Positions 1 to 64,000 of a DNA stretch of 64,000 nucleotides are shown in pieces. Each line of letters starts with the position of its first letter. Positions within the stretch are counted from its first letter, which is position 1. This stretch comes from Caproiciproducens faecalis (lineage in GTDB: Bacteria; Bacillota; Clostridia; Oscillospirales; Acutalibacteraceae): contig NZ_JAGFNZ010000002.1 in the NCBI RefSeq assembly GCF_019448085.1, positions 558,001-622,000 of the forward strand, given 5' to 3'. The notes beneath the pieces were generated by a model. That model searched no databases and was not told where the DNA came from. It worked only from the letters and a program-made list of their open reading frames with translations. Position numbers and translations under genes: made by a program.

Positions 1-1254
1 CTTCAGAGAGAAATCCGTGTTTGTGTCGGACGTCGGCACGTTATTGCCCGGCTTGGCCGTAACGCTGCTGAACTGATAGGTATAGTCGCTGGCGTATTCG
101 CTGTCCGGAAAGCTGACAGTCAACCCTGTTTCCGCGTCGGTCGGGCTGACAGCGGTCACCTTGTAGTAATAATCGATGCCTTCCTTCTTTTCGAACTGTA
201 CGGAAACAACTCCGGCCGTATCTGCAGCGACAACCGGTACACCGCCGCCCATAATGGAAAGCTTGTAGGTATAGGACTGACCCTGTTCCAGCGTAATGTT
301 TTCTTCATCTTCCGTTGTAACAACCGGGAAATCATCCTCTTCATTGGCAGTCACATAGAAGGAAGCTGTCTCTTCGCTCAGTTTCACGGTAATCAGTGTG
401 GTACCCGGCTCCAGTGCCTTTACCTTGTATGTATACTGATTGCCGACATGAGCCACAGGGGTGATCTCCACAGCGCCTTCTCTGCTGGTGGTGATGCTGT
501 GCTCGATGCTGGGCAGGTTACTGGTAACCACAAAAGTGTACTCATCATTTACATTGCAGAGATACTGACCTGCGGTATCAATATGAAGAATCTCGTTCTC
601 AATCACACTGACATTGCACAGCTTCTGCGGAACGTAGCCGATCGCACCTGTATAAAGTGCCGTGGATGTTCCGACATCTCCCACGGCGTCCACACGGTAA
701 TAGAAATCACCGTTCGCTTCATCATAATCCATCAGTTCCAGATTCAGGACACTGCCATCCTCTGCAGCAAGATAAGGGATGGAGAAAGTATCATTGTCCT
801 CATAGTGCAGCTTAATGATGTTGCTGCTGCCCTTTGCAAGGGAGTAATCCCCTTCTACATCCGTCGTAATCGTGTAGGGAAGCTCTCCTGTGCCGTCAAC
901 AGTCAATGTTTTGCTGACCGTTGTGCCGTCAGAAGCGGTAAAGGTCAACGTCGCCTGACCCTTGCCCATTGCCGCCACATCAAAATAGTAGGATCCGTTC
1001 TCCACATCCTCTAAAACGACGTCGACTACGGCAGGGTCGCTCGACTCTCCGGTAAGCGTCAGCTGTGAATCGCTGACTGTCGCTTCCATGCCGTAATACA
1101 TGGAATACAAATCCAATGTTTCCAGTGCATTGAACTCATCTGAAAAAGTAATTTGTGTCTCTTCTTCCGCCGCAAAAGCAGCTGTATTTCCAAATACTGA
1201 AAATACAAGCGAAAGCGCCAGAATCATGCTGAATACTTGCAGAATTTTTTTCAT
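1..1254 (-). CDS. Secreted Ig-like repeat surface protein (N-terminal part)
   Basis: The frame is open from an ATG at 1254 to the left edge, giving 418 codons and no stop, so the gene is cut by the window. Residues 1-28 are a typical signal peptide (Lys-rich start, hydrophobic core, cleavage likely after AFA before AEEE). The rest is acidic, rich in Thr, Val and Tyr, with recurring beta-strand patterns such as YTYKVKALEPGT and YYYKVTAVSPTD, as in tandem bacterial Ig-like or cadherin-like domains. No enzyme motif or anchor is visible; an anchor could lie beyond the edge. AAAGGAAAAG precedes the ATG. Function unknown; an extracellular adhesin or surface-layer role is inference. Confidence 0.8.
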   Translation of the reverse strand, partial: MKKILQVFSMILALSLVFSVFGNTAAFAAEEETQITFSDEFNALETLDLYSMYYGMEATVSDSQLTLTGESSDPAVVDVVLEDVENGSYYFDVAAMGKGQATLTFTASDGTTVSKTLTVDGTGELPYTITTDVEGDYSLAKGSSNIIKLHYEDNDTFSIPYLAAEDGSVLNLELMDYDEANGDFYYRVDAVGDVGTSTALYTGAIGYVPQKLCNVSVIENEILHIDTAGQYLCNVNDEYTFVVTSNLPSIEHSITTSREGAVEITPVAHVGNQYTYKVKALEPGTTLITVKLSEETASFYVTANEEDDFPVVTTEDEENITLEQGQSYTYKLSIMGGGVPVVAADTAGVVSVQFEKKEGIDYYYKVTAVSPTDAETGLTVSFPDSEYASDYTYQFSSVTAKPGNNVPTSDTNTDFSLK

Positions 1255-1308
1255 GGTTCTTTTCCTTTCATTCTGTTAATTATTTTCCCAAAGTTGGTAT
1301 TTCCGACT

Positions 1309-1325
1309 TTCCTATTGTATAGGAA
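1309..1325. repeat. Short perfect inverted repeat upstream of the surface protein gene
   Basis: Seven-base arms (ttcctat / ataggaa) flank a 3-base loop, about 55 bases upstream of the start at 1254. On the minus strand the repeat overlaps a -10-like TACAAT. It could be an operator for the surface protein gene; this is inference from position. Confidence 0.3.
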
Positions 1326-1501
1326 CTCAATAACAGAATAAAATGGAAAGAAGAATAATTCTTTACTGTAATTATTGCCAGTTTTTCAACCTGTTTTATC
1401 CTAAAAAGTATCCACCTGTTTCCTTTTAAAAACACCAGTATTTATAAGCATTTTTTTCAATTTTCATCCACGGGTCCCTTTGGGAACCGTAAAAGAGCAG
1501 C

Positions 1502-1533
1502 AAAAAAGGCCGCCGCAAAAGCGGCAGCCTTTT
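1502..1533 (-). terminator. Intrinsic terminator of the ribosomal protein operon
   Basis: On the minus strand AAGGCTGCCGC-TTTT-GCGGCGGCCTT forms a stable stem followed by a T run, 17 bases past the rplQ stop codon. It ends the long S10-spc-alpha transcript. Confidence 0.9.
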
Positions 1534-1549
1534 ACTGTAAGCGATAAAA

Positions 1550-1891
1550 TTAAATCAGTTCGATAATTCCCATTTCGGCAGCGTCGCCGCGGCGGGGGCC
1601 AAGCTTGCTGATGCGTGTATAACCGCCGTTGCGGTCGGCATACTTCGGAGCAATCTCATTAAACAGTTTATTCGCAACGTCTTCCTTTGTAACAAAGGCC
1701 AGAACGAGACGTTTGTTATGCAGATTGTTTTCCTTCGCAATCGTTATCATTTTCTCGGTCATGGAGCGAACCTCCTTGGCGCGAGTAACTGTGGTTTCGA
1801 TTTTACCGTTCTCTAAAAGAAAGGTAACCATCGCCCTTAACATAGCGGTTCTGTGGTCAGTGTCTCTTCCGAGCTTTCTGGTTCCGGGCAT
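1550..1891 (-). CDS. rplQ: 50S ribosomal protein L17
   Basis: The 113-residue product is a full-length bacterial L17, a large-subunit protein near the polypeptide exit tunnel. It begins with the conserved [17 protein letters not shown] segment and ends in the [11 protein letters not shown] block. It follows rpoA by 34 bases, the usual last gene of the alpha operon, and is followed at once by the operon terminator. No anomaly. Confidence 0.97.
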
Positions 1892-1925
1892 CGAAATATC
1901 ACTCCTTTACCTTAGGTTGGCGCAA

Positions 1926-2879
1926 CTATTCGTCATCTTTGCGCAGATTAAAACCGAGAGAGGCCATCTTCCAGACAACCTCCTCAAGGGATTTGCGTCC
2001 AAGGTTGCGTACCTTCATCATGTCCTCTTCGGACTTGTTGATAAGGTCTTCAACCGTATTGATCCCGGCGCGCTTCAGGCAGTTGAAGGAACGGACCGAA
2101 AGATCCAGCTCTTCAATCGTCATTTCCAGCACCTTTTCCTTACCCTTGTCATCCTTTTCGACCATGATCTCTGTGCTGCTGCCCTTGTCGGACAAATCAA
2201 CAAACAGATTCAGATGCTCGGTAAGAACTTTTGCGGCTAAAGAAACGGCTTCCTGTGCGCCGATGGTTCCGTTGGTCCAAACTTCGAGTGTGAGCTTGTC
2301 AAAGTCGATGCTCTGGCCCACACGGGTTGGCTCCACTTGATAATTCACCTTATAGACAGGAGTATAAATGGAATCAACCGGAAGCTCACCGATCACGTTG
2401 GCGTTCATGTTTTGCTTGTTGCGTTCGGCAGATACATATCCGCGCCCCTTATCCAGGGTCAATTCCATATACAGCTTTGCTCCGTCGCCCAAAGTAGCAA
2501 TGTGCATGCTCGGGTTCAGGATTTCAACCTCGCTGTCGCACTTGATAGAGTCGGCCGTTACATCACACGGACCTTCCGCAGCGATTTCCACTGTTTTCGG
2601 TCCATCGCAATGGAGCTTGGCGGTCAATCCCTTGATGTTAAGCACGATCTCGGTGACGTCTTCTTTCACTCCGGGTATGGTTGAAAACTCATGAAGAACG
2701 CCGTCTACTTTGATAGACGTGACTGCAACGCCCGGCAGCGATGATAAAAGAACACGCCTTAGACTGTTGCCCAAGGTTGTGCCAAAGCCACGCTCAAGCG
2801 GTTCTACAACAAATTTGCCATAGGTCCCGTCATTACTTAAAACTTCTGTCTCTATTTTTGGCTTCTCAATCTCGATCAT
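1926..2879 (-). CDS. rpoA: RNA polymerase alpha subunit
   Basis: The 317-residue product has the usual length. The N-terminal domain (about 1-230) carries the dimerisation motif [15 protein letters not shown] near residue 35 and nucleates beta/beta-prime assembly. A charged linker (EKDDKGKEK) leads to the C-terminal domain (about 245-310), with the helix-hairpin-helix segment around [13 protein letters not shown] and [10 protein letters not shown] that contacts UP elements and activators. It sits between rpsD and rplQ, the standard alpha-operon position. Confidence 0.98.
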
Positions 2880-2951
2880 TAGCGACCCTCCTTGACATAT
2901 AGCGGATTAATTTATCAGCCATGATGTTTTTTATGCTGTCATAAAACGGCA

Positions 2952-3578
2952 TTACTTGGAGTACAACTCAACGATGAGAGTCTCATCGACTGCAAGGTCA
3001 ATATCCTCACGGGTTGGTAATGCAATGATCTTGCCTTCCAGGGTTTCACGATTGATGTCAAGCCACTTCGGAACCGGATGAGCCGAGTTCGCCTCAATGA
3101 CAGCTTTGATTTTTTCGCTCTGACGGCTCTTGTCCTTAATGGAAATCACTTCGCCCGGCTTCGTCAGGTAGGAAGGAATGTCCACTCTCTTGCCGTTCAC
3201 GGTAAAGTGACCGTGAACTACCAGCTGACGGGCCTCTGCTCTTGAGCTGCCCCAGCCTAAACGGTAAACAACGTTGTCAAGACGGGATTCCAGAATTGTG
3301 AGCAATTCGTCACCGGTCTTTCCTTCTTTGCGTGTTGCAAGGTCATAGTAGCCCCTGAACTGGGACTCCAGTACACCATAGTAACGTTTTGTCATCTGTT
3401 TTGCGCGCAGCTGAAGGCCATACTCAGAGGTCTTTTTACGGCCCTGACCATGCTGGCCCGGAGCATACGCCCGGCGGGTAACCCCGCATTTGTCTGTATA
3501 GCATCTTGCGCCTTTTAAGAAAAGCTTTTGACCTTCACGGCGGCAAAGTTTGCAAACAGCATCTGTATATCTTGCCAT
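2952..3578 (-). CDS. rpsD: 30S ribosomal protein S4, four-cysteine form
   Basis: The 208-residue product is S4, a primary 16S rRNA binder and small-subunit assembly nucleator. Cys9, Cys12, Cys26 and Cys31 in the N-terminal domain form a zinc site, the C+ version of S4. The S4 RNA-binding fold starts near residue 98 ([12 protein letters not shown]). It lies between rpsK and rpoA. In several bacteria S4 also represses its own operon; no such site was identified here. Confidence 0.97.
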
Positions 3579-3611
3579 ATTATGGTTGCACCTCCTATAT
3601 CGGTTTTGTTA

Positions 3612-4022
3612 CTATACGCGTCTTCTCTTCGGAGGACGGCATCCGTTGTGCGGAATCGGAGTAACATCTTTAATCATGCTGACTTCAAGGCCGGCGCCCT
3701 GAAGTGCGCGGATAGCGGCCTCACGGCCGGCGCCCGGTCCCTTTACAAAAACCTCAACCGTTTTCATCCCGTGCTCCATCGCTGCTTTAGCGGCGGTCTC
3801 GGCTGCGGTCTGAGCGGCGAAAGGAGTGGACTTTCTGGAACCTCTGAACCCTAATTCACCGGAACTTGCCCACGAAATTGCATTACCCTGTGTATCGGTA
3901 ATGGTAACAATCGTGTTGTTAAAGGTGGACTGGATATGAGCGGCTCCGCGATCTATATTTTTACGCTCACGGCGTCTGCGAACTGCGGTGCCTTTTTTAG
4001 CTGCGCCCTTTTGTGCTGCCAT
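3612..4022 (-). CDS. rpsK: 30S ribosomal protein S11
   Basis: The 136-residue product ends in the conserved [13 protein letters not shown] tail and contains the central [14 protein letters not shown] block, diagnostic of S11, a platform protein near the mRNA exit/Shine-Dalgarno helix. A basic N-terminal extension (about 15 residues) makes it slightly longer than E. coli S11. It lies 19 bases after rpsM. Confidence 0.97.
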
Positions 4023-4041
4023 CTTTTGAATCCCTCCCTAT

Positions 4042-4410
4042 TTACTTCTTCTTGTTGGCCATCGTCTTTCTGGGACCTTTGCGTGTACGCGCATTGGTTT
4101 TGGAACGCTGGCCTCTTACCGGCAGACCCTTGCGATGACGAACACCACGGTAGCAGCCGATTTCAATCAGTCTCTTAATGTCAAATGCTACGTCGCGGCG
4201 AAGATCGCCTTCCACGCGGCAGTTATGGTCGATATACTCTCTGAGTTTTGCCGCATCATCTTCTGTTAAATCCCTTACGCGGATGTCCGGGTCGATGCCT
4301 GTTGCTGCACAAATATCCGTTGCAGTCTTGCGACCGATACCGAAAATATAGGTAAGAGCAATTTCGATGCGCTTATCTCTGGGCAGATCAATACCTGCTA
4401 TACGCGCCAT
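4042..4410 (-). CDS. rpsM: 30S ribosomal protein S13
   Basis: The 122-residue product starts [22 protein letters not shown], contains the GIGRKTA helix-two-turn-helix motif and ends in the basic [17 protein letters not shown] tail that reaches toward the P-site tRNA. S13 forms the head bridge to the large subunit. It follows rpmJ and precedes rpsK as in most Firmicutes. Confidence 0.97.
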
Positions 4411-4448
4411 ACTGGTTGCACCTCCACTGTTAATAGGTTTGCGCCAAA

Positions 4449-4562
4449 TTAGCCCTGGCGCTGCTTATGCTTCGGGTTTTCACAGATAACCATGACTTTA
4501 CCCTTGCGCTTAATAATTTTGCATTTTTCACAAATTTTCTTGACAGAAGGTCTTACTTTCAT
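4449..4562 (-). CDS. rpmJ: 50S ribosomal protein L36
   Basis: This 37-residue gene begins with ATG at 4562 and ends with TAA at 4449. The product starts [14 protein letters not shown] and has the zinc ligands Cys11, Cys14, Cys27 and His32, so it is the zinc-binding C+ form. L36 is the smallest large-subunit protein and binds 23S rRNA late in assembly. It lies between infA and rpsM, the standard place. Confidence 0.97.
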
Positions 4563-4592
4563 TTGTGCGCCCTCCCTTAGCGAGTGTTTGTT

Positions 4593-4811
4593 TTACTTTG
4601 AACGCCATGTAATACGTCCGCGCGTCAAATCGTAAGGCGACAGTTCTATTGTAACCTTATCGCCCGGCAGAATGCGGATGAAATTCATCCTGAGCTTGCC
4701 GGAAATGTGCGCGAGTATTGTATGGTGGTTTGGAAGCTCTACCATAAACATTGCGTTAGGCAGCGCCTCGGTTACTACGCCTTCAGTTTCAATTACGTCC
4801 TGTTTCGACAT
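4593..4811 (-). CDS. infA: Translation initiation factor IF-1
   Basis: The 72-residue product is a single S1/OB-fold domain starting [20 protein letters not shown] and ending [15 protein letters not shown], which is IF-1 at its usual length. It binds the ribosomal A site during initiation with IF-2 and IF-3. Its ATG overlaps the stop of the upstream KOW gene by one base (TAATG), so translation is probably coupled. Confidence 0.97.
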
Positions 4812-5080
4812 TAATTACCCTCCTCTTGTGGAAAACGGCCCCCGGCGCTAAACGCCGAAAGAGCAGCTCGTATTTCACGGTTGGTCTGCATTGAACCTTC
4901 GGCCAATACGGTTTTGGTAGGACAAAGATGTTTGAGCTTTTTCCTTTTCGGGTGGTCAAGGCTGCGGCGCTTACCGTCGCAAATCATCGCGAATCCGGCG
5001 TCTGCCTCAAGTACCGTGAAAAAGCCGTCCTTGTCGCGTCCCGCGGCCGACCGGACAACCAGTCCTCTGACAAAGTCCAT
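4811..5080 (-). CDS. KOW-domain RNA-binding protein (L14e-like)
   Basis: The 89-residue product begins [20 protein letters not shown], a KOW motif followed by the lysine-rich patch [17 protein letters not shown]. This matches the small KOW proteins placed between map and infA in many Clostridia and annotated as L14e/L6e/L27e-like. The KOW fold binds rRNA; a role in ribosome assembly or initiation is inference from context. It is 11 bases after map and overlaps infA by one base. Confidence 0.85.
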
Positions 5081-5091
5081 CGTGTACCCCC

Positions 5092-5844
5092 TTAATCCGG
5101 CAGTGTTAAAATAACCGGACCATCCGGGGTAATGGCAATGGAGTGTTCAAAATGCGCGGAAAGCTTGCCGTCAGCGGTTACGGTCGTCCAACCGTCCGCA
5201 AGGGTTTTTACTTCCTTTACACCCTGGTTAATCATTGGTTCAATTGCAATGGTCATGCCTGGCAACAGGCGCACGCCCCTGCCGGGTGTGCCGTAATTAG
5301 GAACACTTGGGTCTTCATGCATCTTCGCACCTACTCCGTGGCCGACAAAATCCCGTACCACCGAGTAACCGCGAGCTTCGGTATACCGCTGGACCGCGCT
5401 GCCGATGTCGCCGATCCGGTTGCCGGCGGTAGCGGCTTTAATGCCTTCAAACAGGCTTTCGCGTGTTGCATCCATAAGGGCCTGCGCTTCAGGGCTTACC
5501 TTGCCGCATGGAAAAGTCCACGCGTTATCACCTACAAAGCCCTCGAAAGTCGCGCCGATGTCAATGCTGACAATGTCACCCTGCCTGATAATTGTGCCCT
5601 TATGTGGTATACCATGGATAACCACGTCGTTTACGGAAATACATGCGCTTGCCGGAAAGCCGCCATACCCGAGGAACGTGGGTTTTGCACCCTGTTCCTC
5701 AATGTATCGGCGGGCGGCACGGTCGATTTCCCAGGTAGAAACCCCGGGTTCGACCATTTTGCCGGCCAGCTTTAATGCTCTTGATGATACCCTGCCCGCT
5801 TCCCTCATAAACTGAAGTTCACGGCTGGTTTTAAGAACTATCAT
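5092..5844 (-). CDS. map: Methionine aminopeptidase, type I
   Basis: The 250-residue enzyme removes the initiator methionine from nascent proteins. The dinuclear metal ligands are present: Asp95, Asp106, His169, Glu202 and Glu233, plus the catalytic His77. The ATG at 5844 lies just after the adk stop codon and gives the family start MIVLKTSRELQFMREAGR; an in-frame ATG at 6045 would lie inside adk and add about 67 unrelated residues, so it is rejected. No N-terminal zinc-finger extension is present. Confidence 0.96.
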   Translation of the reverse strand: MIVLKTSRELQFMREAGRVSSRALKLAGKMVEPGVSTWEIDRAARRYIEEQGAKPTFLGYGGFPASACISVNDVVIHGIPHKGTIIRQGDIVSIDIGATFEGFVGDNAWTFPCGKVSPEAQALMDATRESLFEGIKAATAGNRIGDIGSAVQRYTEARGYSVVRDFVGHGVGAKMHEDPSVPNYGTPGRGVRLLPGMTIAIEPMINQGVKEVKTLADGWTTVTADGKLSAHFEHSIAITPDGPVILTLPD

Positions 5845-5846
5845 GA

Positions 5847-6479
5847 TTACGCCTCTAATGCTGCAAGAAGAAGTTTTGTAGTGTGCTCCACATCTTCTTG
5901 CCCTTCTACTGTGCAAAGCTTGCCCTGATTCAGATAGTAGTCCTTTAGGGGCTCGGTTTGCTCGTGGTACACATTTAAGCGCTCTTTCACCGTATCCGGG
6001 TGATCGTCCTTGCGCTGAACTAGGGTGCCGCCGCATTTGCTGCAAACTCCCTCAACTTCCGGCTTTTTGTAAAGCAGGTGGTAACTGGCTCCGCAGCTTT
6101 CGCAGACACGGCGTCCGGACATACGCTGCACAATCGTCTCGTCAGGGACTTCAATATTGATGACCTTGTCGATACGAACGCCCATTTTGTCCAGAGCCTC
6201 GGCCTGGGGAATCGTGCGCGGGAACCCATCCAGGACAAACCCGTTCTTACAGTCGTCATTGGCAAGACGCTCTTGAATGATGCCGATAACTACCTCGTCA
6301 GGAACAAGCTTTCCCGCGTCCATAAAGGACTTGGCGCGAACTCCCATCTCAGTGCCGCTTTTCAGCGCTTCACGGATAATATTACCCGTGGAGATCGCAG
6401 GAATGTTAAAACGCGAGCAGACGACTTCTGCCTGCGTGCCTTTGCCGGCGCCGGGGGCGCCGAGAAGGATCAGATTCAT
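5847..6479 (-). CDS. adk: Adenylate kinase, zinc-LID form
   Basis: The 210-residue enzyme converts ATP and AMP to two ADP. The P-loop GAPGAGKGTQ is at residues 7-16. The LID has Cys126, Cys129, Cys146 and Cys149, so it binds structural zinc, as usual in Gram-positive adenylate kinases. It lies between secY and map, the classical spc-operon arrangement; map starts two bases after its stop. Confidence 0.97.
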   Translation of the reverse strand: MNLILLGAPGAGKGTQAEVVCSRFNIPAISTGNIIREALKSGTEMGVRAKSFMDAGKLVPDEVVIGIIQERLANDDCKNGFVLDGFPRTIPQAEALDKMGVRIDKVINIEVPDETIVQRMSGRRVCESCGASYHLLYKKPEVEGVCSKCGGTLVQRKDDHPDTVKERLNVYHEQTEPLKDYYLNQGKLCTVEGQEDVEHTTKLLLAALEA

Positions 6480-6495
6480 ATTCTTTCACTCCTTA

Positions 6496-7830
6496 TCAAT
6501 CAAGGAAGCCTTTGTAGTGGCGCATCATCATTTGCGACTCCATCTGCTTCACGGTTTCCAGCGCAACGCCAACCAGAATCAGGATGGAAGTTCCGCCGAT
6601 CGACATGTTGTGCATGCCGGTAGCCGCACCGAAGCCGATGGGCAGCAGAGCGATAACCGCAAGGAACAATGCCCCAATTAAAGTGATCTTTGAAAGAATC
6701 TTCGCAATAAAGTCAGAAGTCGGTTTGCCCGGACGAATACCGGGAATCGTCCCATTGTTCTGACGAAGATTATTGGCCATCTCTACCGGATTATACTGAA
6801 TTGTCACATAGAAATAAGCAAACATGATAATCAGCAGGAAATACATAAAGGAATACATCCATCCGGTGGAGGAGAAAGCTTCGAAAAAGCCCTTCCAGAA
6901 TCCGGTTGTTACCTTGTTGCCAAGGAACAGCTGAATCGTGCTGGGAATAGAAAGAATAGAACTTGCAAAAATGATCGGCATAACGCCGGACATGGCAACC
7001 TTAATCGGAATATGGCTGCTCTGACCGCCGTACATCTTCCTTCCAACCATACGCTTGGCGTACTGGACCGGAATGCGGCGCTCCGCGTCATTCATAAATA
7101 CAATGACCCAGATGACCAGCAGGAAAATCACCACAAACATCGGAACAAAGAAATAATACTTGCCATATGTTGAGGCGTCCTGATTCGCTGCCTGCAGATA
7201 CTGGCCAAGCAAGCTGACTGTATGCGGCATTCTCGCCACAATACCGGAGAACAGTAAGATGGAAATACCGTTTCCAATCCCCTTTTGGTTGATCTGTTCG
7301 CCCAGCCACATCATCAACGCGGTACCTGCGGTAAACGCCATGATGATTACGAAAGCGGCAAACACCTGCTCCCAGCCCTTGGTGTACTTTGCGATCGGTA
7401 CACCCTGATAGGAACTGTTGCGCAGATAGAAGAAGTAAGCAGTACCCTGAATCAAGCCAAGACCGACGGTGACGTAGCGGGTCATGGTGCCGATTCTCTT
7501 GCGGCCCTCTTCGCCTTCTTTTGCCAGTCTTTCCAGCGCCGGAATTGCAACTGTTAAAAGCTGCATAATAATGGAGCTGTTAATGTAGGGCGTAACGCTC
7601 ATTGCAAACAGTGTACCGTTTGCAAAAGCGCCGCCGGAGAGCATGTCAAGGTAGCTCAGTGCCGAACCGGTCTTGTCAACCGTGGTCATGAGTCCCTTCA
7701 ATGCGGTTACATTGAGGAACGGAACCGGGATGACTGCACCGAAGCGGAAAACCATAATGATAAACAGCGTAAATAGAATCTTTTTGCGTAGATCGGGAAT
7801 AGACCAGGCATTCTTAATTGTTTGAAACAA
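6496..7830 (-). CDS. secY: Protein translocase channel subunit SecY
   Basis: The 444-residue integral membrane protein has ten predicted helices, the plug-region segment DMLSGGAFANGTLFAMSVTP, and the cytosolic loop VQYAKRMVGRKMYGGQSSHIP. With SecE and SecG it forms the membrane channel driven by SecA. It begins one base after the rplO stop codon and precedes adk. No sign of a second accessory copy (SecY2). Confidence 0.97.
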   Translation of the reverse strand: MFQTIKNAWSIPDLRKKILFTLFIIMVFRFGAVIPVPFLNVTALKGLMTTVDKTGSALSYLDMLSGGAFANGTLFAMSVTPYINSSIIMQLLTVAIPALERLAKEGEEGRKRIGTMTRYVTVGLGLIQGTAYFFYLRNSSYQGVPIAKYTKGWEQVFAAFVIIMAFTAGTALMMWLGEQINQKGIGNGISILLFSGIVARMPHTVSLLGQYLQAANQDASTYGKYYFFVPMFVVIFLLVIWVIVFMNDAERRIPVQYAKRMVGRKMYGGQSSHIPIKVAMSGVMPIIFASSILSIPSTIQLFLGNKVTTGFWKGFFEAFSSTGWMYSFMYFLLIIMFAYFYVTIQYNPVEMANNLRQNNGTIPGIRPGKPTSDFIAKILSKITLIGALFLAVIALLPIGFGAATGMHNMSIGGTSILILVGVALETVKQMESQMMMRHYKGFLD

Positions 7831-7831
7831 C

Positions 7832-8272
7832 TTAGATCACCTCTGCCTTCCCACCCGCGGATTCTATCTTTTCCTTCGCAGCCTCGGAATAAGCAGTAAC
7901 CTTTACTGATAATTTTTTTGTCAGATTGCCGTTACCAAGGATCTTGATCCCGTCACAGCAAGTTTTTACAATACCCGCATCAATCAGCGCCTGGGTGTCT
8001 ACCACAGCGCCGTCCTCGAACTTGTCGAGAGTGCCTACGTTAACCGTAACGATGGTTTTAGCAAAAATATTGTTAAAGCCTCTTTTTGGTATACGTCTCT
8101 GCAAAGGCATTTGACCGCCTTCAAATCCGGGACGCATGCCTCTGCCCGCTCTGGCCTTTTGACCTTTGTGACCCTTGCCGGCAGTTTTTCCCTGACCTGA
8201 ACCGTGTCCTCTGCCAATACGCTTGGGCTCCTTTGTGGAACCGGGTACAGCAGTTAGTTCATGCAACTTCAT
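7832..8272 (-). CDS. rplO: 50S ribosomal protein L15
   Basis: The 146-residue product has the glycine- and lysine-rich N-terminal half ([22 protein letters not shown]) that threads into 23S rRNA, and the C-terminal domain with [13 protein letters not shown]. This is L15 at normal length. It is between rpmD and secY. Confidence 0.97.
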
Positions 8273-8290
8273 TTACTCGCACCTCCTTGC

Positions 8291-8470
8291 TTACGCTTTG
8301 CTTACCTCGATGAGGTGGATTATCTTGGCCACCTTGCCTTTGGTCTGTTCGTTTTCCGGCTGAACGGAAGTGTCGCCGATCTTAAAAAGACCAAGAGCCT
8401 GGGCGGTTGCAATCTGGTCCTTTTTGCTGCCGATAAGACTTTTTATCAGCTTTACTTGAAGCTTTGCCAT
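8291..8470 (-). CDS. rpmD: 50S ribosomal protein L30
   Basis: This 59-residue gene runs from ATG 8470 to TAA 8291. The product MAKLQVKLIKSLIGSKKDQI followed by ATAQALGLFKIGDTS matches the ferredoxin-like L30, which binds 23S rRNA on the large-subunit surface. It lies between rpsE (14 bases) and rplO (18 bases). Confidence 0.96.
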   Translation of the reverse strand: MAKLQVKLIKSLIGSKKDQIATAQALGLFKIGDTSVQPENEQTKGKVAKIIHLIEVSKA

Positions 8471-8484
8471 ATTGCTACCCCCTA

Positions 8485-8982
8485 TTAAAGAATATCTTTT
8501 ACCGATTTGCCGCGTGTTGCAGCGACTTCACCGGCAGTACGCAGCTTGGACATCCCGTCCAAAGTTGCTCTGACCACATTAACTGGATTGTTGGAACGCA
8601 GGGCTTTTGTTCTGATGTCTCTGATGCCGACTGCTTCTACAACAGCACGAACCGGGCCGCCGGCAATAACGCCGGTACCGGGAGCGGCAGGCTTCATCAG
8701 AACTCTGCCAGCGCCGTATGCGCCGATGATTTCGTGCGGAATCGTTGAGCCGCGCATTGCAACCTGAATCAGGTTCTTTTTCGCGTCTTCAATTCCTTTG
8801 CGGATCGCGTCCGGGACTTCTCCCGACTTCCCGATGCCGAAGCCGACTGTACCGTTTCCGTCGCCGACTACTACCAGAGCAGCGAATTTGAAGATACGGC
8901 CGCCTTTTACGGTCTTGGATACACGATTAATAGCAACTACATGTTCTTTGAGTTCCATAGATGTTGCGTCAATTCTAGCCAA
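8485..8982 (-). CDS. rpsE: 30S ribosomal protein S5
   Basis: The 165-residue product has the double-stranded-RNA-binding-like S5 domain ([18 protein letters not shown]) and the C-terminal half with [24 protein letters not shown]5 shapes the mRNA entry channel with S3 and S4 and affects accuracy. It lies between rplR and rpmD in standard order. Confidence 0.97.
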
Positions 8983-8997
8983 AAGTATTCCTCCTTC

Positions 8998-9357
8998 TTA
9001 GAACTTGAGGCCGCCCTCACGGGCGCCTTCGGCCAGCTCTTTGACGCGGCCGTGGAAAATATAGCCGCCGCGGTCAAATACGACCTCGGTGATGCCCTTT
9101 TCAGCGGCACGTTTGGCAATAAGCTCGCCAACCTTGCGTGCGGCATCCTTGTTTCCGCCATTACCATTGAAATCCTTGTCCAGTGTGGAAGCTGCTGCAA
9201 GAGTAACTCCCTTTACGTCGTCGATAATCTGGGCGTAGATATTGGTGGTAGAGCGAAATACATTCAGGCGTGGGCACTCTGCTGTGCCGGAAATTTTACC
9301 GCGCACCCTGCGGTGACGGTTAAGCCTGGCTTTATTTGTGTCAGCCTTATTCACCAT
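8998..9357 (-). CDS. rplR: 50S ribosomal protein L18
   Basis: The 119-residue product ([20 protein letters not shown] at the N-terminus, [17 protein letters not shown] at the C-terminus) is L18, which binds 5S rRNA in the central protuberance. Normal length and context between rplF and rpsE. Confidence 0.97.
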
Positions 9358-9375
9358 TTGTTATTCACTCCTTAC

Positions 9376-9924
9376 TTACTTCTTAGCGCCCTTACCGGCC
9401 TTGCCTTCCTTATGGCGGACAAATTCACCGGTATAACGAATACCCTTGCCCTTATACGGCTCAGGCGGACGTTTCTCGCGCACTTCAGCGGCAAACTGAC
9501 CAACCTGCTGCTTGTCAGGGCCCGAGATTACGATTTTGTTTGCAGTTGGGCACTCGATGGAAATACCATCGATTTCAGGAACAATGACCTGATGAGAATA
9601 GCCAAGATTCATCACAAGGTTTTTGCCCTGCTTCAACACACGGTAGCCAACGCCCAAAACGTCAAGCTCTTTCTTAAATCCGTCCGTTACGCCTACAACC
9701 ATGTTGTGGATCAGCGTGCGGGTAAGACCGTGCAGAGATTTGTTTTCTTTTTCGTCGTTGGGACGGGTGACGAGCACTTCGCTGCCTTCCACGGAAACGC
9801 TCATGTTGTGATGAACCTTCTGTGTCAGCGTGCCCTTCGGCCCCTTGACGGTGACAACGTTGCCGTCAACCTGAACGGTGACGCCAGCGGGAATATTTAT
9901 GGGTTTTCTTCCAATTCGCGACAT
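9376..9924 (-). CDS. rplF: 50S ribosomal protein L6
   Basis: The 182-residue product starts MSRIGRKPINIPAGV and contains the signature PPEPYKGKGIRY in its second repeat. L6 lies near the factor-binding centre by the sarcin-ricin loop. The lysine-rich tail (KEGKAGKGAKK) is normal. Located between rpsH and rplR. Confidence 0.97.
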   Translation of the reverse strand: MSRIGRKPINIPAGVTVQVDGNVVTVKGPKGTLTQKVHHNMSVSVEGSEVLVTRPNDEKENKSLHGLTRTLIHNMVVGVTDGFKKELDVLGVGYRVLKQGKNLVMNLGYSHQVIVPEIDGISIECPTANKIVISGPDKQQVGQFAAEVREKRPPEPYKGKGIRYTGEFVRHKEGKAGKGAKK

Positions 9925-9939
9925 TACTGCACCCCCTTG

Positions 9940-10338
9940 TTACCAGATAAATGCGAGAACCTCGCCGCCTACATTCTCTTTGCGGGCCTGACGGTCAGTC
10001 ATAATGCCCTTGGAAGTAGAAATGACAGCGATGCCCAGGCCCTTCATGACCTTTGGCAGATCCTCTGCGTTGGAATAGATACGAAGGCCTGGCTTACTGA
10101 CTCTGCGCAGACCGTTGATGGCGGAAACTTTGTTCTCGCCATACTTAAGATTTACTTTGATAATGCCCTGCTTGCCGTCCTCTGTAACCGTATAATTCTT
10201 TACATAACCCTCGTCAACAAGAATCTGCACAATGGCCTTTTTCATGTTGGAAGCGGGAATGTCAACCGAATCGTGCTTTGCAGAAACTGCATTGCGAATA
10301 CGGGTGAGCAAATCAGCAATTGTATCTGTAATTTGCAT
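9940..10338 (-). CDS. rpsH: 30S ribosomal protein S8
   Basis: The 132-residue product begins [17 protein letters not shown] and has the C-terminal motif [20 protein letters not shown], diagnostic of S8, a central-domain 16S rRNA binder. In E. coli S8 represses the spc operon; no matching mRNA site was identified here. Located between rpsZ and rplF. Confidence 0.97.
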
Positions 10339-10361
10339 ACCGTTACCTCCTTTGCTAAGCT

Positions 10362-10547
10362 TTACCAGCTGGCCTTTTTCACGCCCGGGATCTCACCTTT
10401 GTGAGCAAGCTCCCTAAAGCATATACGGCAAATTCCGAACTTGCGAAGGTAGGCATGCGGCCTGCCACAGATTTTGCATCTGTTATATTCGCGAGACGAG
10501 AATTTCGCAACTCTCTGCTGCTTAATTTTCATAGAAGTCTTGGCCAC
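10362..10547 (-). CDS. rpsZ: 30S ribosomal protein S14, zinc-binding type Z
   Basis: The 61-residue product is the short S14. Cys24 and Cys27 with Cys40 and Cys43 (RCKICGRP and GICRICF) form a zinc ribbon, marking the type Z form of Gram-positive bacteria rather than the longer zinc-free form. S14 lies in the small-subunit head. Located between rplE and rpsH. Confidence 0.97.
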
Positions 10548-10559
10548 AATATTCCCTCC

Positions 10560-11099
10560 TTATTTCGCAAACGGGGCGCCCATGAGTGTTAAGAGCTCTC
10601 TGGATTCCTCGTCGGTGTTTGCGGTCGTTACGAAACAAATATCCATTCCGCGGACCTTGTCGATTTTGTCGTATTCGATTTCAGGGAAAATCAGCTGCTC
10701 TTTGACGCCCATGTTGTAATTGCCGCGGCCGTCGAACGAGTTGGCATTGATTCCTCTGAAGTCTCTTACGCGCGGGAGAGCAACATTGAAGAGCCTGTCT
10801 AAGAACTCATACATTCTGTCGCCTCTGAGTGTTACCTTAACGCCGATATTCATGCCCTCACGGAGCTTAAAGTTAGCAACTGATTTCTTCGCTTTGCAGA
10901 TCATCGGCTTCTGGCCGGTAATCGTAGCGAGATCGGTTGAAATGGCGTCAATTACCTTTGCGTTTTCCTTTGCTTCGCCGGCGCCAACATTGATGACGAT
11001 CTTCTCAAGCTTCGGAATCTGCATTACGCTTTTATAAGAAAACTTTTTCATCAGCGCAGGTGCGACTTCATTTTGGTAGTATTCCTTCAGTCTTGCCAT
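10560..11099 (-). CDS. rplE: 50S ribosomal protein L5
   Basis: The 179-residue product starts [20 protein letters not shown] and contains [22 protein letters not shown] and [17 protein letters not shown], typical of L5, which binds 5S rRNA and contacts P-site tRNA. Located between rplX and rpsZ with a good ribosome binding site. Confidence 0.97.
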
Positions 11100-11115
11100 G
11101 TCGTTTTATCCTCCC

Positions 11116-11436
11116 TTACAGCGCTTCGCCGCATTTTTTGCAAACGCGTTCCTTAGTGCCGTCCTCATAAATCTTATGCGAGACACGTGTGGGTTTGCCG
11201 CAGCGGGGGCAAACGACCTGAACCTTACAGGCATACAGTGCGCTTTCGGCTTTTACGATACCGCCCTGTTCACCCATTTTGCGGGCTTTAACATGCTTAG
11301 AAACCATGTTGCGGCCCTCAACGATGACCTTCCCCTCTTCAGGGCTTACGGCCAGAACTTTGCCCTTCTTGCCGCGTTCTTTGCCATTTAAAATGACGAC
11401 GGTGTCACCCGTTTTAACATGAACTTTTTTATTCAT
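11116..11436 (-). CDS. rplX: 50S ribosomal protein L24
   Basis: The 106-residue product has the KOW motif (VKTGDTVVILNGKERGKKGK) near its start and a zinc-type C-terminal part with CPRCGKPTR and CKKCGEAL. L24 initiates 50S assembly. The ATG at 11436 is chosen because GGAGGTG lies 7 bases upstream; a longer in-frame start at 11472 would overlap rplN. Confidence 0.96.
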   Translation of the reverse strand: MNKKVHVKTGDTVVILNGKERGKKGKVLAVSPEEGKVIVEGRNMVSKHVKARKMGEQGGIVKAESALYACKVQVVCPRCGKPTRVSHKIYEDGTKERVCKKCGEAL

Positions 11437-11452
11437 CAGTGAGCACCTCCCA

Positions 11453-11821
11453 TCATAGCACTTCAGGGGCAAGACTTAAGATTTTCAAATAGTCTTTGTC
11501 ACGCAGTTCTCTGGCCACAGGCCCGAAAATACGTGTTCCCCTCGGATTTTTGTCGTCTTTGATGAGGACAGCCGCGTTTTCGTCAAAGCGGATGTATGTT
11601 CCATCATCACGGCGAACGCCAAAAGCAGTGCGAACAATGACTGCCTTAACGACTTCGCCTTTTTTTACAGTGCCGCCCGGAGCCGCTTTTTTAACGGAAG
11701 CGACCACGACGTCACCTATATTGGCATACCTTCTGCCGGTACCGCCGAGAACGCGGATGCACATAAGCTGCTTCGCGCCGGTGTTGTCGGCAACGTTGAG
11801 GTAAGTCTGCTGTTGAATCAC
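11453..11821 (-). CDS. rplN: 50S ribosomal protein L14
   Basis: The 122-residue product starts [21 protein letters not shown] and contains [18 protein letters not shown], a complete L14. It forms an intersubunit bridge and is the docking site of the silencing factor RsfS. Located between rpsQ and rplX. Confidence 0.98.
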
Positions 11822-11851
11822 AGTGCGTTCCTCCTTTGCTTAAAGCCAAAA

Positions 11852-12109
11852 TTATTTGGCTTTCTCTATAATCTCGACGAGACGCCATCTTTTCTCTTTG
11901 CTAAGCGGACGGGTCTCCATCACACGCACGCGGTCACCGATTGTGCATTCATTGTTTTCATCATGTGCCTTCAGCTTCACGGTACGCTTGATAATTTTGT
12001 TGTAAAGCGGATGCTTTACTCTATTTTCTATTGCAACCACGATAGTCTTATCCATCTTGTTGCTGACGACCTTGCCAACCTCTGCTTTTCTAATATTCCT
12101 ATCGCTCAC
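11852..12109 (-). CDS. rpsQ: 30S ribosomal protein S17
   Basis: The 85-residue OB-fold product contains [20 protein letters not shown] and [20 protein letters not shown], the S17 signatures. S17 binds 16S rRNA early in assembly. Located between rpmC and rplN. Confidence 0.97.
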
Positions 12110-12128
12110 AGATTAATCCTCCCTTCCG

Positions 12129-12335
12129 TTACGCATTTGCGCTGCCCTTGATTTCGATCTCGCGCAAAACTGTTTTGACACGGGCGATATCCTTTTTGAC
12201 AGCGGAGATACGCATCGGGTTATCGAGCTGATTAATGGCAAGTTGGAAACGCAGGTTGAAAAGCTCGGCCTTGAGGTCCTTAAGCTTACTTTCAAGCTCT
12301 GCTGTAGTTAATTCTCTGACTTCTGAGGCCTTCAT
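12129..12335 (-). CDS. rpmC: 50S ribosomal protein L29
   Basis: The 68-residue product is an all-helical L29 ([20 protein letters not shown], then [16 protein letters not shown]). It lies at the exit tunnel and helps dock SRP and trigger factor. Its ATG shares one base with the rplP stop codon (TAATG), so translation is likely coupled. Confidence 0.97.
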
Positions 12336-12760
12336 TACTGCTCACCACCCGTTTCTTCCTTCTTAACAAACTTGCACTTAATCGGCAGTTTGTTGGACGC
12401 CAGACGTAAAGCTTCTCTCGCAGTTTCTTCGGAAACTCCGCCGATTTCAAACATAACTCTGCCCGGTTTTACAACTGCGACCCAGTACTCAGGGGAACCT
12501 TTACCGGAACCCATTCGGGTTTCTGCCGGTTTCTGAGTGATCGGCTTGTCTGGGAAAATCTTGATCCATACCTGACCAAATCTTTTGCAGTAACGTGTCA
12601 TAGCAACACGAGCCGCTTCAATCTGGTTAGAAGTAATCCATGCCGGCTCTAAGGCCTGAAGGCCGAAATCGCCGTAAGTTACCTTGTTCCCGCGGTAGCA
12701 CTTTCCGGTCATACGGCCGCGATGTACTTTGCGGTATTTTACACGTTTAGGCAACAGCAT
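12335..12760 (-). CDS. rplP: 50S ribosomal protein L16
   Basis: The 141-residue product begins [19 protein letters not shown] and contains [19 protein letters not shown], the L16 signature. L16 positions tRNA near the A site. It overlaps rpsC and rpmC by one base each. The C-terminus is Lys/Glu-rich and slightly divergent, as usual. Confidence 0.97.
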
Positions 12761-13425
12761 TATTTACTGCCTCCTTCCTTACGAGGCTTGCGGTTGTCCA
12801 CAAGGACTTCGCCTCTGTAAATCCAGACCTTTACGCCAATGCGGCCATAGGTTGTGGCAGCCTCGGCAAAGCCGTAGTCGATGTCGGCACGGATGGTCTG
12901 AAGGGGAATCGTACCGTCATGGTACTGCTCGCGTCTTGCAATTTCAGCACCGCCCAGACGACCGGACACCTGGGTTTTAATACCCTTGGCGCCAAGCTTC
13001 ATGGCACGGCCGATGCACTGCTTCATTGCGCGGCGGAAAGAAATTCTCTTTTCGAGCTGCTGTGCAATGTTTTCAGCAACAAGCTGAGCGTTTAAGTCAG
13101 GGGACTTTACCTCTACAATGTTGATTGTAACAGGCTTCTTGAGGATGCTCTCGCACTGAAGACGGAGTTTCTCAATTTCTGCGCCGCCCCTGCCGATTAC
13201 CATACCCGGCTTGGCACAGTGAATATGAACGCGAACCTTGGAAGCGTCACGCTCAATTTCAATTTTCGGAATGCCTGCCGGATAAAGCTGCTTCTTCAGC
13301 ACCTTGCGCAGTTTGTAGTCTTCAACGAGAGTATCGCCGAAAACGTTGTCCTTCGCGAACCAGCGGGAATCCCAATCTTTAATTATGCCCACGCGAAACC
13401 CGTGGGGATTTATTTTCTGGCCCAT
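12760..13425 (-). CDS. rpsC: 30S ribosomal protein S3
   Basis: The 221-residue product starts [20 protein letters not shown]. It has the KH domain with [13 protein letters not shown] near residue 77 and the C-terminal domain with [21 protein letters not shown]3 lines the mRNA entry channel and has helicase function with S4 and S5. Located between rplV and rplP. Confidence 0.98.
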
Positions 13426-13445
13426 AGTTTACCTCCTCTTCCGCC

Positions 13446-13790
13446 TTATTCTTTTTCCTTGAGCACGAGGGTAACGTGCGAAGTTCTCTTCTCAATTCTA
13501 AACGCGCGACCCTGCGCTCTGGGACGAATGCGCTTGAGGATCGGGCCCGGACATACGAAGCATTCCGCAACGTAAAGTCTGGAAACATCCATATTGTGGT
13601 TATTCTCAGCGTTAGCCATGGCCGACTTCAATAACTTCTGCAGATATTCTGTGGCGGCCTTTGGTGTATTCTTGAGGATAGCCATTGCAACGTCAGCCGG
13701 CTTGTTGCGAATGAGATCAAGCACGATCTGAACCTTGCGGGGCGAAATACGGGCGTACTTTAAATAAGCCCTTGCTTCCATGCTATACAC
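13446..13790 (-). CDS. rplV: 50S ribosomal protein L22
   Basis: The 114-residue product ([20 protein letters not shown], later [17 protein letters not shown]) is L22, whose extended hairpin lines the exit tunnel and is a macrolide-resistance site. The RAQGRA hairpin tip is intact. Located between rpsS and rpsC. Confidence 0.97.
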
Positions 13791-13802
13791 TCCTTTCGGC
13801 CG

Positions 13803-14084
13803 TTATCTACTCGGCGATGATGTTTTGGAACCGGCATGTCCTTTAAAAGTTCTGGTGGGTGCAAACTCGCCGAGCTTGTGACCGACCATATCTTCCGTTA
13901 CATAAACCGGAACGTGCTTGCGGCCGTCGTGGACCGCGATTGTATGACCAACGAAATCAGGGAAAATGATGGAGGCTCTGCTCCATGTTTTGATGATTTT
14001 CTTTTCGCCGGCCGCGTTCATTTCTTGAATCCTTTTAAGCAGCACAGGCTGAACATAAGGACCCTTTTTTATGCTTCTGCCCAT
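13803..14084 (-). CDS. rpsS: 30S ribosomal protein S19
   Basis: The 93-residue product starts [19 protein letters not shown] and contains [18 protein letters not shown], diagnostic of S19, which pairs with S13 in the small-subunit head. Located between rplB and rplV. Confidence 0.97.
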
Positions 14085-14110
14085 AGATGATAAGCTCCTT
14101 TCTGTACGCC

Positions 14111-14944
14111 TTATTTGCCGTTTCTGCGCTTGACGATAAATTTATCGGAGCGGTTGTGGTGAGCGCGGGTTTTGTAACCGAGTGCAGGTTTACCCCACGG
14201 GGTAACAGGTCCCGGACGGCCCACAGGGGATTTGCCTTCGCCGCCGCCGTGCGGATGGTCGTTCGGGTTCATAACAGAACCGCGGACTGTCGGTCTCCAG
14301 CCCATGTGGCGTTTCCGTCCGGCTTTGCCGAGCTTCACGTTTTCATGGTCAATGTTGCTGACCTGGCCGATGGTGGCCATGCAGGTGACCGATACGTTGC
14401 GAAGTTCGCCGGAGGGCAGTCTCAGAAGAGCCATTCCGTTTTCCTTCGCCATCAGCTGAGCCATGTTGCCGGCAGCGCGTGCCAGCTGGGCACCCTTGCC
14501 CGGGTAAAGCTCAACGTTGTGGATAAAGGTACCGACGGGGATATTCTCAAGCGGAAGGGCGTTGCCCGGCTTGATATCTGCTCCAGTACCGGAAACAACA
14601 ACATCGCCGACTTTCAGGCCGTTTGGAGCGATGATGTATCTTTTTTCACCGTCCTCATACTGCACAAGTGCAATAAAGGCGGAACGGTTCGGGTCGTACT
14701 CAATGGTGAGAACGCTGCCCGGCGCGTCAAACTTCTGACGCTTAAAGTCGATAATACGATACTTTTTACGGTTTCCGCCACCGCGGTGACGAACTGTAAT
14801 TCTACCGTAGCTGTTGCGGCCGGATTTGTTGCTGATGGAAGTCAGCAGGCTCTTTTCCGGTGCAACCTTGCTCAGTCCGGAATAGTCCGTAACGGACATA
14901 TTACGTCTGGAAGCCGTGGTAGGTTTAAAGTTAATAATAGGCAT
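14111..14944 (-). CDS. rplB: 50S ribosomal protein L2
   Basis: The 277-residue product has the OB/SH3-like domains and the conserved C-terminal segment [20 protein letters not shown], including the histidine near the peptidyl transferase centre. L2 is needed for subunit joining. Located between rplW and rpsS. Confidence 0.98.
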
Positions 14945-15021
14945 TAGGTTTCACACTCCTCATGATGGCTTTGCGGGGAATGCCCTTTCCCCATCCTTGC
15001 CTCTGCGTTTTCAGGCAGAGT

Positions 15022-15312
15022 TTACATCATGCCTTCAAAAAATTCGATTGTCTTGCTGTCGGCGGTAAGGGTGACGTAGGCTTTCTTCCAGGAAGAAGTG
15101 TAGCCTTCGTTTTTGCCCTGACGGCGGAACTGGCCTCTTACATGCAGGGTGTTGACCTTGCTGACCTTTACGCCGAAAAGGGTTTCAACCGCTCTTGCGA
15201 TATCGATTTTTGTGGCATCCTTGGCAACTTCAAAGGTGTACTTCTTCATGCCAATACCGGCCATGCTTTTTTCGGTGATAATGGGGCGGAGAATAATGTC
15301 CTGTGCTGCCAT
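15022..15312 (-). CDS. rplW: 50S ribosomal protein L23
   Basis: The 96-residue product (MAAQDIILRPIITEKSMAGI, later FGVKVSKVNTLHVRGQFRR) is L23, the exit-tunnel docking site for trigger factor and SRP. Its start overlaps the rplD stop by one base. Confidence 0.97.
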   Translation of the reverse strand: MAAQDIILRPIITEKSMAGIGMKKYTFEVAKDATKIDIARAVETLFGVKVSKVNTLHVRGQFRRQGKNEGYTSSWKKAYVTLTADSKTIEFFEGMM

Positions 15313-15935
15313 TATGCATACACCTCCTCGATCTGAGCTACGGCATCCTTGAGCACGATGAACTTGTCAGCGTTCAGGATGTCATAGACATTCAGGGTGT
15401 TGGCCATTGCTGTCTTAACGCCCGGAATATTCTTAGCCGAAGCGATCACCTTTTCGTTCACCTCGGGGAGAACGATGAGTGTCTTCTTTTCGGAGCCGAT
15501 TGCCTTGAGCATTGCTGCGATGGTCTTTGTCTTATACTCGTCAAGTGAAATCTTGTCAAGCACGATCATCTCGTTGTCGATCACCTTGCTTGAAAGAGCT
15601 GACTTCATGGCAAGACGTCTTACCTTTTTGTTTAAAGAATAGCTGTAGTCGCGCGGCTTCGGGGCAAATACGATACCGCCGTGAGTCCACTGCGGTGAAC
15701 GTGTGGAGCCCTGTCTTGCGTGACCGGTGCCCTTCTGTCTCCACGGCTTTCTTCCGCCGCCGGAAACCTCGGCGCGGGTCAGAGCCGACTGAGTTCCCTG
15801 ACGCTGGTTTGCAAGGTAGTTGACTACCATGTCGTGCAAAACCTTTGCGTTGGGTTCAATTCCGAATATGGCTTCGGAAAGGTCAATTTTTTCTATTTCT
15901 TTACCGGCCATATCAAGTACTGCTACTGTAGGCAT
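15312..15935 (-). CDS. rplD: 50S ribosomal protein L4
   Basis: The 207-residue product contains the extended loop GGGRKPWRQKGTGHARQGSTR that reaches the exit tunnel, followed by SPQWTHGGIVFAPKPRDYS. L4 is an early assembly protein and, in E. coli, represses the S10 operon through its leader; whether it acts on the leader at 16967-17265 here is unknown. Confidence 0.97.
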   Translation of the reverse strand: MPTVAVLDMAGKEIEKIDLSEAIFGIEPNAKVLHDMVVNYLANQRQGTQSALTRAEVSGGGRKPWRQKGTGHARQGSTRSPQWTHGGIVFAPKPRDYSYSLNKKVRRLAMKSALSSKVIDNEMIVLDKISLDEYKTKTIAAMLKAIGSEKKTLIVLPEVNEKVIASAKNIPGVKTAMANTLNVYDILNADKFIVLKDAVAQIEEVYA

Positions 15936-15953
15936 TCCAAATTCCTCCTTCCC

Positions 15954-16586
15954 TTACGCCTTAACGCTGTCATGGATTACTACGATTCCGCCGTTCGGTC
16001 CGGGAACTGCGCCCTTAATAGCAATCAGATTGTTTTCTGCATCCACTTTGGCAACGGTCAGATTCTGAACCGTAACCTTCTCGGCGCCCAGGTGACCAGC
16101 CATCTTCAAACCGGGGTACACTCTTGACGGATCCGAGCAGGAACCATTGGAACCGCCATGGCGGGCAACAGGGCCGGAACCATGGGTTTCCTTCAATCTC
16201 TGGAAATTCCAGCGCTTAATTACGCCGGCGTATCCCTTACCTTTGCTGGTGCCGGTGACGTCAATCTTGTCGCCTGCAGCAAACGTGTCCGCCTTTACAA
16301 GATCGCCCACATTGTAAGCGTCCGTGTTTTCCACGCGGAACTCTCTGAGGGTTTTCTTGGGGGCGACATCCGCTTTTGCAAAGTGGCCCTTCATAGGCTT
16401 TGTGACCTTCTGCGGCTTTAAATCGCCGTAGCCCATCTGGATTGCCGCGTAACCGTCGTTTTCAACCGTCTTTTTCTGTGAGATAACACAGGGACCGGCC
16501 TGAACAACCGTTACAGGGATGACATTTCCCTTTTCGTCGAAAATCTGCGTCATGCCGACTTTCTTGCCGATAATACCTTTTTGCAT
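15954..16586 (-). CDS. rplC: 50S ribosomal protein L3
   Basis: The 210-residue product starts [20 protein letters not shown] and contains [16 protein letters not shown], the loop whose glutamine in some bacteria is methylated by PrmB. L3 starts 50S assembly. Located between rpsJ and rplD with a ribosome binding site AGGAGG. Confidence 0.98.
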
Positions 16587-16654
16587 TATTTTACCTCCTA
16601 TGCAGGTTATTGGTTGGCATTTGCCAACTTGACCTCGGCCGCCGGTTGGTTAAA

Positions 16655-16966
16655 CTAGAGTTTAATCTCTATTTCAACACCTGCGGGGAGCTCTAGACCC
16701 ATCAAAGCCTCTACGGTTTTGTTGGATGGTCTGAGAATGTCGATAAGTCTCTTGTGTGTTCTCATCTCGAATTGCTCACGGCTGTCCTTGTACTTGTGAA
16801 CAGCGCGCAGGATCGTGATGATCTGCTTCTCTGTCGGGAGCGGAACAGGTCCGGAAACCCTTGCGCCCGTACGCTTCGCTGTCTGTACAATCTTTTCAGC
16901 CGACTGATCAACCAACTGATGATCGTAACCCTTAATTCTTATCCTGATTTTCTCCTTGACTGCCAC
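16655..16966 (-). CDS. rpsJ: 30S ribosomal protein S10
   Basis: The 103-residue product ([20 protein letters not shown] onward, ending [12 protein letters not shown]) is S10/NusE, which acts in the ribosome and in antitermination with NusB. A GTG at 16966 is chosen as start because GGAGG lies 9 bases upstream and the length then equals the family norm; an ATG at 17047 would add 27 unrelated residues. It is the first gene of the operon; rpsL, rpsG, fusA and tuf are not directly upstream. Confidence 0.96.
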
Positions 16967-17265
16967 TGTGAATCGCCTCCTTATTGTAGTTGGCGGGCGG
17001 CGTTTCTTAAATCCTAACACTGTGCCGGGTGTTCCCTCATAACACATTTAAAAACCGGATTCACTTTTACAAGTTAAATCCGGGTGTAGGCATAAAAAAC
17101 GTCTGAGCATAATAAGGTCATAGATACAGAATCATCCGCACGCTATTCACTTATCGCACGCTCAAAGTATCTGTCGCCCGGTTTAAAATCGGACATACTC
17201 CACGGAAAAACCGGCCTGTTTCAGCCGCAACCTCCCGCTTCATCGCATATCTGTCGCAGTCGTGC
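16967..17265 (-). promoter_or_regulatory. Long untranslated leader of the rpsJ operon
   Basis: About 300 bases lie between the likely transcription start and rpsJ. No gene is apparent. The minus strand contains several short complementary segments (for example AACCGG/CCGGTT and a GGGAACACCCGG block). Such leaders often carry autoregulatory ribosomal-protein sites, but I cannot assign this one to a known class by eye. Confidence 0.45.
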
Positions 17266-17271
17266 TTGATT

Positions 17272-17300
17272 ATAATACCATAAAAGGGTCTGTTATGCAA
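17272..17300 (-). promoter_or_regulatory. Promoter of the S10-spc-alpha operon
   Basis: On the minus strand TTGCAT and TATTAT are separated by 17 bases, with an extended TGG just before the -10. It is the best SigA-type match upstream of rpsJ. Confidence 0.75.
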
Positions 17301-17395
17301 TACTTATTTTCTCTTTATTGCAAGAAATTTATACGCAATATTTGGTTATTTTGCTAAAATATTTTTAGTCCGCAAAAGAGGCCGTAATCCGCTCT

Positions 17396-17680
17396 TTATT
17401 TGCTGTTTCTGTGCCTTCGGGTCACATAATAAACAATCGCCGCAAGCAGTACAACCGCAACCTGTGCGAAAAAGAATCCCACCTGAAACGGTGACCGGGA
17501 AATCAGAATAGAAGTCGGCCCGTCCGCGCCGCCAATGACCCCGACCGACATCCCTGTATTTGAAAACAGTTTGATGCCAACCAGAAGCAGGGTACCCAAA
17601 TAGACGCAAACCAGCGCTGCCAGAATTTTTTCATCAAAATGCCCCTCCGTTTCCGTTTTCACCTTAGGAACACCTATCAT
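17396..17680 (-). CDS. OadB-motif small membrane protein
   Basis: The product is at most 94 residues, with hydrophobic helices at about 20-38 and 66-86. Between them is GVIGGADGPTSILIS, which matches the re-entrant ADGPT motif of the beta subunit of Na+-translocating decarboxylases; the full-length OadB at 20661-21800 carries GVIGAADGPTSILVS. It is far too short to be a whole beta subunit (about 380 residues) yet keeps an intact frame and a positively charged C-terminus (RRHRNSK), so it looks like an independent miniprotein rather than a decayed gene. The start is uncertain: ATG 17680 has no clear ribosome binding site and overlaps a -10-like TATAAT, while GTG 17662 has AGGTG upstream. Confidence 0.65.
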   Translation of the reverse strand: MIGVPKVKTETEGHFDEKILAALVCVYLGTLLLVGIKLFSNTGMSVGVIGGADGPTSILISRSPFQVGFFFAQVAVVLLAAIVYYVTRRHRNSK

Positions 17681-17749
17681 TATAATGGTATTTCAGGCAA
17701 AAAGCAACCGGAGGGGCCATCATTCAATTTTCAGATAAGCCGGTTCCTC

Positions 17750-18595
17750 TTAGAGGAAATTCTTCCAGATCTCGTTGCTGGTAGCAAAGGGTTTGACCTG
17801 TGCGTAAGTCAGGCTGAGTTTTACGAGGCGTTTTTCGGGCTTTGTAATCTGGAAGGCAAAGCCGACGTCGTATTTCGTGAAATAAACTGAGCCGGACTCC
17901 AGCGCGGACTTAATGACGCTTGCCGTCACGGACGGAGCAATGTCGGAGCTAAGCTGCTGCTTCGCGGCTGTTTCCAAAGCCTTGTAGAGCGCGTCGTTCT
18001 TTACAATCAGATCTTTCATTTCCAGTGCGGTGCCGGTTTTCAGGTTGATGTTCATTGCGCGGAGGGTATGGTCATTGTCCGCATTGGCCGAAAGCTTCAC
18101 ATATTCGTTGAAGCCAAGGCTGATAAAACCGGTACCCTCATAGGTTACGTCACTGTTGACTTTGACCGTGGTCTTATTGGTTTTTACGCCGGTGCCTAAA
18201 GAATTGATTGTCTTCAGCGCAGAGGTTTTAATCGCCGTGTTCACTTTATCCGCATTGCTGATTTTTCCGGAAAGCACCGGATAAGATGCGGAATAGGACA
18301 TGTTGCCGTTTTTGTAGCTGTACTTCTCGTCCTTGACCGTATAGGTACCGTTGTTTAAACCGGAAACAGCCTTGTTGTTTTCCACCCTCGGGGCCTGGCT
18401 CGGTACGGACGGCTTGCTGGATTCCGCCGCGGACGATGCCGCCCCGGAAACCGTGCCGCTCGGTACGGCGCCGGAAGCCGTTTGGCTGGATGCACCGGAT
18501 ACAGTGTTATTCTGGGTTGGGGCAGCCTGTCCCTTGCAGGCCGACATAGACAACACCATGGCAAGCGCGCAGATCAGCGCCAATAATTTTTTCAT
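17750..18595 (-). CDS. Lipoprotein with DUF4163/DUF3298 (RsiV-like) domains
   Basis: The 281-residue product starts with a lipoprotein signal peptide; the lipobox MSAC puts the lipidated Cys at residue 20. A Ser/Thr/Ala-rich linker (about 25-75) leads to a domain with YSYKNGNMSYSASYPVLSG (DUF4163-like, about 90-180) and a DUF3298-like part (about 190-281) ending VYFTKYDVGFAF and a short tail. This arrangement is seen in extracytoplasmic PdaC- and RsiV-type proteins that bind cell-wall-related ligands. No catalytic deacetylase domain is present. It is monocistronic by appearance. Function unknown; a cell-envelope role is inference. Confidence 0.75.
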   Translation of the reverse strand: MKKLLALICALAMVLSMSACKGQAAPTQNNTVSGASSQTASGAVPSGTVSGAASSAAESSKPSVPSQAPRVENNKAVSGLNNGTYTVKDEKYSYKNGNMSYSASYPVLSGKISNADKVNTAIKTSALKTINSLGTGVKTNKTTVKVNSDVTYEGTGFISLGFNEYVKLSANADNDHTLRAMNINLKTGTALEMKDLIVKNDALYKALETAAKQQLSSDIAPSVTASVIKSALESGSVYFTKYDVGFAFQITKPEKRLVKLSLTYAQVKPFATSNEIWKNFL

Positions 18596-18820
18596 GATTC
18601 ATTCACTCCTTAAGTATTTCTGTTTCTCTTGTTTTATGGAAGGCCCGATGACGTGCCTCCGTATGCCGCAACGTATCCGCAAAAAGACGGATACACACGA
18701 ATTCATATAATCCATCTGCCAACGTTGCTTAATGCTACCATATTCAACCACAAAAATCAACTTACAAACATGTTATGAAAATGACAAATATCCTCTTGTC
18801 TGTTACCTTTTTACAGATAT

Positions 18821-18848
18821 ATTATACAGTATTTTCCACTTGAAACAA
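18821..18848 (-). promoter_or_regulatory. Candidate promoter of the lipoprotein gene
   Basis: Minus strand TTGTTT, 16 bases, TATAAT. The leader to the start at 18595 would be about 220 bases long. Confidence 0.45.
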
Positions 18849-18904
18849 ATTCATTCAGCTGTAAGAAATAAATTTAGACAATAAAGAGAATTTGGGTAAA
18901 AGCA

Positions 18905-18936
18905 GAAAAAAACCGCGGACTGCTCCGCGGTTTTTC
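18905..18936 (-). terminator. Intrinsic terminator after proS
   Basis: Minus strand AAACCGCGGA-GCAG-TCCGCGGTTT followed by T residues, 17 bases beyond the proS stop codon. Confidence 0.88.
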
Positions 18937-18952
18937 GATTATTTCAGCAGAA

Positions 18953-20389
18953 TTAATAGGCTTTTCCCCAGTAAACCATTGATTTGGCAGGCTTTCCGCA
19001 GCAAACGCAGGTATCTGCCAAATGCTCCTGTTCCAGCGGCATGCAGCGGGAGGAAACGCCGGCGACTTCTTTGAGCTTTTCTTCGCAGGCCACGTCGCCG
19101 CACCACATGGCTTTGATAAAGCCGGGCTTGTTGTCGGCGATCTCTTTCAGCTCTTCCAGACTGGAGGCGGTGTACGTCATGCTTTCGCGGCGGGCAAGCG
19201 CGTTTTCGTAAATTCCCTTGCGCACTTCCTCCAGCTGCTCCGTAATGGCGGCTTCCAGATTGTCAAGCGGGACGAAGATCTTTTCACGGTCGCTGCGGCG
19301 GACGAGCACGCACTGGTTCTTTTCAATGTCCTTCGGCCCGATCTCCAGACGGAGCGGTACGCCCTTCATCTCGTACTGGGCGAATTTCCAGCCGGGGGTA
19401 TTGTCGGAATCATCCACACGCACACGGAAGCTCTTTTTCAGCCGCTCACGCAGCTCCTGCGCCTTTTCCAGCACGCCGGGCTTATGCTGTGCGATGGGCA
19501 GAATAATGACCTGTATCGGCGCGACGGCGGGCGGAAGCACCAGCCCGTTGTTGTCGCCGTGCGTCATAATGATCCCGCCGATAATGCGGGTGCTCATTCC
19601 CCAGGAGGTCTGGAACGGGTGGCAGATGGAGTTGTCGCGGCCCTGGAAGGTCACGTTGAACGCCTTGGCGAAACCGTCGCCGAAATAGTGGCTGGTACCG
19701 GACTGAAGCGCTTTTCCGTCGTGCATCATGGCCTCTATGGTATAAGTCGCCACAGCGCCGGCAAATTTCTCCTTGTCGGTTTTGCGGCCTTTGATGACGG
19801 GAATTGCAAGATCGTTTTCACAAAAGTCGGCGTAAACCCGGAGCATCTGTTCCGTCTCCGCTTCAGCCTCCTGTGCGGTCTCGTGCATAGTGTGGCCTTC
19901 CTGCCAGTGAAATTCCACAGAACGGAGGAACGGGCGGGTGGTTTTCTCCCAGCGCACAACAGAGCACCACTGGTTGTAAAGCTTCGGCAGGTCACGCCAG
20001 GACTGAATCACCTTGGCGTAATGGTCGCAGAACAGCGTTTCAGAGGTGGGGCGCACACACATTCTTTCCTGCAGCTTCTCGCTGCCGCCCATGGTGACCC
20101 AGGCGACCTCGGGGGCAAAACCCTCGACATGATCTTTTTCCTTGTTCAGCAGGCTTTCCGGAATAAACATCGGCATGGAAACGTTTTCATGGCCGAGTTC
20201 CTTGAACCTTGTGTCAAGAATATGCTGAATATTCTCCCAGATGGCCCAGCCGTACGGCTGAATGACCATGCACCCGCGTACGCTGGTGTAGTCCATCAGC
20301 TCCGCTTTTTTGACAATGTCGGTATACCATTTGGCGAAATCCTCCTCCATGGGAGTGATCGCCTCTACCATTTTTTTCTGTTCCGCCAT
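18953..20389 (-). CDS. proS: Prolyl-tRNA synthetase, archaeal/eukaryotic-type
   Basis: The 478-residue enzyme charges tRNAPro with proline. It is the ProS-type-3 form: it lacks the roughly 180-residue INS editing domain of the E. coli type and has a C-terminal zinc-type domain ([28 protein letters not shown]). Class II motifs are visible: RPTSET (motif 2 region) and [11 protein letters not shown]; motif 3 is near [11 protein letters not shown]. Since the editing domain is missing, mischarged Cys-tRNAPro must be removed in trans, which fits the ybaK gene at 54932-55414. ATG 20389 is chosen because GGAG lies upstream. No T-box precedes it. Confidence 0.96.
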
Positions 20390-20429
20390 TCTAATTCTCC
20401 TCGATTCCGTTAGATGATTTGGGATAAAA

Positions 20430-20466
20430 CAAACCCCCCGGCTCTTTGCAATGCCAAGGGGTTTTT
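20430..20466 (-). terminator. Terminator between the oadG-like gene and proS
   Basis: Minus strand AACCCC-TT-GGC ... GCC-GG-GGGGTT followed by TGTTTT. It lies only about 40 bases before the proS start, with no room for a promoter after it, so proS may depend on readthrough. Confidence 0.75.
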
Positions 20467-20474
20467 TCAAAGTC

Positions 20475-20660
20475 TTACTTTGTATTCTTTGAACCGGTGG
20501 ATTTATTAAGCATGACGATGACCCCATAGATCAGGACCATTACGATGAAAATACCAAGCATGCCCTTGCCCATCAGTTCAAACGATTTACTGACATCGGC
20601 GCCGCTGACGTCGCCCATAAGACTCTTAAATAAAACCGCCATCGCGTTTAACTGCATCAT
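20475..20660 (-). CDS. OadG-like small membrane subunit
   Basis: The 61-residue product has one strongly hydrophobic helix ([19 protein letters not shown], about 33-51) and a short basic tail ([10 protein letters not shown]). Size, topology and position just after oadB match the gamma subunit of Na+-translocating decarboxylases, which anchors the complex. Sequence identity to OadG is too low to judge by eye, so the assignment rests on context. It starts immediately after the oadB stop, with GGGGGATG as ribosome binding site inside the oadB end. Confidence 0.6.
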
Positions 20661-21800
20661 TTATATCATCCCCCAAATTCTTGCAAGATTCAGGATAATG
20701 CCTCCCGCAACAACCGATCCGACCTGGCCGGCTACATTCGCGCCGACCGCGTGCATCAGAAGGTGGTTCTGATTGTCCTCTTTCAGGGCCATTTTCTGAA
20801 TCACTCTTGCGGACATCGGAAACGCGGAGATTCCCGCGCCGCCGACCATCGGGTTGATCTTTTTATCCTTCGGCAAAAACAGGTTCAGAATCTTTGCAAA
20901 AACCACGCCGCCGATGGTGTCGAACACAAAGGCGAAAAGGCCCAGTGCCATAATCATCAGGGTACCAAGGGTAAGGAACTGCTCCGCTCTCATCTGATAA
21001 GCGATCGTGATGCCAAGGAAAATGGTAATCAGGTTGGCCAGCGGGCCCTGGGCAGTCTGAGATAGCCCTTCCAGCTTGCCGGATTCACGGATGAGATTGC
21101 CGAACATCAGGAAGCCCACCAGCGCAACAGAGTCCGGCGCAACCAGTCCCGCAATCAGGGTAACAATGATCGGGAACAGGATTTTGGTGGTTTTGGAAAC
21201 CGCCTTCGGATTATAGGGCATGTGAATCATGCGCTCATGCTTTGTGGTAACAAGGCGGATGGCGGCAGGCTGGATAATCGGCACCAGCGCCATGTACGAA
21301 TAAGCCGCCACAGCAATCGCACCGATGTAATTACTGTGAAGAACCTGAGAAACCAGAATAGAAGTCGGGCCGTCCGCCGCACCGATTACGCCGGCAGCCA
21401 TTGCGTCCTTGAGCGGAAATCCGAGCAGCACCGCCAGTACAACGGTAAGGAAAATACCAAACTGAGCCGCGCCGCCAAAGAGCAGCATGCGCGGATTGGA
21501 AAGCAGCGGGCCGAAATCAATCATCGCGCCGATTCCAACAAAAAGTAAAAGAGGGAATGCCTCGGAAGCAACGATTCCTTTTTCAAACAACCACTTCACG
21601 ATGCCTGCATCCCCAACCACACCGGGCAGCGGCAGATTGACAAGAATTGCGCCAAACCCCATGGGCAGGAGCAGTGCCGGTTCGAAATCCTTTCCAATAG
21701 CCAGCCAGATCAGCAACGCGCCGATCCCCCACATGACCAGCATCTTGGGATTTTGAGCCATGAATTGAACGCCGTTTGTTAAAAAACTGAATTCACTCAA
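20661..21800 (-). CDS. oadB: Na+-translocating decarboxylase beta subunit
   Basis: The product (about 379 residues, ~10 helices) is the membrane pump subunit that couples decarboxylation of a biotin-bound carboxyl group to Na+ export. GVIGAADGPTSILVS is the conserved re-entrant motif containing the Asp used for Na+ and proton passage, and SAFPMSARVIQKMALKED is the conserved C-terminal signature. The substrate (oxaloacetate, methylmalonyl-CoA, glutaconyl-CoA or malonate) cannot be told from beta alone, and no alpha or biotin carrier gene is nearby. The start is uncertain: TTG 21800 is preferred over GTG 21812, which overlaps the ribosome binding site AAGGAG. Confidence 0.88.
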   Translation of the reverse strand: MSEFSFLTNGVQFMAQNPKMLVMWGIGALLIWLAIGKDFEPALLLPMGFGAILVNLPLPGVVGDAGIVKWLFEKGIVASEAFPLLLFVGIGAMIDFGPLLSNPRMLLFGGAAQFGIFLTVVLAVLLGFPLKDAMAAGVIGAADGPTSILVSQVLHSNYIGAIAVAAYSYMALVPIIQPAAIRLVTTKHERMIHMPYNPKAVSKTTKILFPIIVTLIAGLVAPDSVALVGFLMFGNLIRESGKLEGLSQTAQGPLANLITIFLGITIAYQMRAEQFLTLGTLMIMALGLFAFVFDTIGGVVFAKILNLFLPKDKKINPMVGGAGISAFPMSARVIQKMALKEDNQNHLLMHAVGANVAGQVGSVVAGGIILNLARIWGMI

Positions 21801-21847
21801 CGACTTTAACACTCCTTCTATTTTAAAAAAATGCGAAACTTAAAATT

Positions 21848-21876
21848 ATTATATCTGATACACTGTGCCATTTCAA
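21848..21876 (-). promoter_or_regulatory. Promoter of the oadB pair
   Basis: Minus strand TTGAAA, 17 bases, TATAAT: a near-consensus SigA promoter about 45 bases upstream of the start. Confidence 0.75.
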
Positions 21877-21905
21877 GTAAAAGAACAATAAAAACACAAT
21901 AAAAT

Positions 21906-21936
21906 AAAAAAACCGCCATGCATCGCACAGCGGTTT
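21906..21936 (-). terminator. Terminator after acpP
   Basis: Minus strand AAACCGC ... GCGGTTT followed by TTTTATTTT, 17 bases past the acpP stop codon. Confidence 0.8.
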
Positions 21937-21952
21937 CAGGAAGATTTGTCAT

Positions 21953-22180
21953 TTAGACATTTTCTTCAATGTACTTGACCAGTTCCCCAACGGTTTTGAT
22001 GTTATCGATTTCTTCATCTGGGACTTCAATTTCAAACTCGTCCTCAATAGACATCAGCAAATCGACTACATCCAAGGAATCGGCGCCTAAATCATCAGCA
22101 ATGCTTGTTTCGGGAGTAATGGAATCCTCCTCAACGTCAAACTGTTCGCTGAGAATCGCCTTTACCTTCTCAAAAACCAT
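21953..22180 (-). CDS. acpP: Acyl carrier protein
   Basis: The 75-residue acidic product contains DDLGADSLDVVDLLMSIEDEF; the Ser of DSL (about residue 36) carries the 4'-phosphopantetheine arm that holds growing acyl chains in fatty acid synthesis. The gene stands alone, apart from any fab cluster, flanked by its own promoter and terminator and divergent from aroE-aroK. No FapR-type operator was recognised. Confidence 0.95.
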   Translation of the reverse strand: MVFEKVKAILSEQFDVEEDSITPETSIADDLGADSLDVVDLLMSIEDEFEIEVPDEEIDNIKTVGELVKYIEENV

Positions 22181-22256
22181 GTCGTATCCTCCTTAAAAAT
22201 CTTATACAAATTTTGATTCATCGGCACGCGGAAAACGTTATTGTTTATTGTGGACA

Positions 22257-22285
22257 ATAATATCTATCCTATGTTACAATTGCCA
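22257..22285 (-). promoter_or_regulatory. Candidate promoter of acpP
   Basis: Minus strand TGGCAA, 17 bases, TATTAT, about 75 bases before the acpP start. The -35 is weak. Confidence 0.4.
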
Positions 22286-22400
22286 CAGAAAAAACCACAT
22301 AAATCGCTCCGGACACTGATTGTATAACCACATATTATTAGTAAACCATGACTTTGTCAATATTTTTTTAACGTTTTTTTAGAAAGCAAGAGGAATAAAA

Positions 22401-23759
22401 ATGACTGAGTATCATTTTGCCGTAATCGGACATCCCATTGCGCACACCATGTCGCCTTTTATTCACGAGCGTCTTTTTTCCCTGAGCGGAAGAAACGGCC
22501 GTTATGGTGTTTTGGACATTCCCCCGGAAGAGCTGCCCCTGAAAATGGAACAGCTGAACACGCTGTCCGGGTTTAACATCACCATTCCCCATAAGCAGTC
22601 AATTATTCCCCTGCTGGACGGGCTGAATGAAAAAGCGGAATTTTTCAACTCGGTGAACACCGTAAAGAACACGGACGGCCGTCTGACCGGATTTACCACC
22701 GACGGCACGGGGTTCTGCAAGGCGCTGGAAGCCGGCGGCGCGGATCTGCGCGGCCGCACGGTGGTCCTTGGCGCGGGCGGCGCGGGCAGGGTACTGGCTT
22801 TTGAAGCGGCCCTTTCCGGCGGCAGCGTGACCGTTGCCGTGCGCCCGCACGGTCTGGCGGCGGCGGAAAAACTCTGTGCGGACATCCGCACAAAAGTTGC
22901 GGGTGCACGGGCGGATTTCTGCCTGCTTACCGAAATTGACGGAAAAATTGATCTGCTTGCCAACGCGACTCCGGTCGGCATGTTCCCCCGCACCGGAGAA
23001 TGCCCGGTTTCGGAGGAAATTATCAAAAAGGCCGCGTGTGTGTTTGACGCGGTATACAACCCGAACGAGACCCAGCTGGTCAAAACCGCGCGCAAAAACG
23101 GCGTACGGTCGATCGGGGGAATGAGCATGCTCGTCTGGCAGGCGGCCGCCGCGCACGAAATCTGGTACGGGGCGGAATTTGACACCGCCGATATTCAGCT
23201 GCTCTGCACCGACGCCGTAACGGAAATGAAAAAGAAGTTCGGCAATATTGTTCTTTGCGGCTACATGGGGAGCGGAAAAACCTCCGTCGGCAAACGGCTG
23301 GCGGAACTGACCGGCCGCACTTTTATCGATATGGACCGCTATATTGAACAAAAGGAAGGCGCCACGATTTCAGAAATTTTTGCCGCCCGGGGAGAAGCCG
23401 CCTTCCGCGCTATGGAACGGGAAACGGCAAAAGAGCTGTCTCTCAAAAGCGGACTGATCGTCGCAACGGGCGGCGGAGCGCTGATGGACGCCGAAAACAC
23501 GGCCGTACTGAAGGAAAACGGCGTGATCGTGCTGTTGAACGCCTCGATGGAAGCCATCCGCAAACGCCTTTCCGGCGACAGCTCCCGTCCGCTGCTCAAC
23601 GGGTCCGACCGGGAAGAAACCCTGCAGCGCCTGTACAGGGAACGGATGGGCGTCTACCGCGCGGCAGCCGACTTTACGGTGGATGCGGACGGCTGCGTCC
23701 AGAATGTCACCCAAAGAATCCTGAAAACAGTAAACATCCCGCTTATTCCAAACGGATAA
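22401..23759 (+). CDS. aroE-aroK: Fused shikimate dehydrogenase-shikimate kinase
   Basis: A single 452-codon frame encodes two consecutive shikimate-pathway enzymes. Residues 1-275 are AroE: catalytic Lys65 in FNITIPHK, Asn86, Asp101 in TTDGTGF and the NADPH loop GAGGAGR at 124-130. Residues 280-452 are AroK: P-loop GYMGSGKTS at 287-295, Asp312 region (FIDMDRY), GGG at 357-359 and the lid SRPLLN. All key residues look intact, so both activities are expected: 3-dehydroshikimate to shikimate to shikimate-3-phosphate. The junction (TDAVTEMKKKF) is short, with no stop or internal frameshift. Ribosome binding site AAGAGG. It lies upstream of, but outside, the aroF operon. Confidence 0.94.
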   Translation: MTEYHFAVIGHPIAHTMSPFIHERLFSLSGRNGRYGVLDIPPEELPLKMEQLNTLSGFNITIPHKQSIIPLLDGLNEKAEFFNSVNTVKNTDGRLTGFTTDGTGFCKALEAGGADLRGRTVVLGAGGAGRVLAFEAALSGGSVTVAVRPHGLAAAEKLCADIRTKVAGARADFCLLTEIDGKIDLLANATPVGMFPRTGECPVSEEIIKKAACVFDAVYNPNETQLVKTARKNGVRSIGGMSMLVWQAAAAHEIWYGAEFDTADIQLLCTDAVTEMKKKFGNIVLCGYMGSGKTSVGKRLAELTGRTFIDMDRYIEQKEGATISEIFAARGEAAFRAMERETAKELSLKSGLIVATGGGALMDAENTAVLKENGVIVLLNASMEAIRKRLSGDSSRPLLNGSDREETLQRLYRERMGVYRAAADFTVDADGCVQNVTQRILKTVNIPLIPNG

Positions 23760-23772
23760 GCGGGATGTTTAC
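23730..23772. terminator. Shared bidirectional hairpin between convergent genes
   Basis: A perfect 17-bp inverted repeat (gtaaacatcccgcttat / ataagcgggatgtttac) with a 9-base loop. It contains the stop codons of both aroE-aroK and the convergent GGDEF gene. There is no long T run, so it may act as a bidirectional terminator or mRNA end-protecting hairpin. Confidence 0.7.
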
Positions 23773-25112
23773 TTGTCCTGCCGGGCGGTATCAGCGTAGG
23801 TACGGTAAGCGTCCTTTCCGCTGTTTTTCGCTGCGTACATGGCCGCGTCGGCTTTGGAAAACAGCTCATAGTAGTTCGTTCCGTCCTCCGGATAAAAAGC
23901 TACTCCAATACTGCCCGAGACCTTTAATTCCGGGTCGTCGTGAGGATGGGCGTTGCGGAAAATAGTCTGCAGCACGTCAGCTTTCCGCTCTACATCCCGA
24001 CGGGAGATATCGGTAAGGAACACCACAAATTCGTCCCCGCCGATTCTGCCGATAATGTCGTCTTCACGAAATTTCTTCTTGATTTTTGACGCGATATTGA
24101 CAATCACTTCATCCCCTACCAGATGACCCAGATTGTCGTTGACATTTTTGAAATTATCAATATCGATGGTAAAAAGCGCGTGGCGGCTGCCCGTGGAACT
24201 TTGGCTGATTACCTTGTCAATCAGCGTGTTGGTCGTCATCCGGTTATAAAGTCCGGTCAGCTGGTCGTGCTCCGCCTTTTCCTTCAGGCTCATCGTTTCT
24301 CTTTTCTGCCTGTCGATGTCGGAAATAAAGGCAATCATCCGCAAAGGTTCCTTCTGCTCGTCGCAGAGCACCGTGCTGCGTACCCGGTACCACCGGTAAG
24401 CGCCGTTTACGTCCTTAAACCGGTACTCCGGGCTCTTGGGATTCTTTCCATTTAAAAAACTGTAAACATCGTTCAGAATGCGGGATTTATCGTCTTCATA
24501 AATAATATCGGAGTGGTAAAGCTGTTCCAAAAGGCCGTCCGCATTGACCTCCAGCCCGAATTTTTCCTTAAACGGGGGCGAACAGTAAAGTTCCTGTGTT
24601 TTGAAATTATAATCACAGATCGGGTCGGCAGCCTGCTCCATAATAATTCGGTAGCGTTCCTCGCTGTTAGCGAGTTCCCGTTTCGCTTTTTTGATGATTT
24701 CCAGCTGTTCCCGCTCCCGCTTAATGGAACGCCTTCTTTTCGTAACATCTTCCAATATGCCGCAAAAATACTCAGAACCATCCTCCGCAATCATCAGACG
24801 CAGGCAGCAGATGGCCCAAATATAATTTCCGCTTTTCTGAACCAGTTTTAATTCCAGTTCAGCCAAGCCGCGTTTTTTCAAGTTCTCGGCAAGTCTTCCC
24901 CAGTTGATCCGCTGGTCGCTGCTCAGCACCCGGTTTGGCGACGGCCCGTTCAGTGCGGTGATTTCGCCCTCGCTGTACTCAAACATGCTGTAAAAGGAAG
25001 TACTTGCATAGGCAATTGTCAAGACACCATCATTCTTACAGCAGAAAACACCGCCGCCGAGATAATTGACGATGGTTTCAATACCGAGTGTGCTCATTGC
25101 CGTTTGGGACAT
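23769..25112 (-). CDS. PAS-PAS-GGDEF diguanylate cyclase
   Basis: The product (447 residues from ATG 25112; a GTG at 25139 is an alternative) has two PAS-type domains (about 10-130 and 150-275) followed by GGDEF (about 285-440). The active-site RIGGDEF is intact and is preceded five residues earlier by REDD, the RxxD inhibitory site, so it probably makes c-di-GMP from two GTP and is product-inhibited. No transmembrane segment is seen, so sensing is cytosolic; no cofactor ligand could be assigned to the PAS domains. The FCGILEDVTKRRRSIKRE segment is a typical PAS-to-coil link. It may work with the HD-GYP enzyme at 50755-52050. Confidence 0.93.
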   Translation of the reverse strand: MSQTAMSTLGIETIVNYLGGGVFCCKNDGVLTIAYASTSFYSMFEYSEGEITALNGPSPNRVLSSDQRINWGRLAENLKKRGLAELELKLVQKSGNYIWAICCLRLMIAEDGSEYFCGILEDVTKRRRSIKREREQLEIIKKAKRELANSEERYRIIMEQAADPICDYNFKTQELYCSPPFKEKFGLEVNADGLLEQLYHSDIIYEDDKSRILNDVYSFLNGKNPKSPEYRFKDVNGAYRWYRVRSTVLCDEQKEPLRMIAFISDIDRQKRETMSLKEKAEHDQLTGLYNRMTTNTLIDKVISQSSTGSRHALFTIDIDNFKNVNDNLGHLVGDEVIVNIASKIKKKFREDDIIGRIGGDEFVVFLTDISRRDVERKADVLQTIFRNAHPHDDPELKVSGSIGVAFYPEDGTNYYELFSKADAAMYAAKNSGKDAYRTYADTARQDK

Positions 25113-25169
25113 CGGCGTCACTTCTTTCTGTAAAGACACTTGCTGATTCTCATATTGATATACTTTTCA

Positions 25170-25198
25170 ATTATAGCAAAACAACATAAAACAATCAA
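25170..25198 (-). promoter_or_regulatory. Promoter of the GGDEF gene
   Basis: Minus strand TTGATT, 17 bases, TATAAT with an extended TGC before the -10. Confidence 0.75.
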
Positions 25199-25258
25199 GA
25201 AATATCCCGCAGATTTTCACGTTCTTTTTTCTTTCAGGCCAAATCTCTGCATTTTATC

Positions 25259-25287
25259 TTGACACCGGTACCGTTCTGTATTATTAT
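25259..25287 (+). promoter_or_regulatory. Promoter of the aroF leader and operon
   Basis: Consensus TTGACA, 17 bases, TATTAT, about 30 bases before the leader peptide start codon. It is the only good plus-strand promoter seen before aroF. Confidence 0.82.
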
Positions 25288-25319
25288 ACAGGATAAGGTG
25301 AATGCAAAGGAGTTACACG

Positions 25320-25439
25320 ATGAATTTGGCCGCATACACAACACGATTTACAGGTTTTTCTTATCCCCGCTATTTTATGGCGTGGGATTATTGTGCATGC
25401 AGCAAAATCAACTGTAAGCTTTTGTGTAAAAGGATATAG
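25320..25439 (+). CDS. Aromatic-rich leader peptide of the aroF operon
   Basis: This 39-codon frame starts with ATG 25320, with the strong ribosome binding site AAAGGAG 7 bases upstream, and ends with TAG at 25437. The peptide has Tyr6, Phe10, Phe13, Tyr15, Tyr18, Phe19, Trp22 and Tyr24: eight aromatic residues in 19 positions, including a run YPRYFMAWDY. It lies between a consensus promoter and an intrinsic terminator, directly upstream of the aromatic amino acid operon. These features match attenuator leader peptides such as pheL and trpL. Its likely job is to stall ribosomes when charged Phe-, Tyr- or Trp-tRNA is scarce. I know of no named family for it. Confidence 0.8.
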   Translation: MNLAAYTTRFTGFSYPRYFMAWDYCACSKINCKLLCKRI

Positions 25440-25503
25440 CCGTATTTTATCAATAATGGGCTGATATTTTTAACGGAGCTGACAGCAGCCCCGTTATTTT
25501 TTT
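25348..25503 (+). promoter_or_regulatory. Putative transcription attenuator of the aroF operon
   Basis: Four pairing segments can be read. Segment 1 ttacag (25348-25353, inside the aromatic codons) complements the first six bases of segment 2 ctgtaagct (25412-25420, codons 32-34). Segment 2 also complements segment 3 agctgacag (25477-25485; 8 of 9 pairs), which is the terminator 5' arm and loop. Segment 3 otherwise pairs with segment 4 to form the terminator. Ribosome stalling at the aromatic codons would cover segment 1, free segment 2 and block the terminator. Another hairpin, atatagcc/ggctgatat (25434-25467), lies between. Confidence 0.65.
25471..25503 (+). terminator. Attenuator terminator before aroF
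   Basis: TAACGGAGCTG-ACAG-CAGCCCCGTTA (one mismatch) followed by seven T residues, ending about 37 bases before the aroF start codon. Confidence 0.88.
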
Positions 25504-25539
25504 ACTCATTTTATTGGCATGAATCAAAGGAGGATCAGT

Positions 25540-26580
25540 ATGATTATCGTATTAAAACCCGAATGTACCCCGCAGCAGCTAACAGAGTTCACCGACTCCC
25601 TGACCAGGGAATACAGCATCAAGGTGAACACCTGGGTGGGGACCCAGAGCACCGTGCTGGGGCTGATTGGCGACACTTCCGTCATTGATATTGACTTTAT
25701 TGCCGCGCAGGACTTTGTGGAAAGCGTCAAGCGGGTACAGGAGCCGTATAAAAAGGCAAACCGTAAATTTCATCCGGACAACACGGTGATTACCCTGCCG
25801 ACCGGGCAGACCATCGGCGACGGAGGACTCGCGCTGATTGCCGGCCCCTGCTCGGTGGAAAGCGAAGACCAGATCTGCGGGGTGGCCGAACGGGTTCAGA
25901 AAGCGGGCGCACAGTTTCTGCGCGGCGGAGCCTTCAAGCCCAGAACCTCCCCCTACGCCTTCCAGGGGCTGCGGGCCGAAGGACTGGAGCTTTTGAACGA
26001 GGCAAAAAAGAAAACCGGTCTGCCGATTGTCACAGAGATCATGAGCATTGGCCAGATTGATCTTTTTCTGAAGGAAAACGTGGATATTATTCAGGTGGGC
26101 GCCAGAAACATGCAGAATTTCGAACTTCTGAAGGAACTGGGAAAAATCAGAAAGCCCATCCTGCTCAAGCGCGGACTTTCCAGCACGATCGAGGAGCTTT
26201 TGATGAGCGCAGAATACATTATGGCCGGCGGCAACGATCAGGTTATCCTGTGCGAGCGCGGAATCCGCACCTATGAAACCTACACACGGAACACCCTTGA
26301 TATTTCCGCTATCCCGATTCTGAAAAGGCTTTCCCATCTGCCGGTGGTGGTGGACCCGAGCCACGCCTCCGGCATTGCCTGGCTGGTCGAGCCGCTGGCG
26401 CTTGCCGCGGTGGCAGCCGGGGCGGACGGACTGATTATCGAAGTGCACAACAACCCCTCCAAAGCACTGTCCGACGGCGCGCAGTCCCTGACCCCCGACC
26501 AGTTCGACCGGGTGGCGGCGCATGTGACGGCCGCTGCAAAAGCGTTCGGCAGAAAAGTAGATTCCCCCGTCAATATTTGA
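25540..26580 (+). CDS. aroF: DAHP synthase with N-terminal regulatory domain
   Basis: The 346-residue enzyme condenses phosphoenolpyruvate and erythrose-4-phosphate to DAHP, the first step of the shikimate pathway. Residues 1-70 form a ferredoxin-like regulatory domain ([20 protein letters not shown]), the type I-beta arrangement often feedback-inhibited by Tyr/Phe or prephenate. The TIM barrel follows, with [28 protein letters not shown] and [11 protein letters not shown] 25540 is chosen because AAAGGAGG lies 6 bases upstream; an in-frame ATG at 25519 would lie before that site. First structural gene of the attenuated operon. Confidence 0.96.
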
Positions 26581-26622
26581 TATCATTAGCCTTAAAAATA
26601 CTGCGTACGGAGGGAAGCCTGT

Positions 26623-27459
26623 ATGAATAAAAAAATCGTGATCGTCGGCCTGGGTCTGATCGGCGGCTCGCTTGCGAAAGCCTTTCAGAAATACAGCGAA
26701 TGCACCGTTGCCGGAATCGACCGGAACCCTGACACCCTGCAGGCCGCACTCGACTGCGGCGCGATTGACAAAATCGGGGGCGATGAGGACATTCGCAGCG
26801 CCGACCTGCTCTACCTTTGCCTGTACCCTCAGGCCGATATCGACTTTATCGCTTCGCACGCCCATCTGATCCCCCCGTCCTGCCTTGTTACCGACACCTG
26901 CGGCATCAAATCGGAAATCTGTGCGCATCTGCCGCTTCTGGCGAAAAAGCATGGCTTTCCCTTCGTGGGGGGGCACCCAATGGCGGGCAAGGAACAAAGC
27001 GGCTTTGCGGCAAGCGACGCCGACCTTTTTCTGGACGCCAGCTATATCATTGTACCGTGCGGCGCGTCACAGTCCGCCGTTGACCTGCTCAAGGCAATTG
27101 CCGTGGAGCTGGGTTTCGGCGGCACGGTCGTCACCACACCGGAGCATCACGATCAGATGATCGCGTTTACCAGCCAGCTCCCCCATGTGCTTGCCTGCGC
27201 TTACGTTATGAGCCCCCGCTGCCCGGAGCACAACGGCTTTTCCGCGGGCAGCTACCGGGATGTTTCCCGGGTGGCAAATATCAACGAACAGCTTTGGGCG
27301 GAGCTTTTCATCGATAACCGCAGGGCACTTTCCGAGGAACTGGATACGCTCATCACGAATCTTACCGATATGAAAGAGGCGGTCACAAAAGGCGACGCCG
27401 AAGCCCTGCGCGGCCTTCTGCGCACGGGCAGACTGATTAAGGAAAGGCTTGGTGAATAA
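26623..27459 (+). CDS. tyrA: Prephenate dehydrogenase
   Basis: The 278-residue enzyme oxidises prephenate to 4-hydroxyphenylpyruvate for tyrosine synthesis. The nucleotide-binding loop GLGLIGGSL is at 8-16; GGHPMAGKEQSGF is the conserved substrate segment and the C-terminal helical dimerisation domain follows. There is no C-terminal ACT domain, so end-product inhibition would need another mechanism, and no fused chorismate mutase (that activity is in pheA). It overlaps aroB by one base (TAATG). Confidence 0.94.
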   Translation: MNKKIVIVGLGLIGGSLAKAFQKYSECTVAGIDRNPDTLQAALDCGAIDKIGGDEDIRSADLLYLCLYPQADIDFIASHAHLIPPSCLVTDTCGIKSEICAHLPLLAKKHGFPFVGGHPMAGKEQSGFAASDADLFLDASYIIVPCGASQSAVDLLKAIAVELGFGGTVVTTPEHHDQMIAFTSQLPHVLACAYVMSPRCPEHNGFSAGSYRDVSRVANINEQLWAELFIDNRRALSEELDTLITNLTDMKEAVTKGDAEALRGLLRTGRLIKERLGE

Positions 27460-28511
27460 TGGAACTGACTGTCCGAACCTCCGGTACCTACCGGATTATG
27501 ATTGAGCGCGGCTGCATGGATGCGGTCGGCGAACGCGCCGGGGAGCTTTTCAAACCCGGTGCCAAAGCGGTCGTCATCAGCGACAGCAACGTGCTCCCGC
27601 TGTACGGGAAACGCATTCTGAATTCTCTGGAAGCCGCGGGGTTTTCCGCTTCCCTGTTCTCCTTTCCGGCGGGAGAGGAAAGCAAACGCCTTTCCTCCAT
27701 TGAAGCCATGTACGCCGAATGTGCGGCCCGGGGCCTGACCCGCAGCGACTTTCTCGTTGCGCTTGGCGGAGGGGTAACGGGCGACATGGCGGGTTTTGCC
27801 GCGGCAACCTTTTTGCGCGGAATTCCGTTTATCCAGATACCGACCACCCTTTTGGCACAGATTGACTCCTCCGTCGGCGGCAAAACCGGCGTGGATCTGC
27901 CGCAGGGAAAAAATCTGGTCGGTGCGTTCCACCAGCCCGCGCTGGTACTGATTGACCCGGACACGCTCAGCACCCTTTCGCCCCGGTACTTTTCGGACGG
28001 AATGGCGGAAGCAATCAAGTACGGCTGTATCAAAAGCCGGGAACTGTTTGACATGATTTTAAGAGAAGATGTCTCTCAGAAGATAGAAGAGCTGATTTTC
28101 CGCTGTGTGGACATCAAGCGCGAGGTGGTCGAGCGGGACGAATTCGACACCGGCGAACGGATGCTGTTAAACTTCGGTCATACCTTCGGCCACGCGCTGG
28201 AAAAACTGTACGATTTCAAAAAGCTGTCCCACGGGGAAGCGGTGGGAATCGGCATGGTGATGATGGCAAAATGCGGGGAAAGCAAGGGGATTACAAAAGC
28301 CGGAACGGCCAATGAAATCATTGCCGCACTGGAGAAATACAACCTGCCCACCAAGGATGAAATGCCTGCGGGCCGGGTCATTGAAGCCACCGCGCTGGAC
28401 AAAAAGAACAGCGGAAACAGAATCAGCCTGATTCTGCTGAAAGAAATCGGCGAAAGTTTTGTCGATGAGGTTTTCCGCGGCAGCCTTGCCGAACTGACCG
28501 GGGTGCTGTGA
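27459..28511 (+). CDS. aroB: 3-dehydroquinate synthase
   Basis: The 350-residue enzyme cyclises DAHP to 3-dehydroquinate using NAD+ and a divalent metal. Visible signatures are GGGVTGDMAGFAAATFLRGI, IPTTLLAQIDSSVGGKTGVD and FGHTFGHALEKL, which include the metal-binding histidines. Length and order are normal. Its start shares one base with the tyrA stop and its end with the aroA start, so translation is coupled throughout. Confidence 0.97.
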   Translation: MELTVRTSGTYRIMIERGCMDAVGERAGELFKPGAKAVVISDSNVLPLYGKRILNSLEAAGFSASLFSFPAGEESKRLSSIEAMYAECAARGLTRSDFLVALGGGVTGDMAGFAAATFLRGIPFIQIPTTLLAQIDSSVGGKTGVDLPQGKNLVGAFHQPALVLIDPDTLSTLSPRYFSDGMAEAIKYGCIKSRELFDMILREDVSQKIEELIFRCVDIKREVVERDEFDTGERMLLNFGHTFGHALEKLYDFKKLSHGEAVGIGMVMMAKCGESKGITKAGTANEIIAALEKYNLPTKDEMPAGRVIEATALDKKNSGNRISLILLKEIGESFVDEVFRGSLAELTGVL

Positions 28512-29731
28512 TGGCAAATGTACTCATTACCCCCTCCGTTCTGAGCGGAAACATCCTCGTCCCCCCGTCTAAAAGCGCGGCGCACCGCGCGGCGATCTGT
28601 TCCGCGCTGGCGGGCGGCAAACCTCTTTTTGACGGAGAAGCTCTGAGCAACGACATTACGGCAACCTGCCGCGCAATGCGGGCCATCTGCGGCGGCGGAA
28701 AAGCCGTTCAAATCGACTGCGGGGAATCCGGCTCCACCCTGCGCTTTCTGATTCCTGTCGCGGCGGCGCTGGGACTGAACGCGGAGTTTATCGGCAGCGG
28801 GCGTTTACCGGAGCGGCCGATCGGCGTCTACCTTGACTGCCTGCCGCGGCACGGCGTTTTGTGCAATACGCAGGGCGGACTTCCGCTTACCGTCAGCGGG
28901 CAAATGACCCCGGGCCGGTTCGAGTTGCCCGGAAACATCAGCTCTCAGTTCATTACAGGGCTGCTGCTCGCGCTTCCGCTTTTAAACGGCGACAGCGAGC
29001 TGGTTCTTTCCTCCCCGCTCGAAAGCGCGGGATATGTGGATATGACGATCGAAATCATGCGCGAATTCGGCGTAACAGTGCAAAGAGCCGAAAACGGTTG
29101 GAACATCCCGGGCCGCCAGAAATACCGCCCGTGCGAATACCGGGTGGAGCGGGACTGGTCACAGGCGGCGTTCTTTCTCGCCGCCGGCACACTGGGCGGC
29201 ACCCTGCGGCTGGAGGGTCTGAACCCGGACTCCTGTCAGGGCGACCGCGCGGCGGAACAGCTTTTCCGGGAATTCGGCGCAAGGGTGGAGTGGGAAGGTT
29301 CCGTTCTGTCCGTCTCACCAAAAGAATTAACCGGTATCGAAATCGACGCTTCCCAGATTCCCGACCTTGTGCCGGTTCTGGCGGCGACTGCCGCGCTCTG
29401 CCGCGGATGCACTCGGATTTACAACGCACAGCGGCTGAGGATCAAGGAAAGCGACCGGCTTTTCGCTATGGCCGACGGACTGACAAAGCTTGGGGGCAAA
29501 GTTGTGGAAACGCCTGACGGTCTCATCATTGACGGCGTTCCCCTGCTGCACGGCGGTAAGGCGGAAGGCTTTAACGATCACCGCATCGTGATGGCTCTTT
29601 CCATTGCCGCGCTGAAAGCCGACGGCGGCGTCACCGTCAGCGACGCGCAGAGCATCGAAAAAAGTTATCCGGCCTTTTTTGAAGATTACAATCGGTTGGG
29701 AGGAAAAGCAAATGTCTTCCACATGGGGTGA
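28511..29731 (+). CDS. aroA: EPSP synthase
   Basis: The 406-residue enzyme transfers the enolpyruvyl group of PEP to shikimate-3-phosphate. The N-terminal segment PPSKSAAHRAAICSALAGG with the catalytic Lys, ESGSTLRFLIPVAAALG, and the C-terminal RIKESDRLFAMADGLTKLGG and DHRIVMALSIAAL blocks are present. ATG 28511 overlaps the aroB stop (TGATG); a GTG just before it is a less likely start. The Gly-to-Ala glyphosate-insensitivity position was not assigned. Confidence 0.96.
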   Translation: MANVLITPSVLSGNILVPPSKSAAHRAAICSALAGGKPLFDGEALSNDITATCRAMRAICGGGKAVQIDCGESGSTLRFLIPVAAALGLNAEFIGSGRLPERPIGVYLDCLPRHGVLCNTQGGLPLTVSGQMTPGRFELPGNISSQFITGLLLALPLLNGDSELVLSSPLESAGYVDMTIEIMREFGVTVQRAENGWNIPGRQKYRPCEYRVERDWSQAAFFLAAGTLGGTLRLEGLNPDSCQGDRAAEQLFREFGARVEWEGSVLSVSPKELTGIEIDASQIPDLVPVLAATAALCRGCTRIYNAQRLRIKESDRLFAMADGLTKLGGKVVETPDGLIIDGVPLLHGGKAEGFNDHRIVMALSIAALKADGGVTVSDAQSIEKSYPAFFEDYNRLGGKANVFHMG

Positions 29732-30809
29732 AACAGTAAAAATATCCATCTTCGGCGAAAGCCACGGAAAAGCAATCGGCGTGGTGCTGGACGGTCTGCC
29801 CGCAGGGGAACGGATTGACTTTGACGCCGTTGCGCTGCAGATGGGCCGCCGCGCTCCGGGCAGGGACAGTACCAGCACTCCGCGAAAAGAAAGCGACCTG
29901 CCGCAGATTGTCAGCGGAATTTTAAATGATACCACCACGGGCGCGCCACTGTGCGCGCTGATTGAAAATACAAATACCCGCTCCGGGGACTACGATAACC
30001 TGAAGCTGGTTCCCCGGCCGGGGCACGCGGATTTCCCCGCACACCTGCGCTACGGCGGGTACAACGACGTGCGCGGCGGCGGGCATTTTTCCGGCCGGCT
30101 GACAGCCCCGCTCGTCTTTGCGGGAGCGGTCTGCCGCCAGATCTTACAGCGCAGGGGCATTGTTATCGGCGCCCATGTTTCCAGCATAAAGGACGTACAC
30201 GACGACCCGTTTGACCCCGTCCGTGTTTCGGAGGATTTACTGACTTCCCTATCGTCGGTTTATTTTCCCGTAATTAACGAAAGTGCCAAACAGAAAATGC
30301 TGGGAACGATTGAGGCCGCCCGGCTTGCGCAAAACAGCGTGGGCGGTGTGGTTGAGTGCGCGGTGACCGGGCTGAAAGCAGGAATCGGCGGGCCGCTCTT
30401 CGGCGGAATCGAGCCGGTGTTCTCCTCCATCCTGTTCGGAATTCCGGCGGTCAAGGGAGTGGAATTCGGCGCGGGCTTCGGCGCTTCGGCGCTTTTTGGC
30501 AGCGAGAACAACGACCCCTACTACTGCGACGGGGAAATTGTAAAAACCAAAACCAACCACGCGGGCGGAATCCTCGGCGGTATTTCCACCGGAATGCCGA
30601 TCATTTTCCGCGCGGCGTTCAAGCCGACGCCTTCGATTTCGCTGGAACAGGACAGTGTTGACCTGACCGCAAAAGTTGATACCAAACTCAGCGTACACGG
30701 GCGGCACGACCCCTGCATTGTTCCGAGGGCCGTCCCCGTGGTGGAAGCCGCGGCGGCAATTGCGCTGATGAACCTTATCAATCTGCAGACCGGAGGAATG
30801 GAAAGATGA
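29712..30809 (+). CDS. aroC: Chorismate synthase
   Basis: The 365-residue FMN-dependent enzyme converts EPSP to chorismate, the last common step. Signatures include FGESHGKAIGVVLDGLPAG, RPGHADFPAHLRYGGYNDVR, GGGHFSGRLTAPLVFAGA and the C-terminal GRHDPCIVPRAVPVVEA. ATG 29712 (ribosome binding site GGGAGG) overlaps the end of aroA by 20 bases. A longer start at 29679 inside aroA is rejected. No flavin-reductase fusion, so it is the monofunctional bacterial form. Confidence 0.96.
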   Translation: MSSTWGETVKISIFGESHGKAIGVVLDGLPAGERIDFDAVALQMGRRAPGRDSTSTPRKESDLPQIVSGILNDTTTGAPLCALIENTNTRSGDYDNLKLVPRPGHADFPAHLRYGGYNDVRGGGHFSGRLTAPLVFAGAVCRQILQRRGIVIGAHVSSIKDVHDDPFDPVRVSEDLLTSLSSVYFPVINESAKQKMLGTIEAARLAQNSVGGVVECAVTGLKAGIGGPLFGGIEPVFSSILFGIPAVKGVEFGAGFGASALFGSENNDPYYCDGEIVKTKTNHAGGILGGISTGMPIIFRAAFKPTPSISLEQDSVDLTAKVDTKLSVHGRHDPCIVPRAVPVVEAAAAIALMNLINLQTGGMER

Positions 30810-31930
30810 CTCTTGAAGAAATCAGAAAAGAAATAGACCGAATCGACGCAGAGCTTCTGCCTTTGTTCATGAAGCGGATGGACTGTGCGAAACAGGTGGC
30901 CGCCGTGAAAAAGGAACAGGGTCTTCCGGTGTTCAACAGCAGCCGCGAACAGGAGATTCTGGACCGTATCGGCAGCTTGGCGGGAGAATACGGCGGAGAG
31001 GCGCGGCTTCTGTATTCCAGTATGATGGATATGAGCCGCGCACTGCAGTACAACCTGCTTGGCGGCGGCGGGGAATTGCGCGAAACGATTCGCAAAGCCG
31101 GAGAAGCGCCGGAAAAAGCGGAAAAAATCGCCTGTCTGGGTGAAAGCGGCTCCTTTTCCAACGAAGCGCTCAGCCTGCTTTACCCAAAGGCTTCACCGCA
31201 GTTTTATCAGGGCTTTGGCGGAATTTTCGCGGCTGTCGCCAGTGGGGACGCGGATCTGGGTATTCTGCCGGTTGAGAATTCTTCCGCCGGTTCGGTCAGC
31301 GAGGTATACGACCTCATTCTGAAATATCGGTTCTATATTGTCAACGCGGCGACTCTGCACGTTCATCACTGTTTGGCGGCGGCTAAAAAAGTGGATGTCC
31401 GTACCATCGGCACGGTGTACTCCCACCCGCAGGCGCTCTCCCAATGCTCCGAATACATTACGAAAAACGATCTGCGTCCTCTGCCGTGCTCCAACACGGC
31501 CACGGCCGCACAGATGGTCGCGCAGCGGCAGGAAGCGGGAATTGCCGCCATCTGCTCCGAGCACGCGGCAAACGAATATAAGCTGAACATTCTGGACAGG
31601 GATATCCAGAACAGCTCCAACAACTGCACGCGTTTCGTCGTCATCAGCCGGAAGCTCTTCATTCCCGACCGCGCGCAGAAAATCAGCCTGTGCTTTTCCC
31701 TTCTGCATAAAACAGGTACGCTGTACAGTGTGCTTGCCCGTTTTGCGGCGCTCGGGCTGAACCTGACGAAAATGGAAAGCCGCCCGATTCAGGATAAAAA
31801 CTTCGAATACGATTTTTACCTGGACTTTACCGGAAATGTGCGGGAGGACGCGACTTTAAATTTAATCTGCTCGCTTCACGAGGAGCTACCCCGGTTTTCT
31901 TTTCTGGGGAACTACACAGAATGTGAATAA
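30806..31930 (+). CDS. pheA: Chorismate mutase-prephenate dehydratase (P-protein)
   Basis: The 374-residue bifunctional enzyme makes phenylpyruvate from chorismate. Residues 1-90 form an AroQ-type chorismate mutase (RKEIDRIDAELLPLFMKRM). Residues about 108-285 are the dehydratase with LGESGSFSNEAL, LPVENSSAGSV and the catalytic NCTRFVVI. Residues about 290-370 are an ACT domain with KTGTLYSVL and ESRPI, the Phe-binding motif, so feedback inhibition by phenylalanine is likely. It overlaps aroC by four bases (ATGA) and ends the operon. Confidence 0.96.
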   Translation: MTLEEIRKEIDRIDAELLPLFMKRMDCAKQVAAVKKEQGLPVFNSSREQEILDRIGSLAGEYGGEARLLYSSMMDMSRALQYNLLGGGGELRETIRKAGEAPEKAEKIACLGESGSFSNEALSLLYPKASPQFYQGFGGIFAAVASGDADLGILPVENSSAGSVSEVYDLILKYRFYIVNAATLHVHHCLAAAKKVDVRTIGTVYSHPQALSQCSEYITKNDLRPLPCSNTATAAQMVAQRQEAGIAAICSEHAANEYKLNILDRDIQNSSNNCTRFVVISRKLFIPDRAQKISLCFSLLHKTGTLYSVLARFAALGLNLTKMESRPIQDKNFEYDFYLDFTGNVREDATLNLICSLHEELPRFSFLGNYTECE

Positions 31931-31937
31931 CTGTTTA

Positions 31938-31986
31938 TAAAAAAAGAAACCCGCCGGGTATTTAAACCGGCGGGTTCTCTTTTTGA
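31938..31986. terminator. Bidirectional terminator after pheA
   Basis: AACCCGCCGG ... CCGGCGGGTT with T-rich flanks on both strands. It ends the plus-strand aro operon and the minus-strand prmA unit; the stop codon of the small minus-strand gene lies inside it. Confidence 0.88.
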
Positions 31987-32138
31987 CTTTTTGTGCGTCC
32001 CGCGCGTGACTTGCGCTTGCAGTACGGCGGATACTTTTTATGGGCTGCATGATGTTCCAGACACTCGGCGCATTTCCCGTGACGCTCGCATCGGATGTGC
32101 GGGCAATTGCAGGTGTCCGTTCCGTTTTCCAGTTTCAT
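31962..32138 (-). CDS. Small cysteine/histidine-rich protein
   Basis: The 58-residue product has CNCPHIRCERHGKCAECLEHHAAHKK followed by YPPYCKRKSR, a regular spacing of Cys and His that suggests one or two bound metal ions. Small proteins with this pattern occur widely in Clostridia without a known role. ATG 32138 is preferred (GAGGA 8 bases upstream); an ATG at 32168 overlapping the prmA stop (ATGA) would add 10 residues. Its stop codon is in the terminator hairpin. It is probably cotranscribed with prmA. Confidence 0.7.
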   Translation of the reverse strand: MKLENGTDTCNCPHIRCERHGKCAECLEHHAAHKKYPPYCKRKSRAGRTKSQKENPPV

Positions 32139-32164
32139 AGCAATTTCCTCACTGTCGGCCGGAA

Positions 32165-33082
32165 TCATTTCCGCTTTGCGGCAAGGGCCACCCAGCCCTT
32201 TTCGGTCTTCCGGCTGATGATTGTAAACTTTTTCTCCACTTCGTTTAATACATCCTGCTCGCGTGTATCAATAATCCCGCTCATCAGATATACCGTATCC
32301 GGATGCATAAACCGCTCAATGTCCTTTGTCAGCAGGATAATGACATCCGCCACGATGTTCGCGACAACAATGTTGTATTTTCCGCTGACCTTGTCGGTCA
32401 GGTCGCCGCAGATACCGGTAAAGCGGTCGGCCACATGGTTGATTTCCGCATTCTGTTCGGCGGTCTTGACCGCGAGCACGTCAATATCCACGCCGACGGC
32501 CTTCTGCGCACCCAGCAGCAGAGCCGCCACGGATAGAATTCCGCTGCCGCAGCCGACGTCCAGCACGCTGCAGCCGGGTGTAACAGATTCCTCCAGCAGT
32601 TCCATGCACAGGCGGGTGGTCTCATGAGTGCCGGTTCCGAACGCAAGCCCCGGCTCCAGGTGGAGCACCTTCCGGTCACCCGCCTCGTATTCTTCTTCCC
32701 AGGTGGGGCGGATCAAAAGCTTTTTACCCACCGCAATCGGCTTAAAATACTTTTTCCAGTTGTTAATCCAGTCCTCTTCCACACAGTTGGCGGTGGAGAT
32801 GGTGTGCCGGATTCCTTCCGCGGTATACCGCTCGCTTAAAAAGGCGATGGCCTCGGCCGGGTTTTCCTCCGGGCTGATATAGACGTGCACCTTTGCCTTT
32901 GAGCGGTCCTTTTTCAACAAATCCTCGTCAATCAGATCAATGTGCGCAATCTCCTCTACCTCTTCGCACAGGTGGGAATAGTCCTCAATATAAATTCCGT
33001 ACGGCACCACCATCTGGGCAATGTCGCCGGCCCTGTCAATCTCTTTTGCGTCTACTTCCGCTGTTACTTCCGTCCAGTCCAT
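32165..33082 (-). CDS. prmA: Ribosomal protein L11 methyltransferase
   Basis: The 305-residue protein has an N-terminal ferredoxin-like substrate-binding domain (about 1-110), a linker with WKKYFKPIAVGKKLLIRP, and a Rossmann methyltransferase domain (LDVGCGSGILSVAALLLGA for SAM binding, VVANIVADVI in place of the usual NILA motif). It trimethylates L11. AGGAGG precedes the ATG. It is often next to dnaJ or rsmE; neither is present here. Confidence 0.94.
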   Translation of the reverse strand: MDWTEVTAEVDAKEIDRAGDIAQMVVPYGIYIEDYSHLCEEVEEIAHIDLIDEDLLKKDRSKAKVHVYISPEENPAEAIAFLSERYTAEGIRHTISTANCVEEDWINNWKKYFKPIAVGKKLLIRPTWEEEYEAGDRKVLHLEPGLAFGTGTHETTRLCMELLEESVTPGCSVLDVGCGSGILSVAALLLGAQKAVGVDIDVLAVKTAEQNAEINHVADRFTGICGDLTDKVSGKYNIVVANIVADVIILLTKDIERFMHPDTVYLMSGIIDTREQDVLNEVEKKFTIISRKTEKGWVALAAKRK

Positions 33083-33242
33083 TATGTCCTCCTGCTGTTT
33101 TTAATGCATGGCCATTTTTAAAATCGCGCTCAGCCATCTATCTATTTTTTATTATAACCCATGGGCCTCAAAATTTATAGATTTATTTTGCGGAGTACGC
33201 GAATACATTTGATTAACGATAAGAATTAAAGGTGTTAATCAA

Positions 33243-34616
33243 ATGAAAAAACGCATTTTTTACCTGAATGCGGTCATTCTGACCTCTACCAGTGTCATTC
33301 TGCGAATGAGCAACATCTGGTTCCGGGTATTTATCTGCTCAAAAATCGGCGCGTCCGGCATGGGGCTGTATCAGCTGATTCTGTCGGTGTTCATTCTGGG
33401 CATCACCCTGTGCACTTCCGGGGTGGGCCTTGCCGTCACGCGGCTTGTTGCGGAGGGGCGCGGCACCCGGGACAGCATCCGGCGCTGTGTCGGGTACGCG
33501 CTAAGCCTTTCTCTGGTGGGAGCGGCGGCGATGTTTTTCTTCGCCGACTTTATTTCGGTGCGTTTCATCGGCGATTCCATTGCCGCCACACCGCTTAGGC
33601 TGTTGGCGCCCAGCCTTCCCTTTATTGCGGTGTGCTCCTGCCTGAAAGGGTATTTCCTTGCCATCCGCAACACCCTTGTCCCCGCGTGCGGCGAGTGGCT
33701 GGAGCAGTTTGTCACCATCGGCGCTTCGCTGTTCCTGTTCGCCAGATGCTCCGCGCCGCTGAACGCACTGATGCTCGGCTCCACTATCGGCGAGGTCTTT
33801 TCCTGCGCGTATATCGTTTTGCTGTACCTTGTTTTTGCACAGAAACGCGGTCTTTCCAAAGCGAAAAACGCCGGGGTTTTTAAAAGCGTTCTGCACATTG
33901 CGGCGCCGGTTTTGTGCGGCTCCTTTTTCCGCAGTCTGCTGAACAGTACGGAAAACATGCTGATTCCCCGCGGGCTAAGGAAATACGGCGCCGGGGAAAG
34001 CGGCGCGCTGGCGCAGTACGGCACTATGCAGGGGATGGTCATGCCGATTCTGTATTTCCCCTCTGCGTTCCTCGCCGCCCTGAGCATGCTGCTGATTCCC
34101 GAAATGGCGGAGGCCAACGCGGGCGGAAAACGGGCGACCATACAGAGATCCGTTGAAAAAGCAATGCGCTTTACACTCACCTTTTCCTTTCTGATGACCT
34201 CCATCCTGATTGTGTTCGCAGACAGCCTTGGAATGGCGTTCTACAAAAGTACACAGGTTGGAAATATGCTGCGCATTATGGCGCCGATTCTTCCGCTGAT
34301 GTACCTTGACAGCGTGGTGGACGGGATGCTCAAGGGTCTGGATCAGCAGCTGTATTCTTTAAAATATAATTTCAGTGATTCGGTCATGCGCGTCATTTTG
34401 ATTGCGAGTCTGGTTCCGATTTTTGGAATCAAAGCCTATATCACTATCCTCTTTATGAGCGAAATTTACAACGCTTCCCTGAGCATTAACCGGCTGCTCA
34501 AAGTAACGGCCATAGAAGTGGATGTTGTGAGCTGGATTGTTTCTCCGGCGGTTTGTGCCGCGCTTTTATACTATTTGCTGCTGCTTCTTCAAAAAGCACC
34601 TTGTTTTGCAGTTTGA
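33243..34616 (+). CDS. SpoVB/MurJ-like flippase of the MOP superfamily
   Basis: The 457-residue protein has about 12-14 hydrophobic helices and the polysaccharide-synthesis pattern of the MOP/MATE superfamily: RVFICSKIGASGMGLYQLIL at the N-terminus and YLDSVVDGMLKGLDQQLYSL in the C-terminal half. SpoVB-type proteins of sporulating Firmicutes look like this and are thought to move lipid-linked wall precursors. Exact substrate unknown. Ribosome binding site AAAGGTG. It stands alone, divergent from prmA. Confidence 0.85.
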   Translation: MKKRIFYLNAVILTSTSVILRMSNIWFRVFICSKIGASGMGLYQLILSVFILGITLCTSGVGLAVTRLVAEGRGTRDSIRRCVGYALSLSLVGAAAMFFFADFISVRFIGDSIAATPLRLLAPSLPFIAVCSCLKGYFLAIRNTLVPACGEWLEQFVTIGASLFLFARCSAPLNALMLGSTIGEVFSCAYIVLLYLVFAQKRGLSKAKNAGVFKSVLHIAAPVLCGSFFRSLLNSTENMLIPRGLRKYGAGESGALAQYGTMQGMVMPILYFPSAFLAALSMLLIPEMAEANAGGKRATIQRSVEKAMRFTLTFSFLMTSILIVFADSLGMAFYKSTQVGNMLRIMAPILPLMYLDSVVDGMLKGLDQQLYSLKYNFSDSVMRVILIASLVPIFGIKAYITILFMSEIYNASLSINRLLKVTAIEVDVVSWIVSPAVCAALLYYLLLLLQKAPCFAV

Positions 34617-34671
34617 CAAAATGGCTGTAAAAAGTTAAACTTATAGCTATCTTGCAAGATGAGGGAGAAAA

Positions 34672-35487
34672 ATGGATAATTTCTGGATACTGTTTCTCGT
34701 TTTTACCGTATACAGCTTTCTGGGCTGGCTGACGGAAAGCATTTACTGTTCCGTTCCAGCCGGTAAATGGATTAACCGCGGATTTTTAAACGGCCCGTTC
34801 TGCCCGATTTACGGTGTGGGCGGCGTGGTCGTCGTGTCCGCCCTGTCCCCTTTTAAAGATAATCTGATTGTCCTGTATTTGGCGGGAGTGCTGATGACCA
34901 CCCTGCTGGAATATGTGACGGGCTTTGCCCTTGAAAAAATATTCCATACAAAATACTGGGACTATTCCACCCACCGATATCATCTTCAGGGCAGGATCTG
35001 CCTTGAAAACTCGCTGCTGTTCGGCGTGATGTGCGTAGTCGGCATCCTCGTGATTCACCCGACGGTCATGCGCCTGCTGACATCCATCCCGGCAACGGTT
35101 CTGCCGTGGGTGGCCGGTACTTTTCTTCTGTATTTTGCCTGCGACACCACTCTGTCCGTCTACACCATCTTCAAGTTGAACGGAAAGCTGGATGAAATGC
35201 AGCAGATACTGGATGAGATCAGGGAAAGAGCCGCTTCCTTCAAAGCGGATAAGATTGAAACCATGCAGTCCGCTCTGGGCAGCCTGATCGACGAGGAAAC
35301 AAGGGCGGCCTACCAGAAGACCCTGTCCGAGCTTTACGAAAAAAAGGACAAAATAGAGACAGATGTCAAATGCTTTCAATGCCGCGTAATCAGCGCGTTT
35401 CCGACCATGAAATCTTTAAAATGCAACGAATCCCTGCAAAGAATCCGCGAAATTCAGGAAAAGGCCAGACGGATCCGCCGCGGATAA
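34672..35487 (+). CDS. CmpB-like putative ABC transporter permease (PF06541 type)
   Basis: The 271-residue protein has about five helices in residues 1-165 with the family motifs FLGWLTESIYCS, NRGFLNGPFCPIYGVGG and HLQGRICLENSLLFG, followed by a long charged, helical C-terminal region (about 170-271) likely to be a coiled coil. Members of this family are annotated as permeases without known substrate, and no ATPase gene is adjacent. GGGAG lies 6 bases before the ATG. Cellular role unknown. Confidence 0.8.
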   Translation: MDNFWILFLVFTVYSFLGWLTESIYCSVPAGKWINRGFLNGPFCPIYGVGGVVVVSALSPFKDNLIVLYLAGVLMTTLLEYVTGFALEKIFHTKYWDYSTHRYHLQGRICLENSLLFGVMCVVGILVIHPTVMRLLTSIPATVLPWVAGTFLLYFACDTTLSVYTIFKLNGKLDEMQQILDEIRERAASFKADKIETMQSALGSLIDEETRAAYQKTLSELYEKKDKIETDVKCFQCRVISAFPTMKSLKCNESLQRIREIQEKARRIRRG

Positions 35488-35500
35488 TATATCACACAGG

Positions 35501-35532
35501 AAGAGGCTCTCCGCGGTGTCGGAGAGCCTCTT
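35501..35532. terminator. Hairpin between convergent genes
   Basis: Perfect 12-bp arms aagaggctctcc / ggagagcctctt with an 8-base loop, between the CmpB-like gene and the convergent membrane-protein gene. No strong T run on either side. Confidence 0.65.
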
Positions 35533-35542
35533 CCATCATTCT

Positions 35543-35983
35543 TTATTGTTCCGGTTTTCCTTTTACAAGGCGCTTTAATGCATATACCAGCGCGATCACC
35601 GCCCACATAGCGGTGCAGACCAAAGACAATTCGTTTCCGCCCGCAGCTGCCGACGGCTGATTGTGGCCTTTTGAAAGGGCAAAGCCTGCCACAAGTACGG
35701 CAACCGCTGCCGCTGAAATGACAATTGCGGCCGTTTTGGCACTAAACCGGCCCGGCGTCTCCTTAGGGCCAACCAGCGCGTCACCCCAGATACAACGGCA
35801 GATAAAGTAGGTGCATCCGGCCAGCAGGAGAATAAAGGTGCTCGTCGTGTGCTCCAGCCAGACGACACCCATGCCGCTTATTACGCTGTCGATCAGGATT
35901 AAGAATGCCAGCAGAATAAAGGATTGATACCCATACCGGTAACGCCTGCTTTGCTGCAATTCATCAAATTCAATTTTTTTCAT
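35543..35983 (-). CDS. Four-helix membrane protein paired with an Xre regulator
   Basis: The 146-residue product has hydrophobic segments at about 22-40, 48-66, 85-105 and 118-135. It begins MKKIEFDELQQSRRYRYGYQ, a charged cytosolic start. The ATG at 35983 has GGGAGG at 9 bases; a second ATG at 35992 abuts that site and is rejected. The gene overlaps the upstream Xre gene by 14 bases. Such regulator/membrane-protein pairs are common in Firmicutes; the function is not established and I do not assign one. Confidence 0.7.
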   Translation of the reverse strand: MKKIEFDELQQSRRYRYGYQSFILLAFLILIDSVISGMGVVWLEHTTSTFILLLAGCTYFICRCIWGDALVGPKETPGRFSAKTAAIVISAAAVAVLVAGFALSKGHNQPSAAAGGNELSLVCTAMWAVIALVYALKRLVKGKPEQ

Positions 35984-36185
35984 TGTTTTCATCCTCCCAA
36001 AACAACTGATCCAACGTTTTCCCCAAAACCCTGCATATGGCGATGCACAGGTTGACCGACGGATTGTAATCGCCGTTTTCTATCGCATTTAGGGTCTGCC
36101 GGGTGACCCCGACCGCTTCGGCAACTTCCTTCTGTGACATATCCAGCGCGGCTCTGGCGGATTTCAGGCGAAGGTTCTTACCCAA
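35970..36185 (-). CDS. Xre-family transcriptional regulator
   Basis: The 71-residue product is a single helix-turn-helix domain: LKSARAALDMSQKEVAEAVGVTRQTLNAIENGDYNP, then CIAICRVLGKTLDQLFWEDE, the short YozG-like type. A TTG start at 36185 is chosen: GGAGG lies 8 bases upstream. An ATG at 36218 would lie at or before the transcription start and ATG 36191 is only 2 bases from the ribosome binding site. It overlaps the downstream membrane-protein gene, which it probably controls with itself. Confidence 0.85.
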   Translation of the reverse strand: MGKNLRLKSARAALDMSQKEVAEAVGVTRQTLNAIENGDYNPSVNLCIAICRVLGKTLDQLFWEDENNEKN

Positions 36186-36218
36186 TTGCATTGCCTCCTT
36201 TGCTCTTTCAATAAACAA

Positions 36219-36247
36219 AGCATATCATATATGATACACAATGTCAA
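36219..36247 (-). promoter_or_regulatory. Promoter of the Xre/membrane-protein pair with palindromic operator
   Basis: Minus strand TTGACA, 17 bases, TATGCT. A perfect 14-base palindrome tatcatatatgata (36223-36236) overlaps the -10 and spacer, and related atgata words recur upstream to about 36282. This is a likely autorepression operator (inference). Confidence 0.7.
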
Positions 36248-36300
36248 ATATATATTACACTATGTATGATATTCATGATATTAAATTTGGTTGCATAAGG

Positions 36301-36337
36301 AAAGAAGGGATCTGCCCAGTGAGCAGATCCCTTCTTT
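36301..36337 (-). terminator. Terminator after ridA
   Basis: Perfect 15-bp arms aaagaagggatctgc / gcagatcccttcttt with a 7-base loop, 22 bases past the ridA stop codon on the minus strand. Confidence 0.8.
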
Positions 36338-36358
36338 CAGCGTAAATACGCGGGGGCA

Positions 36359-36733
36359 TTATTTTACCGCTATGACTTCCACTTCCACCAGCACATTTTT
36401 GGGAAGCTGCTTTACCGCAACGCAGGAACGCGCTGGTTTGCCTGTAAAGTATTTTTCATAGACAGCGTTAAAAGCGGCGAAGTCGGCCATGTCCGCTAAA
36501 AAGCAGGTGGTTTTTACCGCGTTTGTGAAATCCGCTCCCGCCGCTTTTAAAACCGCGGCAATGTTATGCATGACCTGCTCGGTCTGTACGGTAATGTCGC
36601 CCGCTGCAATTTCACCGGTCGCGGGAATGATCGGAATCTGCCCGCTTAGGTAAACGGTGTTTCCCGCTTCAATTGCCTGAGAATAAGGGCCGATGGCGGC
36701 CGGTGCGTCTTTCGTTGAAATAACCTGACTCAT
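36359..36733 (-). CDS. ridA: RidA family enamine/imine deaminase
   Basis: The 124-residue product starts MSQVISTKDAPAAIGPYSQA and contains GKPARSCVAVKQLPK with the catalytic Arg, typical of RidA. It hydrolyses the reactive 2-aminoacrylate and related enamines that threonine/serine dehydratases release. It lies 19 bases downstream of ilvA, whose product makes exactly such intermediates, so the pairing is functional. ATG 36733 has GGAGG 8 bases upstream; a start at 36748 is rejected. Confidence 0.95.
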   Translation of the reverse strand: MSQVISTKDAPAAIGPYSQAIEAGNTVYLSGQIPIIPATGEIAAGDITVQTEQVMHNIAAVLKAAGADFTNAVKTTCFLADMADFAAFNAVYEKYFTGKPARSCVAVKQLPKNVLVEVEVIAVK

Positions 36734-36752
36734 GGTATCATCCTCCATTTAT

Positions 36753-37952
36753 TTACATGTTTTTGATATGATAGCCCGCATCGATAATCGCCCTGCGGAT
36801 CTGTTCCAGATGCTCATGGTTTCTGGTCTCCATGCGGATATGCAGATAGCAGTCATTGATGCCGGTGTTTTCTCCGCCGCGGTCATGGTGGACACTGACC
36901 ACATTCCCGCCGAGGTCGGCAATAATGGCGGAAACATCCTTCAGCTGACCCGGTTTATCCATCATGGCAATCACAAGGTCGCCCGAACGCCCGGCTTTCA
37001 GCAGGCCCCGGGTGATGACACGGGAGAGAATGGTTACGTCAATGTTGCCGCCTGACAGTAAGCACACCACTTTTTTGCCCTTTACGTCCACCTTGTTGAA
37101 CATGGCGGCCGCAACGGCCACCGCGCCGGCGCCTTCGGCAATCAGCTTCTGCTGCTCGATCAGTGTAAGAATCGCGGTGGCAATTTCGTCCTCCGTTACG
37201 GTGACGATTTCATCGACATATTTGCTGCACAGTTCAAATGTGGTTTCTCCCGGGCATTTCACCGCGATGCCGTCCGCAAAGGTGGAAACGGATTTCAAAG
37301 CCTGCACCTGTTTGTCGGCGAGCGCCCGCACCATGCTGGGCGCTCCGCTTGCCTGTACGCCGTAGACCTTACAGTTGGGGTTCAGCGACTTGACGGCATA
37401 CGCCACGCCGGAAATCAGACCGCCGCCGCCGACAGGGACGATCACCGCGTCCACGTCGGGCAGCTGGTTCAAAATTTCCAGACCGATGGTACCCTGTCCG
37501 GCAATCACTTGCGGGTCGTCAAACGGATGGATAAAGGTCGCGCCGCTTTCCTCCTGCAGCTCACAGGCTTTCTGATACGCGTCGTCGTAGACACCCTTGA
37601 CCAGACAAACCTCTGCTCCATAGCTTTTCGTCGCCTCCACCTTGGAAATCGGCGCGCTGTCAGGGATGCAGATCAGCGAACGGATGCCGTTTTTTGCCGC
37701 GGCAAGGGCTACGCCCTGCGCGTGGTTGCCAGCAGAGCAGGCGATAACACCCTTTGCCTTTTCCTCCTCAGTCAGCTGAGATATTTTGTAGTATGCTCCG
37801 CGCACCTTGAACGATCCTGTTATCTGAAGATTCTCTGTCTTCAGGTAAATCTGGCTTTCCGGATTGATGAGCGGCGCGTGAATCAATGCCGTTTCACGGA
37901 TAACGCCTTTTAAAACATAGGCGGCGTGGTAAACCTGATCTAACGTTAACAA
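36753..37952 (-). CDS. ilvA: Threonine ammonia-lyase with ACT domain
   Basis: The enzyme (399 residues) converts threonine to 2-oxobutyrate and ammonia, the first step to isoleucine. PLP-binding Lys is in GSFKVRGAY; the PLP phosphate loop is VGGGGLISG; residues about 325-399 are a single ACT domain (GDLVIAMMDKPGQLKDVSAI). The length fits the short one-ACT form, which may be biosynthetic or catabolic; its place after ilvB-ilvN supports biosynthesis. TTG 37952 is preferred as start (GGGGG 8 bases upstream), giving MLTLDQVYHAAYVLKG; TTG 37967 is an alternative. Confidence 0.93.
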   Translation of the reverse strand: MLTLDQVYHAAYVLKGVIRETALIHAPLINPESQIYLKTENLQITGSFKVRGAYYKISQLTEEEKAKGVIACSAGNHAQGVALAAAKNGIRSLICIPDSAPISKVEATKSYGAEVCLVKGVYDDAYQKACELQEESGATFIHPFDDPQVIAGQGTIGLEILNQLPDVDAVIVPVGGGGLISGVAYAVKSLNPNCKVYGVQASGAPSMVRALADKQVQALKSVSTFADGIAVKCPGETTFELCSKYVDEIVTVTEDEIATAILTLIEQQKLIAEGAGAVAVAAAMFNKVDVKGKKVVCLLSGGNIDVTILSRVITRGLLKAGRSGDLVIAMMDKPGQLKDVSAIIADLGGNVVSVHHDRGGENTGINDCYLHIRMETRNHEHLEQIRRAIIDAGYHIKNM

Positions 37953-37977
37953 GCTGATATCCCCCAACGTATTTAAT

Positions 37978-38466
37978 TTATTTCATCATTGCCATTGCGC
38001 CGGTGCGCAGAATTTTCAGAACATTGTACGGATTGTAAAGTTCGATAAAGGAATTGATGGTATTCGCGTCGCCGGTCAGCTCCACAATCATGGAATCCGG
38101 CTGCACATTTAAAATAGCGGCATGGAACACATTCGCGATTTCCACCAGTTTTTCGCTGTTCTGAAGGTTCCGCTCCACTTTCAAAAGCAGATGCTCGCGC
38201 ACGACGGCTTCTTCCCGGTTGAGCACGGTCACTTCCTCTATGTCTACCAGTTTGCTCACCTGTTTATCTACCTGACGGACAATTCGGTCGTCCCCGGAAA
38301 CGACAATCAGGATGCGGGAGTATTCCGTATTTTCCGTCTGTGCCGCGACGATGCTTAAAATGTTGTAGCAGCGGCGGCTGAACAGGCCGGCGATGCGCAG
38401 GAGAACGCCCGGATTGTTTCTGGCGAGTACGGACAATACATATTCTTTATCATTATTATGATTCAT
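37978..38466 (-). CDS. ilvN: Acetolactate synthase small (regulatory) subunit
   Basis: The 162-residue product has an N-terminal ACT domain (EYVLSVLARNNPGVLLRIAGLF) and a C-terminal domain with IYNPYNVLKILRTG-like ending. It binds IlvB, activates it and usually confers valine feedback inhibition. It lies between ilvB and ilvA in one transcript. Confidence 0.95.
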   Translation of the reverse strand: MNHNNDKEYVLSVLARNNPGVLLRIAGLFSRRCYNILSIVAAQTENTEYSRILIVVSGDDRIVRQVDKQVSKLVDIEEVTVLNREEAVVREHLLLKVERNLQNSEKLVEIANVFHAAILNVQPDSMIVELTGDANTINSFIELYNPYNVLKILRTGAMAMMK

Positions 38467-38482
38467 GGTAACCTGTCACTCC

Positions 38483-40153
38483 TCACATTTCAAGAATCGG
38501 ATTTTCCACGGAGCCGCCCGCCGGTACCATGGGCAGCACATTGACGTCCGGATTGATATGGCAGTTAATCACAACCGGCTCATGAAGCGCAAGCGCCTGC
38601 TTTAAGACCGGTTCGATTTCACTTCGACGGCTGATGGTAAACGCTTTGATGCCGAACGCCTGCGCCAGCATTTCGTAATTGGTTGTCCGGTCCAGCGTGG
38701 TCTGCGAAAAACGGCCGCCGTAGAAAAGCTTTTGCCACTGACGCACCATACCGAGCACCTGATTGTTGAAGATCAGTTCGATCACCGGAATATTGTACTG
38801 CGCCGCGGTGGAAAGCTCGTTGCAGTTCATATGGAAGCTTCCGTCGCCCGCGATGTTGACCACGCGTTTGTCGGGGTTGGCAACCTGCGCGCCGATGGCC
38901 GCGCCAAGACCAAAGCCCATGGTTCCCAGCCCGCCGGAGCTGACAAAGTGCCGGGGGGTACGGAACCGGTAGAACTGTGCCGTCCACATCTGATGCTGCC
39001 CGACCTCGGTAACCAGAATCGCTTCGGAGTTTGTCAGCCGGTCAAGGGTTTCCAGAACCTCCTGCGGCATCACTTCCTCCTCGGACGTTGCTTCCTGCAC
39101 CAGCGGATACAGCGCTTTCCATTCCGCAATCTCTTCCATCCAAAGCTTGTGCTGCCGCTGGGGGAGCATCCCGTTCAGGTGCGCCAGAATTTCTTTGGCG
39201 TCACCCTTCATCTTCAGGTCCACATCGATGTTTTTATTAAATTCCGCCGTATCAATCTCAATTTGAATAATGGGACAGTGCTGTGCAAACAGGTTCGCGT
39301 TGCACAGCACGCGGTCGGAAAAGCGCGTCCCCACGGCAATCAGCAGATCGCAGTTTTTAATAGCGAGGGCCGCGGTGTTCGTTCCGTGCATTCCCAGCAT
39401 CCCGATATAACGCGGATCGGTCTGGTCGTAGCCGCCCTGACACATTAAGGAAGAGGAAACCGGCGCGTCGAGCAGTTCCGCAAACTTCTTGAGTTCGCCA
39501 TACGCTTCTGCGGCAATCACGCCGCCGCCCGAATAGATAAACGGTTTTTCGCTTTTTCGGAGCATTTCCAGCGCCTGTTCAAAGCGCTCCGCGTAAGGGA
39601 AGTCTCCTCTTGGCGCCGGAAACGGTGTTTTAGGGGTATATTCATACTTCTGCGCCGTTACATCCTTTGGAATATCCACAAGCACCGGCCCTTTTCGGCC
39701 GGTACCGGCGATTAGAAACGCTTTTCGGATCGTATCGGCAAGATCTTCAATGTTTTTCACCAGATAATTATGTTTCGTAATCGGCATGGTAATGCCGGTA
39801 ATATCCACTTCCTGAAAACTGTCCAGTCCCAAAAGGTCACGGCTTACATTTCCGGTGATTGCAACCATGGGGACGGAATCCATATAGGCGGTGGCAATCC
39901 CGGTAACAAGGTTGGTTGCGCCCGGGCCGGACGTTGCAATGCAGACTCCGGTTTTTCCGGTCGACCGTGCGTAGCCGTCCGCGGCGTGGGCCGCGCCCTG
40001 CTCATGGGCGGTACGGATATGGTTGATTTTATTGCGGTACTCGTAAATGGCGTCGTAAATATTCAGCACCGCCCCGCCCGGATAGCCGAAAACCGTATCC
40101 ACACCCTGCTCCAGCAGGCACTCCATAAGAATCTGCGCTCCTGTTAACTGCAT
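38483..40153 (-). CDS. ilvB: Acetolactate synthase large subunit
   Basis: The 556-residue ThDP enzyme makes acetolactate or acetohydroxybutyrate. The catalytic Glu is in RTAHEQGAAHAADGYARS; the ThDP motif GDGSFHMNCNEL starts the C-terminal ThDP-binding region, and the central FAD domain is present. AAGGAGG precedes the ATG. It is the first gene of the T-box controlled operon. Confidence 0.96.
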   Translation of the reverse strand: MQLTGAQILMECLLEQGVDTVFGYPGGAVLNIYDAIYEYRNKINHIRTAHEQGAAHAADGYARSTGKTGVCIATSGPGATNLVTGIATAYMDSVPMVAITGNVSRDLLGLDSFQEVDITGITMPITKHNYLVKNIEDLADTIRKAFLIAGTGRKGPVLVDIPKDVTAQKYEYTPKTPFPAPRGDFPYAERFEQALEMLRKSEKPFIYSGGGVIAAEAYGELKKFAELLDAPVSSSLMCQGGYDQTDPRYIGMLGMHGTNTAALAIKNCDLLIAVGTRFSDRVLCNANLFAQHCPIIQIEIDTAEFNKNIDVDLKMKGDAKEILAHLNGMLPQRQHKLWMEEIAEWKALYPLVQEATSEEEVMPQEVLETLDRLTNSEAILVTEVGQHQMWTAQFYRFRTPRHFVSSGGLGTMGFGLGAAIGAQVANPDKRVVNIAGDGSFHMNCNELSTAAQYNIPVIELIFNNQVLGMVRQWQKLFYGGRFSQTTLDRTTNYEMLAQAFGIKAFTISRRSEIEPVLKQALALHEPVVINCHINPDVNVLPMVPAGGSVENPILEM

Positions 40154-40185
40154 TCCTATTCCTCCTTAAAAACATATCTTCCTCA

Positions 40186-40436
40186 AATAAAAAAACCTTC
40201 GCCTCTATGTATAGAGGCGAAGGTTTCACTTCGCGGTACCACTCTAAATTCGCCGAATAAACGGCATCTCAGCATGCATCCAACAATGCACTCCCCTGTA
40301 ACGGTGGGAACCCGGGCGTACCTACTAAGCGACTGTTCAGCTGCCTGCTCCGGGGTGATATCCTGCATTCGCCGCGCCGTCTTTCACCTGCCGACGGCTC
40401 TCTGTGAGCGGGAAGGATGCACTCTGTCCCCATCTG
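40186..40436 (-). promoter_or_regulatory. T-box riboswitch of ilvBNA, Ile specifier
   Basis: The minus-strand leader has a long stem I with the AGAGAG bulge, the T-box sequence AGAGTGGTACCGCGA (40231-40245) and a downstream terminator. In the specifier loop the reading GGAT-ATC-A-CCCC gives specifier ATC (isoleucine) at 40357-40359. Uncharged tRNAIle would bind and favour antitermination. Family assignment is firm; the specifier call is by eye. Confidence 0.9.
40190..40225 (-). terminator. T-box terminator before ilvB
   Basis: Minus strand AACCTTCGCCTCTA-TACA-TAGAGGCGAAGGTT followed by a T run. Confidence 0.92.
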
Positions 40437-40458
40437 CGCATTTTTGTTATTAGTTTAT

Positions 40459-40487
40459 AGGATATTATATTCTTTCCTGCTTGTCAA
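40459..40487 (-). promoter_or_regulatory. Promoter of the ilvBNA operon
   Basis: Minus strand TTGACA, 17 bases, TATCCT, about 20 bases before the T-box stem I. Confidence 0.75.
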
Positions 40488-40692
40488 GTGTTTTATGAAA
40501 ATCACTTGACCGCACCGGCCGAACTCACGGCAGAATCTCTCCGGCTCGGAGCAAGGACCGGATTGACCTGTGAATTCCCTAAATTTGACACCGTGTTTCG
40601 AAAGAATCAAGGAAAACAGCTGTTTTTTGCGATTAATTCTTATGAATAAATAAAGAAAAAACGGTGCATAATAAGGCAAAGGAGTGAAAAAA

Positions 40693-40902
40693 ATGTTAGA
40701 TAAAATCGCATTGCTTTTAGTGATTATCGGTGGCCTGAACTGGGGATCCATCGGTATTTTCCAGTTTGATCTTGTTGCCTGGATCGGTGGAGGGCAGTCC
40801 GGAATGTTCAGCCGAATCATCTATGTACTGGTTGCGATTGCGGCAATCTGGTGTATTTCACTGCTGTTCAGGGATGACGAGGTTGTCCATGACGCCACAT
40901 AA
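40693..40902 (+). CDS. DUF378 family small membrane protein
   Basis: The 69-residue product has two helices and the family pattern MLDKIALLLVIIGGLNWGSIGIFQFDLVAWIGG, followed by RIIYVLVAIAAIW and an acidic tail. DUF378 proteins are widespread in Firmicutes with no established function. ATG 40693 is chosen because GGAG lies 8 bases upstream; the in-frame GTG at 40684 overlaps that site. The 40488-40692 stretch before it holds no recognisable gene or clear promoter. Confidence 0.88.
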   Translation: MLDKIALLLVIIGGLNWGSIGIFQFDLVAWIGGGQSGMFSRIIYVLVAIAAIWCISLLFRDDEVVHDAT

Positions 40903-40905
40903 TCA

Positions 40906-40938
40906 AGACCCTCCCAGAAATGGGAGGGTTTCGTTTTG
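40906..40938 (+). terminator. Terminator after the DUF378 gene
   Basis: GACCCTCCCA-GAAA-TGGGAGGGTTT followed by CGTTTT, immediately after the stop codon and abutting the convergent small gene. Confidence 0.85.
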
Positions 40939-41169
40939 CTATCTGTTGTTGTCCGGAATCTCGTCGTCAGGTGTGGCTTCGATATAATCTTTGCCTTCTC
41001 TGGTGGAAAATTCGCCGGTGTTCCATTCATATGACGAATTTTCTTCGTCTTTTTGCGGATACGCGCTGTTGACATTCTGACCAAGGCAGTTCATATCGGT
41101 AAGACCGCATTTCTTACCGTCATTATTGGTATCGCCGTTCATATTTTTGATACTGTATTTTTTATTCAT
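40939..41169 (-). CDS. Small hydrophilic protein of unknown function
   Basis: The 76-residue product is rich in Asn, Asp, Gly and Lys with two Cys (KKCGLTDMNCLGQN) and an acidic C-terminus (EATPDDEIPDNNR). There is no signal peptide, helix or domain I can name; it looks disordered, perhaps a stress or spore-related protein (speculation). The ribosome binding site AAAGGAG is strong and a promoter is present, which supports it being real. It converges on the DUF378 gene. Confidence 0.65.
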   Translation of the reverse strand: MNKKYSIKNMNGDTNNDGKKCGLTDMNCLGQNVNSAYPQKDEENSSYEWNTGEFSTREGKDYIEATPDDEIPDNNR

Positions 41170-41189
41170 GAATTTCTCCTTTTTCCCAT

Positions 41190-41216
41190 AGCATTGTCCT
41201 AAAGGGGGACAATGCT
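41190..41216 (-). repeat. Leader hairpin of the small hydrophilic protein gene
   Basis: Perfect 10-bp arms agcattgtcc / ggacaatgct with a 7-base loop, just upstream of the ribosome binding site. It may stabilise the mRNA or control translation. Confidence 0.5.
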
Positions 41217-41237
41217 ACTATTCCCAAAGCGGAAAGT

Positions 41238-41266
41238 GTTATACTGCTTTTTACATAGAAGCGCAA
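41238..41266 (-). promoter_or_regulatory. Candidate promoter of the small hydrophilic protein gene
   Basis: Minus strand TTGCGC, 17 bases, TATAAC. Its -35 directly follows the T run of the dha operon terminator. Confidence 0.5.
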
Positions 41267-41310
41267 AAACAACAAGCACACCGTTTCATAACAAAACGAT
41301 GTGCCTGTTG
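41264..41310 (-). terminator. Terminator of the glp/dha gene group
   Basis: Minus strand CAACAGGCACATCGTTT ... AAACGGTGTGCTTGTTG (17 pairs, two of them G-U) followed by TTTTT, about 55 bases past dhaM. Confidence 0.82.
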
Positions 41311-41363
41311 CTATGGTGTGTGTCGAAACATGGAATAAGTAAAGGAGTAATCAAAATTAAATT

Positions 41364-41744
41364 TCAGAGTTTTTTCTCTGAAGCGGCGTCCTGTACGGAT
41401 TCTGCAATCTCTTCCAGACTCTGGTTGGCGCTGGAGCCGACCGCAGCAATGACCGCTCCCTCTACCAGAGGGCAGTCAAGCATCCGTATCTTTCTTTCGG
41501 GCATATTTTCAATTACCATTTCCGCTGTCATAACCGCGCTGCCCATATCCATCAGGATCACTGCGCCGTCATCGGTATATACAGAATCAATGGCTGTGCT
41601 GATTTTTTCAAAACTGGTGCCAAAATTACCGTCCTCAAGACCGCCGGCCGGAACCACCGGTGCGTCGGCTGCCATCATTTTCGCCAGTTCGGCAACCCCT
41701 TCGGCAAGCTTTTGGCTGTGGGATACAATAATAATTCCTACCAT
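41364..41744 (-). CDS. dhaM: PTS-dependent dihydroxyacetone kinase, phosphotransfer subunit DhaM
   Basis: The 126-residue product is an EIIA-mannose-like DhaM domain: VSHSQKLAEGV with the phospho-accepting His9 and LMDMGSAVMTAEM. It takes phosphate from HPr and passes it to ADP on DhaL. It lacks the fused HPr and EI domains of E. coli DhaM, as usual in Firmicutes. It is 25 bases downstream of dhaL. Confidence 0.94.
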   Translation of the reverse strand: MVGIIIVSHSQKLAEGVAELAKMMAADAPVVPAGGLEDGNFGTSFEKISTAIDSVYTDDGAVILMDMGSAVMTAEMVIENMPERKIRMLDCPLVEGAVIAAVGSSANQSLEEIAESVQDAASEKKL

Positions 41745-41769
41745 ATTTTCCCTTTCCTGTTTAACATCC

Positions 41770-42393
41770 TCAGATCATACTGTTGATAACTTTCAGCATT
41801 AAGCAGGCAGAGGTCGCGCCAGGGTCCTGATGCCCAAGGCTTCTTTCCCCAAGGTAGCTGGCCCTTCCTTTTGTTGCAATAATGGTTTTGGTATATTCAA
41901 TGCCCTTTTCGGCGGCTTCCACTCCAAGAGTGAGCGCAGCCTTAAAGTCGTTATTTTCTTCGTAGCTTTTTTTAATGGCATTCAGCGCCGGAATCAAGGC
42001 ATCCAGCATGGTCTTTTCGCCTTCGTGCGCCTTGCCCCTCATTTCGATCCCGCTGATCGCGGCTTCCATTCCAATAATAAAGTCGCCGCCGTCCATTTCG
42101 GTTTTTGCGCCGATTGCGGATCCGGCCCTCATAAAAGCGGTTCCGTAAAGCGGGCCGGAAGCGCCGCCCACGGTGGAAACCAGTGTCATGCCGACTGTTT
42201 TTAAAATCGAACCGATATCTTTTCCTGAGAGATCGGCCAGTTTCTTTTCGACTTCCTTGAAGCCTCTGGCCATATTGATTCCATGGTCACCGTCACCAAT
42301 AACATTGTCCAATTCCGTTAAGAAATCCTTTTCCATCTGAATTTGCTCGCCAATCTGCTTCAGTATTTCTATAACTTTATTGCTGTCCGTCAT
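41770..42393 (-). CDS. dhaL: Dihydroxyacetone kinase subunit DhaL
   Basis: The 207-residue all-helical subunit carries ADP/ATP as a fixed phosphate relay. The Mg-nucleotide site shows in LDNVIGDGDHGINMARGF (three Asp) and GGASGPLYGTAFMRAG; GRASYLGERSLGHQDPGA closes the nucleotide pocket. It works with DhaK and DhaM. A hairpin separates it from dhaK. Confidence 0.95.
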   Translation of the reverse strand: MTDSNKVIEILKQIGEQIQMEKDFLTELDNVIGDGDHGINMARGFKEVEKKLADLSGKDIGSILKTVGMTLVSTVGGASGPLYGTAFMRAGSAIGAKTEMDGGDFIIGMEAAISGIEMRGKAHEGEKTMLDALIPALNAIKKSYEENNDFKAALTLGVEAAEKGIEYTKTIIATKGRASYLGERSLGHQDPGATSACLMLKVINSMI

Positions 42394-42468
42394 AATGATT
42401 TCCCTTTCTTAAAAATATATCCATATCATTCTGTAATTAATGATATCTATGCAACCAGATGAAAATTA

Positions 42469-42496
42469 TGCGGCGGAACGGTGGGGCTCCGCCGCA
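42469..42496 (-). repeat. Intercistronic hairpin between dhaK and dhaL
   Basis: Perfect 9-bp GC-rich arms tgcggcgga / tccgccgca with a 10-base loop, followed on the minus strand by TAATTTTC. It could be a weak terminator or an mRNA-stabilising element. Confidence 0.6.
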
Positions 42497-42508
42497 CACA
42501 AAATTTTG

Positions 42509-43498
42509 TTATGCTTTGAAAGCCGGAGTGTCGGCTTTTGCGTCGAGCAATTCTTTCAGCTCATCGTCAAGACGGAGCAGCGAAATGGAGAAACCTGCCA
42601 TTTCAATGGAGGTCATGTAATTCCCGACAAACGTTTTGTAAATCTTGATTCCTTTTTCGGTCAGGTAATCATGAATCTTATTGTTGGCAATAAAGAGTTC
42701 CATAAGAGGAGTTGCGCCGGAGCCGTTAACCATCACCGCAACCTCTTTGCCGCTGTAATCAATGTCCGCAACGATTTTGTCAAGAAGCATGGTAACGATT
42801 TCGTCCGCGCTTCTGATCTTCTCTCTGTGGGTACCCGGCTCGCCGTGGATACCGATACCGATTTCCATCTCATCCTCACCGAGTTCAAAACCGGGCTTGC
42901 CGGCCGCGGGAACGGTGCAGGGCGTAAGCGCCATGCCCATTGTTCTGACATTGTCGACTACCTTCTGCGCAACACGGTGAACCTCATCCAGATCCGCTCC
43001 GGTCTCAGCCTTTGCGCCGGCAATCTTATGAACAAACACAGTTCCGGCAACGCCGCGGCGACCGGTTGTGTAAAGGCTGTCTTTGACCGCGACGTCGTCG
43101 TTCGTTACAACATACTTTACGCTGACTCCGTCCGCTTCGGCCATTTCCGCCGCCATTTCAAAGTTCATGACGTCGCCCGTGTAGTTTTTCACTACCATCA
43201 GCACGCCCTTATCGGTGGCAATCGCTTTGATGCCCTCATAAATCTGATCAGGAGTAGGAGAAGTGAACACTGCTCCCGCAACGGCACAGTCAAGCATGCC
43301 TTCGCCGACATATCCGCCGTGAGCGGGCTCGTGGCCGCTGCCGCCGCCGCTGATGAGTGCCACCTTGCCTTCTTTTTTGTGAGCCCTGACAACGACATTG
43401 CCGCAGTCCAGTTTTCTGACGTGATTAGGATACGCTTTCACCATACCGACAATCATTTCCTGTTCCACATTGTCCACGCTGTTTATTAACTTCTTCAC
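42509..43498 (-). CDS. dhaK: Dihydroxyacetone kinase subunit DhaK
   Basis: The 329-residue subunit binds dihydroxyacetone covalently through a His: GIGIHGEPG holds the hemiaminal His (about 220) and GGGSGHEPAHGGYVGEGML the substrate-orienting His. It phosphorylates dihydroxyacetone with DhaL and DhaM, giving DHAP for glycolysis. It lacks the C-terminal DhaL fusion of ATP-dependent kinases, so the system is PTS-dependent. Confidence 0.96.
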   Translation of the reverse strand: MKKLINSVDNVEQEMIVGMVKAYPNHVRKLDCGNVVVRAHKKEGKVALISGGGSGHEPAHGGYVGEGMLDCAVAGAVFTSPTPDQIYEGIKAIATDKGVLMVVKNYTGDVMNFEMAAEMAEADGVSVKYVVTNDDVAVKDSLYTTGRRGVAGTVFVHKIAGAKAETGADLDEVHRVAQKVVDNVRTMGMALTPCTVPAAGKPGFELGEDEMEIGIGIHGEPGTHREKIRSADEIVTMLLDKIVADIDYSGKEVAVMVNGSGATPLMELFIANNKIHDYLTEKGIKIYKTFVGNYMTSIEMAGFSISLLRLDDELKELLDAKADTPAFKA

Positions 43499-43553
43499 AA
43501 AAAACGCCTCCTGTCATTTATTATAAATTGATGAGTGCGGCAGTGCCAAAGTC

Positions 43554-43907
43554 TTATTCAAGCTCTTTTGTCGCTATGATATTGACCGGCGTACCGCATA
43601 CATTTCGGATTAGGACTTCCCCGATGTGAATCGGGCGCATCACTGTGTGGCGGGAGATTTCTTCCAGACAATCAAAGATTTTGCTTTTCTCAATCGGCTG
43701 AGAGGTTTTGACGGAGAGCGGCTGCGTGGTACCGTAAACCTTCATCAGGGCGGTCACCATTCTGGTCGGAAGCGTCAGCTCCTCCTGAGCATATTTTTTA
43801 CCGATATTGCAGGTGTAGCCTTCGATGGATATAATTTTATCCCCATCCACTTCCGCTGTAATCCGGCAGCCCATCGGGCAACCAATGCAGGTAATTTCTT
43901 TTATCAT
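43554..43907 (-). CDS. DUF1667 protein of the anaerobic glycerol-3-phosphate module
   Basis: The 117-residue product starts with ITCIGCPMGCRITAEV, a CxxCxxxC motif plus Cys33 in GYTCNIGKKYA, suggesting an Fe-S or metal site. DUF1667 genes regularly follow the two FAD oxidoreductases of clostridial glp loci, so it may pass electrons for glycerol-3-phosphate oxidation (inference). It overlaps the upstream oxidoreductase by four bases (ATGA). Confidence 0.85.
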   Translation of the reverse strand: MIKEITCIGCPMGCRITAEVDGDKIISIEGYTCNIGKKYAQEELTLPTRMVTALMKVYGTTQPLSVKTSQPIEKSKIFDCLEEISRHTVMRPIHIGEVLIRNVCGTPVNIIATKELE

Positions 43908-45172
43908 GACTGCTGCGCCTCCACTCTTACCGTGATTTTGTCAGCACTGGCATTTTTTTGCAGATATTCGGGCGTAAATTTCAGTGTTACCATTTCACCG
44001 GGGGTAAGAATCCGGCTCTTTTTCTCAGCAGCCTGAACATCTCCGACATCAATACAGACCTTTGCATCCTTGAAAACGCCCCTCGGACGGAACATGATCG
44101 TGATAGGCTCATCCAGCTTTCTGGAAATATGCTGGGGAACCGCGCCGGATACACCAAAACCATTGACCACTTCCAGAGTCTCTTCCTCTTCCGGAAGCTG
44201 TCCCTGTACATATTGATAGGCGTTGGCGCCCGCTTTCGCGGATTCTTCGGACACGAAGTCAACCAGATCATGCACATGAAGAACATTTCCGCAGGAGAAA
44301 ATCCCGTCCACGGAGGTCTGAAGGTTTTCATTTACTTCCGCGCCGTTTGTCGCCGGAGAAATCTGTACGCCGGCCATGGTGGTCAGTTCGTTTTCCGGAA
44401 TCAAACCGACAGAAAGCAGGAGCGTGTCACACTCGTAATACTCTTCCGTGCCCGGAATCGGTTTCAGCGTTTTGGGGTCGACCTTGGCAACCGTTACGCC
44501 TTCCAGACGCTCCTTGCCTGCGATGTCGGTCACGGTATGGCTGAGCAGAAGCGGAATATTGTAATCGTCAAGGCACTGTACAATATTTCTTTTCAGTCCG
44601 GCCGAGAACGGCATCAGTTCTACGCAAGCCAAAACCTTAGCACCCAGGAAAGTCATTCTGCGGGCCATAATCAGCCCGATATCGCCGGAGCCGAGAATGA
44701 CGACGCGCTTGCCCGGCATCATACCCTTCAGGTTGGTAAATTTCTGTGCGGTACCCGCCGTATAGATTCCGGAGCATCTCCAGCCGGGAGTGGCAAGGGA
44801 TCCTCTCGGGCGCTCGCGGCAGCCCATGGCAAGGATAATGGATTTCGCTTGGAAATGCTCCAATCCGGCTCCTCTGCTGACTGCGGTTACCACCTTATCC
44901 GGAGTAATGTTGATAACCATGGTATCGCACTGAGCGGGAATCCCGTATTCCAGAACCTTGTCAATGTATCTCTGCGCATACTCGGGACCGGTAAGCTCCT
45001 CCTTAAAGGTATGGAGGCCAAATCCGTTGTGGATACACTGTTTCAGAATACCGCCGAGATTTTCTTCTCTTTCAAGAATCAGAATATTTCTCGCGCCCGC
45101 CTCGTAAGCGGAAACAGCGGCTGCCAGACCGGCAGGTCCGCCGCCGATAATCAAAATGTCTACATTACGCAT
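43904..45172 (-). CDS. FAD-dependent NAD(P)H oxidoreductase of the glp module
   Basis: The 422-residue flavoprotein begins MRNVDILIIGGGPAGLAAAV (FAD GxGxxG) and has a second nucleotide loop (VVILGSGDIGLIMAR, about 160) and a C-terminal FAD-contact segment (VDGIFSCGNVLHVHDLVDFV). It resembles the NADH:acceptor subunits encoded with glpO-like dehydrogenases in Clostridia. Probably it transfers electrons from glycerol-3-phosphate oxidation to NAD+ or another acceptor, with DUF1667. Start 45172 is preferred (AAAGGGG 9 bases upstream); ATG 45178 is an alternative. Overlaps the upstream gene by 8 bases. Confidence 0.85.
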   Translation of the reverse strand: MRNVDILIIGGGPAGLAAAVSAYEAGARNILILEREENLGGILKQCIHNGFGLHTFKEELTGPEYAQRYIDKVLEYGIPAQCDTMVINITPDKVVTAVSRGAGLEHFQAKSIILAMGCRERPRGSLATPGWRCSGIYTAGTAQKFTNLKGMMPGKRVVILGSGDIGLIMARRMTFLGAKVLACVELMPFSAGLKRNIVQCLDDYNIPLLLSHTVTDIAGKERLEGVTVAKVDPKTLKPIPGTEEYYECDTLLLSVGLIPENELTTMAGVQISPATNGAEVNENLQTSVDGIFSCGNVLHVHDLVDFVSEESAKAGANAYQYVQGQLPEEEETLEVVNGFGVSGAVPQHISRKLDEPITIMFRPRGVFKDAKVCIDVGDVQAAEKKSRILTPGEMVTLKFTPEYLQKNASADKITVRVEAQQS

Positions 45173-46616
45173 CTTCATGATCCCCTTTCTCAAAAAGGTA
45201 GCTTTCCAGATATTTGGAGTTTCCTCCGAATTTTGATACTTCAAGCGGGGATATATGAAGCTCTTCACATAAAATTTCCAAAGTTCTGGGGGTGCAGAAT
45301 CCGGCCTGGCATCTGCCCATTCCGGCCCTCGTCCTTCTCTTAATGCCATCCACCGACCTGGCTCCTACCGGCCTGCGGATTGCTTCTCTAATTTCAGCTT
45401 CCGTTACGGTTTCGCACCGGCAGACAACCTTTGCGTAATCCGGGTTGATGGAAATTGCTTTTGCTCTCTCTTCGTCCGTCATTTCTCTGAACTTCGGTAT
45501 CCCTTTTCTCATCGGGTTGAAATTGTCTTTCTTCTTTGCGCCGAGCTTGTCGGTAATCATTTCCGCCAGATACTCAGCAATGGCCGGTGACGAAGTCAGT
45601 CCCGGAGATTCCACGCCCGCCGCGTTAAAGAACATCGGAGCGTCCGGCGCTTCGCCAAGTACAAATTCGTTTTTATTGCAATGCGCGCGCAGTCCGGAGA
45701 AAGTCGTGATATAATTTCTGGCGGGGATATGCTCCCAGGTAAGGCTGGCGTATTTCAGAACCTTTGCAAGCCCTTCGGTGGTAGTTCTTGTGTCGGTCTT
45801 ATCGTCAATATCCTCTGCGGTTGGGCCGATCAGAATGGTTCCGTCCACAGTCGGGGTCACCAGAATGCCTTTTCCCATTTTGGTTGGGAGCTGGAAAATA
45901 GATGCGTGGAAAGTGTCACTGAATTTTTTATCGACAATGTAATACTCGCCTCTGCGGGGAACAATCGTAATTTTATCCTCAGAAACCATGTTGTTGATTA
46001 CATCGGAATAAAGTCCGGCGCAATTGACGACTGCTTTTGCTGTAAAGGTTCCAGCCTTGCTTGTAACTTTCCAACCGTCTTTCACTTTTTCTATGGCAGT
46101 GACTTCTGCTTCACGGTAAAAATTAACACCGTTCATTGCTGCGTTTTCGGCAAAGGCCTGAGTCAGCTCGTATGGGCAGACAATTCCGCCGTTGGTGACC
46201 AGCAGTGCCTCGTACGCCGTGCTGCCAATGTTCGGTTCTCTTTTTCTAAGTTCATCTTGTCCAATAATGCTGAGACCGGGAACTCCGTTTTCTATTCCTT
46301 GCTCTTTTAAAGCCACCAGGCTTTCATGATCTTCCGGGTTGAAGGACACGACCAGGGATGTATTCCATTTATGCGGAACGTCCAGTTCCTCACAGACTTT
46401 ATCGTACATTTTGTTTCCGAGGACATTGAATTTTGCTTTTTGCGTACCGGGGTGGGCATCATAGCCGCCGTGAATAATCGCTGTATTTGCCTTACTTTGG
46501 CCGTTGCTGATATCATCGGTTTTTTCCAGCAGTGCAATGTTCAGGCTGTATCTTGACAATTCTCTGGCTACCGCGCAGCCCACAACACCTCCGCCAATGA
46601 TGATTACATCTACCAT
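45165..46616 (-). CDS. glpA: FAD glycerol-3-phosphate dehydrogenase with BFD-type [2Fe-2S] domain
   Basis: The 483-residue protein has an N-terminal DAO-type FAD domain (MVDVIIIGGGVVGCAVAREL, and GGYDAHPGTQKAKFNV) and a C-terminal BFD-like domain (about 395-470) with VVCRCETVTEAEIREAI and GMGRCQAGFCTPR, four Cys for [2Fe-2S]. This is the anaerobic GlpA-like arrangement, so it likely oxidises glycerol-3-phosphate to DHAP and gives electrons to the neighbouring flavoprotein. A related L-2-hydroxyglutarate-oxidase label is possible for such proteins, but the locus argues for glycerol-3-phosphate. ATG 46616 is chosen over an upstream start at 46673. Confidence 0.88.
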   Translation of the reverse strand: MVDVIIIGGGVVGCAVARELSRYSLNIALLEKTDDISNGQSKANTAIIHGGYDAHPGTQKAKFNVLGNKMYDKVCEELDVPHKWNTSLVVSFNPEDHESLVALKEQGIENGVPGLSIIGQDELRKREPNIGSTAYEALLVTNGGIVCPYELTQAFAENAAMNGVNFYREAEVTAIEKVKDGWKVTSKAGTFTAKAVVNCAGLYSDVINNMVSEDKITIVPRRGEYYIVDKKFSDTFHASIFQLPTKMGKGILVTPTVDGTILIGPTAEDIDDKTDTRTTTEGLAKVLKYASLTWEHIPARNYITTFSGLRAHCNKNEFVLGEAPDAPMFFNAAGVESPGLTSSPAIAEYLAEMITDKLGAKKKDNFNPMRKGIPKFREMTDEERAKAISINPDYAKVVCRCETVTEAEIREAIRRPVGARSVDGIKRRTRAGMGRCQAGFCTPRTLEILCEELHISPLEVSKFGGNSKYLESYLFEKGDHEDA

Positions 46617-46654
46617 TTTGTGTACACCACTCTTTAATTTATTTGGAATTTTTT

Positions 46655-46690
46655 TAAAATAATGCAGGGGCAAATTTTGTTCGCCCCTGC
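46655..46690 (-). terminator. Intercistronic terminator-like hairpin after glpF
   Basis: Minus strand GCAGGGGC ... GCCCCTGC then ATTATTTTAAAA, between glpF and the glpA-like gene. It may lower readthrough into the oxidoreductase/dha genes. Confidence 0.65.
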
Positions 46691-46765
46691 AAATATTTTA
46701 TGAATTCATCGCTATGTACTTACAAGGCATATTAAATCTTAATATAACCTAATACAACCATGCAT

Positions 46766-47482
46766 TTACCACGGAATAGCTGCATATAAGAGGGCACCGA
46801 TAACGCCGCCAATGATAGGCCCAAAGATCGGAACGATAAGGCCATAGCTCCAGTTGGAATCGCCCTTGCCTTTAATGGGGAGGATTGCATGGGCAAGACG
46901 AGGTCCAAGGTCACGGGCAGGATTCAAAGCATAACCTGTCAGCCCGCCTAAAGACATACCGATGGATGTGATGATTCCGAATACGAACAGATAATTTACG
47001 CCAACTCCGCCGGCACCGGCTACATTGCCAAAACCAAGCAGGGCGAATACCAGTACAAAGGTAGCAACAGCTTCGCAGAAGGTGTTACGGCCAATATTGC
47101 GGACAGAAGGACCGGTCGAGAAAACGCCGAGTTTTGTTCCGGCTTCTTCTGTTGCGTCGAACTGATCCTTAAACATCAGATAAACAATAACGGCACCAAC
47201 GAAAGCACCCGCGATTTGAGCAATAATATAGCCCGGAACCATGGCCCAGCTGAACTTGCCAATGGAAGCAAGCGCTATGGTCAAAGCTGGATTGAAGCTT
47301 GCGCCGGAAGCGGCGCCAAAAATACAGGCAGGAACCATGACCGCAAGGCCCCATGCTAAAGTAATCTGGATGGAACCCGCACCCTTCATTCCGGATTTAT
47401 TCAGTGTAACATTGGCGACAACTCCATCGCCGAGCATAATCAGCATCATTGTTCCCAAAAATTCCGCAAGATATGGTAACAT
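46766..47482 (-). CDS. glpF: Glycerol uptake facilitator (aquaglyceroporin)
   Basis: The 238-residue membrane protein has six helices and both half-helix motifs, GASFNPALT and GYALNPARD; the Asp after the second NPA-R is typical of glycerol-conducting channels. It lets glycerol diffuse in, where GlpK traps it. ATG 47482 is chosen because GAGGTG lies 8 bases upstream. Located directly after glpK. Confidence 0.95.
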   Translation of the reverse strand: MLPYLAEFLGTMMLIMLGDGVVANVTLNKSGMKGAGSIQITLAWGLAVMVPACIFGAASGASFNPALTIALASIGKFSWAMVPGYIIAQIAGAFVGAVIVYLMFKDQFDATEEAGTKLGVFSTGPSVRNIGRNTFCEAVATFVLVFALLGFGNVAGAGGVGVNYLFVFGIITSIGMSLGGLTGYALNPARDLGPRLAHAILPIKGKGDSNWSYGLIVPIFGPIIGGVIGALLYAAIPW

Positions 47483-47511
47483 TAACAATACACCTCAATC
47501 TTTTTTTAATA

Positions 47512-47555
47512 CCGGCCCCCTGCAGATGGGAGGTTACCCCTGTGACGGGGGCCGG
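47512..47555 (-). repeat. Intercistronic hairpin between glpK and glpF
   Basis: Perfect 9-bp GC arms ccggccccc / gggggccgg enclose a 26-base loop with a smaller hairpin. There is no T run directly after it on the minus strand, so it is more likely an mRNA-stabilising or processing element than a terminator. Confidence 0.6.
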
Positions 47556-47607
47556 CTAAAATAATAATCGTTTACTCTCTAAACCGCAATTTAAAACAGA
47601 AGATTTA

Positions 47608-49407
<1,800 letters not shown>

Positions 49408-49433
49408 AAAATTCCCGTACTCAATGTACGGGA
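49408..49433 (-). terminator. Terminator of the TetR-family gene
   Basis: Minus strand TTCCCGTAC-ATTGA-GTACGGGAA followed by TTTTTG, right after the regulator stop codon. Confidence 0.88.
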
Positions 49434-49440
49434 ACCGAAA

Positions 49441-50004
49441 TCAAATTGCTATTCGTTTTTGCTTTTCCGTGCCGTGGTAAATCATACGGAGAAGAGCTTT
49501 GATCTTTTTGATAACATCCTCTTCGCTCTCCTGCATTCCCCGGCTGACCCACTGGATGCCAAAATTTACAAATGCCGTAGTAAAAAAGTCAACCAGAAAA
49601 TCCGCGTCATCTTTGCTTATGTATTTGCAGTTTTCAAGACTAATGCCAAGCTTTTCAACCCAAGTGTGTACAACGGGCTCCAAAAAGCCCTCCAGATATT
49701 CCTTTTTGATGGATCGAATGGTATTTCTGCAAAATGCACGGTTGGCTTTGCAGTATTTCATCACCTGTATAACCGCGCTCTCCCACTCATCATCCTGCAC
49801 TCCGTCCATCTGACTGAAGATGTCGTTGCGGTAAATCCAGCTCAACAGCTCGTACATATCTTTGAAATGGTAATAGAACGTCTGCCGGTTCAATCCACAA
49901 TTGCTGGTCACATTCTGGACGGTGATTTTGTTGAATGGGGTTCGGCCCATCAATTCCTTCAGAGAATTTGCAAGCTGCTGTTTGGTCTGCGAAGCATATT
50001 CCAT
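49441..50004 (-). CDS. TetR-family regulator, DhaS-like
   Basis: The 187-residue product has an N-terminal helix-turn-helix (KITVQNVTSNCGLNRQTFYYHFKDMYELLSWIY) and an all-helical C-terminal ligand domain. The pattern matches the DhaS group of TetR proteins, which activate dihydroxyacetone kinase genes in Lactococcus. Its place upstream of glpK and in the same strand as dhaKLM supports control of this locus. Whether it activates or represses, and with which ligand, is not visible. GGAGG precedes the ATG. Confidence 0.85.
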   Translation of the reverse strand: MEYASQTKQQLANSLKELMGRTPFNKITVQNVTSNCGLNRQTFYYHFKDMYELLSWIYRNDIFSQMDGVQDDEWESAVIQVMKYCKANRAFCRNTIRSIKKEYLEGFLEPVVHTWVEKLGISLENCKYISKDDADFLVDFFTTAFVNFGIQWVSRGMQESEEDVIKKIKALLRMIYHGTEKQKRIAI

Positions 50005-50075
50005 GTTTTTTCCTCCATTTTAGCATTCAGCTACTATTGCAAAATAGATAAAACAAACACTCATCCATAATGTAT

Positions 50076-50105
50076 ATTATACTATATAACTTAATTATGA
50101 TTCAA
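50076..50105 (-). promoter_or_regulatory. Promoter of the TetR-family gene
   Basis: Minus strand TTGAAT, 18 bases, TATAAT, about 75 bases upstream of the start. Confidence 0.6.
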
Positions 50106-50165
50106 GAGTAACTTTGCATTGGAAGAAAGCGCTTTCAGAATGGCTGAAATCTGTGCAAAAGCACA

Positions 50166-50738
50166 TTACTCAGCGGAAGGACTGCGGGACGGACTCAAGG
50201 TCTCGGTAAGCACGGAAAAGATAAAAGCCGTAATTCCCAGCCCCAGCAAAATATCCCCCACGCTGATAAAGCTGCCGACATAGGGAATCCGTACAGGAAT
50301 GATATCGCCTAAAAAATAAAATCTCGCTCCGTGCGTTGCAACGAAGTAATTTGCCTTTTTCGCGTAGACCGCCTCCGGGGTCATTCCGGGAAACATCGCA
50401 AGCGCCAGAGGAGACACCGGCATGCGAAAATTATTGCACAAAATAACCAGCAGATTGCAAAGCGTACCGGCTCCGGCAAGGATTGCCCCCGCTGCCCTGC
50501 GGCGGTTCAAAATCAGAAACATGATGATGCAGAGATAGCTCAGGCCGGTAAAAAGCCACGGAACCTTTCCGGCAAAAGCAGGCAAATAGGAAAAAGGAAG
50601 CTCCGCGAGCAGGCCAGCCACAGGAAGCCACAGACCGCGGACAGAAGAGATGTTTCCGTACTGATTTGCGGTGCCTCTTCTGCAGTTTGCGGCGCAGGCA
50701 GCCAAAAAACCCGCCAGAACAAAAAGAAATAAAATCAT
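50166..50738 (-). CDS. DUF5317 family membrane protein
   Basis: The 190-residue product has about six hydrophobic segments and the family-like pattern FRMPVSPLALAMFPG, LGDIIPVRIPYVGSFISVGDILLGLG. The function of DUF5317 is unknown. ATG 50738 has GGAG 7 bases upstream; a longer start at 50777 inside the HD-GYP gene is rejected. It follows the HD-GYP gene by 16 bases and is probably cotranscribed with it. Confidence 0.8.
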   Translation of the reverse strand: MILFLFVLAGFLAACAANCRRGTANQYGNISSVRGLWLPVAGLLAELPFSYLPAFAGKVPWLFTGLSYLCIIMFLILNRRRAAGAILAGAGTLCNLLVILCNNFRMPVSPLALAMFPGMTPEAVYAKKANYFVATHGARFYFLGDIIPVRIPYVGSFISVGDILLGLGITAFIFSVLTETLSPSRSPSAE

Positions 50739-50754
50739 AATGATTCTCCGGATT

Positions 50755-52050
50755 CTATGAAATGACACCCTTGTCATGAAGGGCTTCCAAAAAAGCGGCC
50801 ACCACCTTGGGGTGAAACTGTTTTCCGCTTTCCTCTTTTAAAATTTCCACCACCCGCTCCACCGGCTTGCTTGCGCAGTACGGACGGTCGCTGGTCATGG
50901 CGTCGTAAGCGTCTGCCACACCGATAATATAGACCGCGGTTGAAATTTCGTCCCCTTTCGTATGATCGGGGTACCCCCCTCCGTCATACCGCTCATGATG
51001 ATGGAGAATCGCTTCTCGGATTGCGTCATTGAGCTTCACGTTTTTTAAAATAGACGCGCTGATCTGCGGATGCGTCATAATGACAGCCCGCTCCTCCGGG
51101 GTAAGCGGACCGGGCTTATTCAGTATTTTTTCATCGATTCCGATTTTTCCCACATCGTGCAGAAGGGCGGCCACCTTAATATCATCGATATCTCCCGCAT
51201 GGTAGTGCATCTTGCAGGCAATCATTTCCGCGTACTCTTCCACCCGGTGCGCGTGACCTTCGGTATATTTGTCCTTTGCTTCGAGTGCGGCCGTCAGGGT
51301 CTTGACCATTGCATAGTAATTTTTCTTTACATCCAAATATAGAACGAAACTATACCTTGCCAAAAGCAATGGAAGCATAATAAGAATGACTAAATATAAT
51401 CCGTTTTCCATTACCATAAACTTTGCAATGAAGTACGCTATCGGAGTGGAAACGGTAATATTGGGCCAAAAATCAACCAGTGTTTTCCATAAAGAATTAA
51501 AAAACGGTGTTTTTAAATTCAGGGAAAACAACAGTAATAACAGGCTGCAGTTAACCAAGAAATAAAATAATGAAGCCAAAATACCGGGTAACAGAATATC
51601 GGGCAGCTTCAGCGACCCAACTACCCCACCGACTGCTTGATAAAGAACCCCAGCTGAATAAACTGAGATCATAAAATTGGACGCATTAAATGTTGTTTTA
51701 ATTGGCTGTGTATTAAAAATATGAATAAACTTTTTTTCTTCCGTGTGCGACGGCTCCACTACAAAAGCAGTACTTAAAAAGACCATTGTAACAGCAACAA
51801 TCGGACCCTTACACAGGATTGCAGCCAGATTGCAGATAAACGACATATCAATTGCGTAATCGTCTCTTATGTAAATCGGAAAGCAACGACAAATAATGTA
51901 CAGAAATAATAGAATTGCAAACTGTACGATTTCATCAGATCTGTGTCCACTGAAATAAATGAAATTGAAATATGAATATACACAGTATGAGCCAAGCGAA
52001 AATCCAATTGCTGAAACCAGATAAGCATATATTTTTGAAGAACGGCTCAT
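50755..52050 (-). CDS. Membrane HD-GYP phosphodiesterase
   Basis: The 431-residue protein has about six to seven helices in residues 1-235, an uncharacterised membrane sensor region, followed by HD-GYP (about 245-425). The metal site shows in LLHDVGKIGI, THPQISASIL and HHHERYDGGGYP, with GYP complete, so c-di-GMP hydrolysis is plausible. VADAYDAMTSDRPYC is the standard downstream motif. It may oppose the diguanylate cyclase at 23769-25112. AAGGAGG precedes the ATG. It follows the 25-residue peptide gene by 46 bases. Confidence 0.92.
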   Translation of the reverse strand: MSRSSKIYAYLVSAIGFSLGSYCVYSYFNFIYFSGHRSDEIVQFAILLFLYIICRCFPIYIRDDYAIDMSFICNLAAILCKGPIVAVTMVFLSTAFVVEPSHTEEKKFIHIFNTQPIKTTFNASNFMISVYSAGVLYQAVGGVVGSLKLPDILLPGILASLFYFLVNCSLLLLLFSLNLKTPFFNSLWKTLVDFWPNITVSTPIAYFIAKFMVMENGLYLVILIMLPLLLARYSFVLYLDVKKNYYAMVKTLTAALEAKDKYTEGHAHRVEEYAEMIACKMHYHAGDIDDIKVAALLHDVGKIGIDEKILNKPGPLTPEERAVIMTHPQISASILKNVKLNDAIREAILHHHERYDGGGYPDHTKGDEISTAVYIIGVADAYDAMTSDRPYCASKPVERVVEILKEESGKQFHPKVVAAFLEALHDKGVIS

Positions 52051-52096
52051 ATGTACCTCCTTCTATATAGAAAAATCAGGTTTACAGTTTAAGTAA

Positions 52097-52174
52097 TTAC
52101 TTCCAAGAAAAACTTGCGCCTGCGGTTGCCACAACAGAAAGTATGGACATTAACGCAAACAGAATCTTTTTCAT
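52097..52174 (-). CDS. 25-residue secreted-type peptide
   Basis: A short frame from ATG 52174 to TAA 52097 encodes MKKILFALMSILSVVATAGA then SFSWK. It has Lys2-3, a hydrophobic core and a small-residue stretch (ATAGA), like a signal peptide or an AgrD-like leader, but no Cys for a thiolactone. GGAGG lies 9 bases before the start, which supports translation. It sits 46 bases upstream of the HD-GYP gene. Whether it is a signal, a leader or only a regulatory frame is unknown. Confidence 0.5.
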   Translation of the reverse strand: MKKILFALMSILSVVATAGASFSWK

Positions 52175-52175
52175 T

Positions 52176-52230
52176 GATATAGCCCTCCGTAAAACATTCT
52201 CTGTTCTCCGCTAAATAAACAGGCTATATC
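52176..52230 (-). promoter_or_regulatory. Hairpin that can mask the small-peptide ribosome binding site
   Basis: Nine-base perfect arms (gatatagcc 52176-52184 and ggctatatc 52222-52230) would place the gap between ribosome binding site (52184-52188) and ATG inside a stem. Translation control is inference. Confidence 0.4.
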
Positions 52231-52282
52231 CGCTACGCTTAGTGAATCTGACTGCAAACCTGATTTTTTCCCGAATTATGCG

Positions 52283-52915
52283 CTAAAGATTTGAAATTTT
52301 GCGGTTCAGCGCGTCAAGGGTGGCCTTTACGACCGCATATCCGGCATCATCGCCAACAAAAGAGCTGCCCAGGTAACGCTCCACACTGTTTTTGAAGTTC
52401 ACCGCAATACAGACCGCGACGGCCTTTTCTTCTGTAAGGTCAAAAAGCTTTACATCTATTGGCGAAAGGGACATGTCTGGCTCAATAAAGTTAGAGACCG
52501 CATTTAGAGTTGCCTGACAGATCATTTTATTGATTTCCACACTGTCATTTAACGCGGAGGCTTCTCCGCTGTAGGCGGTCTCTCCGTCACAAAGGGAGAC
52601 TGTCGCGGTTGACCTGTTTTTGCTTTTTGAAATACTGATCTCTTCAAAAACCAGTCTGTCCTTGATCCGCTGTGTGTTTTCAGACGGAATCTGGGCGATA
52701 CTAATCACTTTATGATCGATAGTTGTATCGAACTGTACAAAAATAGCTGATTGAATGTCGCGTGCAATTTGCTTTGGCGAGCGGCTCGTATCGGAAAGCA
52801 CATGAATTTCCGTAATCGTGTCACCCGACTGAACAATACTGGATTTTATGACACCGGGCAGCTTGTCTATCAGATCAGAATACCCGTTTACCAACAGGCC
52901 TTGATTGTCCTCCAT
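52283..52915 (-). CDS. Conserved two-module protein upstream of HD-GYP gene
   Basis: The 210-residue product has no signal peptide or helices in the membrane. The first part (about 15-75) reads IVQSGDTITEIHVLSDTSRSPKQIARDIQSAI then FDHKVISIAQI-like strands, suggesting a small alpha/beta ligand or nucleic-acid binding fold. The second part (about 100-205) reads ATVSLCDGETAYSGEASALNDS, with AVAVCIAVNF, a pattern of alternating strands and helices like an ACT or LeuA-regulatory type fold. I do not recognise a named family. GGGGGG precedes the ATG. It may be in one transcript with the peptide and HD-GYP genes. Confidence 0.6.
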   Translation of the reverse strand: MEDNQGLLVNGYSDLIDKLPGVIKSSIVQSGDTITEIHVLSDTSRSPKQIARDIQSAIFVQFDTTIDHKVISIAQIPSENTQRIKDRLVFEEISISKSKNRSTATVSLCDGETAYSGEASALNDSVEINKMICQATLNAVSNFIEPDMSLSPIDVKLFDLTEEKAVAVCIAVNFKNSVERYLGSSFVGDDAGYAVVKATLDALNRKISNL

Positions 52916-53136
52916 TTGAGAACCCCCCGTATTATATACTCAAAACGTACAGAACCGGATAAATCGGTTTTCTACATATTCATTTAAATTATATTAAATA
53001 GCGCCCTGTTTATCAATGCTTTTTGGAAATATTATGGAGCATTATTTGTAAAAACTTATAAAAATACATCCCACGGTAGAATTCCGGGGATGTAAGGCAA
53101 TATATGGAATTATTTCGAAACATTCACGCGAGTTCT

Positions 53137-53562
53137 TCAGGTCTTTTTAATAAACTCCGTACGGCACACCGGGCAGGTAATGCTGATTTTCCCCTTGCCC
53201 TTCGGGACGCGCAGGGTATTCGAGCAATGGGGGCACTTATAGTAACGATGTGTTTTTCTGTCCTTCATTCGGTATGAGAGATGATGCATCCCGTTCTGTG
53301 CGCGGTAGAGCGAGCGGCGAAGGCGCTCATGAACAGGACTCCACCATTTCAGAAAGCGGACATTCTCCTGGTACCGTTTCCCAATATTTCTTGAAAACAT
53401 TCTGTAAAAACAGAGCGCTAAAGGAATATAGGCAATGAGCAGCAAAATTGGCAGTCTGAAAAGCTGCGCAATCAGGGACAGCAGCACATAAAGCACCGCA
53501 AACGCAACGCAAAGCTGGTCGGTACCGTACCTTCCCATCATCATTCTTCTGAACCAGTCCAT
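53137..53562 (-). CDS. Membrane protein with C-terminal zinc ribbon
   Basis: The 141-residue product starts MDWFRRMMMGRYGTDQLCVA, has two adjacent helices at about 14-48, an Arg-rich middle and a C-terminal zinc ribbon: YKCPHCSNTLRVPKGKGKIS then CPVCRTEF. The two CxxC pairs suggest a structural zinc. Function unknown. ATG 53562 is chosen (GGAGAGG 8 bases upstream) over an upstream start at 53613. Confidence 0.7.
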   Translation of the reverse strand: MDWFRRMMMGRYGTDQLCVAFAVLYVLLSLIAQLFRLPILLLIAYIPLALCFYRMFSRNIGKRYQENVRFLKWWSPVHERLRRSLYRAQNGMHHLSYRMKDRKTHRYYKCPHCSNTLRVPKGKGKISITCPVCRTEFIKKT

Positions 53563-53679
53563 CGGGCAAACCTCTCCTTCATTGTACGGCGGCGAAAGTT
53601 CCGCGCGCCTCAATGGTATGATTATAACGCTTTTGGATGGAAAATATCTAAATAATCCGTTAATTTTTCGAAAAACCGC

Positions 53680-54711
53680 CTAAAACTCCACATCCGCCAT
53701 GTCGGCCAGCGCGGAGAGCGTTGTCAGGTGCAGGTCGGCCAGACACCCGTCGGCAAGCCGGGCTGTTCCATCCGGGCCGATCAGAAAGTCGGTTCCGCAA
53801 AGAATGGCATCTGCGATATACCGCTTATCCCGTTCCAAATCAAAAACAAAAAGCGGGCCGCCCTTTTTTCCCCGTTTCGAGCACACATAGCCGTAAACTC
53901 TGTCCTCCAATTCCCGGTTGCTCCGGTCGGCGTTGACATAGCATCCGAAAATGCAGCCGCAGTCAATCATCCGCTGCCGGAACTCCTCGGAAGTCAGGCG
54001 CTCCACATTCTTCCCGGTATAGCGGACATGGAACCCGTAAAAGCATTTTTCGCGGTGCAGCTGCAGCAGCGCACGGCCGGTCTCCTCTTCCCCGCAGCCG
54101 GCGGAAAGATCGACGGAAAGGATCAGGTTCGGCGTTTTCATCAGCCACTCCCTGTTCCGGTCAAAGATAAAGTTGGGAGTCACCGCCGTAAAAAAGCAGC
54201 ATTCCTCGTGTTTCCGACACAGGTTCAGAATCTGTTCCAACCGTTCAGCGGAGTCTTCGATCTGAAAAACATAGGTATAAATGCCAAGAGTAACCGCGTC
54301 CGAAACAATCTCTTCCACGCGCTCAAATCCCAGGGAACCCGAATTGTCCACGCTGTACGCAAACCGCAGCAGCCACGGGAGCTTTTTCTTTACGGCGGCT
54401 TGCTTTATTCGAAGAATCTCCGCCCCGTAATTTAAGCTGCTGTACCCAAAATTCAGACTGACCGTTTTGACCGTCTCTGCGTCCACGTTCCGGATGATAT
54501 TCAGAATCAGTTCAAAATACGGATTGTCCGGATTTTTTAAAACTTCATGAGCAATTTCAAAGAAGTGCTTCTGCGCCGCTGTTTTTGAAAAATTGTCGCC
54601 CATATCCGCCAAATTTCGGATACTGCGCCGGGGATCGTCCCGAATGTCCCGGATCGCTTTTTCAACAACCGCACCCACGGCGGTACGCATCATCTTATGT
54701 CTGTATTCCAT
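53680..54711 (-). CDS. Uncharacterised soluble protein, possible radical-SAM-like barrel without cluster cysteines
   Basis: The 343-residue product begins with a helical region (1-60), then reads VSLNFGYSSLNYGAEILRIK, FAYSVDNSGSLGFERVEEIV, TYVFQIEDSAERLEQILNL and LSVDLSAGCGEEETGRALLQ, a beta-alpha repeat pattern typical of a TIM barrel. The order resembles radical SAM proteins, but no CxxxCxxC motif is present, so cluster chemistry is unlikely. Other Cys are scattered (CCFF, CGCIFGC). The function is unknown. GGAG lies 7 bases before the ATG. It appears monocistronic. Confidence 0.6.
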   Translation of the reverse strand: MEYRHKMMRTAVGAVVEKAIRDIRDDPRRSIRNLADMGDNFSKTAAQKHFFEIAHEVLKNPDNPYFELILNIIRNVDAETVKTVSLNFGYSSLNYGAEILRIKQAAVKKKLPWLLRFAYSVDNSGSLGFERVEEIVSDAVTLGIYTYVFQIEDSAERLEQILNLCRKHEECCFFTAVTPNFIFDRNREWLMKTPNLILSVDLSAGCGEEETGRALLQLHREKCFYGFHVRYTGKNVERLTSEEFRQRMIDCGCIFGCYVNADRSNRELEDRVYGYVCSKRGKKGGPLFVFDLERDKRYIADAILCGTDFLIGPDGTARLADGCLADLHLTTLSALADMADVEF

Positions 54712-54887
54712 TTTTACGCTCCATTTGCAAACCGATATTTTGCCGGCATTTCCTCCTGATACAGAATAAAACCCGTTCAGGGCATGATAAATTCCGGCAG
54801 TATCACTATAGAATGGATCTCCAAAGAATAAAATAGACAGTTTTCTTTTTTGTACTGTTTTTCGACAGACAGGGTGATATGTCTAAA

Positions 54888-54933
54888 CGCAAAAAGACCC
54901 GGCCCCGTAAAAACGGTGACCGGATCCTCTTTT
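54888..54933 (-). terminator. Terminator after ybaK
   Basis: Minus strand CCGG-TC-ACCGT-TTTT-ACGG-GG-CCGG then GTCTTTTT, overlapping the ybaK stop by a few bases. It ends the cysE-cysS-ybaK transcript. Confidence 0.78.
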
Positions 54934-55414
54934 ATTGGGTGAGCGCGGCCGTTTTGCCGCCGATAAAGCGCAGCAGCTCCTGCGGAGAAAGCTCGACCTG
55001 TGTGCCGATTTTCCCTCCGCTCACTATGATGGTGGGCAGCTGTTCGCAGCTGCTGTCAATCACCGTGCGGAACGGTTTCTTCATCCCGACGGGCGAACAG
55101 CCGCCGCGGATGTAGCCGGTCACCTTGTTGATTTCGTCCACTCGGATCATTTCCACCGATTTCTCTCCCACGCTTTTTGCGGCTGCTTTCAGGTTCAGCT
55201 CCTGCGCGACGGGAATGACAAACACAAAATATTCCCGGCTGGCCCCGCGGGTCACGAGTGTTTTAAACACCCGCTCCACGTCCTGCCCCAGCTTGTGTGC
55301 GACGGAAATCCCGTCAATCTTTCCGTCCTCGTGGTCGTAGAAATAATGGTTATATGAAATTTTTGCCTGATCTAAAATGCGCATAACATTCGTTTTGTTA
55401 TTATCCTTTGCCAT
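54932..55414 (-). CDS. ybaK: Cys-tRNA(Pro) deacylase YbaK/EbsC
   Basis: The 160-residue protein (NVMRILDQAKISYNHYFYDH, GQDVERVFKTLVTRG, GYIRGGCSPVGMKK) is a YbaK-type INS-like editing enzyme. It hydrolyses Cys-tRNAPro made by ProRS. The active-site Lys is in the VFKTL block. Since the ProRS of this genome lacks the INS domain, YbaK is the likely trans-editor. ATG 55414 is chosen; a longer start at 55498 inside cysS is rejected. Last gene of the Cys T-box operon. Confidence 0.93.
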   Translation of the reverse strand: MAKDNNKTNVMRILDQAKISYNHYFYDHEDGKIDGISVAHKLGQDVERVFKTLVTRGASREYFVFVIPVAQELNLKAAAKSVGEKSVEMIRVDEINKVTGYIRGGCSPVGMKKPFRTVIDSSCEQLPTIIVSGGKIGTQVELSPQELLRFIGGKTAALTQ

Positions 55415-55445
55415 CTTCGCTCTGCCTTTCGTATCCGTAATGGAA

Positions 55446-56852
55446 TTACTGCTCGATCTTCCACTTAATTCCCTGCGGAGTATCCTCCAGCACCACATGG
55501 CGGGCTTTCAGCTCGTCACGGATTTTATCTGCGGTCGCCCAGTCCTTGTTCTTTCTGGCCTCTGTGCGTTCGGCAATTAGTTTTTCAATTTCCTCGTCAA
55601 GCGACGATTCTTTTTTCATATAGAGCAGACCCAGTACACCGGCAAGCTCGGTAAACAGGTTCAGCGCAAAATGGCACAGCTCCTTTGACGGCTCTGTGGA
55701 GGCGTTCAGGCTGGAGTTGATGTCCCTCGCCAGATCGAACAGCGCGGAAATCGCGTCCGCCGTGTTGAGGTCGTCCTCCATCGCTTCAATAAAATGATCT
55801 TCATATTCGCTCAATCTGCGGCGAATATCGTGTTCGCCCGGCTTTTCGCCCGCAGGCGCATGCTCTAACAGAAACTGCAAATTGTCGCGGCAGTTGTAAA
55901 GACGTTCCAGCGCCGCCTGGCACTGCTCAATGACCTCCGTGCTATAGTTGATGGGGGTGCGGTAGTGGGAGGCAACCATCAGATAGCGAATCGGCTCGTA
56001 GCCGTAATGCTCGGCGACGTCGCGAACCGTAAAGAAATTGTTGAGGCTTTTGCTCATTTTGCGGTTGTCGACATTGATGTAGCCGTTATGCATCCAGTAG
56101 TTGGCAAACGGAACATCGTTGCAGCATTCGCTCTGCGCAATTTCGTTTTCGTGATGCGGGAAAATCAGATCCTGCCCGCCGCAGTGAATGTCGATCGTTT
56201 TGCCCAGATAACGGCGCGCCATGGCGGAGCATTCAATATGCCAGCCCGGTCTGCCCTCTCCCCAGGGAGAAATCCAGCTCGGCTCGCCCGGTTTAGACCC
56301 CTTCCAAAGAGCAAAATCCATGGAGTCCTCTTTGATTTCCCCGGTGGCGATGCGCGCGCCGGCCTGCAAGTCCTCCAGCGGCTGGTGGGACAGTTTCCCG
56401 TAGTTTTCGTCCTTTTTGGTGCGGAAGTATACGTCTCCGTTTTCCGTCGGATAAGCAAAACCCTTTTCAATCAGATCGGAAATAATGTTGATAATTTCGT
56501 CGATATTCTGAGTGGCGAGCGGATGAATCGTCGCGGGGCGGACATTCAGACCCTTCGCGTCGGTTTTGTATTCCTCAATATACCGTTCGGAAACCGTCAG
56601 ATAATCCGTACCCTCTTCGTTTGCCTTATTGATGATTTTATCGTCGATATCGGTAAAGTTCTGAACATACGTCACCTTCATGCCGCGGTACTCAAAATAG
56701 CGGCGCAGCACGTCAAACACACAAATCGGCCGTGCGTTGCCGATGTGGATGTAATTGTAAACCGTAGGGCCGCATGCGTAAATTTTTGCCTCCCCCACCG
56801 TGAGCGGCACGAACTCCTCTTTCTGGCGCGTTAACGTGTTATAAATTTTCAT
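55446..56852 (-). CDS. cysS: Cysteinyl-tRNA synthetase
   Basis: The 468-residue class I enzyme charges tRNACys. It has ACGPTVYNYIHIGNARP with the HIGH motif (HIGN), zinc ligands (Cys28 region, CGGQDLIFPHHENE) and KMSKSLNNFF (KMSKS). ATG 56852 is chosen: GAGAGG lies 9 bases upstream within the end of cysE, so cysE and cysS overlap by 14 bases. Upstream starts would add residues from cysE. Confidence 0.96.
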   Translation of the reverse strand: MKIYNTLTRQKEEFVPLTVGEAKIYACGPTVYNYIHIGNARPICVFDVLRRYFEYRGMKVTYVQNFTDIDDKIINKANEEGTDYLTVSERYIEEYKTDAKGLNVRPATIHPLATQNIDEIINIISDLIEKGFAYPTENGDVYFRTKKDENYGKLSHQPLEDLQAGARIATGEIKEDSMDFALWKGSKPGEPSWISPWGEGRPGWHIECSAMARRYLGKTIDIHCGGQDLIFPHHENEIAQSECCNDVPFANYWMHNGYINVDNRKMSKSLNNFFTVRDVAEHYGYEPIRYLMVASHYRTPINYSTEVIEQCQAALERLYNCRDNLQFLLEHAPAGEKPGEHDIRRRLSEYEDHFIEAMEDDLNTADAISALFDLARDINSSLNASTEPSKELCHFALNLFTELAGVLGLLYMKKESSLDEEIEKLIAERTEARKNKDWATADKIRDELKARHVVLEDTPQGIKWKIEQ

Positions 56853-57501
56853 CTTCTTTTTCCTCTCTTTTCCTGAGCGCTTGTTCAAGCAGATTTTGTA
56901 TGTTCTTCAGCCTTATTTCCATCTGGCACAACTCCTGCGCGACCGGGTCCGCAACATGAATCTGGTCCAGATTGCAAGGTCTGACACCGTTGAGACGAAC
57001 AATTCTGGCCGGGACACCCACCGCCGTGGCGTTGTCCGGCACTTCGTCGAGCACTACCGCGCCCGCCGCCACACGCGCGTTGTCCCCCACGCGGAACGGG
57101 CCCAGCACCTTCGCGCCTGAACCGATCATCACATTGTCGCCAAGGGTGGGGTGGCGCTTCCCGTGGTCCTTGCCGGTACCGCCCAGCGTGACGCCCTGAT
57201 ACAGCGTGCAGTTGTCTCCGATTACGGTGGTTTCACCGATCACCACGCCCATACCGTGGTCGATGAACAGCCCCTTGCCGATCTGAGCGCCCGGGTGAAT
57301 CTCAATTCCCGTTTTGTGCCGTGCCCTCTGCGACAGATACCGCGCGATAAACTTCATGTTGCGCTGGTAAAACCAATGCGCTCTGCGGTAGGCGCGGACG
57401 GCCTTAAAACCGGAATAAAGGAAATACACCTCCAGCCGGGATCTTGCCGCCGGGTCGCGGTCCAGTATCGAATCAAGCTCTTCTTTCAGATTTTTAAACA
57501 T
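56839..57501 (-). CDS. cysE: Serine O-acetyltransferase
   Basis: The 220-residue product has an N-terminal helical region (1-60) and a left-handed beta-helix hexapeptide-repeat domain (LFIDHGMGVVIGETTVIGDN, GGTGKDHGKRHPTLGDNVMI) with the catalytic His in DHGMGV. It makes O-acetylserine for cysteine synthesis. No cysK is adjacent. ATG 57501 has GGAGG 5 bases upstream. First gene of the Cys T-box operon; the short C-terminal tail may bind CysK. Confidence 0.95.
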   Translation of the reverse strand: MFKNLKEELDSILDRDPAARSRLEVYFLYSGFKAVRAYRRAHWFYQRNMKFIARYLSQRARHKTGIEIHPGAQIGKGLFIDHGMGVVIGETTVIGDNCTLYQGVTLGGTGKDHGKRHPTLGDNVMIGSGAKVLGPFRVGDNARVAAGAVVLDEVPDNATAVGVPARIVRLNGVRPCNLDQIHVADPVAQELCQMEIRLKNIQNLLEQALRKREEKEDENL

Positions 57502-57506
57502 ATCTG

Positions 57507-57750
57507 CCTCCAATAAAAAATGCCGCCCACGTCCCCCAAGAAGGGACGGAGGCGGTCATTGTACCGCGGTTCCACTCCGTTTTATCACTTATGTCAGCCG
57601 TTAACGGTGCCAGCCGTGCGGAGATACTGATTTCCCCCCGCCTGCTCACGGATGCATTTCGCCGCGTGTCCTGCAAAAAGCGCTCTCAGCCCCGGCGCTT
57701 TCTCTCTGATGCCCGCACTGCGGTTACTTCTTCCGCTCAACGCATTTCAA
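57507..57750 (-). promoter_or_regulatory. T-box riboswitch of cysE-cysS-ybaK, Cys specifier
   Basis: The minus-strand leader contains a long stem I with the AGAGAG bulge, the T-box AGTGGAACCGCGGT (57563-57576) and a terminator. In the specifier loop the sequence GAAA-TGC-A gives specifier TGC (cysteine) at 57654-57656. Uncharged tRNACys would relieve termination. Confidence 0.9.
57515..57555 (-). terminator. T-box terminator before cysE
   Basis: Minus strand CCGCC-TC-CGTCCC ... GGGACG-TG-GGCGG followed by CATTTTTT. Confidence 0.88.
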
Positions 57751-57760
57751 TCGTACTGAC

Positions 57761-57791
57761 AATATAGCACGATTCCCAAAGAATGTGACAA
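57761..57791 (-). promoter_or_regulatory. Promoter of the cysE operon
   Basis: Minus strand TTGTCA, 19 bases, TATATT just before the T-box stem I. An overlapping TTTACT/TATACT pair lies about 20 bases upstream. Confidence 0.5.
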
Positions 57792-57865
57792 TAGTATATA
57801 CCAAAAAAATTATTAAGTAAACCCCCGATAAATTCCACTCTTTATCATAAACCTTTTTGGGGCGT

Positions 57866-58465
57866 TTATTTTGTCGTATTGATGGCGCCGATATTCTGCA
57901 CAATATAAATCCCGCCGGAAAGCAGCGCAAAGAAGGTTGCGATCAGAATCAGGGCATAGCCCACGCCGCCGAACACCGCTCCACTCGGCACCCCGCCGAA
58001 GGTAAAAGCAGGAATCAGTCCCATTGTGGTCAGTTCCTGCACATACTGGAAAACAAGGATAGCCGTAATAGCGATGATCTGGCTGACCGTCTTTGTTTTG
58101 CCCCAGTTATTGGCGGCAATCACAACGCCGTTGTCCACCGCGACCAGACGGATAGAGGTTACCATAAATTCTCTTGCAATAATCAGGATCACGCACCAGG
58201 AAGCCGCCAGCCTGAGGTCGACAAAACAGACAAGCGCCGATACCACAAGGATTTTGTCGGCGAGCGGGTCCAGAAATTTTCCGAAATTCGTAATCTGGTT
58301 GTATTTGCGGGCAATCATGCCGTCGTAATGGTCGGTCAGCGACGCAACAACAAACAGGACAGCCGCCCAAAGATAATGGTGCGGAATCTGAGGAATCAAT
58401 AGTACCGCAACAAAAAAAGGAACCAGAATGATGCGCAGAACAGTCAGTTTATTCGGCAGATTCAT
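57866..58465 (-). CDS. pgsA: CDP-diacylglycerol-glycerol-3-phosphate 3-phosphatidyltransferase
   Basis: The 199-residue integral membrane enzyme makes phosphatidylglycerol phosphate. The CDP-alcohol phosphotransferase motif DHYDGMIARKYNQITNFGKFLDPLADK is present with D-x2-D-G-x2-A-R ... G-x3-D-x3-D. Membrane helices are at about 5-25, 30-50, 80-105, 125-145 and 165-190. Its start overlaps the rimO stop by four bases. It ends the rimO-pgsA transcript. Confidence 0.95.
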   Translation of the reverse strand: MNLPNKLTVLRIILVPFFVAVLLIPQIPHHYLWAAVLFVVASLTDHYDGMIARKYNQITNFGKFLDPLADKILVVSALVCFVDLRLAASWCVILIIAREFMVTSIRLVAVDNGVVIAANNWGKTKTVSQIIAITAILVFQYVQELTTMGLIPAFTFGGVPSGAVFGGVGYALILIATFFALLSGGIYIVQNIGAINTTK

Positions 58466-59808
58466 GATCTTTCCTCCTTGAGTATCATTTCTCCGGTCAG
58501 GTCGCCGTCAATGCATTCGGTTATTTTCACATCCGCAAAGCTTCCGGTTTTTGGCTTTGCACCTTTTGCGGTAAAGAATATTTTTCCGTCTATGTCGGGG
58601 GAATCGGCGTAAGAGCGGCCGAACCAGCACTCTGCGTAACGGTCAAACCCTTCGACCAGTACGCGGCAGGTTTTCCCGATCTGTTTTTCGCCCCACTCCT
58701 GCATGATGTTCATCTGGTCTTCCATAATCAGTTCCATACGGTGGCTCTTGACATCTTCATCGATCTGATCCGGCATCACCGCCGCCGCGGTGCCTTCCTC
58801 CTGCGAATAAGTAAAGCACCCGAGCCGTTCAAACCGGATTTCACGGACAAACTCGGCAAGCTCAGTAAAGTCCTCTTCCGTTTCGCCGGGAAAACCCGTA
58901 ATCAGCGTGGTACGAAGTACAAGCCCGGGAATTCTCTCCCGCATTTTGCGGATCAGGCCGGTCAGCTCCGAGCGGCTGCCCGTGCGGCGCATCGCCTTTA
59001 AAAGCCGTTCACTGCAGTGCTGGAGCGGCAGATCCATATATTTTACAATTTTGTCCTCTTCCGCAAAGGTTGTAAGGAGTTCGTCGGTAATATAGTCGGG
59101 ATAACAGTATAACACGCGAATCCAGGAAAGGCCGTCGATTTTACACAGTTCCCGAAGAAGCTGTGGCAGCCGGAGCTCCCCGTAAAGGTCCCAGCCATAA
59201 CGGGTGGTGTCCTGCGCGATCAGAATCAGTTCCTTTGCGCCGTTTCGGACAAGGTTCTCCGCCTCGCCTAATATATCTTCCATCGTACGGGAGCGGTAGG
59301 CTCCGCGGATAAACGGAATTGCGCAGTAGGCACAGCGATTGTCACAGCCTTCCGCGACTTTCAGGTAAGCGAAATGCCCCGGTGTGGACAGCCGGCGCTC
59401 GCCGCTGAGAGGCAGAAGCGTCTTTTCCGGAAAGCTTTCCACCTTGACACCACTCAGGGCCTTTTCAATCACGGCGGCAATGTCGCTGTCCGCGCCGATC
59501 CCGGCCACGGCGTCCACTTCCGGAAGTTCCTTGAGGATTTCTTCCCGGTAGCGTTCCGCCATACAACCGGTCACGACAATCGCCTTGATTTTCCCCTCTG
59601 CCTTCAGTCTGGCCAGTTCGAGAATCTCTTCAATGGATTCCTTTTTGGCCGCGTCGATAAAGCCGCAGGTGTTCACAATCGCGGCGTCCGCAAGTGCGGC
59701 GTCATCCCGAACTTCATAGCCGGCCTTTTGCAGCGTGGCCATCATCATTTCGCCGTCTACCTGATTTTTGGCGCAGCCAAGGCTGACCAGTCCTACACTA
59801 TATGCCAT
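58462..59808 (-). CDS. rimO: Ribosomal protein S12 methylthiotransferase RimO
   Basis: The 448-residue protein modifies Asp88 of S12 with beta-methylthio. Its N-terminal UPF0004 domain has LGCAKNQVDGE, VNTCGF and TGCMAERY (three Cys for one [4Fe-4S]), the radical SAM domain has GCDNRCAYCAIPFIRG (CxxxCxxC) and a C-terminal TRAM domain follows about residue 380. It starts directly after the recX stop codon. Confidence 0.96.
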   Translation of the reverse strand: MAYSVGLVSLGCAKNQVDGEMMMATLQKAGYEVRDDAALADAAIVNTCGFIDAAKKESIEEILELARLKAEGKIKAIVVTGCMAERYREEILKELPEVDAVAGIGADSDIAAVIEKALSGVKVESFPEKTLLPLSGERRLSTPGHFAYLKVAEGCDNRCAYCAIPFIRGAYRSRTMEDILGEAENLVRNGAKELILIAQDTTRYGWDLYGELRLPQLLRELCKIDGLSWIRVLYCYPDYITDELLTTFAEEDKIVKYMDLPLQHCSERLLKAMRRTGSRSELTGLIRKMRERIPGLVLRTTLITGFPGETEEDFTELAEFVREIRFERLGCFTYSQEEGTAAAVMPDQIDEDVKSHRMELIMEDQMNIMQEWGEKQIGKTCRVLVEGFDRYAECWFGRSYADSPDIDGKIFFTAKGAKPKTGSFADVKITECIDGDLTGEMILKEERS

Positions 59809-60420
59809 TTATTCGTCCTCATTTTCAAATTGATTTAACGCGGTGCGGATATCGTCCCAGCCGTAGCCGAGTCTTTGCAGCGCGGCAATGCTCCGGCGGC
59901 GCCCTTTTTCGTCGTCCAGAAGCCGTGCGTACTTTTTGTCGAGCAGTTCTTTGATCTTCTCAACGGGATCGGGGGTGTTTTCTTCCAGAATCTGCTCCAC
60001 CAGTTCCTCGTCAATCCCCTTTTGCAGCAGTTCGCGCCGAACGCGCGAAGCGGAATACGCCTTGCGGCGGAACAGCTCCCCCGCCAGACTGCGCGCGTAT
60101 TCTTCATCATTGACAAGGCCCAGCTCCGCCATATGATGCGCCGCCGCCTCGGCGGCCTCCCGGGTGGTCACCCGGCTGATTTTATCGGCAAGCTCCTTCT
60201 GCGAATGACTCCGGTGTTCCAGCAGGTACAGCGCCTTTTCCCCGGCGCGCCGGCTGTCACTTTCCAGAATGAGCTCGTGCAGCTGTTCGTCGCTGATTTC
60301 GCGGCCGGTTCGGAATCCGGATTTCAGAAGGGTCTCCGTATCGATATTCAGGGCGAACTCCCCGTCCAGAAACAGCGCCGAAAGCCCCTTCCTGCGCGGT
60401 TCCACCGCCGTAATCAGCAT
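59809..60420 (-). CDS. recX: Regulatory protein RecX
   Basis: The 203-residue product consists of tandem three-helix repeats (ALYLLEHRSHSQKELADKI; LGLVNDEEYARSLAGELF; KYARLLDDEKGRRRSIAALQ). RecX binds along the RecA filament and limits its activity. It overlaps recA by one base, a usual and functionally meaningful arrangement. No LexA site lies between them. Confidence 0.93.
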   Translation of the reverse strand: MLITAVEPRRKGLSALFLDGEFALNIDTETLLKSGFRTGREISDEQLHELILESDSRRAGEKALYLLEHRSHSQKELADKISRVTTREAAEAAAHHMAELGLVNDEEYARSLAGELFRRKAYSASRVRRELLQKGIDEELVEQILEENTPDPVEKIKELLDKKYARLLDDEKGRRRSIAALQRLGYGWDDIRTALNQFENEDE

Positions 60421-61529
60421 CAGTCGTCCGCGGAAATGTCAATGTTTGCGGAGCGGCCGCGGCTGCTCGTTTTCGCGGGCGCGGGGGGCGCAACCTCCAC
60501 CGGCTTGACAGCGGGGGCGGCTGGAGCAGTCTTTGTATAAAGCTTCAGAACATTTTCCTTGACAAGGGCTTCCACTTCACCGGCAATATCGGCATTCTCC
60601 GCCAAAAAGGTTTTCGAATTGTCGCGGCCCTGTCCTAACCGTGTCTCTTTAAAGGAGAACCACGCGCCGCTCTTCTGGATAATATCCAGCTTGACCGCCA
60701 GATCCAGCAGCTCGCCTTCGCGGGAAATTCCCCTGCCGTACATGACGTCGAACTCCGCCTCACGGAACGGCGGGGCAATTTTATTTTTAACCACTTTCGC
60801 GCGGGTACGCGAACCGATCATTTCGGTACCGTTTTTCAATGTTTCTATTTTACGGATGTCAATTCTTACGGAAGCGTAAAATTTCAGCGCGCGGCCGCCG
60901 GGGGTTACCTCCGGGCTGCCGTACATGACGCCCACCTTTTCACGCAGCTGATTGATGAAAATGGCAACACAGCTCGATTTGGAAATCGCGCCCGCCAGCT
61001 TGCGCAGCGCCTGACTCATCAGACGTGCCTGCAGACCGACGTGGCTGTCCCCCATTTCGCCCTCAATTTCAGCGCGCGGCACCAGAGCCGCCACGGAGTC
61101 GACGACAATCACGTCGATTGCTCCGGAGCGCACAAGCGCTTCCGTAATCTCAAGCGCCTGCTCGCCGGTGTCCGGCTGGGAAACCAGAAGGGAATCCACG
61201 TCCACGCCCAGCGCGCGGGCGTACACAGGGTCAAGCGCGTGCTCCACGTCAATAAACGCCGCGTTGCCGCCGTTTTTCTGCCCCTGCGCAATGCAGTGGA
61301 GAGCGAGCGTGGTTTTACCGGAGCTTTCCGGCCCATAAATCTCGGCAATACGGCCGCGCGGAAGTCCGCCAATGCCCAGCGCGAGATCCAGCGACAGGGA
61401 GCCGGTCGGGATGGCTTCCACATGCATGGCTTCATTCTGGCCTAGGCGCATGACCGCGCCCTTTCCGAACTGCTTTTCAATCTGTGCCAGTGCCGTTTCC
61501 AACGCCGCGTTTTTATCTGTTGTCGCCAT
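60420..61529 (-). CDS. recA: Recombinase RecA
   Basis: The 369-residue product has Walker A GPESSGKT at 66-73, Walker [11 protein letters not shown], the L1/L2 loops and the [14 protein letters not shown] segment. Like other Clostridia the C-terminus is extended and rich in Ala/Pro ([18 protein letters not shown]). It drives strand exchange and LexA cleavage. Promoter and a LexA-like box lie upstream. It is separated from prmC, which shares the strand. Confidence 0.98.
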
Positions 61530-61607
61530 TTTTCCCTCCGGTTTATGACAGGCCGCAGTTTCACGGATTCTCCGCTGAACGGCCTCAAATTTTTTATCGT
61601 CTAAAAA

Positions 61608-61636
61608 ATTATATCGTATTTCCGGTCGAAAATCAA
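61608..61636 (-). promoter_or_regulatory. Promoter of recA
   Basis: Minus strand TTGATT, 17 bases, TATAAT, about 80 bases before recA. Confidence 0.65.
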
Positions 61637-61655
61637 TACATCGGAAGAATAAATT

Positions 61656-61669
61656 CGAACAAATGTTTA
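61656..61669 (-). promoter_or_regulatory. LexA-like box upstream of recA
   Basis: The plus-strand sequence cgaac-aaat-gttta resembles the Gram-positive LexA box CGAAC-N4-GTTCG (8 of 10 positions). It lies about 20 bases upstream of the recA -35 and touches the prmC stop codon. Confidence 0.45.
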
Positions 61670-62521
61670 ATCCTTTTTTCGGATTCCCGCAACTACCCGA
61701 TCCAGCCCGTTAAAATCCTTGGCAACCTGAATTTCAGAAAGTCCGGCAGCCCGGAAAAGCTCAGTGACCTGCGCCGCCTGTCCCTCGCCGATCTCCACCG
61801 CCGCCGCGCCGCCGGGTTTTAGCTTCGGCAGCCAGAGCGACGCAATCGCGCGGTAAAACAGCAGCCCGTCCTCTCCCCCGTCCAAAGCGGTGAGCGGTTC
61901 CTTCTGCACTTCGGTCTGGAGCGTCTGCAGCTCGCCGGCGGCAATATAAGGAGGGTTGGACACAATGCAGTCAAAGGAGGAAAATTCCGCCGCACTTTCC
62001 GGATTTAAAATATCCGTCCGGACGGACTTTATGTGCTGAAAACCCGTGCTTTTGATATTGAGATCGAGATAATGCAGCGCCTCACCGTAAAGCTCTGCAG
62101 CGGTAACAAAAGCGTTCGGCAGTAAAGAGCAAAGCCCCAGCGCCACCGCGCCGCTGCCGGAACACAGGTCGACAATTTCGGGATTTTCCACACCGCTGAG
62201 CAGCTTTGCCGCCGTATAGACCAGAAGCTCGGTTTCTTCCCGAGGAATCAGCACCCCTTCGCCGACCGCGAGCGTAAGTTCCATAAAAGGCCAGCTGCCC
62301 AATAGATACTGCAGCGGCCGCCCGCCCGCGCGCTCGTGCACAAGGCGAAGGAATTCCCCCGACCGCTGTTCCTCTGCGGGTTCAGCGGAGTGGAGAATTC
62401 TATCCTGACGGTCAAACCCGAACGCCTTCTGAAAAAGGCAGGAAGCGTCAAACGCGGGGCTTTCGTTCCCCGCGCCGGTCAGTATGTTTTTTCCCATCCG
62501 GTATGTTTCGCCCAGTGTCAA
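61667..62521 (-). CDS. prmC: Release factor glutamine methyltransferase PrmC
   Basis: The 284-residue enzyme methylates the GGQ glutamine of RF1 and RF2. It has the N-terminal helical domain (1-80), SAM motif [15 protein letters not shown] and catalytic [12 protein letters not shown] (NPPY). It follows the DUF1385 gene by 23 bases; in many Clostridia these two genes are adjacent (with prfA nearby, not seen here). Confidence 0.95.
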
Positions 62522-62544
62522 ACTGCCCGCACCCGCTTTTCGAT

Positions 62545-63504
62545 TTATTCGCTGATCTTGATTTTGTCCTCGCCGTTTTCAGGGATAACCTGTTTCATGG
62601 CTTCAATTGCCACCTCAATCATGCTGTCGTCCGGTTCCTTCGTGGTAATCCGCTGCACCCACAGCCCCGGAGCGGCAATCACGCGCGTAAAGGCGTTGTC
62701 ATGACGGCCGCACAGCCGGATAAATTCGTAGCCGACGCCCACAATGAGCGGGACGCACAGAATTTTGACAATTGTCCGGACAAACGGGTTGCCGAACGGA
62801 ATGAAGAATCCGACAATAATGCTCAGAATCAGCATAATCACCAGAAAGCTTGTGCCGCAGCGCGGGTGGAACCGGCTGTGTTTGCGCACGTTTTCCACGG
62901 TGAGTTCCTCATCGTTCTCATAGCAGAAGATAGTCTTGTGCTCCGCGCCGTGATACTGGAAAAGACGGTGAATTTCCGGCATACGGGAGCAGAAATAAAT
63001 ATATCCGATAAAAATGGCAATGCGCATAACGCCCTCTACCAGGGAGCGCCACGGCGCGATGGACGGCCCTACCGCGTAGTCCCGGATCAGATTAAAGAGA
63101 ATCGTAGGCAAAAAGAAAAACAGACCCACCGCAAGCAAAAGACCCAGCACGGTGCTCGCCACCATGATTACATTCATCATTTTGTCGCCGAAGGTCTTTT
63201 CGACCCATTTGTCAAATTTGGACGGTTCCTCGTCCTCTTCCAGCCCGGCCTTGTCCACAGAATAGGAAAGCGCCTTGTACCCCACGGAAAGCGAATCGAT
63301 AAAACCCGCAATCCCCCGCAGCAGCGGAAGGCGCAGGATGGAATGTTTGTCGCGCACCGGACTGCCGCCCATCTTCTCTGTGGAGATGGAGCCGTCGCTC
63401 AGCCGCACGGAGGCAACCGTTTTTTGGGGGCCGCGCATCATGATTCCCTCGACCAGTGCCTGTCCGCCGATGGACGTGATGCATTTTGTTTTTTCTCTAG
63501 CCAT
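62545..63504 (-). CDS. DUF1385 family membrane protein
   Basis: The 319-residue product has the conserved N-terminus TSIGGQALVEGIMMRGPQ, two to four helices (about 110-135, 150-170, 220-260) and the motif FQYHGAEHKTIFCYEN followed by HSRFHPRCGTSF, rich in potential metal ligands (His, Cys, Glu). It is conserved beside prmC and prfA in Firmicutes, but its function is unknown. It overlaps the kinase gene upstream by 8 bases. Confidence 0.9.
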   Translation of the reverse strand: MAREKTKCITSIGGQALVEGIMMRGPQKTVASVRLSDGSISTEKMGGSPVRDKHSILRLPLLRGIAGFIDSLSVGYKALSYSVDKAGLEEDEEPSKFDKWVEKTFGDKMMNVIMVASTVLGLLLAVGLFFFLPTILFNLIRDYAVGPSIAPWRSLVEGVMRIAIFIGYIYFCSRMPEIHRLFQYHGAEHKTIFCYENDEELTVENVRKHSRFHPRCGTSFLVIMLILSIIVGFFIPFGNPFVRTIVKILCVPLIVGVGYEFIRLCGRHDNAFTRVIAAPGLWVQRITTKEPDDSMIEVAIEAMKQVIPENGEDKIKISE

Positions 63505-64000
63505 TATTTTCGGAATTCCTTTCTTCGTTCATGGTCTCGTCAGTTTGCGGCTGGGTCTCCAGCTGCCTTAAAGTCGGTATAAAGATGGTCACCGCGGTGC
63601 CCACGTTTTCATGGCTCTCAATTTCCAGGCTGCCGGAGTGGAGCTTCATGATTTCATCCGCAAGCGCAAGGCCGATGCCGGAGCCGCGGATGGTCTGATT
63701 TGCCTTGTAGAATTTCTTTTTGACTTTGGGAAGGTGCTCCGCCGGGATTCCGCAGCCGTTGTCGCTGATGACCACGCGGATAAACCCGTCGGACTCCGTC
63801 GCGGTCACGTTGATGGTGCCGCCCTCCTCGGTATATTTCAGCGCGTTGTCAATAATATTGACAAACACCTGCCGCAGGCGGTTAATGTCGCCCAGAACGG
63901 GCGAAAGCATGGCGGGCTCCTCGTAAAGCAGAAATTTATGCTCCATATTGGCGCGTTCACTGAACATATAGACCGCTTCTCCCAGTTCGGCAAGAATATC
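63497..64000 (-). CDS. Sensor histidine kinase, C-terminal part
   Basis: The frame is open through the right edge, so only the last 167 codons are seen. They form a HATPase_c domain: N box NIIDNALKYTEEGG, G1 VVISDNGCGIP, F box KKFYKAN and G2 GSGIGLALADEI, all intact. The C-terminal tail (ETQPQTDETMNEERNSENNG) is acidic and overlaps the DUF1385 start. The sensor and phospho-His regions are beyond the window, so the signal is unknown; a response regulator gene is probably further upstream. Confidence 0.88.
   Translation of the reverse strand, partial: DILAELGEAVYMFSERANMEHKFLLYEEPAMLSPVLGDINRLRQVFVNIIDNALKYTEEGGTINVTATESDGFIRVVISDNGCGIPAEHLPKVKKKFYKANQTIRGSGIGLALADEIMKLHSGSLEIESHENVGTAVTIFIPTLRQLETQPQTDETMNEERNSENNG

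Follow-up and report, generated by a model that had tools for sequence, protein, structure and literature searches.

Ribosome-mediated attenuators of the trpL/pheL type are known from the enterobacteria, and control by leader peptides, long known in Escherichia coli, has seldom been recognised in the bacterial branch to which the genome considered here belongs.

Several reports describe or propose such control in other bacteria. In Firmicutes, ribosome-mediated attenuation has experimental support at the ilv-leu leader peptide of Staphylococcus aureus (PMC5794164), and leader peptides are also reported for hisS/hisZ in bacilli (PMC2965389). The uORFC-13-1 motif lies before aroF in Acholeplasma, and attenuation was proposed for it in 2021 (PMC8632094). 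A 2019 study reports, at shikimate genes, two candidate uORFs notable for their Phe and Tyr codons, Clostridium novyi being among the five genomes analysed there (PMC6429828); PMC11109978 contains no mention of aroF, heptulosonate or heptulonate. A description of the aligned leader class reported below was not found in a collection of open-access papers, which, with subscription papers outside its scope, is weak evidence of absence.

The present analysis concerns the region upstream of aroF in the window, by which we mean the whole 64,000-nucleotide stretch of the Caproiciproducens faecalis genome that was studied. We describe the parts of this leader, their conservation, the covariation of an internal hairpin (P2) and the predicted alternative folds; ribosome-mediated transcription attenuation by the supply of Phe and Tyr is very probably the mechanism at work.

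The aroF leader and its operon

The original prediction had put a promoter, a ribosome-binding site, a 39-codon open reading frame (ORF) with eight aromatic codons, a terminator and aroF in succession, and all of them were recovered at the coordinates it gave. The features of the locus are:

25259..25287, + strand: sigma-70-type promoter, TTGACA at 25259, 17-base spacer, TATTAT ending at 25287 (consensus scan, 11/12)
25302..25323, + strand: segment 1, the Shine-Dalgarno (SD)/start region, predicted to pair with 25408-25427 in untranslated RNA (helix P1; fold)
25306..25312, + strand: SD sequence of the leader ORF, AAAGGAG (sequence)
25320..25439, + strand: leader ORF, ATG at 25320, 39 codons and TAG at 25437-25439 (sequence; kept before aroF in relatives)
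25325..25341, + strand: 5' strand of P1b, with predicted partner 25391-25406 in untranslated RNA (fold)
25344..25349, + strand: invariant codons CGA-UUU, Arg9-Phe10 (codon counts in 65 leaders)
25363..25388, + strand: P2 hairpin within the aromatic codons (covariation)
25412..25427, + strand (25408-25427 in the untranslated pairing): segment 2, predicted antiterminator 5' strand or, alternatively, anti-SD strand (nascent folds)
25430..25471, + strand: P3 hairpin spanning the stop codon region and adjoining the antiterminator helix in the fold (folds)
25471..25503, + strand: intrinsic terminator and U tract, hairpin 25471-25496 followed by T7, its 5' arm 25473-25485 being the switch strand (sequence, folds)
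25540..26580, + strand: aroF, 3-deoxy-7-phosphoheptulonate synthase (DAHP synthase; NF006421, 478 bits against a cut-off of 335)
26623..31930, + strand: remaining operon, tyrA, aroB, aroA, aroC and chorismate mutase-prephenate dehydratase (pheA) (NCBIfam matches)

The leader peptide, MNLAAYTTRFTGFSYPRYFMAWDYCACSKINCKLLCKRI, has no NCBIfam family and carries Tyr6, Phe10, Phe13, Tyr15, Tyr18, Phe19, Trp22 and Tyr24, that is, eight aromatic residues within 19 positions (codons 6-24). An alternative start at ATG 25302, giving 45 residues, was rejected because the SD sequence comes after that ATG and the relatives L002-L004 lack it; in the leader alignment the relatives have SD-like sequence ahead of the ATG that matches 25320. 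The general hallmarks of an attenuator are thus present: 1) a short ORF with an SD sequence, translatable as judged from its sequence; 2) enrichment in codons for the amino acids produced; and 3) a terminator before the first gene. As the operon runs aroF-tyrA-aroB-aroA-aroC-pheA, it comprises both branches, to Phe and to Tyr; its tyrA matches prephenate dehydrogenase models of NCBIfam at scores below their cut-offs. After pheA lies a 195-codon ORF (32040-32627, + strand) with no NCBIfam match at E 0.01.

Conservation of the leader peptide and its amino-acid inputs

A search with the peptide in 98 genomes, the window's own included, returned 30 loci, 15 of which have aroF just downstream. When a profile built from 18 peptides was run against 398 genomes of the family, 42 matches were obtained at E <= 4.6e-5; 41 have aroF in the stretch examined, and the last sits 122 bases from a contig end. 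One of the 41 (L162, in genome G250) and two weaker matches (L183 and L184) have another gene between the leader and aroF, epimerase-like by eye in the latter two, with a terminator present; the leader therefore stays at the head of the operon.

A second set of aroF loci was chosen independently, by AroF similarity alone, as the best 80 of a longer list, which favours close relatives; L043, whose upstream region was too short, was left out. Of these 79 named loci, 48 carry, before aroF, an ORF that has a ribosome-binding site and a stretch of 20 residues with 6 or more aromatics. Among intergenic regions upstream of the other long ORFs of these loci, 3 of 213 do so, and dinucleotide shuffles reach the same threshold in 1.65% of cases (n=790). 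The loci with such an ORF include those of Clostridium thailandense, C. nigeriense, C. ganghwense, C. tyrobutyricum, C. mediterraneense and Marasmitruncus massiliensis. A terminator, scanned for at aroF loci only, was found in 65 of the 79, comprising all 48 with the aromatic ORF and 17 of the 31 that fall under the ORF threshold. A Clostridium-type peptide has matches in 17 of 196 class genomes at E <= 0.01, with aroF within the stretch examined in 5 of the 8 loci returned. The aromatic leader ORF before aroF is not a product of chance. A lack of conservation of peptide or pairing in related genomes had been named in advance as grounds for abandoning the original prediction; the computable part of that test was run and did not refute it, the peptide being kept just before aroF across genera. 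Counted against an attenuator are the 31 of 79 named loci with no qualifying ORF and the locus L014 (G003:C3, about 106443-106546), in an 85% complete genome, where a one-base deletion, or an assembly error, breaks the leader frame after Tyr-Phe.

For a closer view of selection on the peptide we used 65 distinct window-type leaders, defined as ORFs with an Arg-Phe motif before aroF; they are what was left of 72 rows once seven judged spurious by eye (L048, L056, L091, L101, L102, L106 and L109, six of them without CGATTT) had been dropped. Aromatic residues fill 332 of the 385 positions at six codon sites of these leaders, and where a residue departs from the majority it is another aromatic in 48 of 101 instances, against 14.6 expected from free one-base changes. 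Between Arg9 and a conserved Cys there are 4 to 10 aromatic codons (mean 7.1), Phe occurring in 65/65 leaders, Tyr in 60/65 and Trp in 41/65. At the Trp22 site, Trp is found in 35/65 and Arg in 18/65. Nor do Trp codons track trpE: in 54 genomes the codon is present in 21 of 28 with trpE and in 15 of 26 without it (Fisher p = 0.25, no association), and Trp sensing was on this account ruled out as a feature of the class. The aromatic-site counts, the Trp22-site counts and the absence of a tie to trpE lead us to regard Phe and Tyr, as judged from sequence, as the conserved inputs and Trp as optional. Hence, of the three amino acids originally proposed to be sensed, Phe and Tyr stand as probable inputs, their codon sites being kept and interchanging in orthologous leaders, whereas Trp is not a constant part. 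In the window's own genome Trp may be an additional input; its leader has a Trp codon, though trpE was not found in that 97% complete genome with TIGR00564 and PF04715.

One constraint in the coding sequence concerns the choice of codons. Arg9 is CGA and Phe10 is TTT in 65/65 leaders, and CGATTT was present in 66 of the 72 rows before the seven were dropped. As Arg-Phe served to select the ORFs, only the codons chosen are informative here: in seven genes nearby in the window, CGA accounts for 4 of 133 codons for Arg, and in the rest of the leader sequences for 10 of 166, where TTT accounts for 197 of 254 codons for Phe. The base that follows is A in 59/65 leaders and T in 6, across codons for Thr, Ser, Ile, Met and Phe, and the distance from the ATG varies among leaders. 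When the untranslated RNA is folded, UUU stays largely single-stranded (0.78-0.85) and CGA about half so (0.35-0.54), the leader-wide value being 0.39; a recurrent pairing partner is absent among the 65 leaders, 21 of which have any partner, at scattered places. This invariance is not predicted by the attenuator model and stands as a concrete constraint on the coding sequence that the model leaves unexplained; a pause at a rare codon or a site for binding a factor would be our guesses.

RNA structure and the predicted switch

For the leader RNA (25290-25540) the folding z-score is -2.84. P2 lies inside its run of aromatic codons. In 34 of the 38 leaders with equal spacing (L003, L014 and two duplicates were left out, and 27 leaders with other spacing fall outside the count), 7 of the 9 pairs of P2 show changes in both strands, and pairing holds in 84.3% of cells; the covariation score of 0.363 compares with 0.204 after shuffling and at most 0.190 after sliding. 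A hairpin of like shape occurs in leaders from the wider Clostridia, where 19 of 22 folded sequences (all except L071, L088 and L089) give 86.2% paired cells and a score of 0.423 against 0.270; RNAalifold returned zero consensus pairs on this alignment of 19, though the named helix counts as about 86% paired. Ten bases after P2 there is a nearly invariant T-G (25398-25399 in the window; columns 55-56 of alignment A3, at least 90% of 34 rows), which recalls a hairpin-type pause site of RNA polymerase and might be one. A hairpin of -8 kcal/mol or better stands ahead of a T run in 65/65 distinct leaders.

The original prediction gave segment 2 two competing partners. The complementarity of 25412-25420 to the terminator arm at 25477-25485 holds at 8 of 9 positions, as read from the sequence. 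On the other side, 25348-25353 is indeed complementary to 25412-25417 at 6 of 6 positions, but the partner predicted in untranslated RNA is chiefly the SD/start region: in the fold of the window, 25302-25323, with the SD and the start codon region, pairs with 25408-25427. Over the 65 leaders (the window's row used ATG 25302) the mean energy of the duplex between start region and segment 2 is -12.6 kcal/mol, compared with -8.4 once the start regions are shuffled, and that of the side first proposed (CGA-UUU-ACAG onward) is -8.8, compared with -7.6 when shuffled. Since related leaders are not independent, these comparisons and those for P2 are not strict tests of significance. Counted at one fixed register, in 49 of the 65 leaders, the start-region helix is weak (52% paired against 34-49% when slid), because the register shifts, and duplex energies are the better test. 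From these energies and the fold of the window, segment 2 looks like an anti-SD strand of the leader's own ORF as well as the strand of the antiterminator.

Alternative pairing was then modelled in nascent transcripts, cut ahead of the 3' arm of the terminator, as the mean probability of upstream sequestration of the 5' arm. With a ribosome held on the aromatic codons (free RNA from CGA+12 to +54) this sequestration is 0.69-0.70, against 0.58-0.61 in shuffled sequences; once the ribosome is past segment 2 it is 0.27 at CGA+84 (shuffled, 0.54) and 0.40 at +96 (shuffled, 0.51), and with no ribosome it is 0.51, a value that has no shuffled counterpart. Removal of segment 2 between CGA+54 and +84 thus frees the terminator arm, from 0.70 to 0.27, where the shuffled sequences go from 0.59 to 0.54. 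In the window the nascent fold of the stalled state pairs 25412-25427 with 25473-25485, adjoining P3; the untranslated fold leaves 25472-25485 free, and with a ribosome at the stop codon the terminator alone remains.

Full-length folds at equilibrium show little switching. The mean probability of the terminator is 0.85-0.95 in all states, against 0.91-0.94 in shuffled sequences, and, being nearly flat on average, it was dropped as a test of the switch; it drops under 0.6 at one or more stall positions in four of the 18 leaders listed, L001 (the leader of the window), L004, L013 and L034. Taken singly, antiterminator duplexes beat their shuffles at 5% in 16 of 65 leaders. Exclusion of the terminator by an antiterminator that stalling sets free is therefore seen in the nascent-fold modelling only and is mostly absent at equilibrium, so that of the switch originally proposed the nascent folds behave as the model predicts and the equilibrium folds mostly do not. 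Attenuators generally need co-transcriptional trapping, and as equilibrium folding prefers the terminator here, the switch must be largely kinetic and would depend on such trapping.

We infer a stalling ribosome, a kinetic choice between folds and a response to amino acids, which would work together as follows. 1) With no ribosome loaded, the SD/start region would pair with segment 2 (25408-25427), leaving the terminator arm free, and transcription would stop. 2) A ribosome that reaches the stop codon would pass and mask segment 2, and the terminator would form. 3) A shortage of Phe or Tyr, and perhaps of Trp too in the window's genome, would stall the ribosome within codons 10-24, opening P1b and P2; the freed segment 2 would then pair with the terminator arm 25473-25485 next to P3, and by antitermination RNA polymerase would enter aroF-tyrA-aroB-aroA-aroC-pheA. 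With two corrections, namely that Trp is optional and that the SD/start region is the predicted protecting partner, sequence and modelling support the attenuator interpretation. A wider formulation, which we put forward tentatively and consider possible, is an old, Clostridia-wide class of aroF leaders, in which one strand would act both as antiterminator and as anti-SD of its own ORF, a covarying hairpin, possibly a pause hairpin of RNA polymerase, would lie inside the aromatic codons, and CGA-UUU would be a second input, either as a pause at a rare Arg codon keeping ribosome and polymerase in step or as a site for an unknown factor.

Alternative explanations and relation to known systems

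A metabolite- or tRNA-binding RNA (a riboswitch, a T-box or a TRAP-like element) in which the open frame is incidental would account for covariation of P2 inside the ORF, and for a CGA-UUU fixed at the level of nucleotides with its UUU mostly unpaired, as in an aptamer loop. We nevertheless consider it unlikely. An RNA-only element would not require the exchange of Phe and Tyr codons far above the expectation from one-base changes, and Rfam families are missing at the site: release 15, T-box model RF00230 included, gave no covariance-model match there at gathering score, the sole match at E up to 5 was the unrelated L20 leader model (E 0.49), and a scan of the loci of seven relatives found nothing at the aroF leader. 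The T-boxes of the window's genome, 12 matches with 5 above gathering score, all lie elsewhere. Ten that were scanned precede tyrS, pheS, cysS, leuA, a TrpX-like transporter gene (scoring below the cut-off of that model), a TrpB-like gene, hisS, ileS, thrS and metF, and the other two are, from a reading of the sequence, apparently before ilvB and alaS. The structured leaders recorded elsewhere in the window are:

17171..17251, - strand: S10-Clostridia ribosomal protein leader (RF03136)
40210..40445, - strand: T-box leader before an ilvB-like gene
57545..57749, - strand: T-box leader before cysS

Against TRAP, the gene for the protein (PF02081) has 0 matches in the 97% complete genome of the window, and in a control search of 14, B. 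subtilis alone gave one.

It is very unlikely that the peptide, in the form RF..F.YP.YF..W.F.AC, is a nascent-chain arrest sequence that stalls the ribosome on a signal other than a shortage of aminoacyl-tRNA. Its non-aromatic residues are frequent at their columns (Pro in 41/65, Cys in 55/65), yet the Pro falls inside P2 and may be there for the sake of RNA pairing, the Arg is kept as the codon CGA and not merely as a residue, and Phe, Tyr and Trp interchange, which is unusual for arrest peptides. That a constitutive terminator simply follows a small protein gene with a function of its own, with no switch, is extremely unlikely: the equilibrium folds, which on average keep the terminator in nearly all states, would fit it, whereas the pattern of aromatic codons, its association with aroF and the drop in arm sequestration from 0.70 to 0.27 on removal of segment 2 would not. 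The attenuator reading also has in its favour a second DAHP synthase gene of the same genome (L124, G000:C2:886943-887644), which has no such leader; no aromatic leader ORF was seen upstream of it. By eye, this gene comes directly after a 5S rRNA-like sequence.

Most probably the aroF leader is a genuine attenuator, its mechanism belonging to a known class, and the operon would be regulated through it. Its distribution points to control of the shared aromatic pathway by a translated leader in many Clostridia, in coexistence, in this genome, with T-boxes ahead of tyrS, pheS and genes related to tryptophan. One leader can respond to several amino acids at once, and a T-box, which reads one tRNA, may suit such an operon less; the choice between T-box and leader peptide is here testable within one organism.

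With the trpL/pheL attenuators the aroF leader shares a short ORF rich in codons for the regulated amino acids, competing antiterminator and terminator, and a biosynthetic operon downstream. Its structural features seem to differ from those of the enterobacterial leaders: its codons are a mixture of Phe and Tyr, with or without Trp; its segment 1 is the SD/start region, so that segment 2 would also be an anti-SD; a covarying hairpin lies inside the codon run; its CGA-UUU is invariant; and its site has no Rfam match.

Other leaders can be compared through their published descriptions. The uORFC-13-1 motif resembles the aroF leader in having a uORF with one or more Phe codons, a promoter, a ribosome-binding site, a terminator and an extra stem before aroF; it differs in that its 24 sequences come solely from Acholeplasma and environmental samples and at least one Phe is described as coming from a U run (PMC8632094). 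As Clostridium novyi was one of the five genomes of the other study, its two uORFs could be the Clostridium form of the aroF leader (PMC6429828). The S. aureus ilv-leu and bacilli hisS/hisZ leaders are alike in using ribosome-mediated attenuation where T-boxes might be expected, and are unlike it in serving other amino acids and genes, in Bacilli and not Clostridia (PMC5794164, PMC2965389). The mechanism class is already known, and similar uORFs had been predicted earlier (PMC8632094, PMC6429828).
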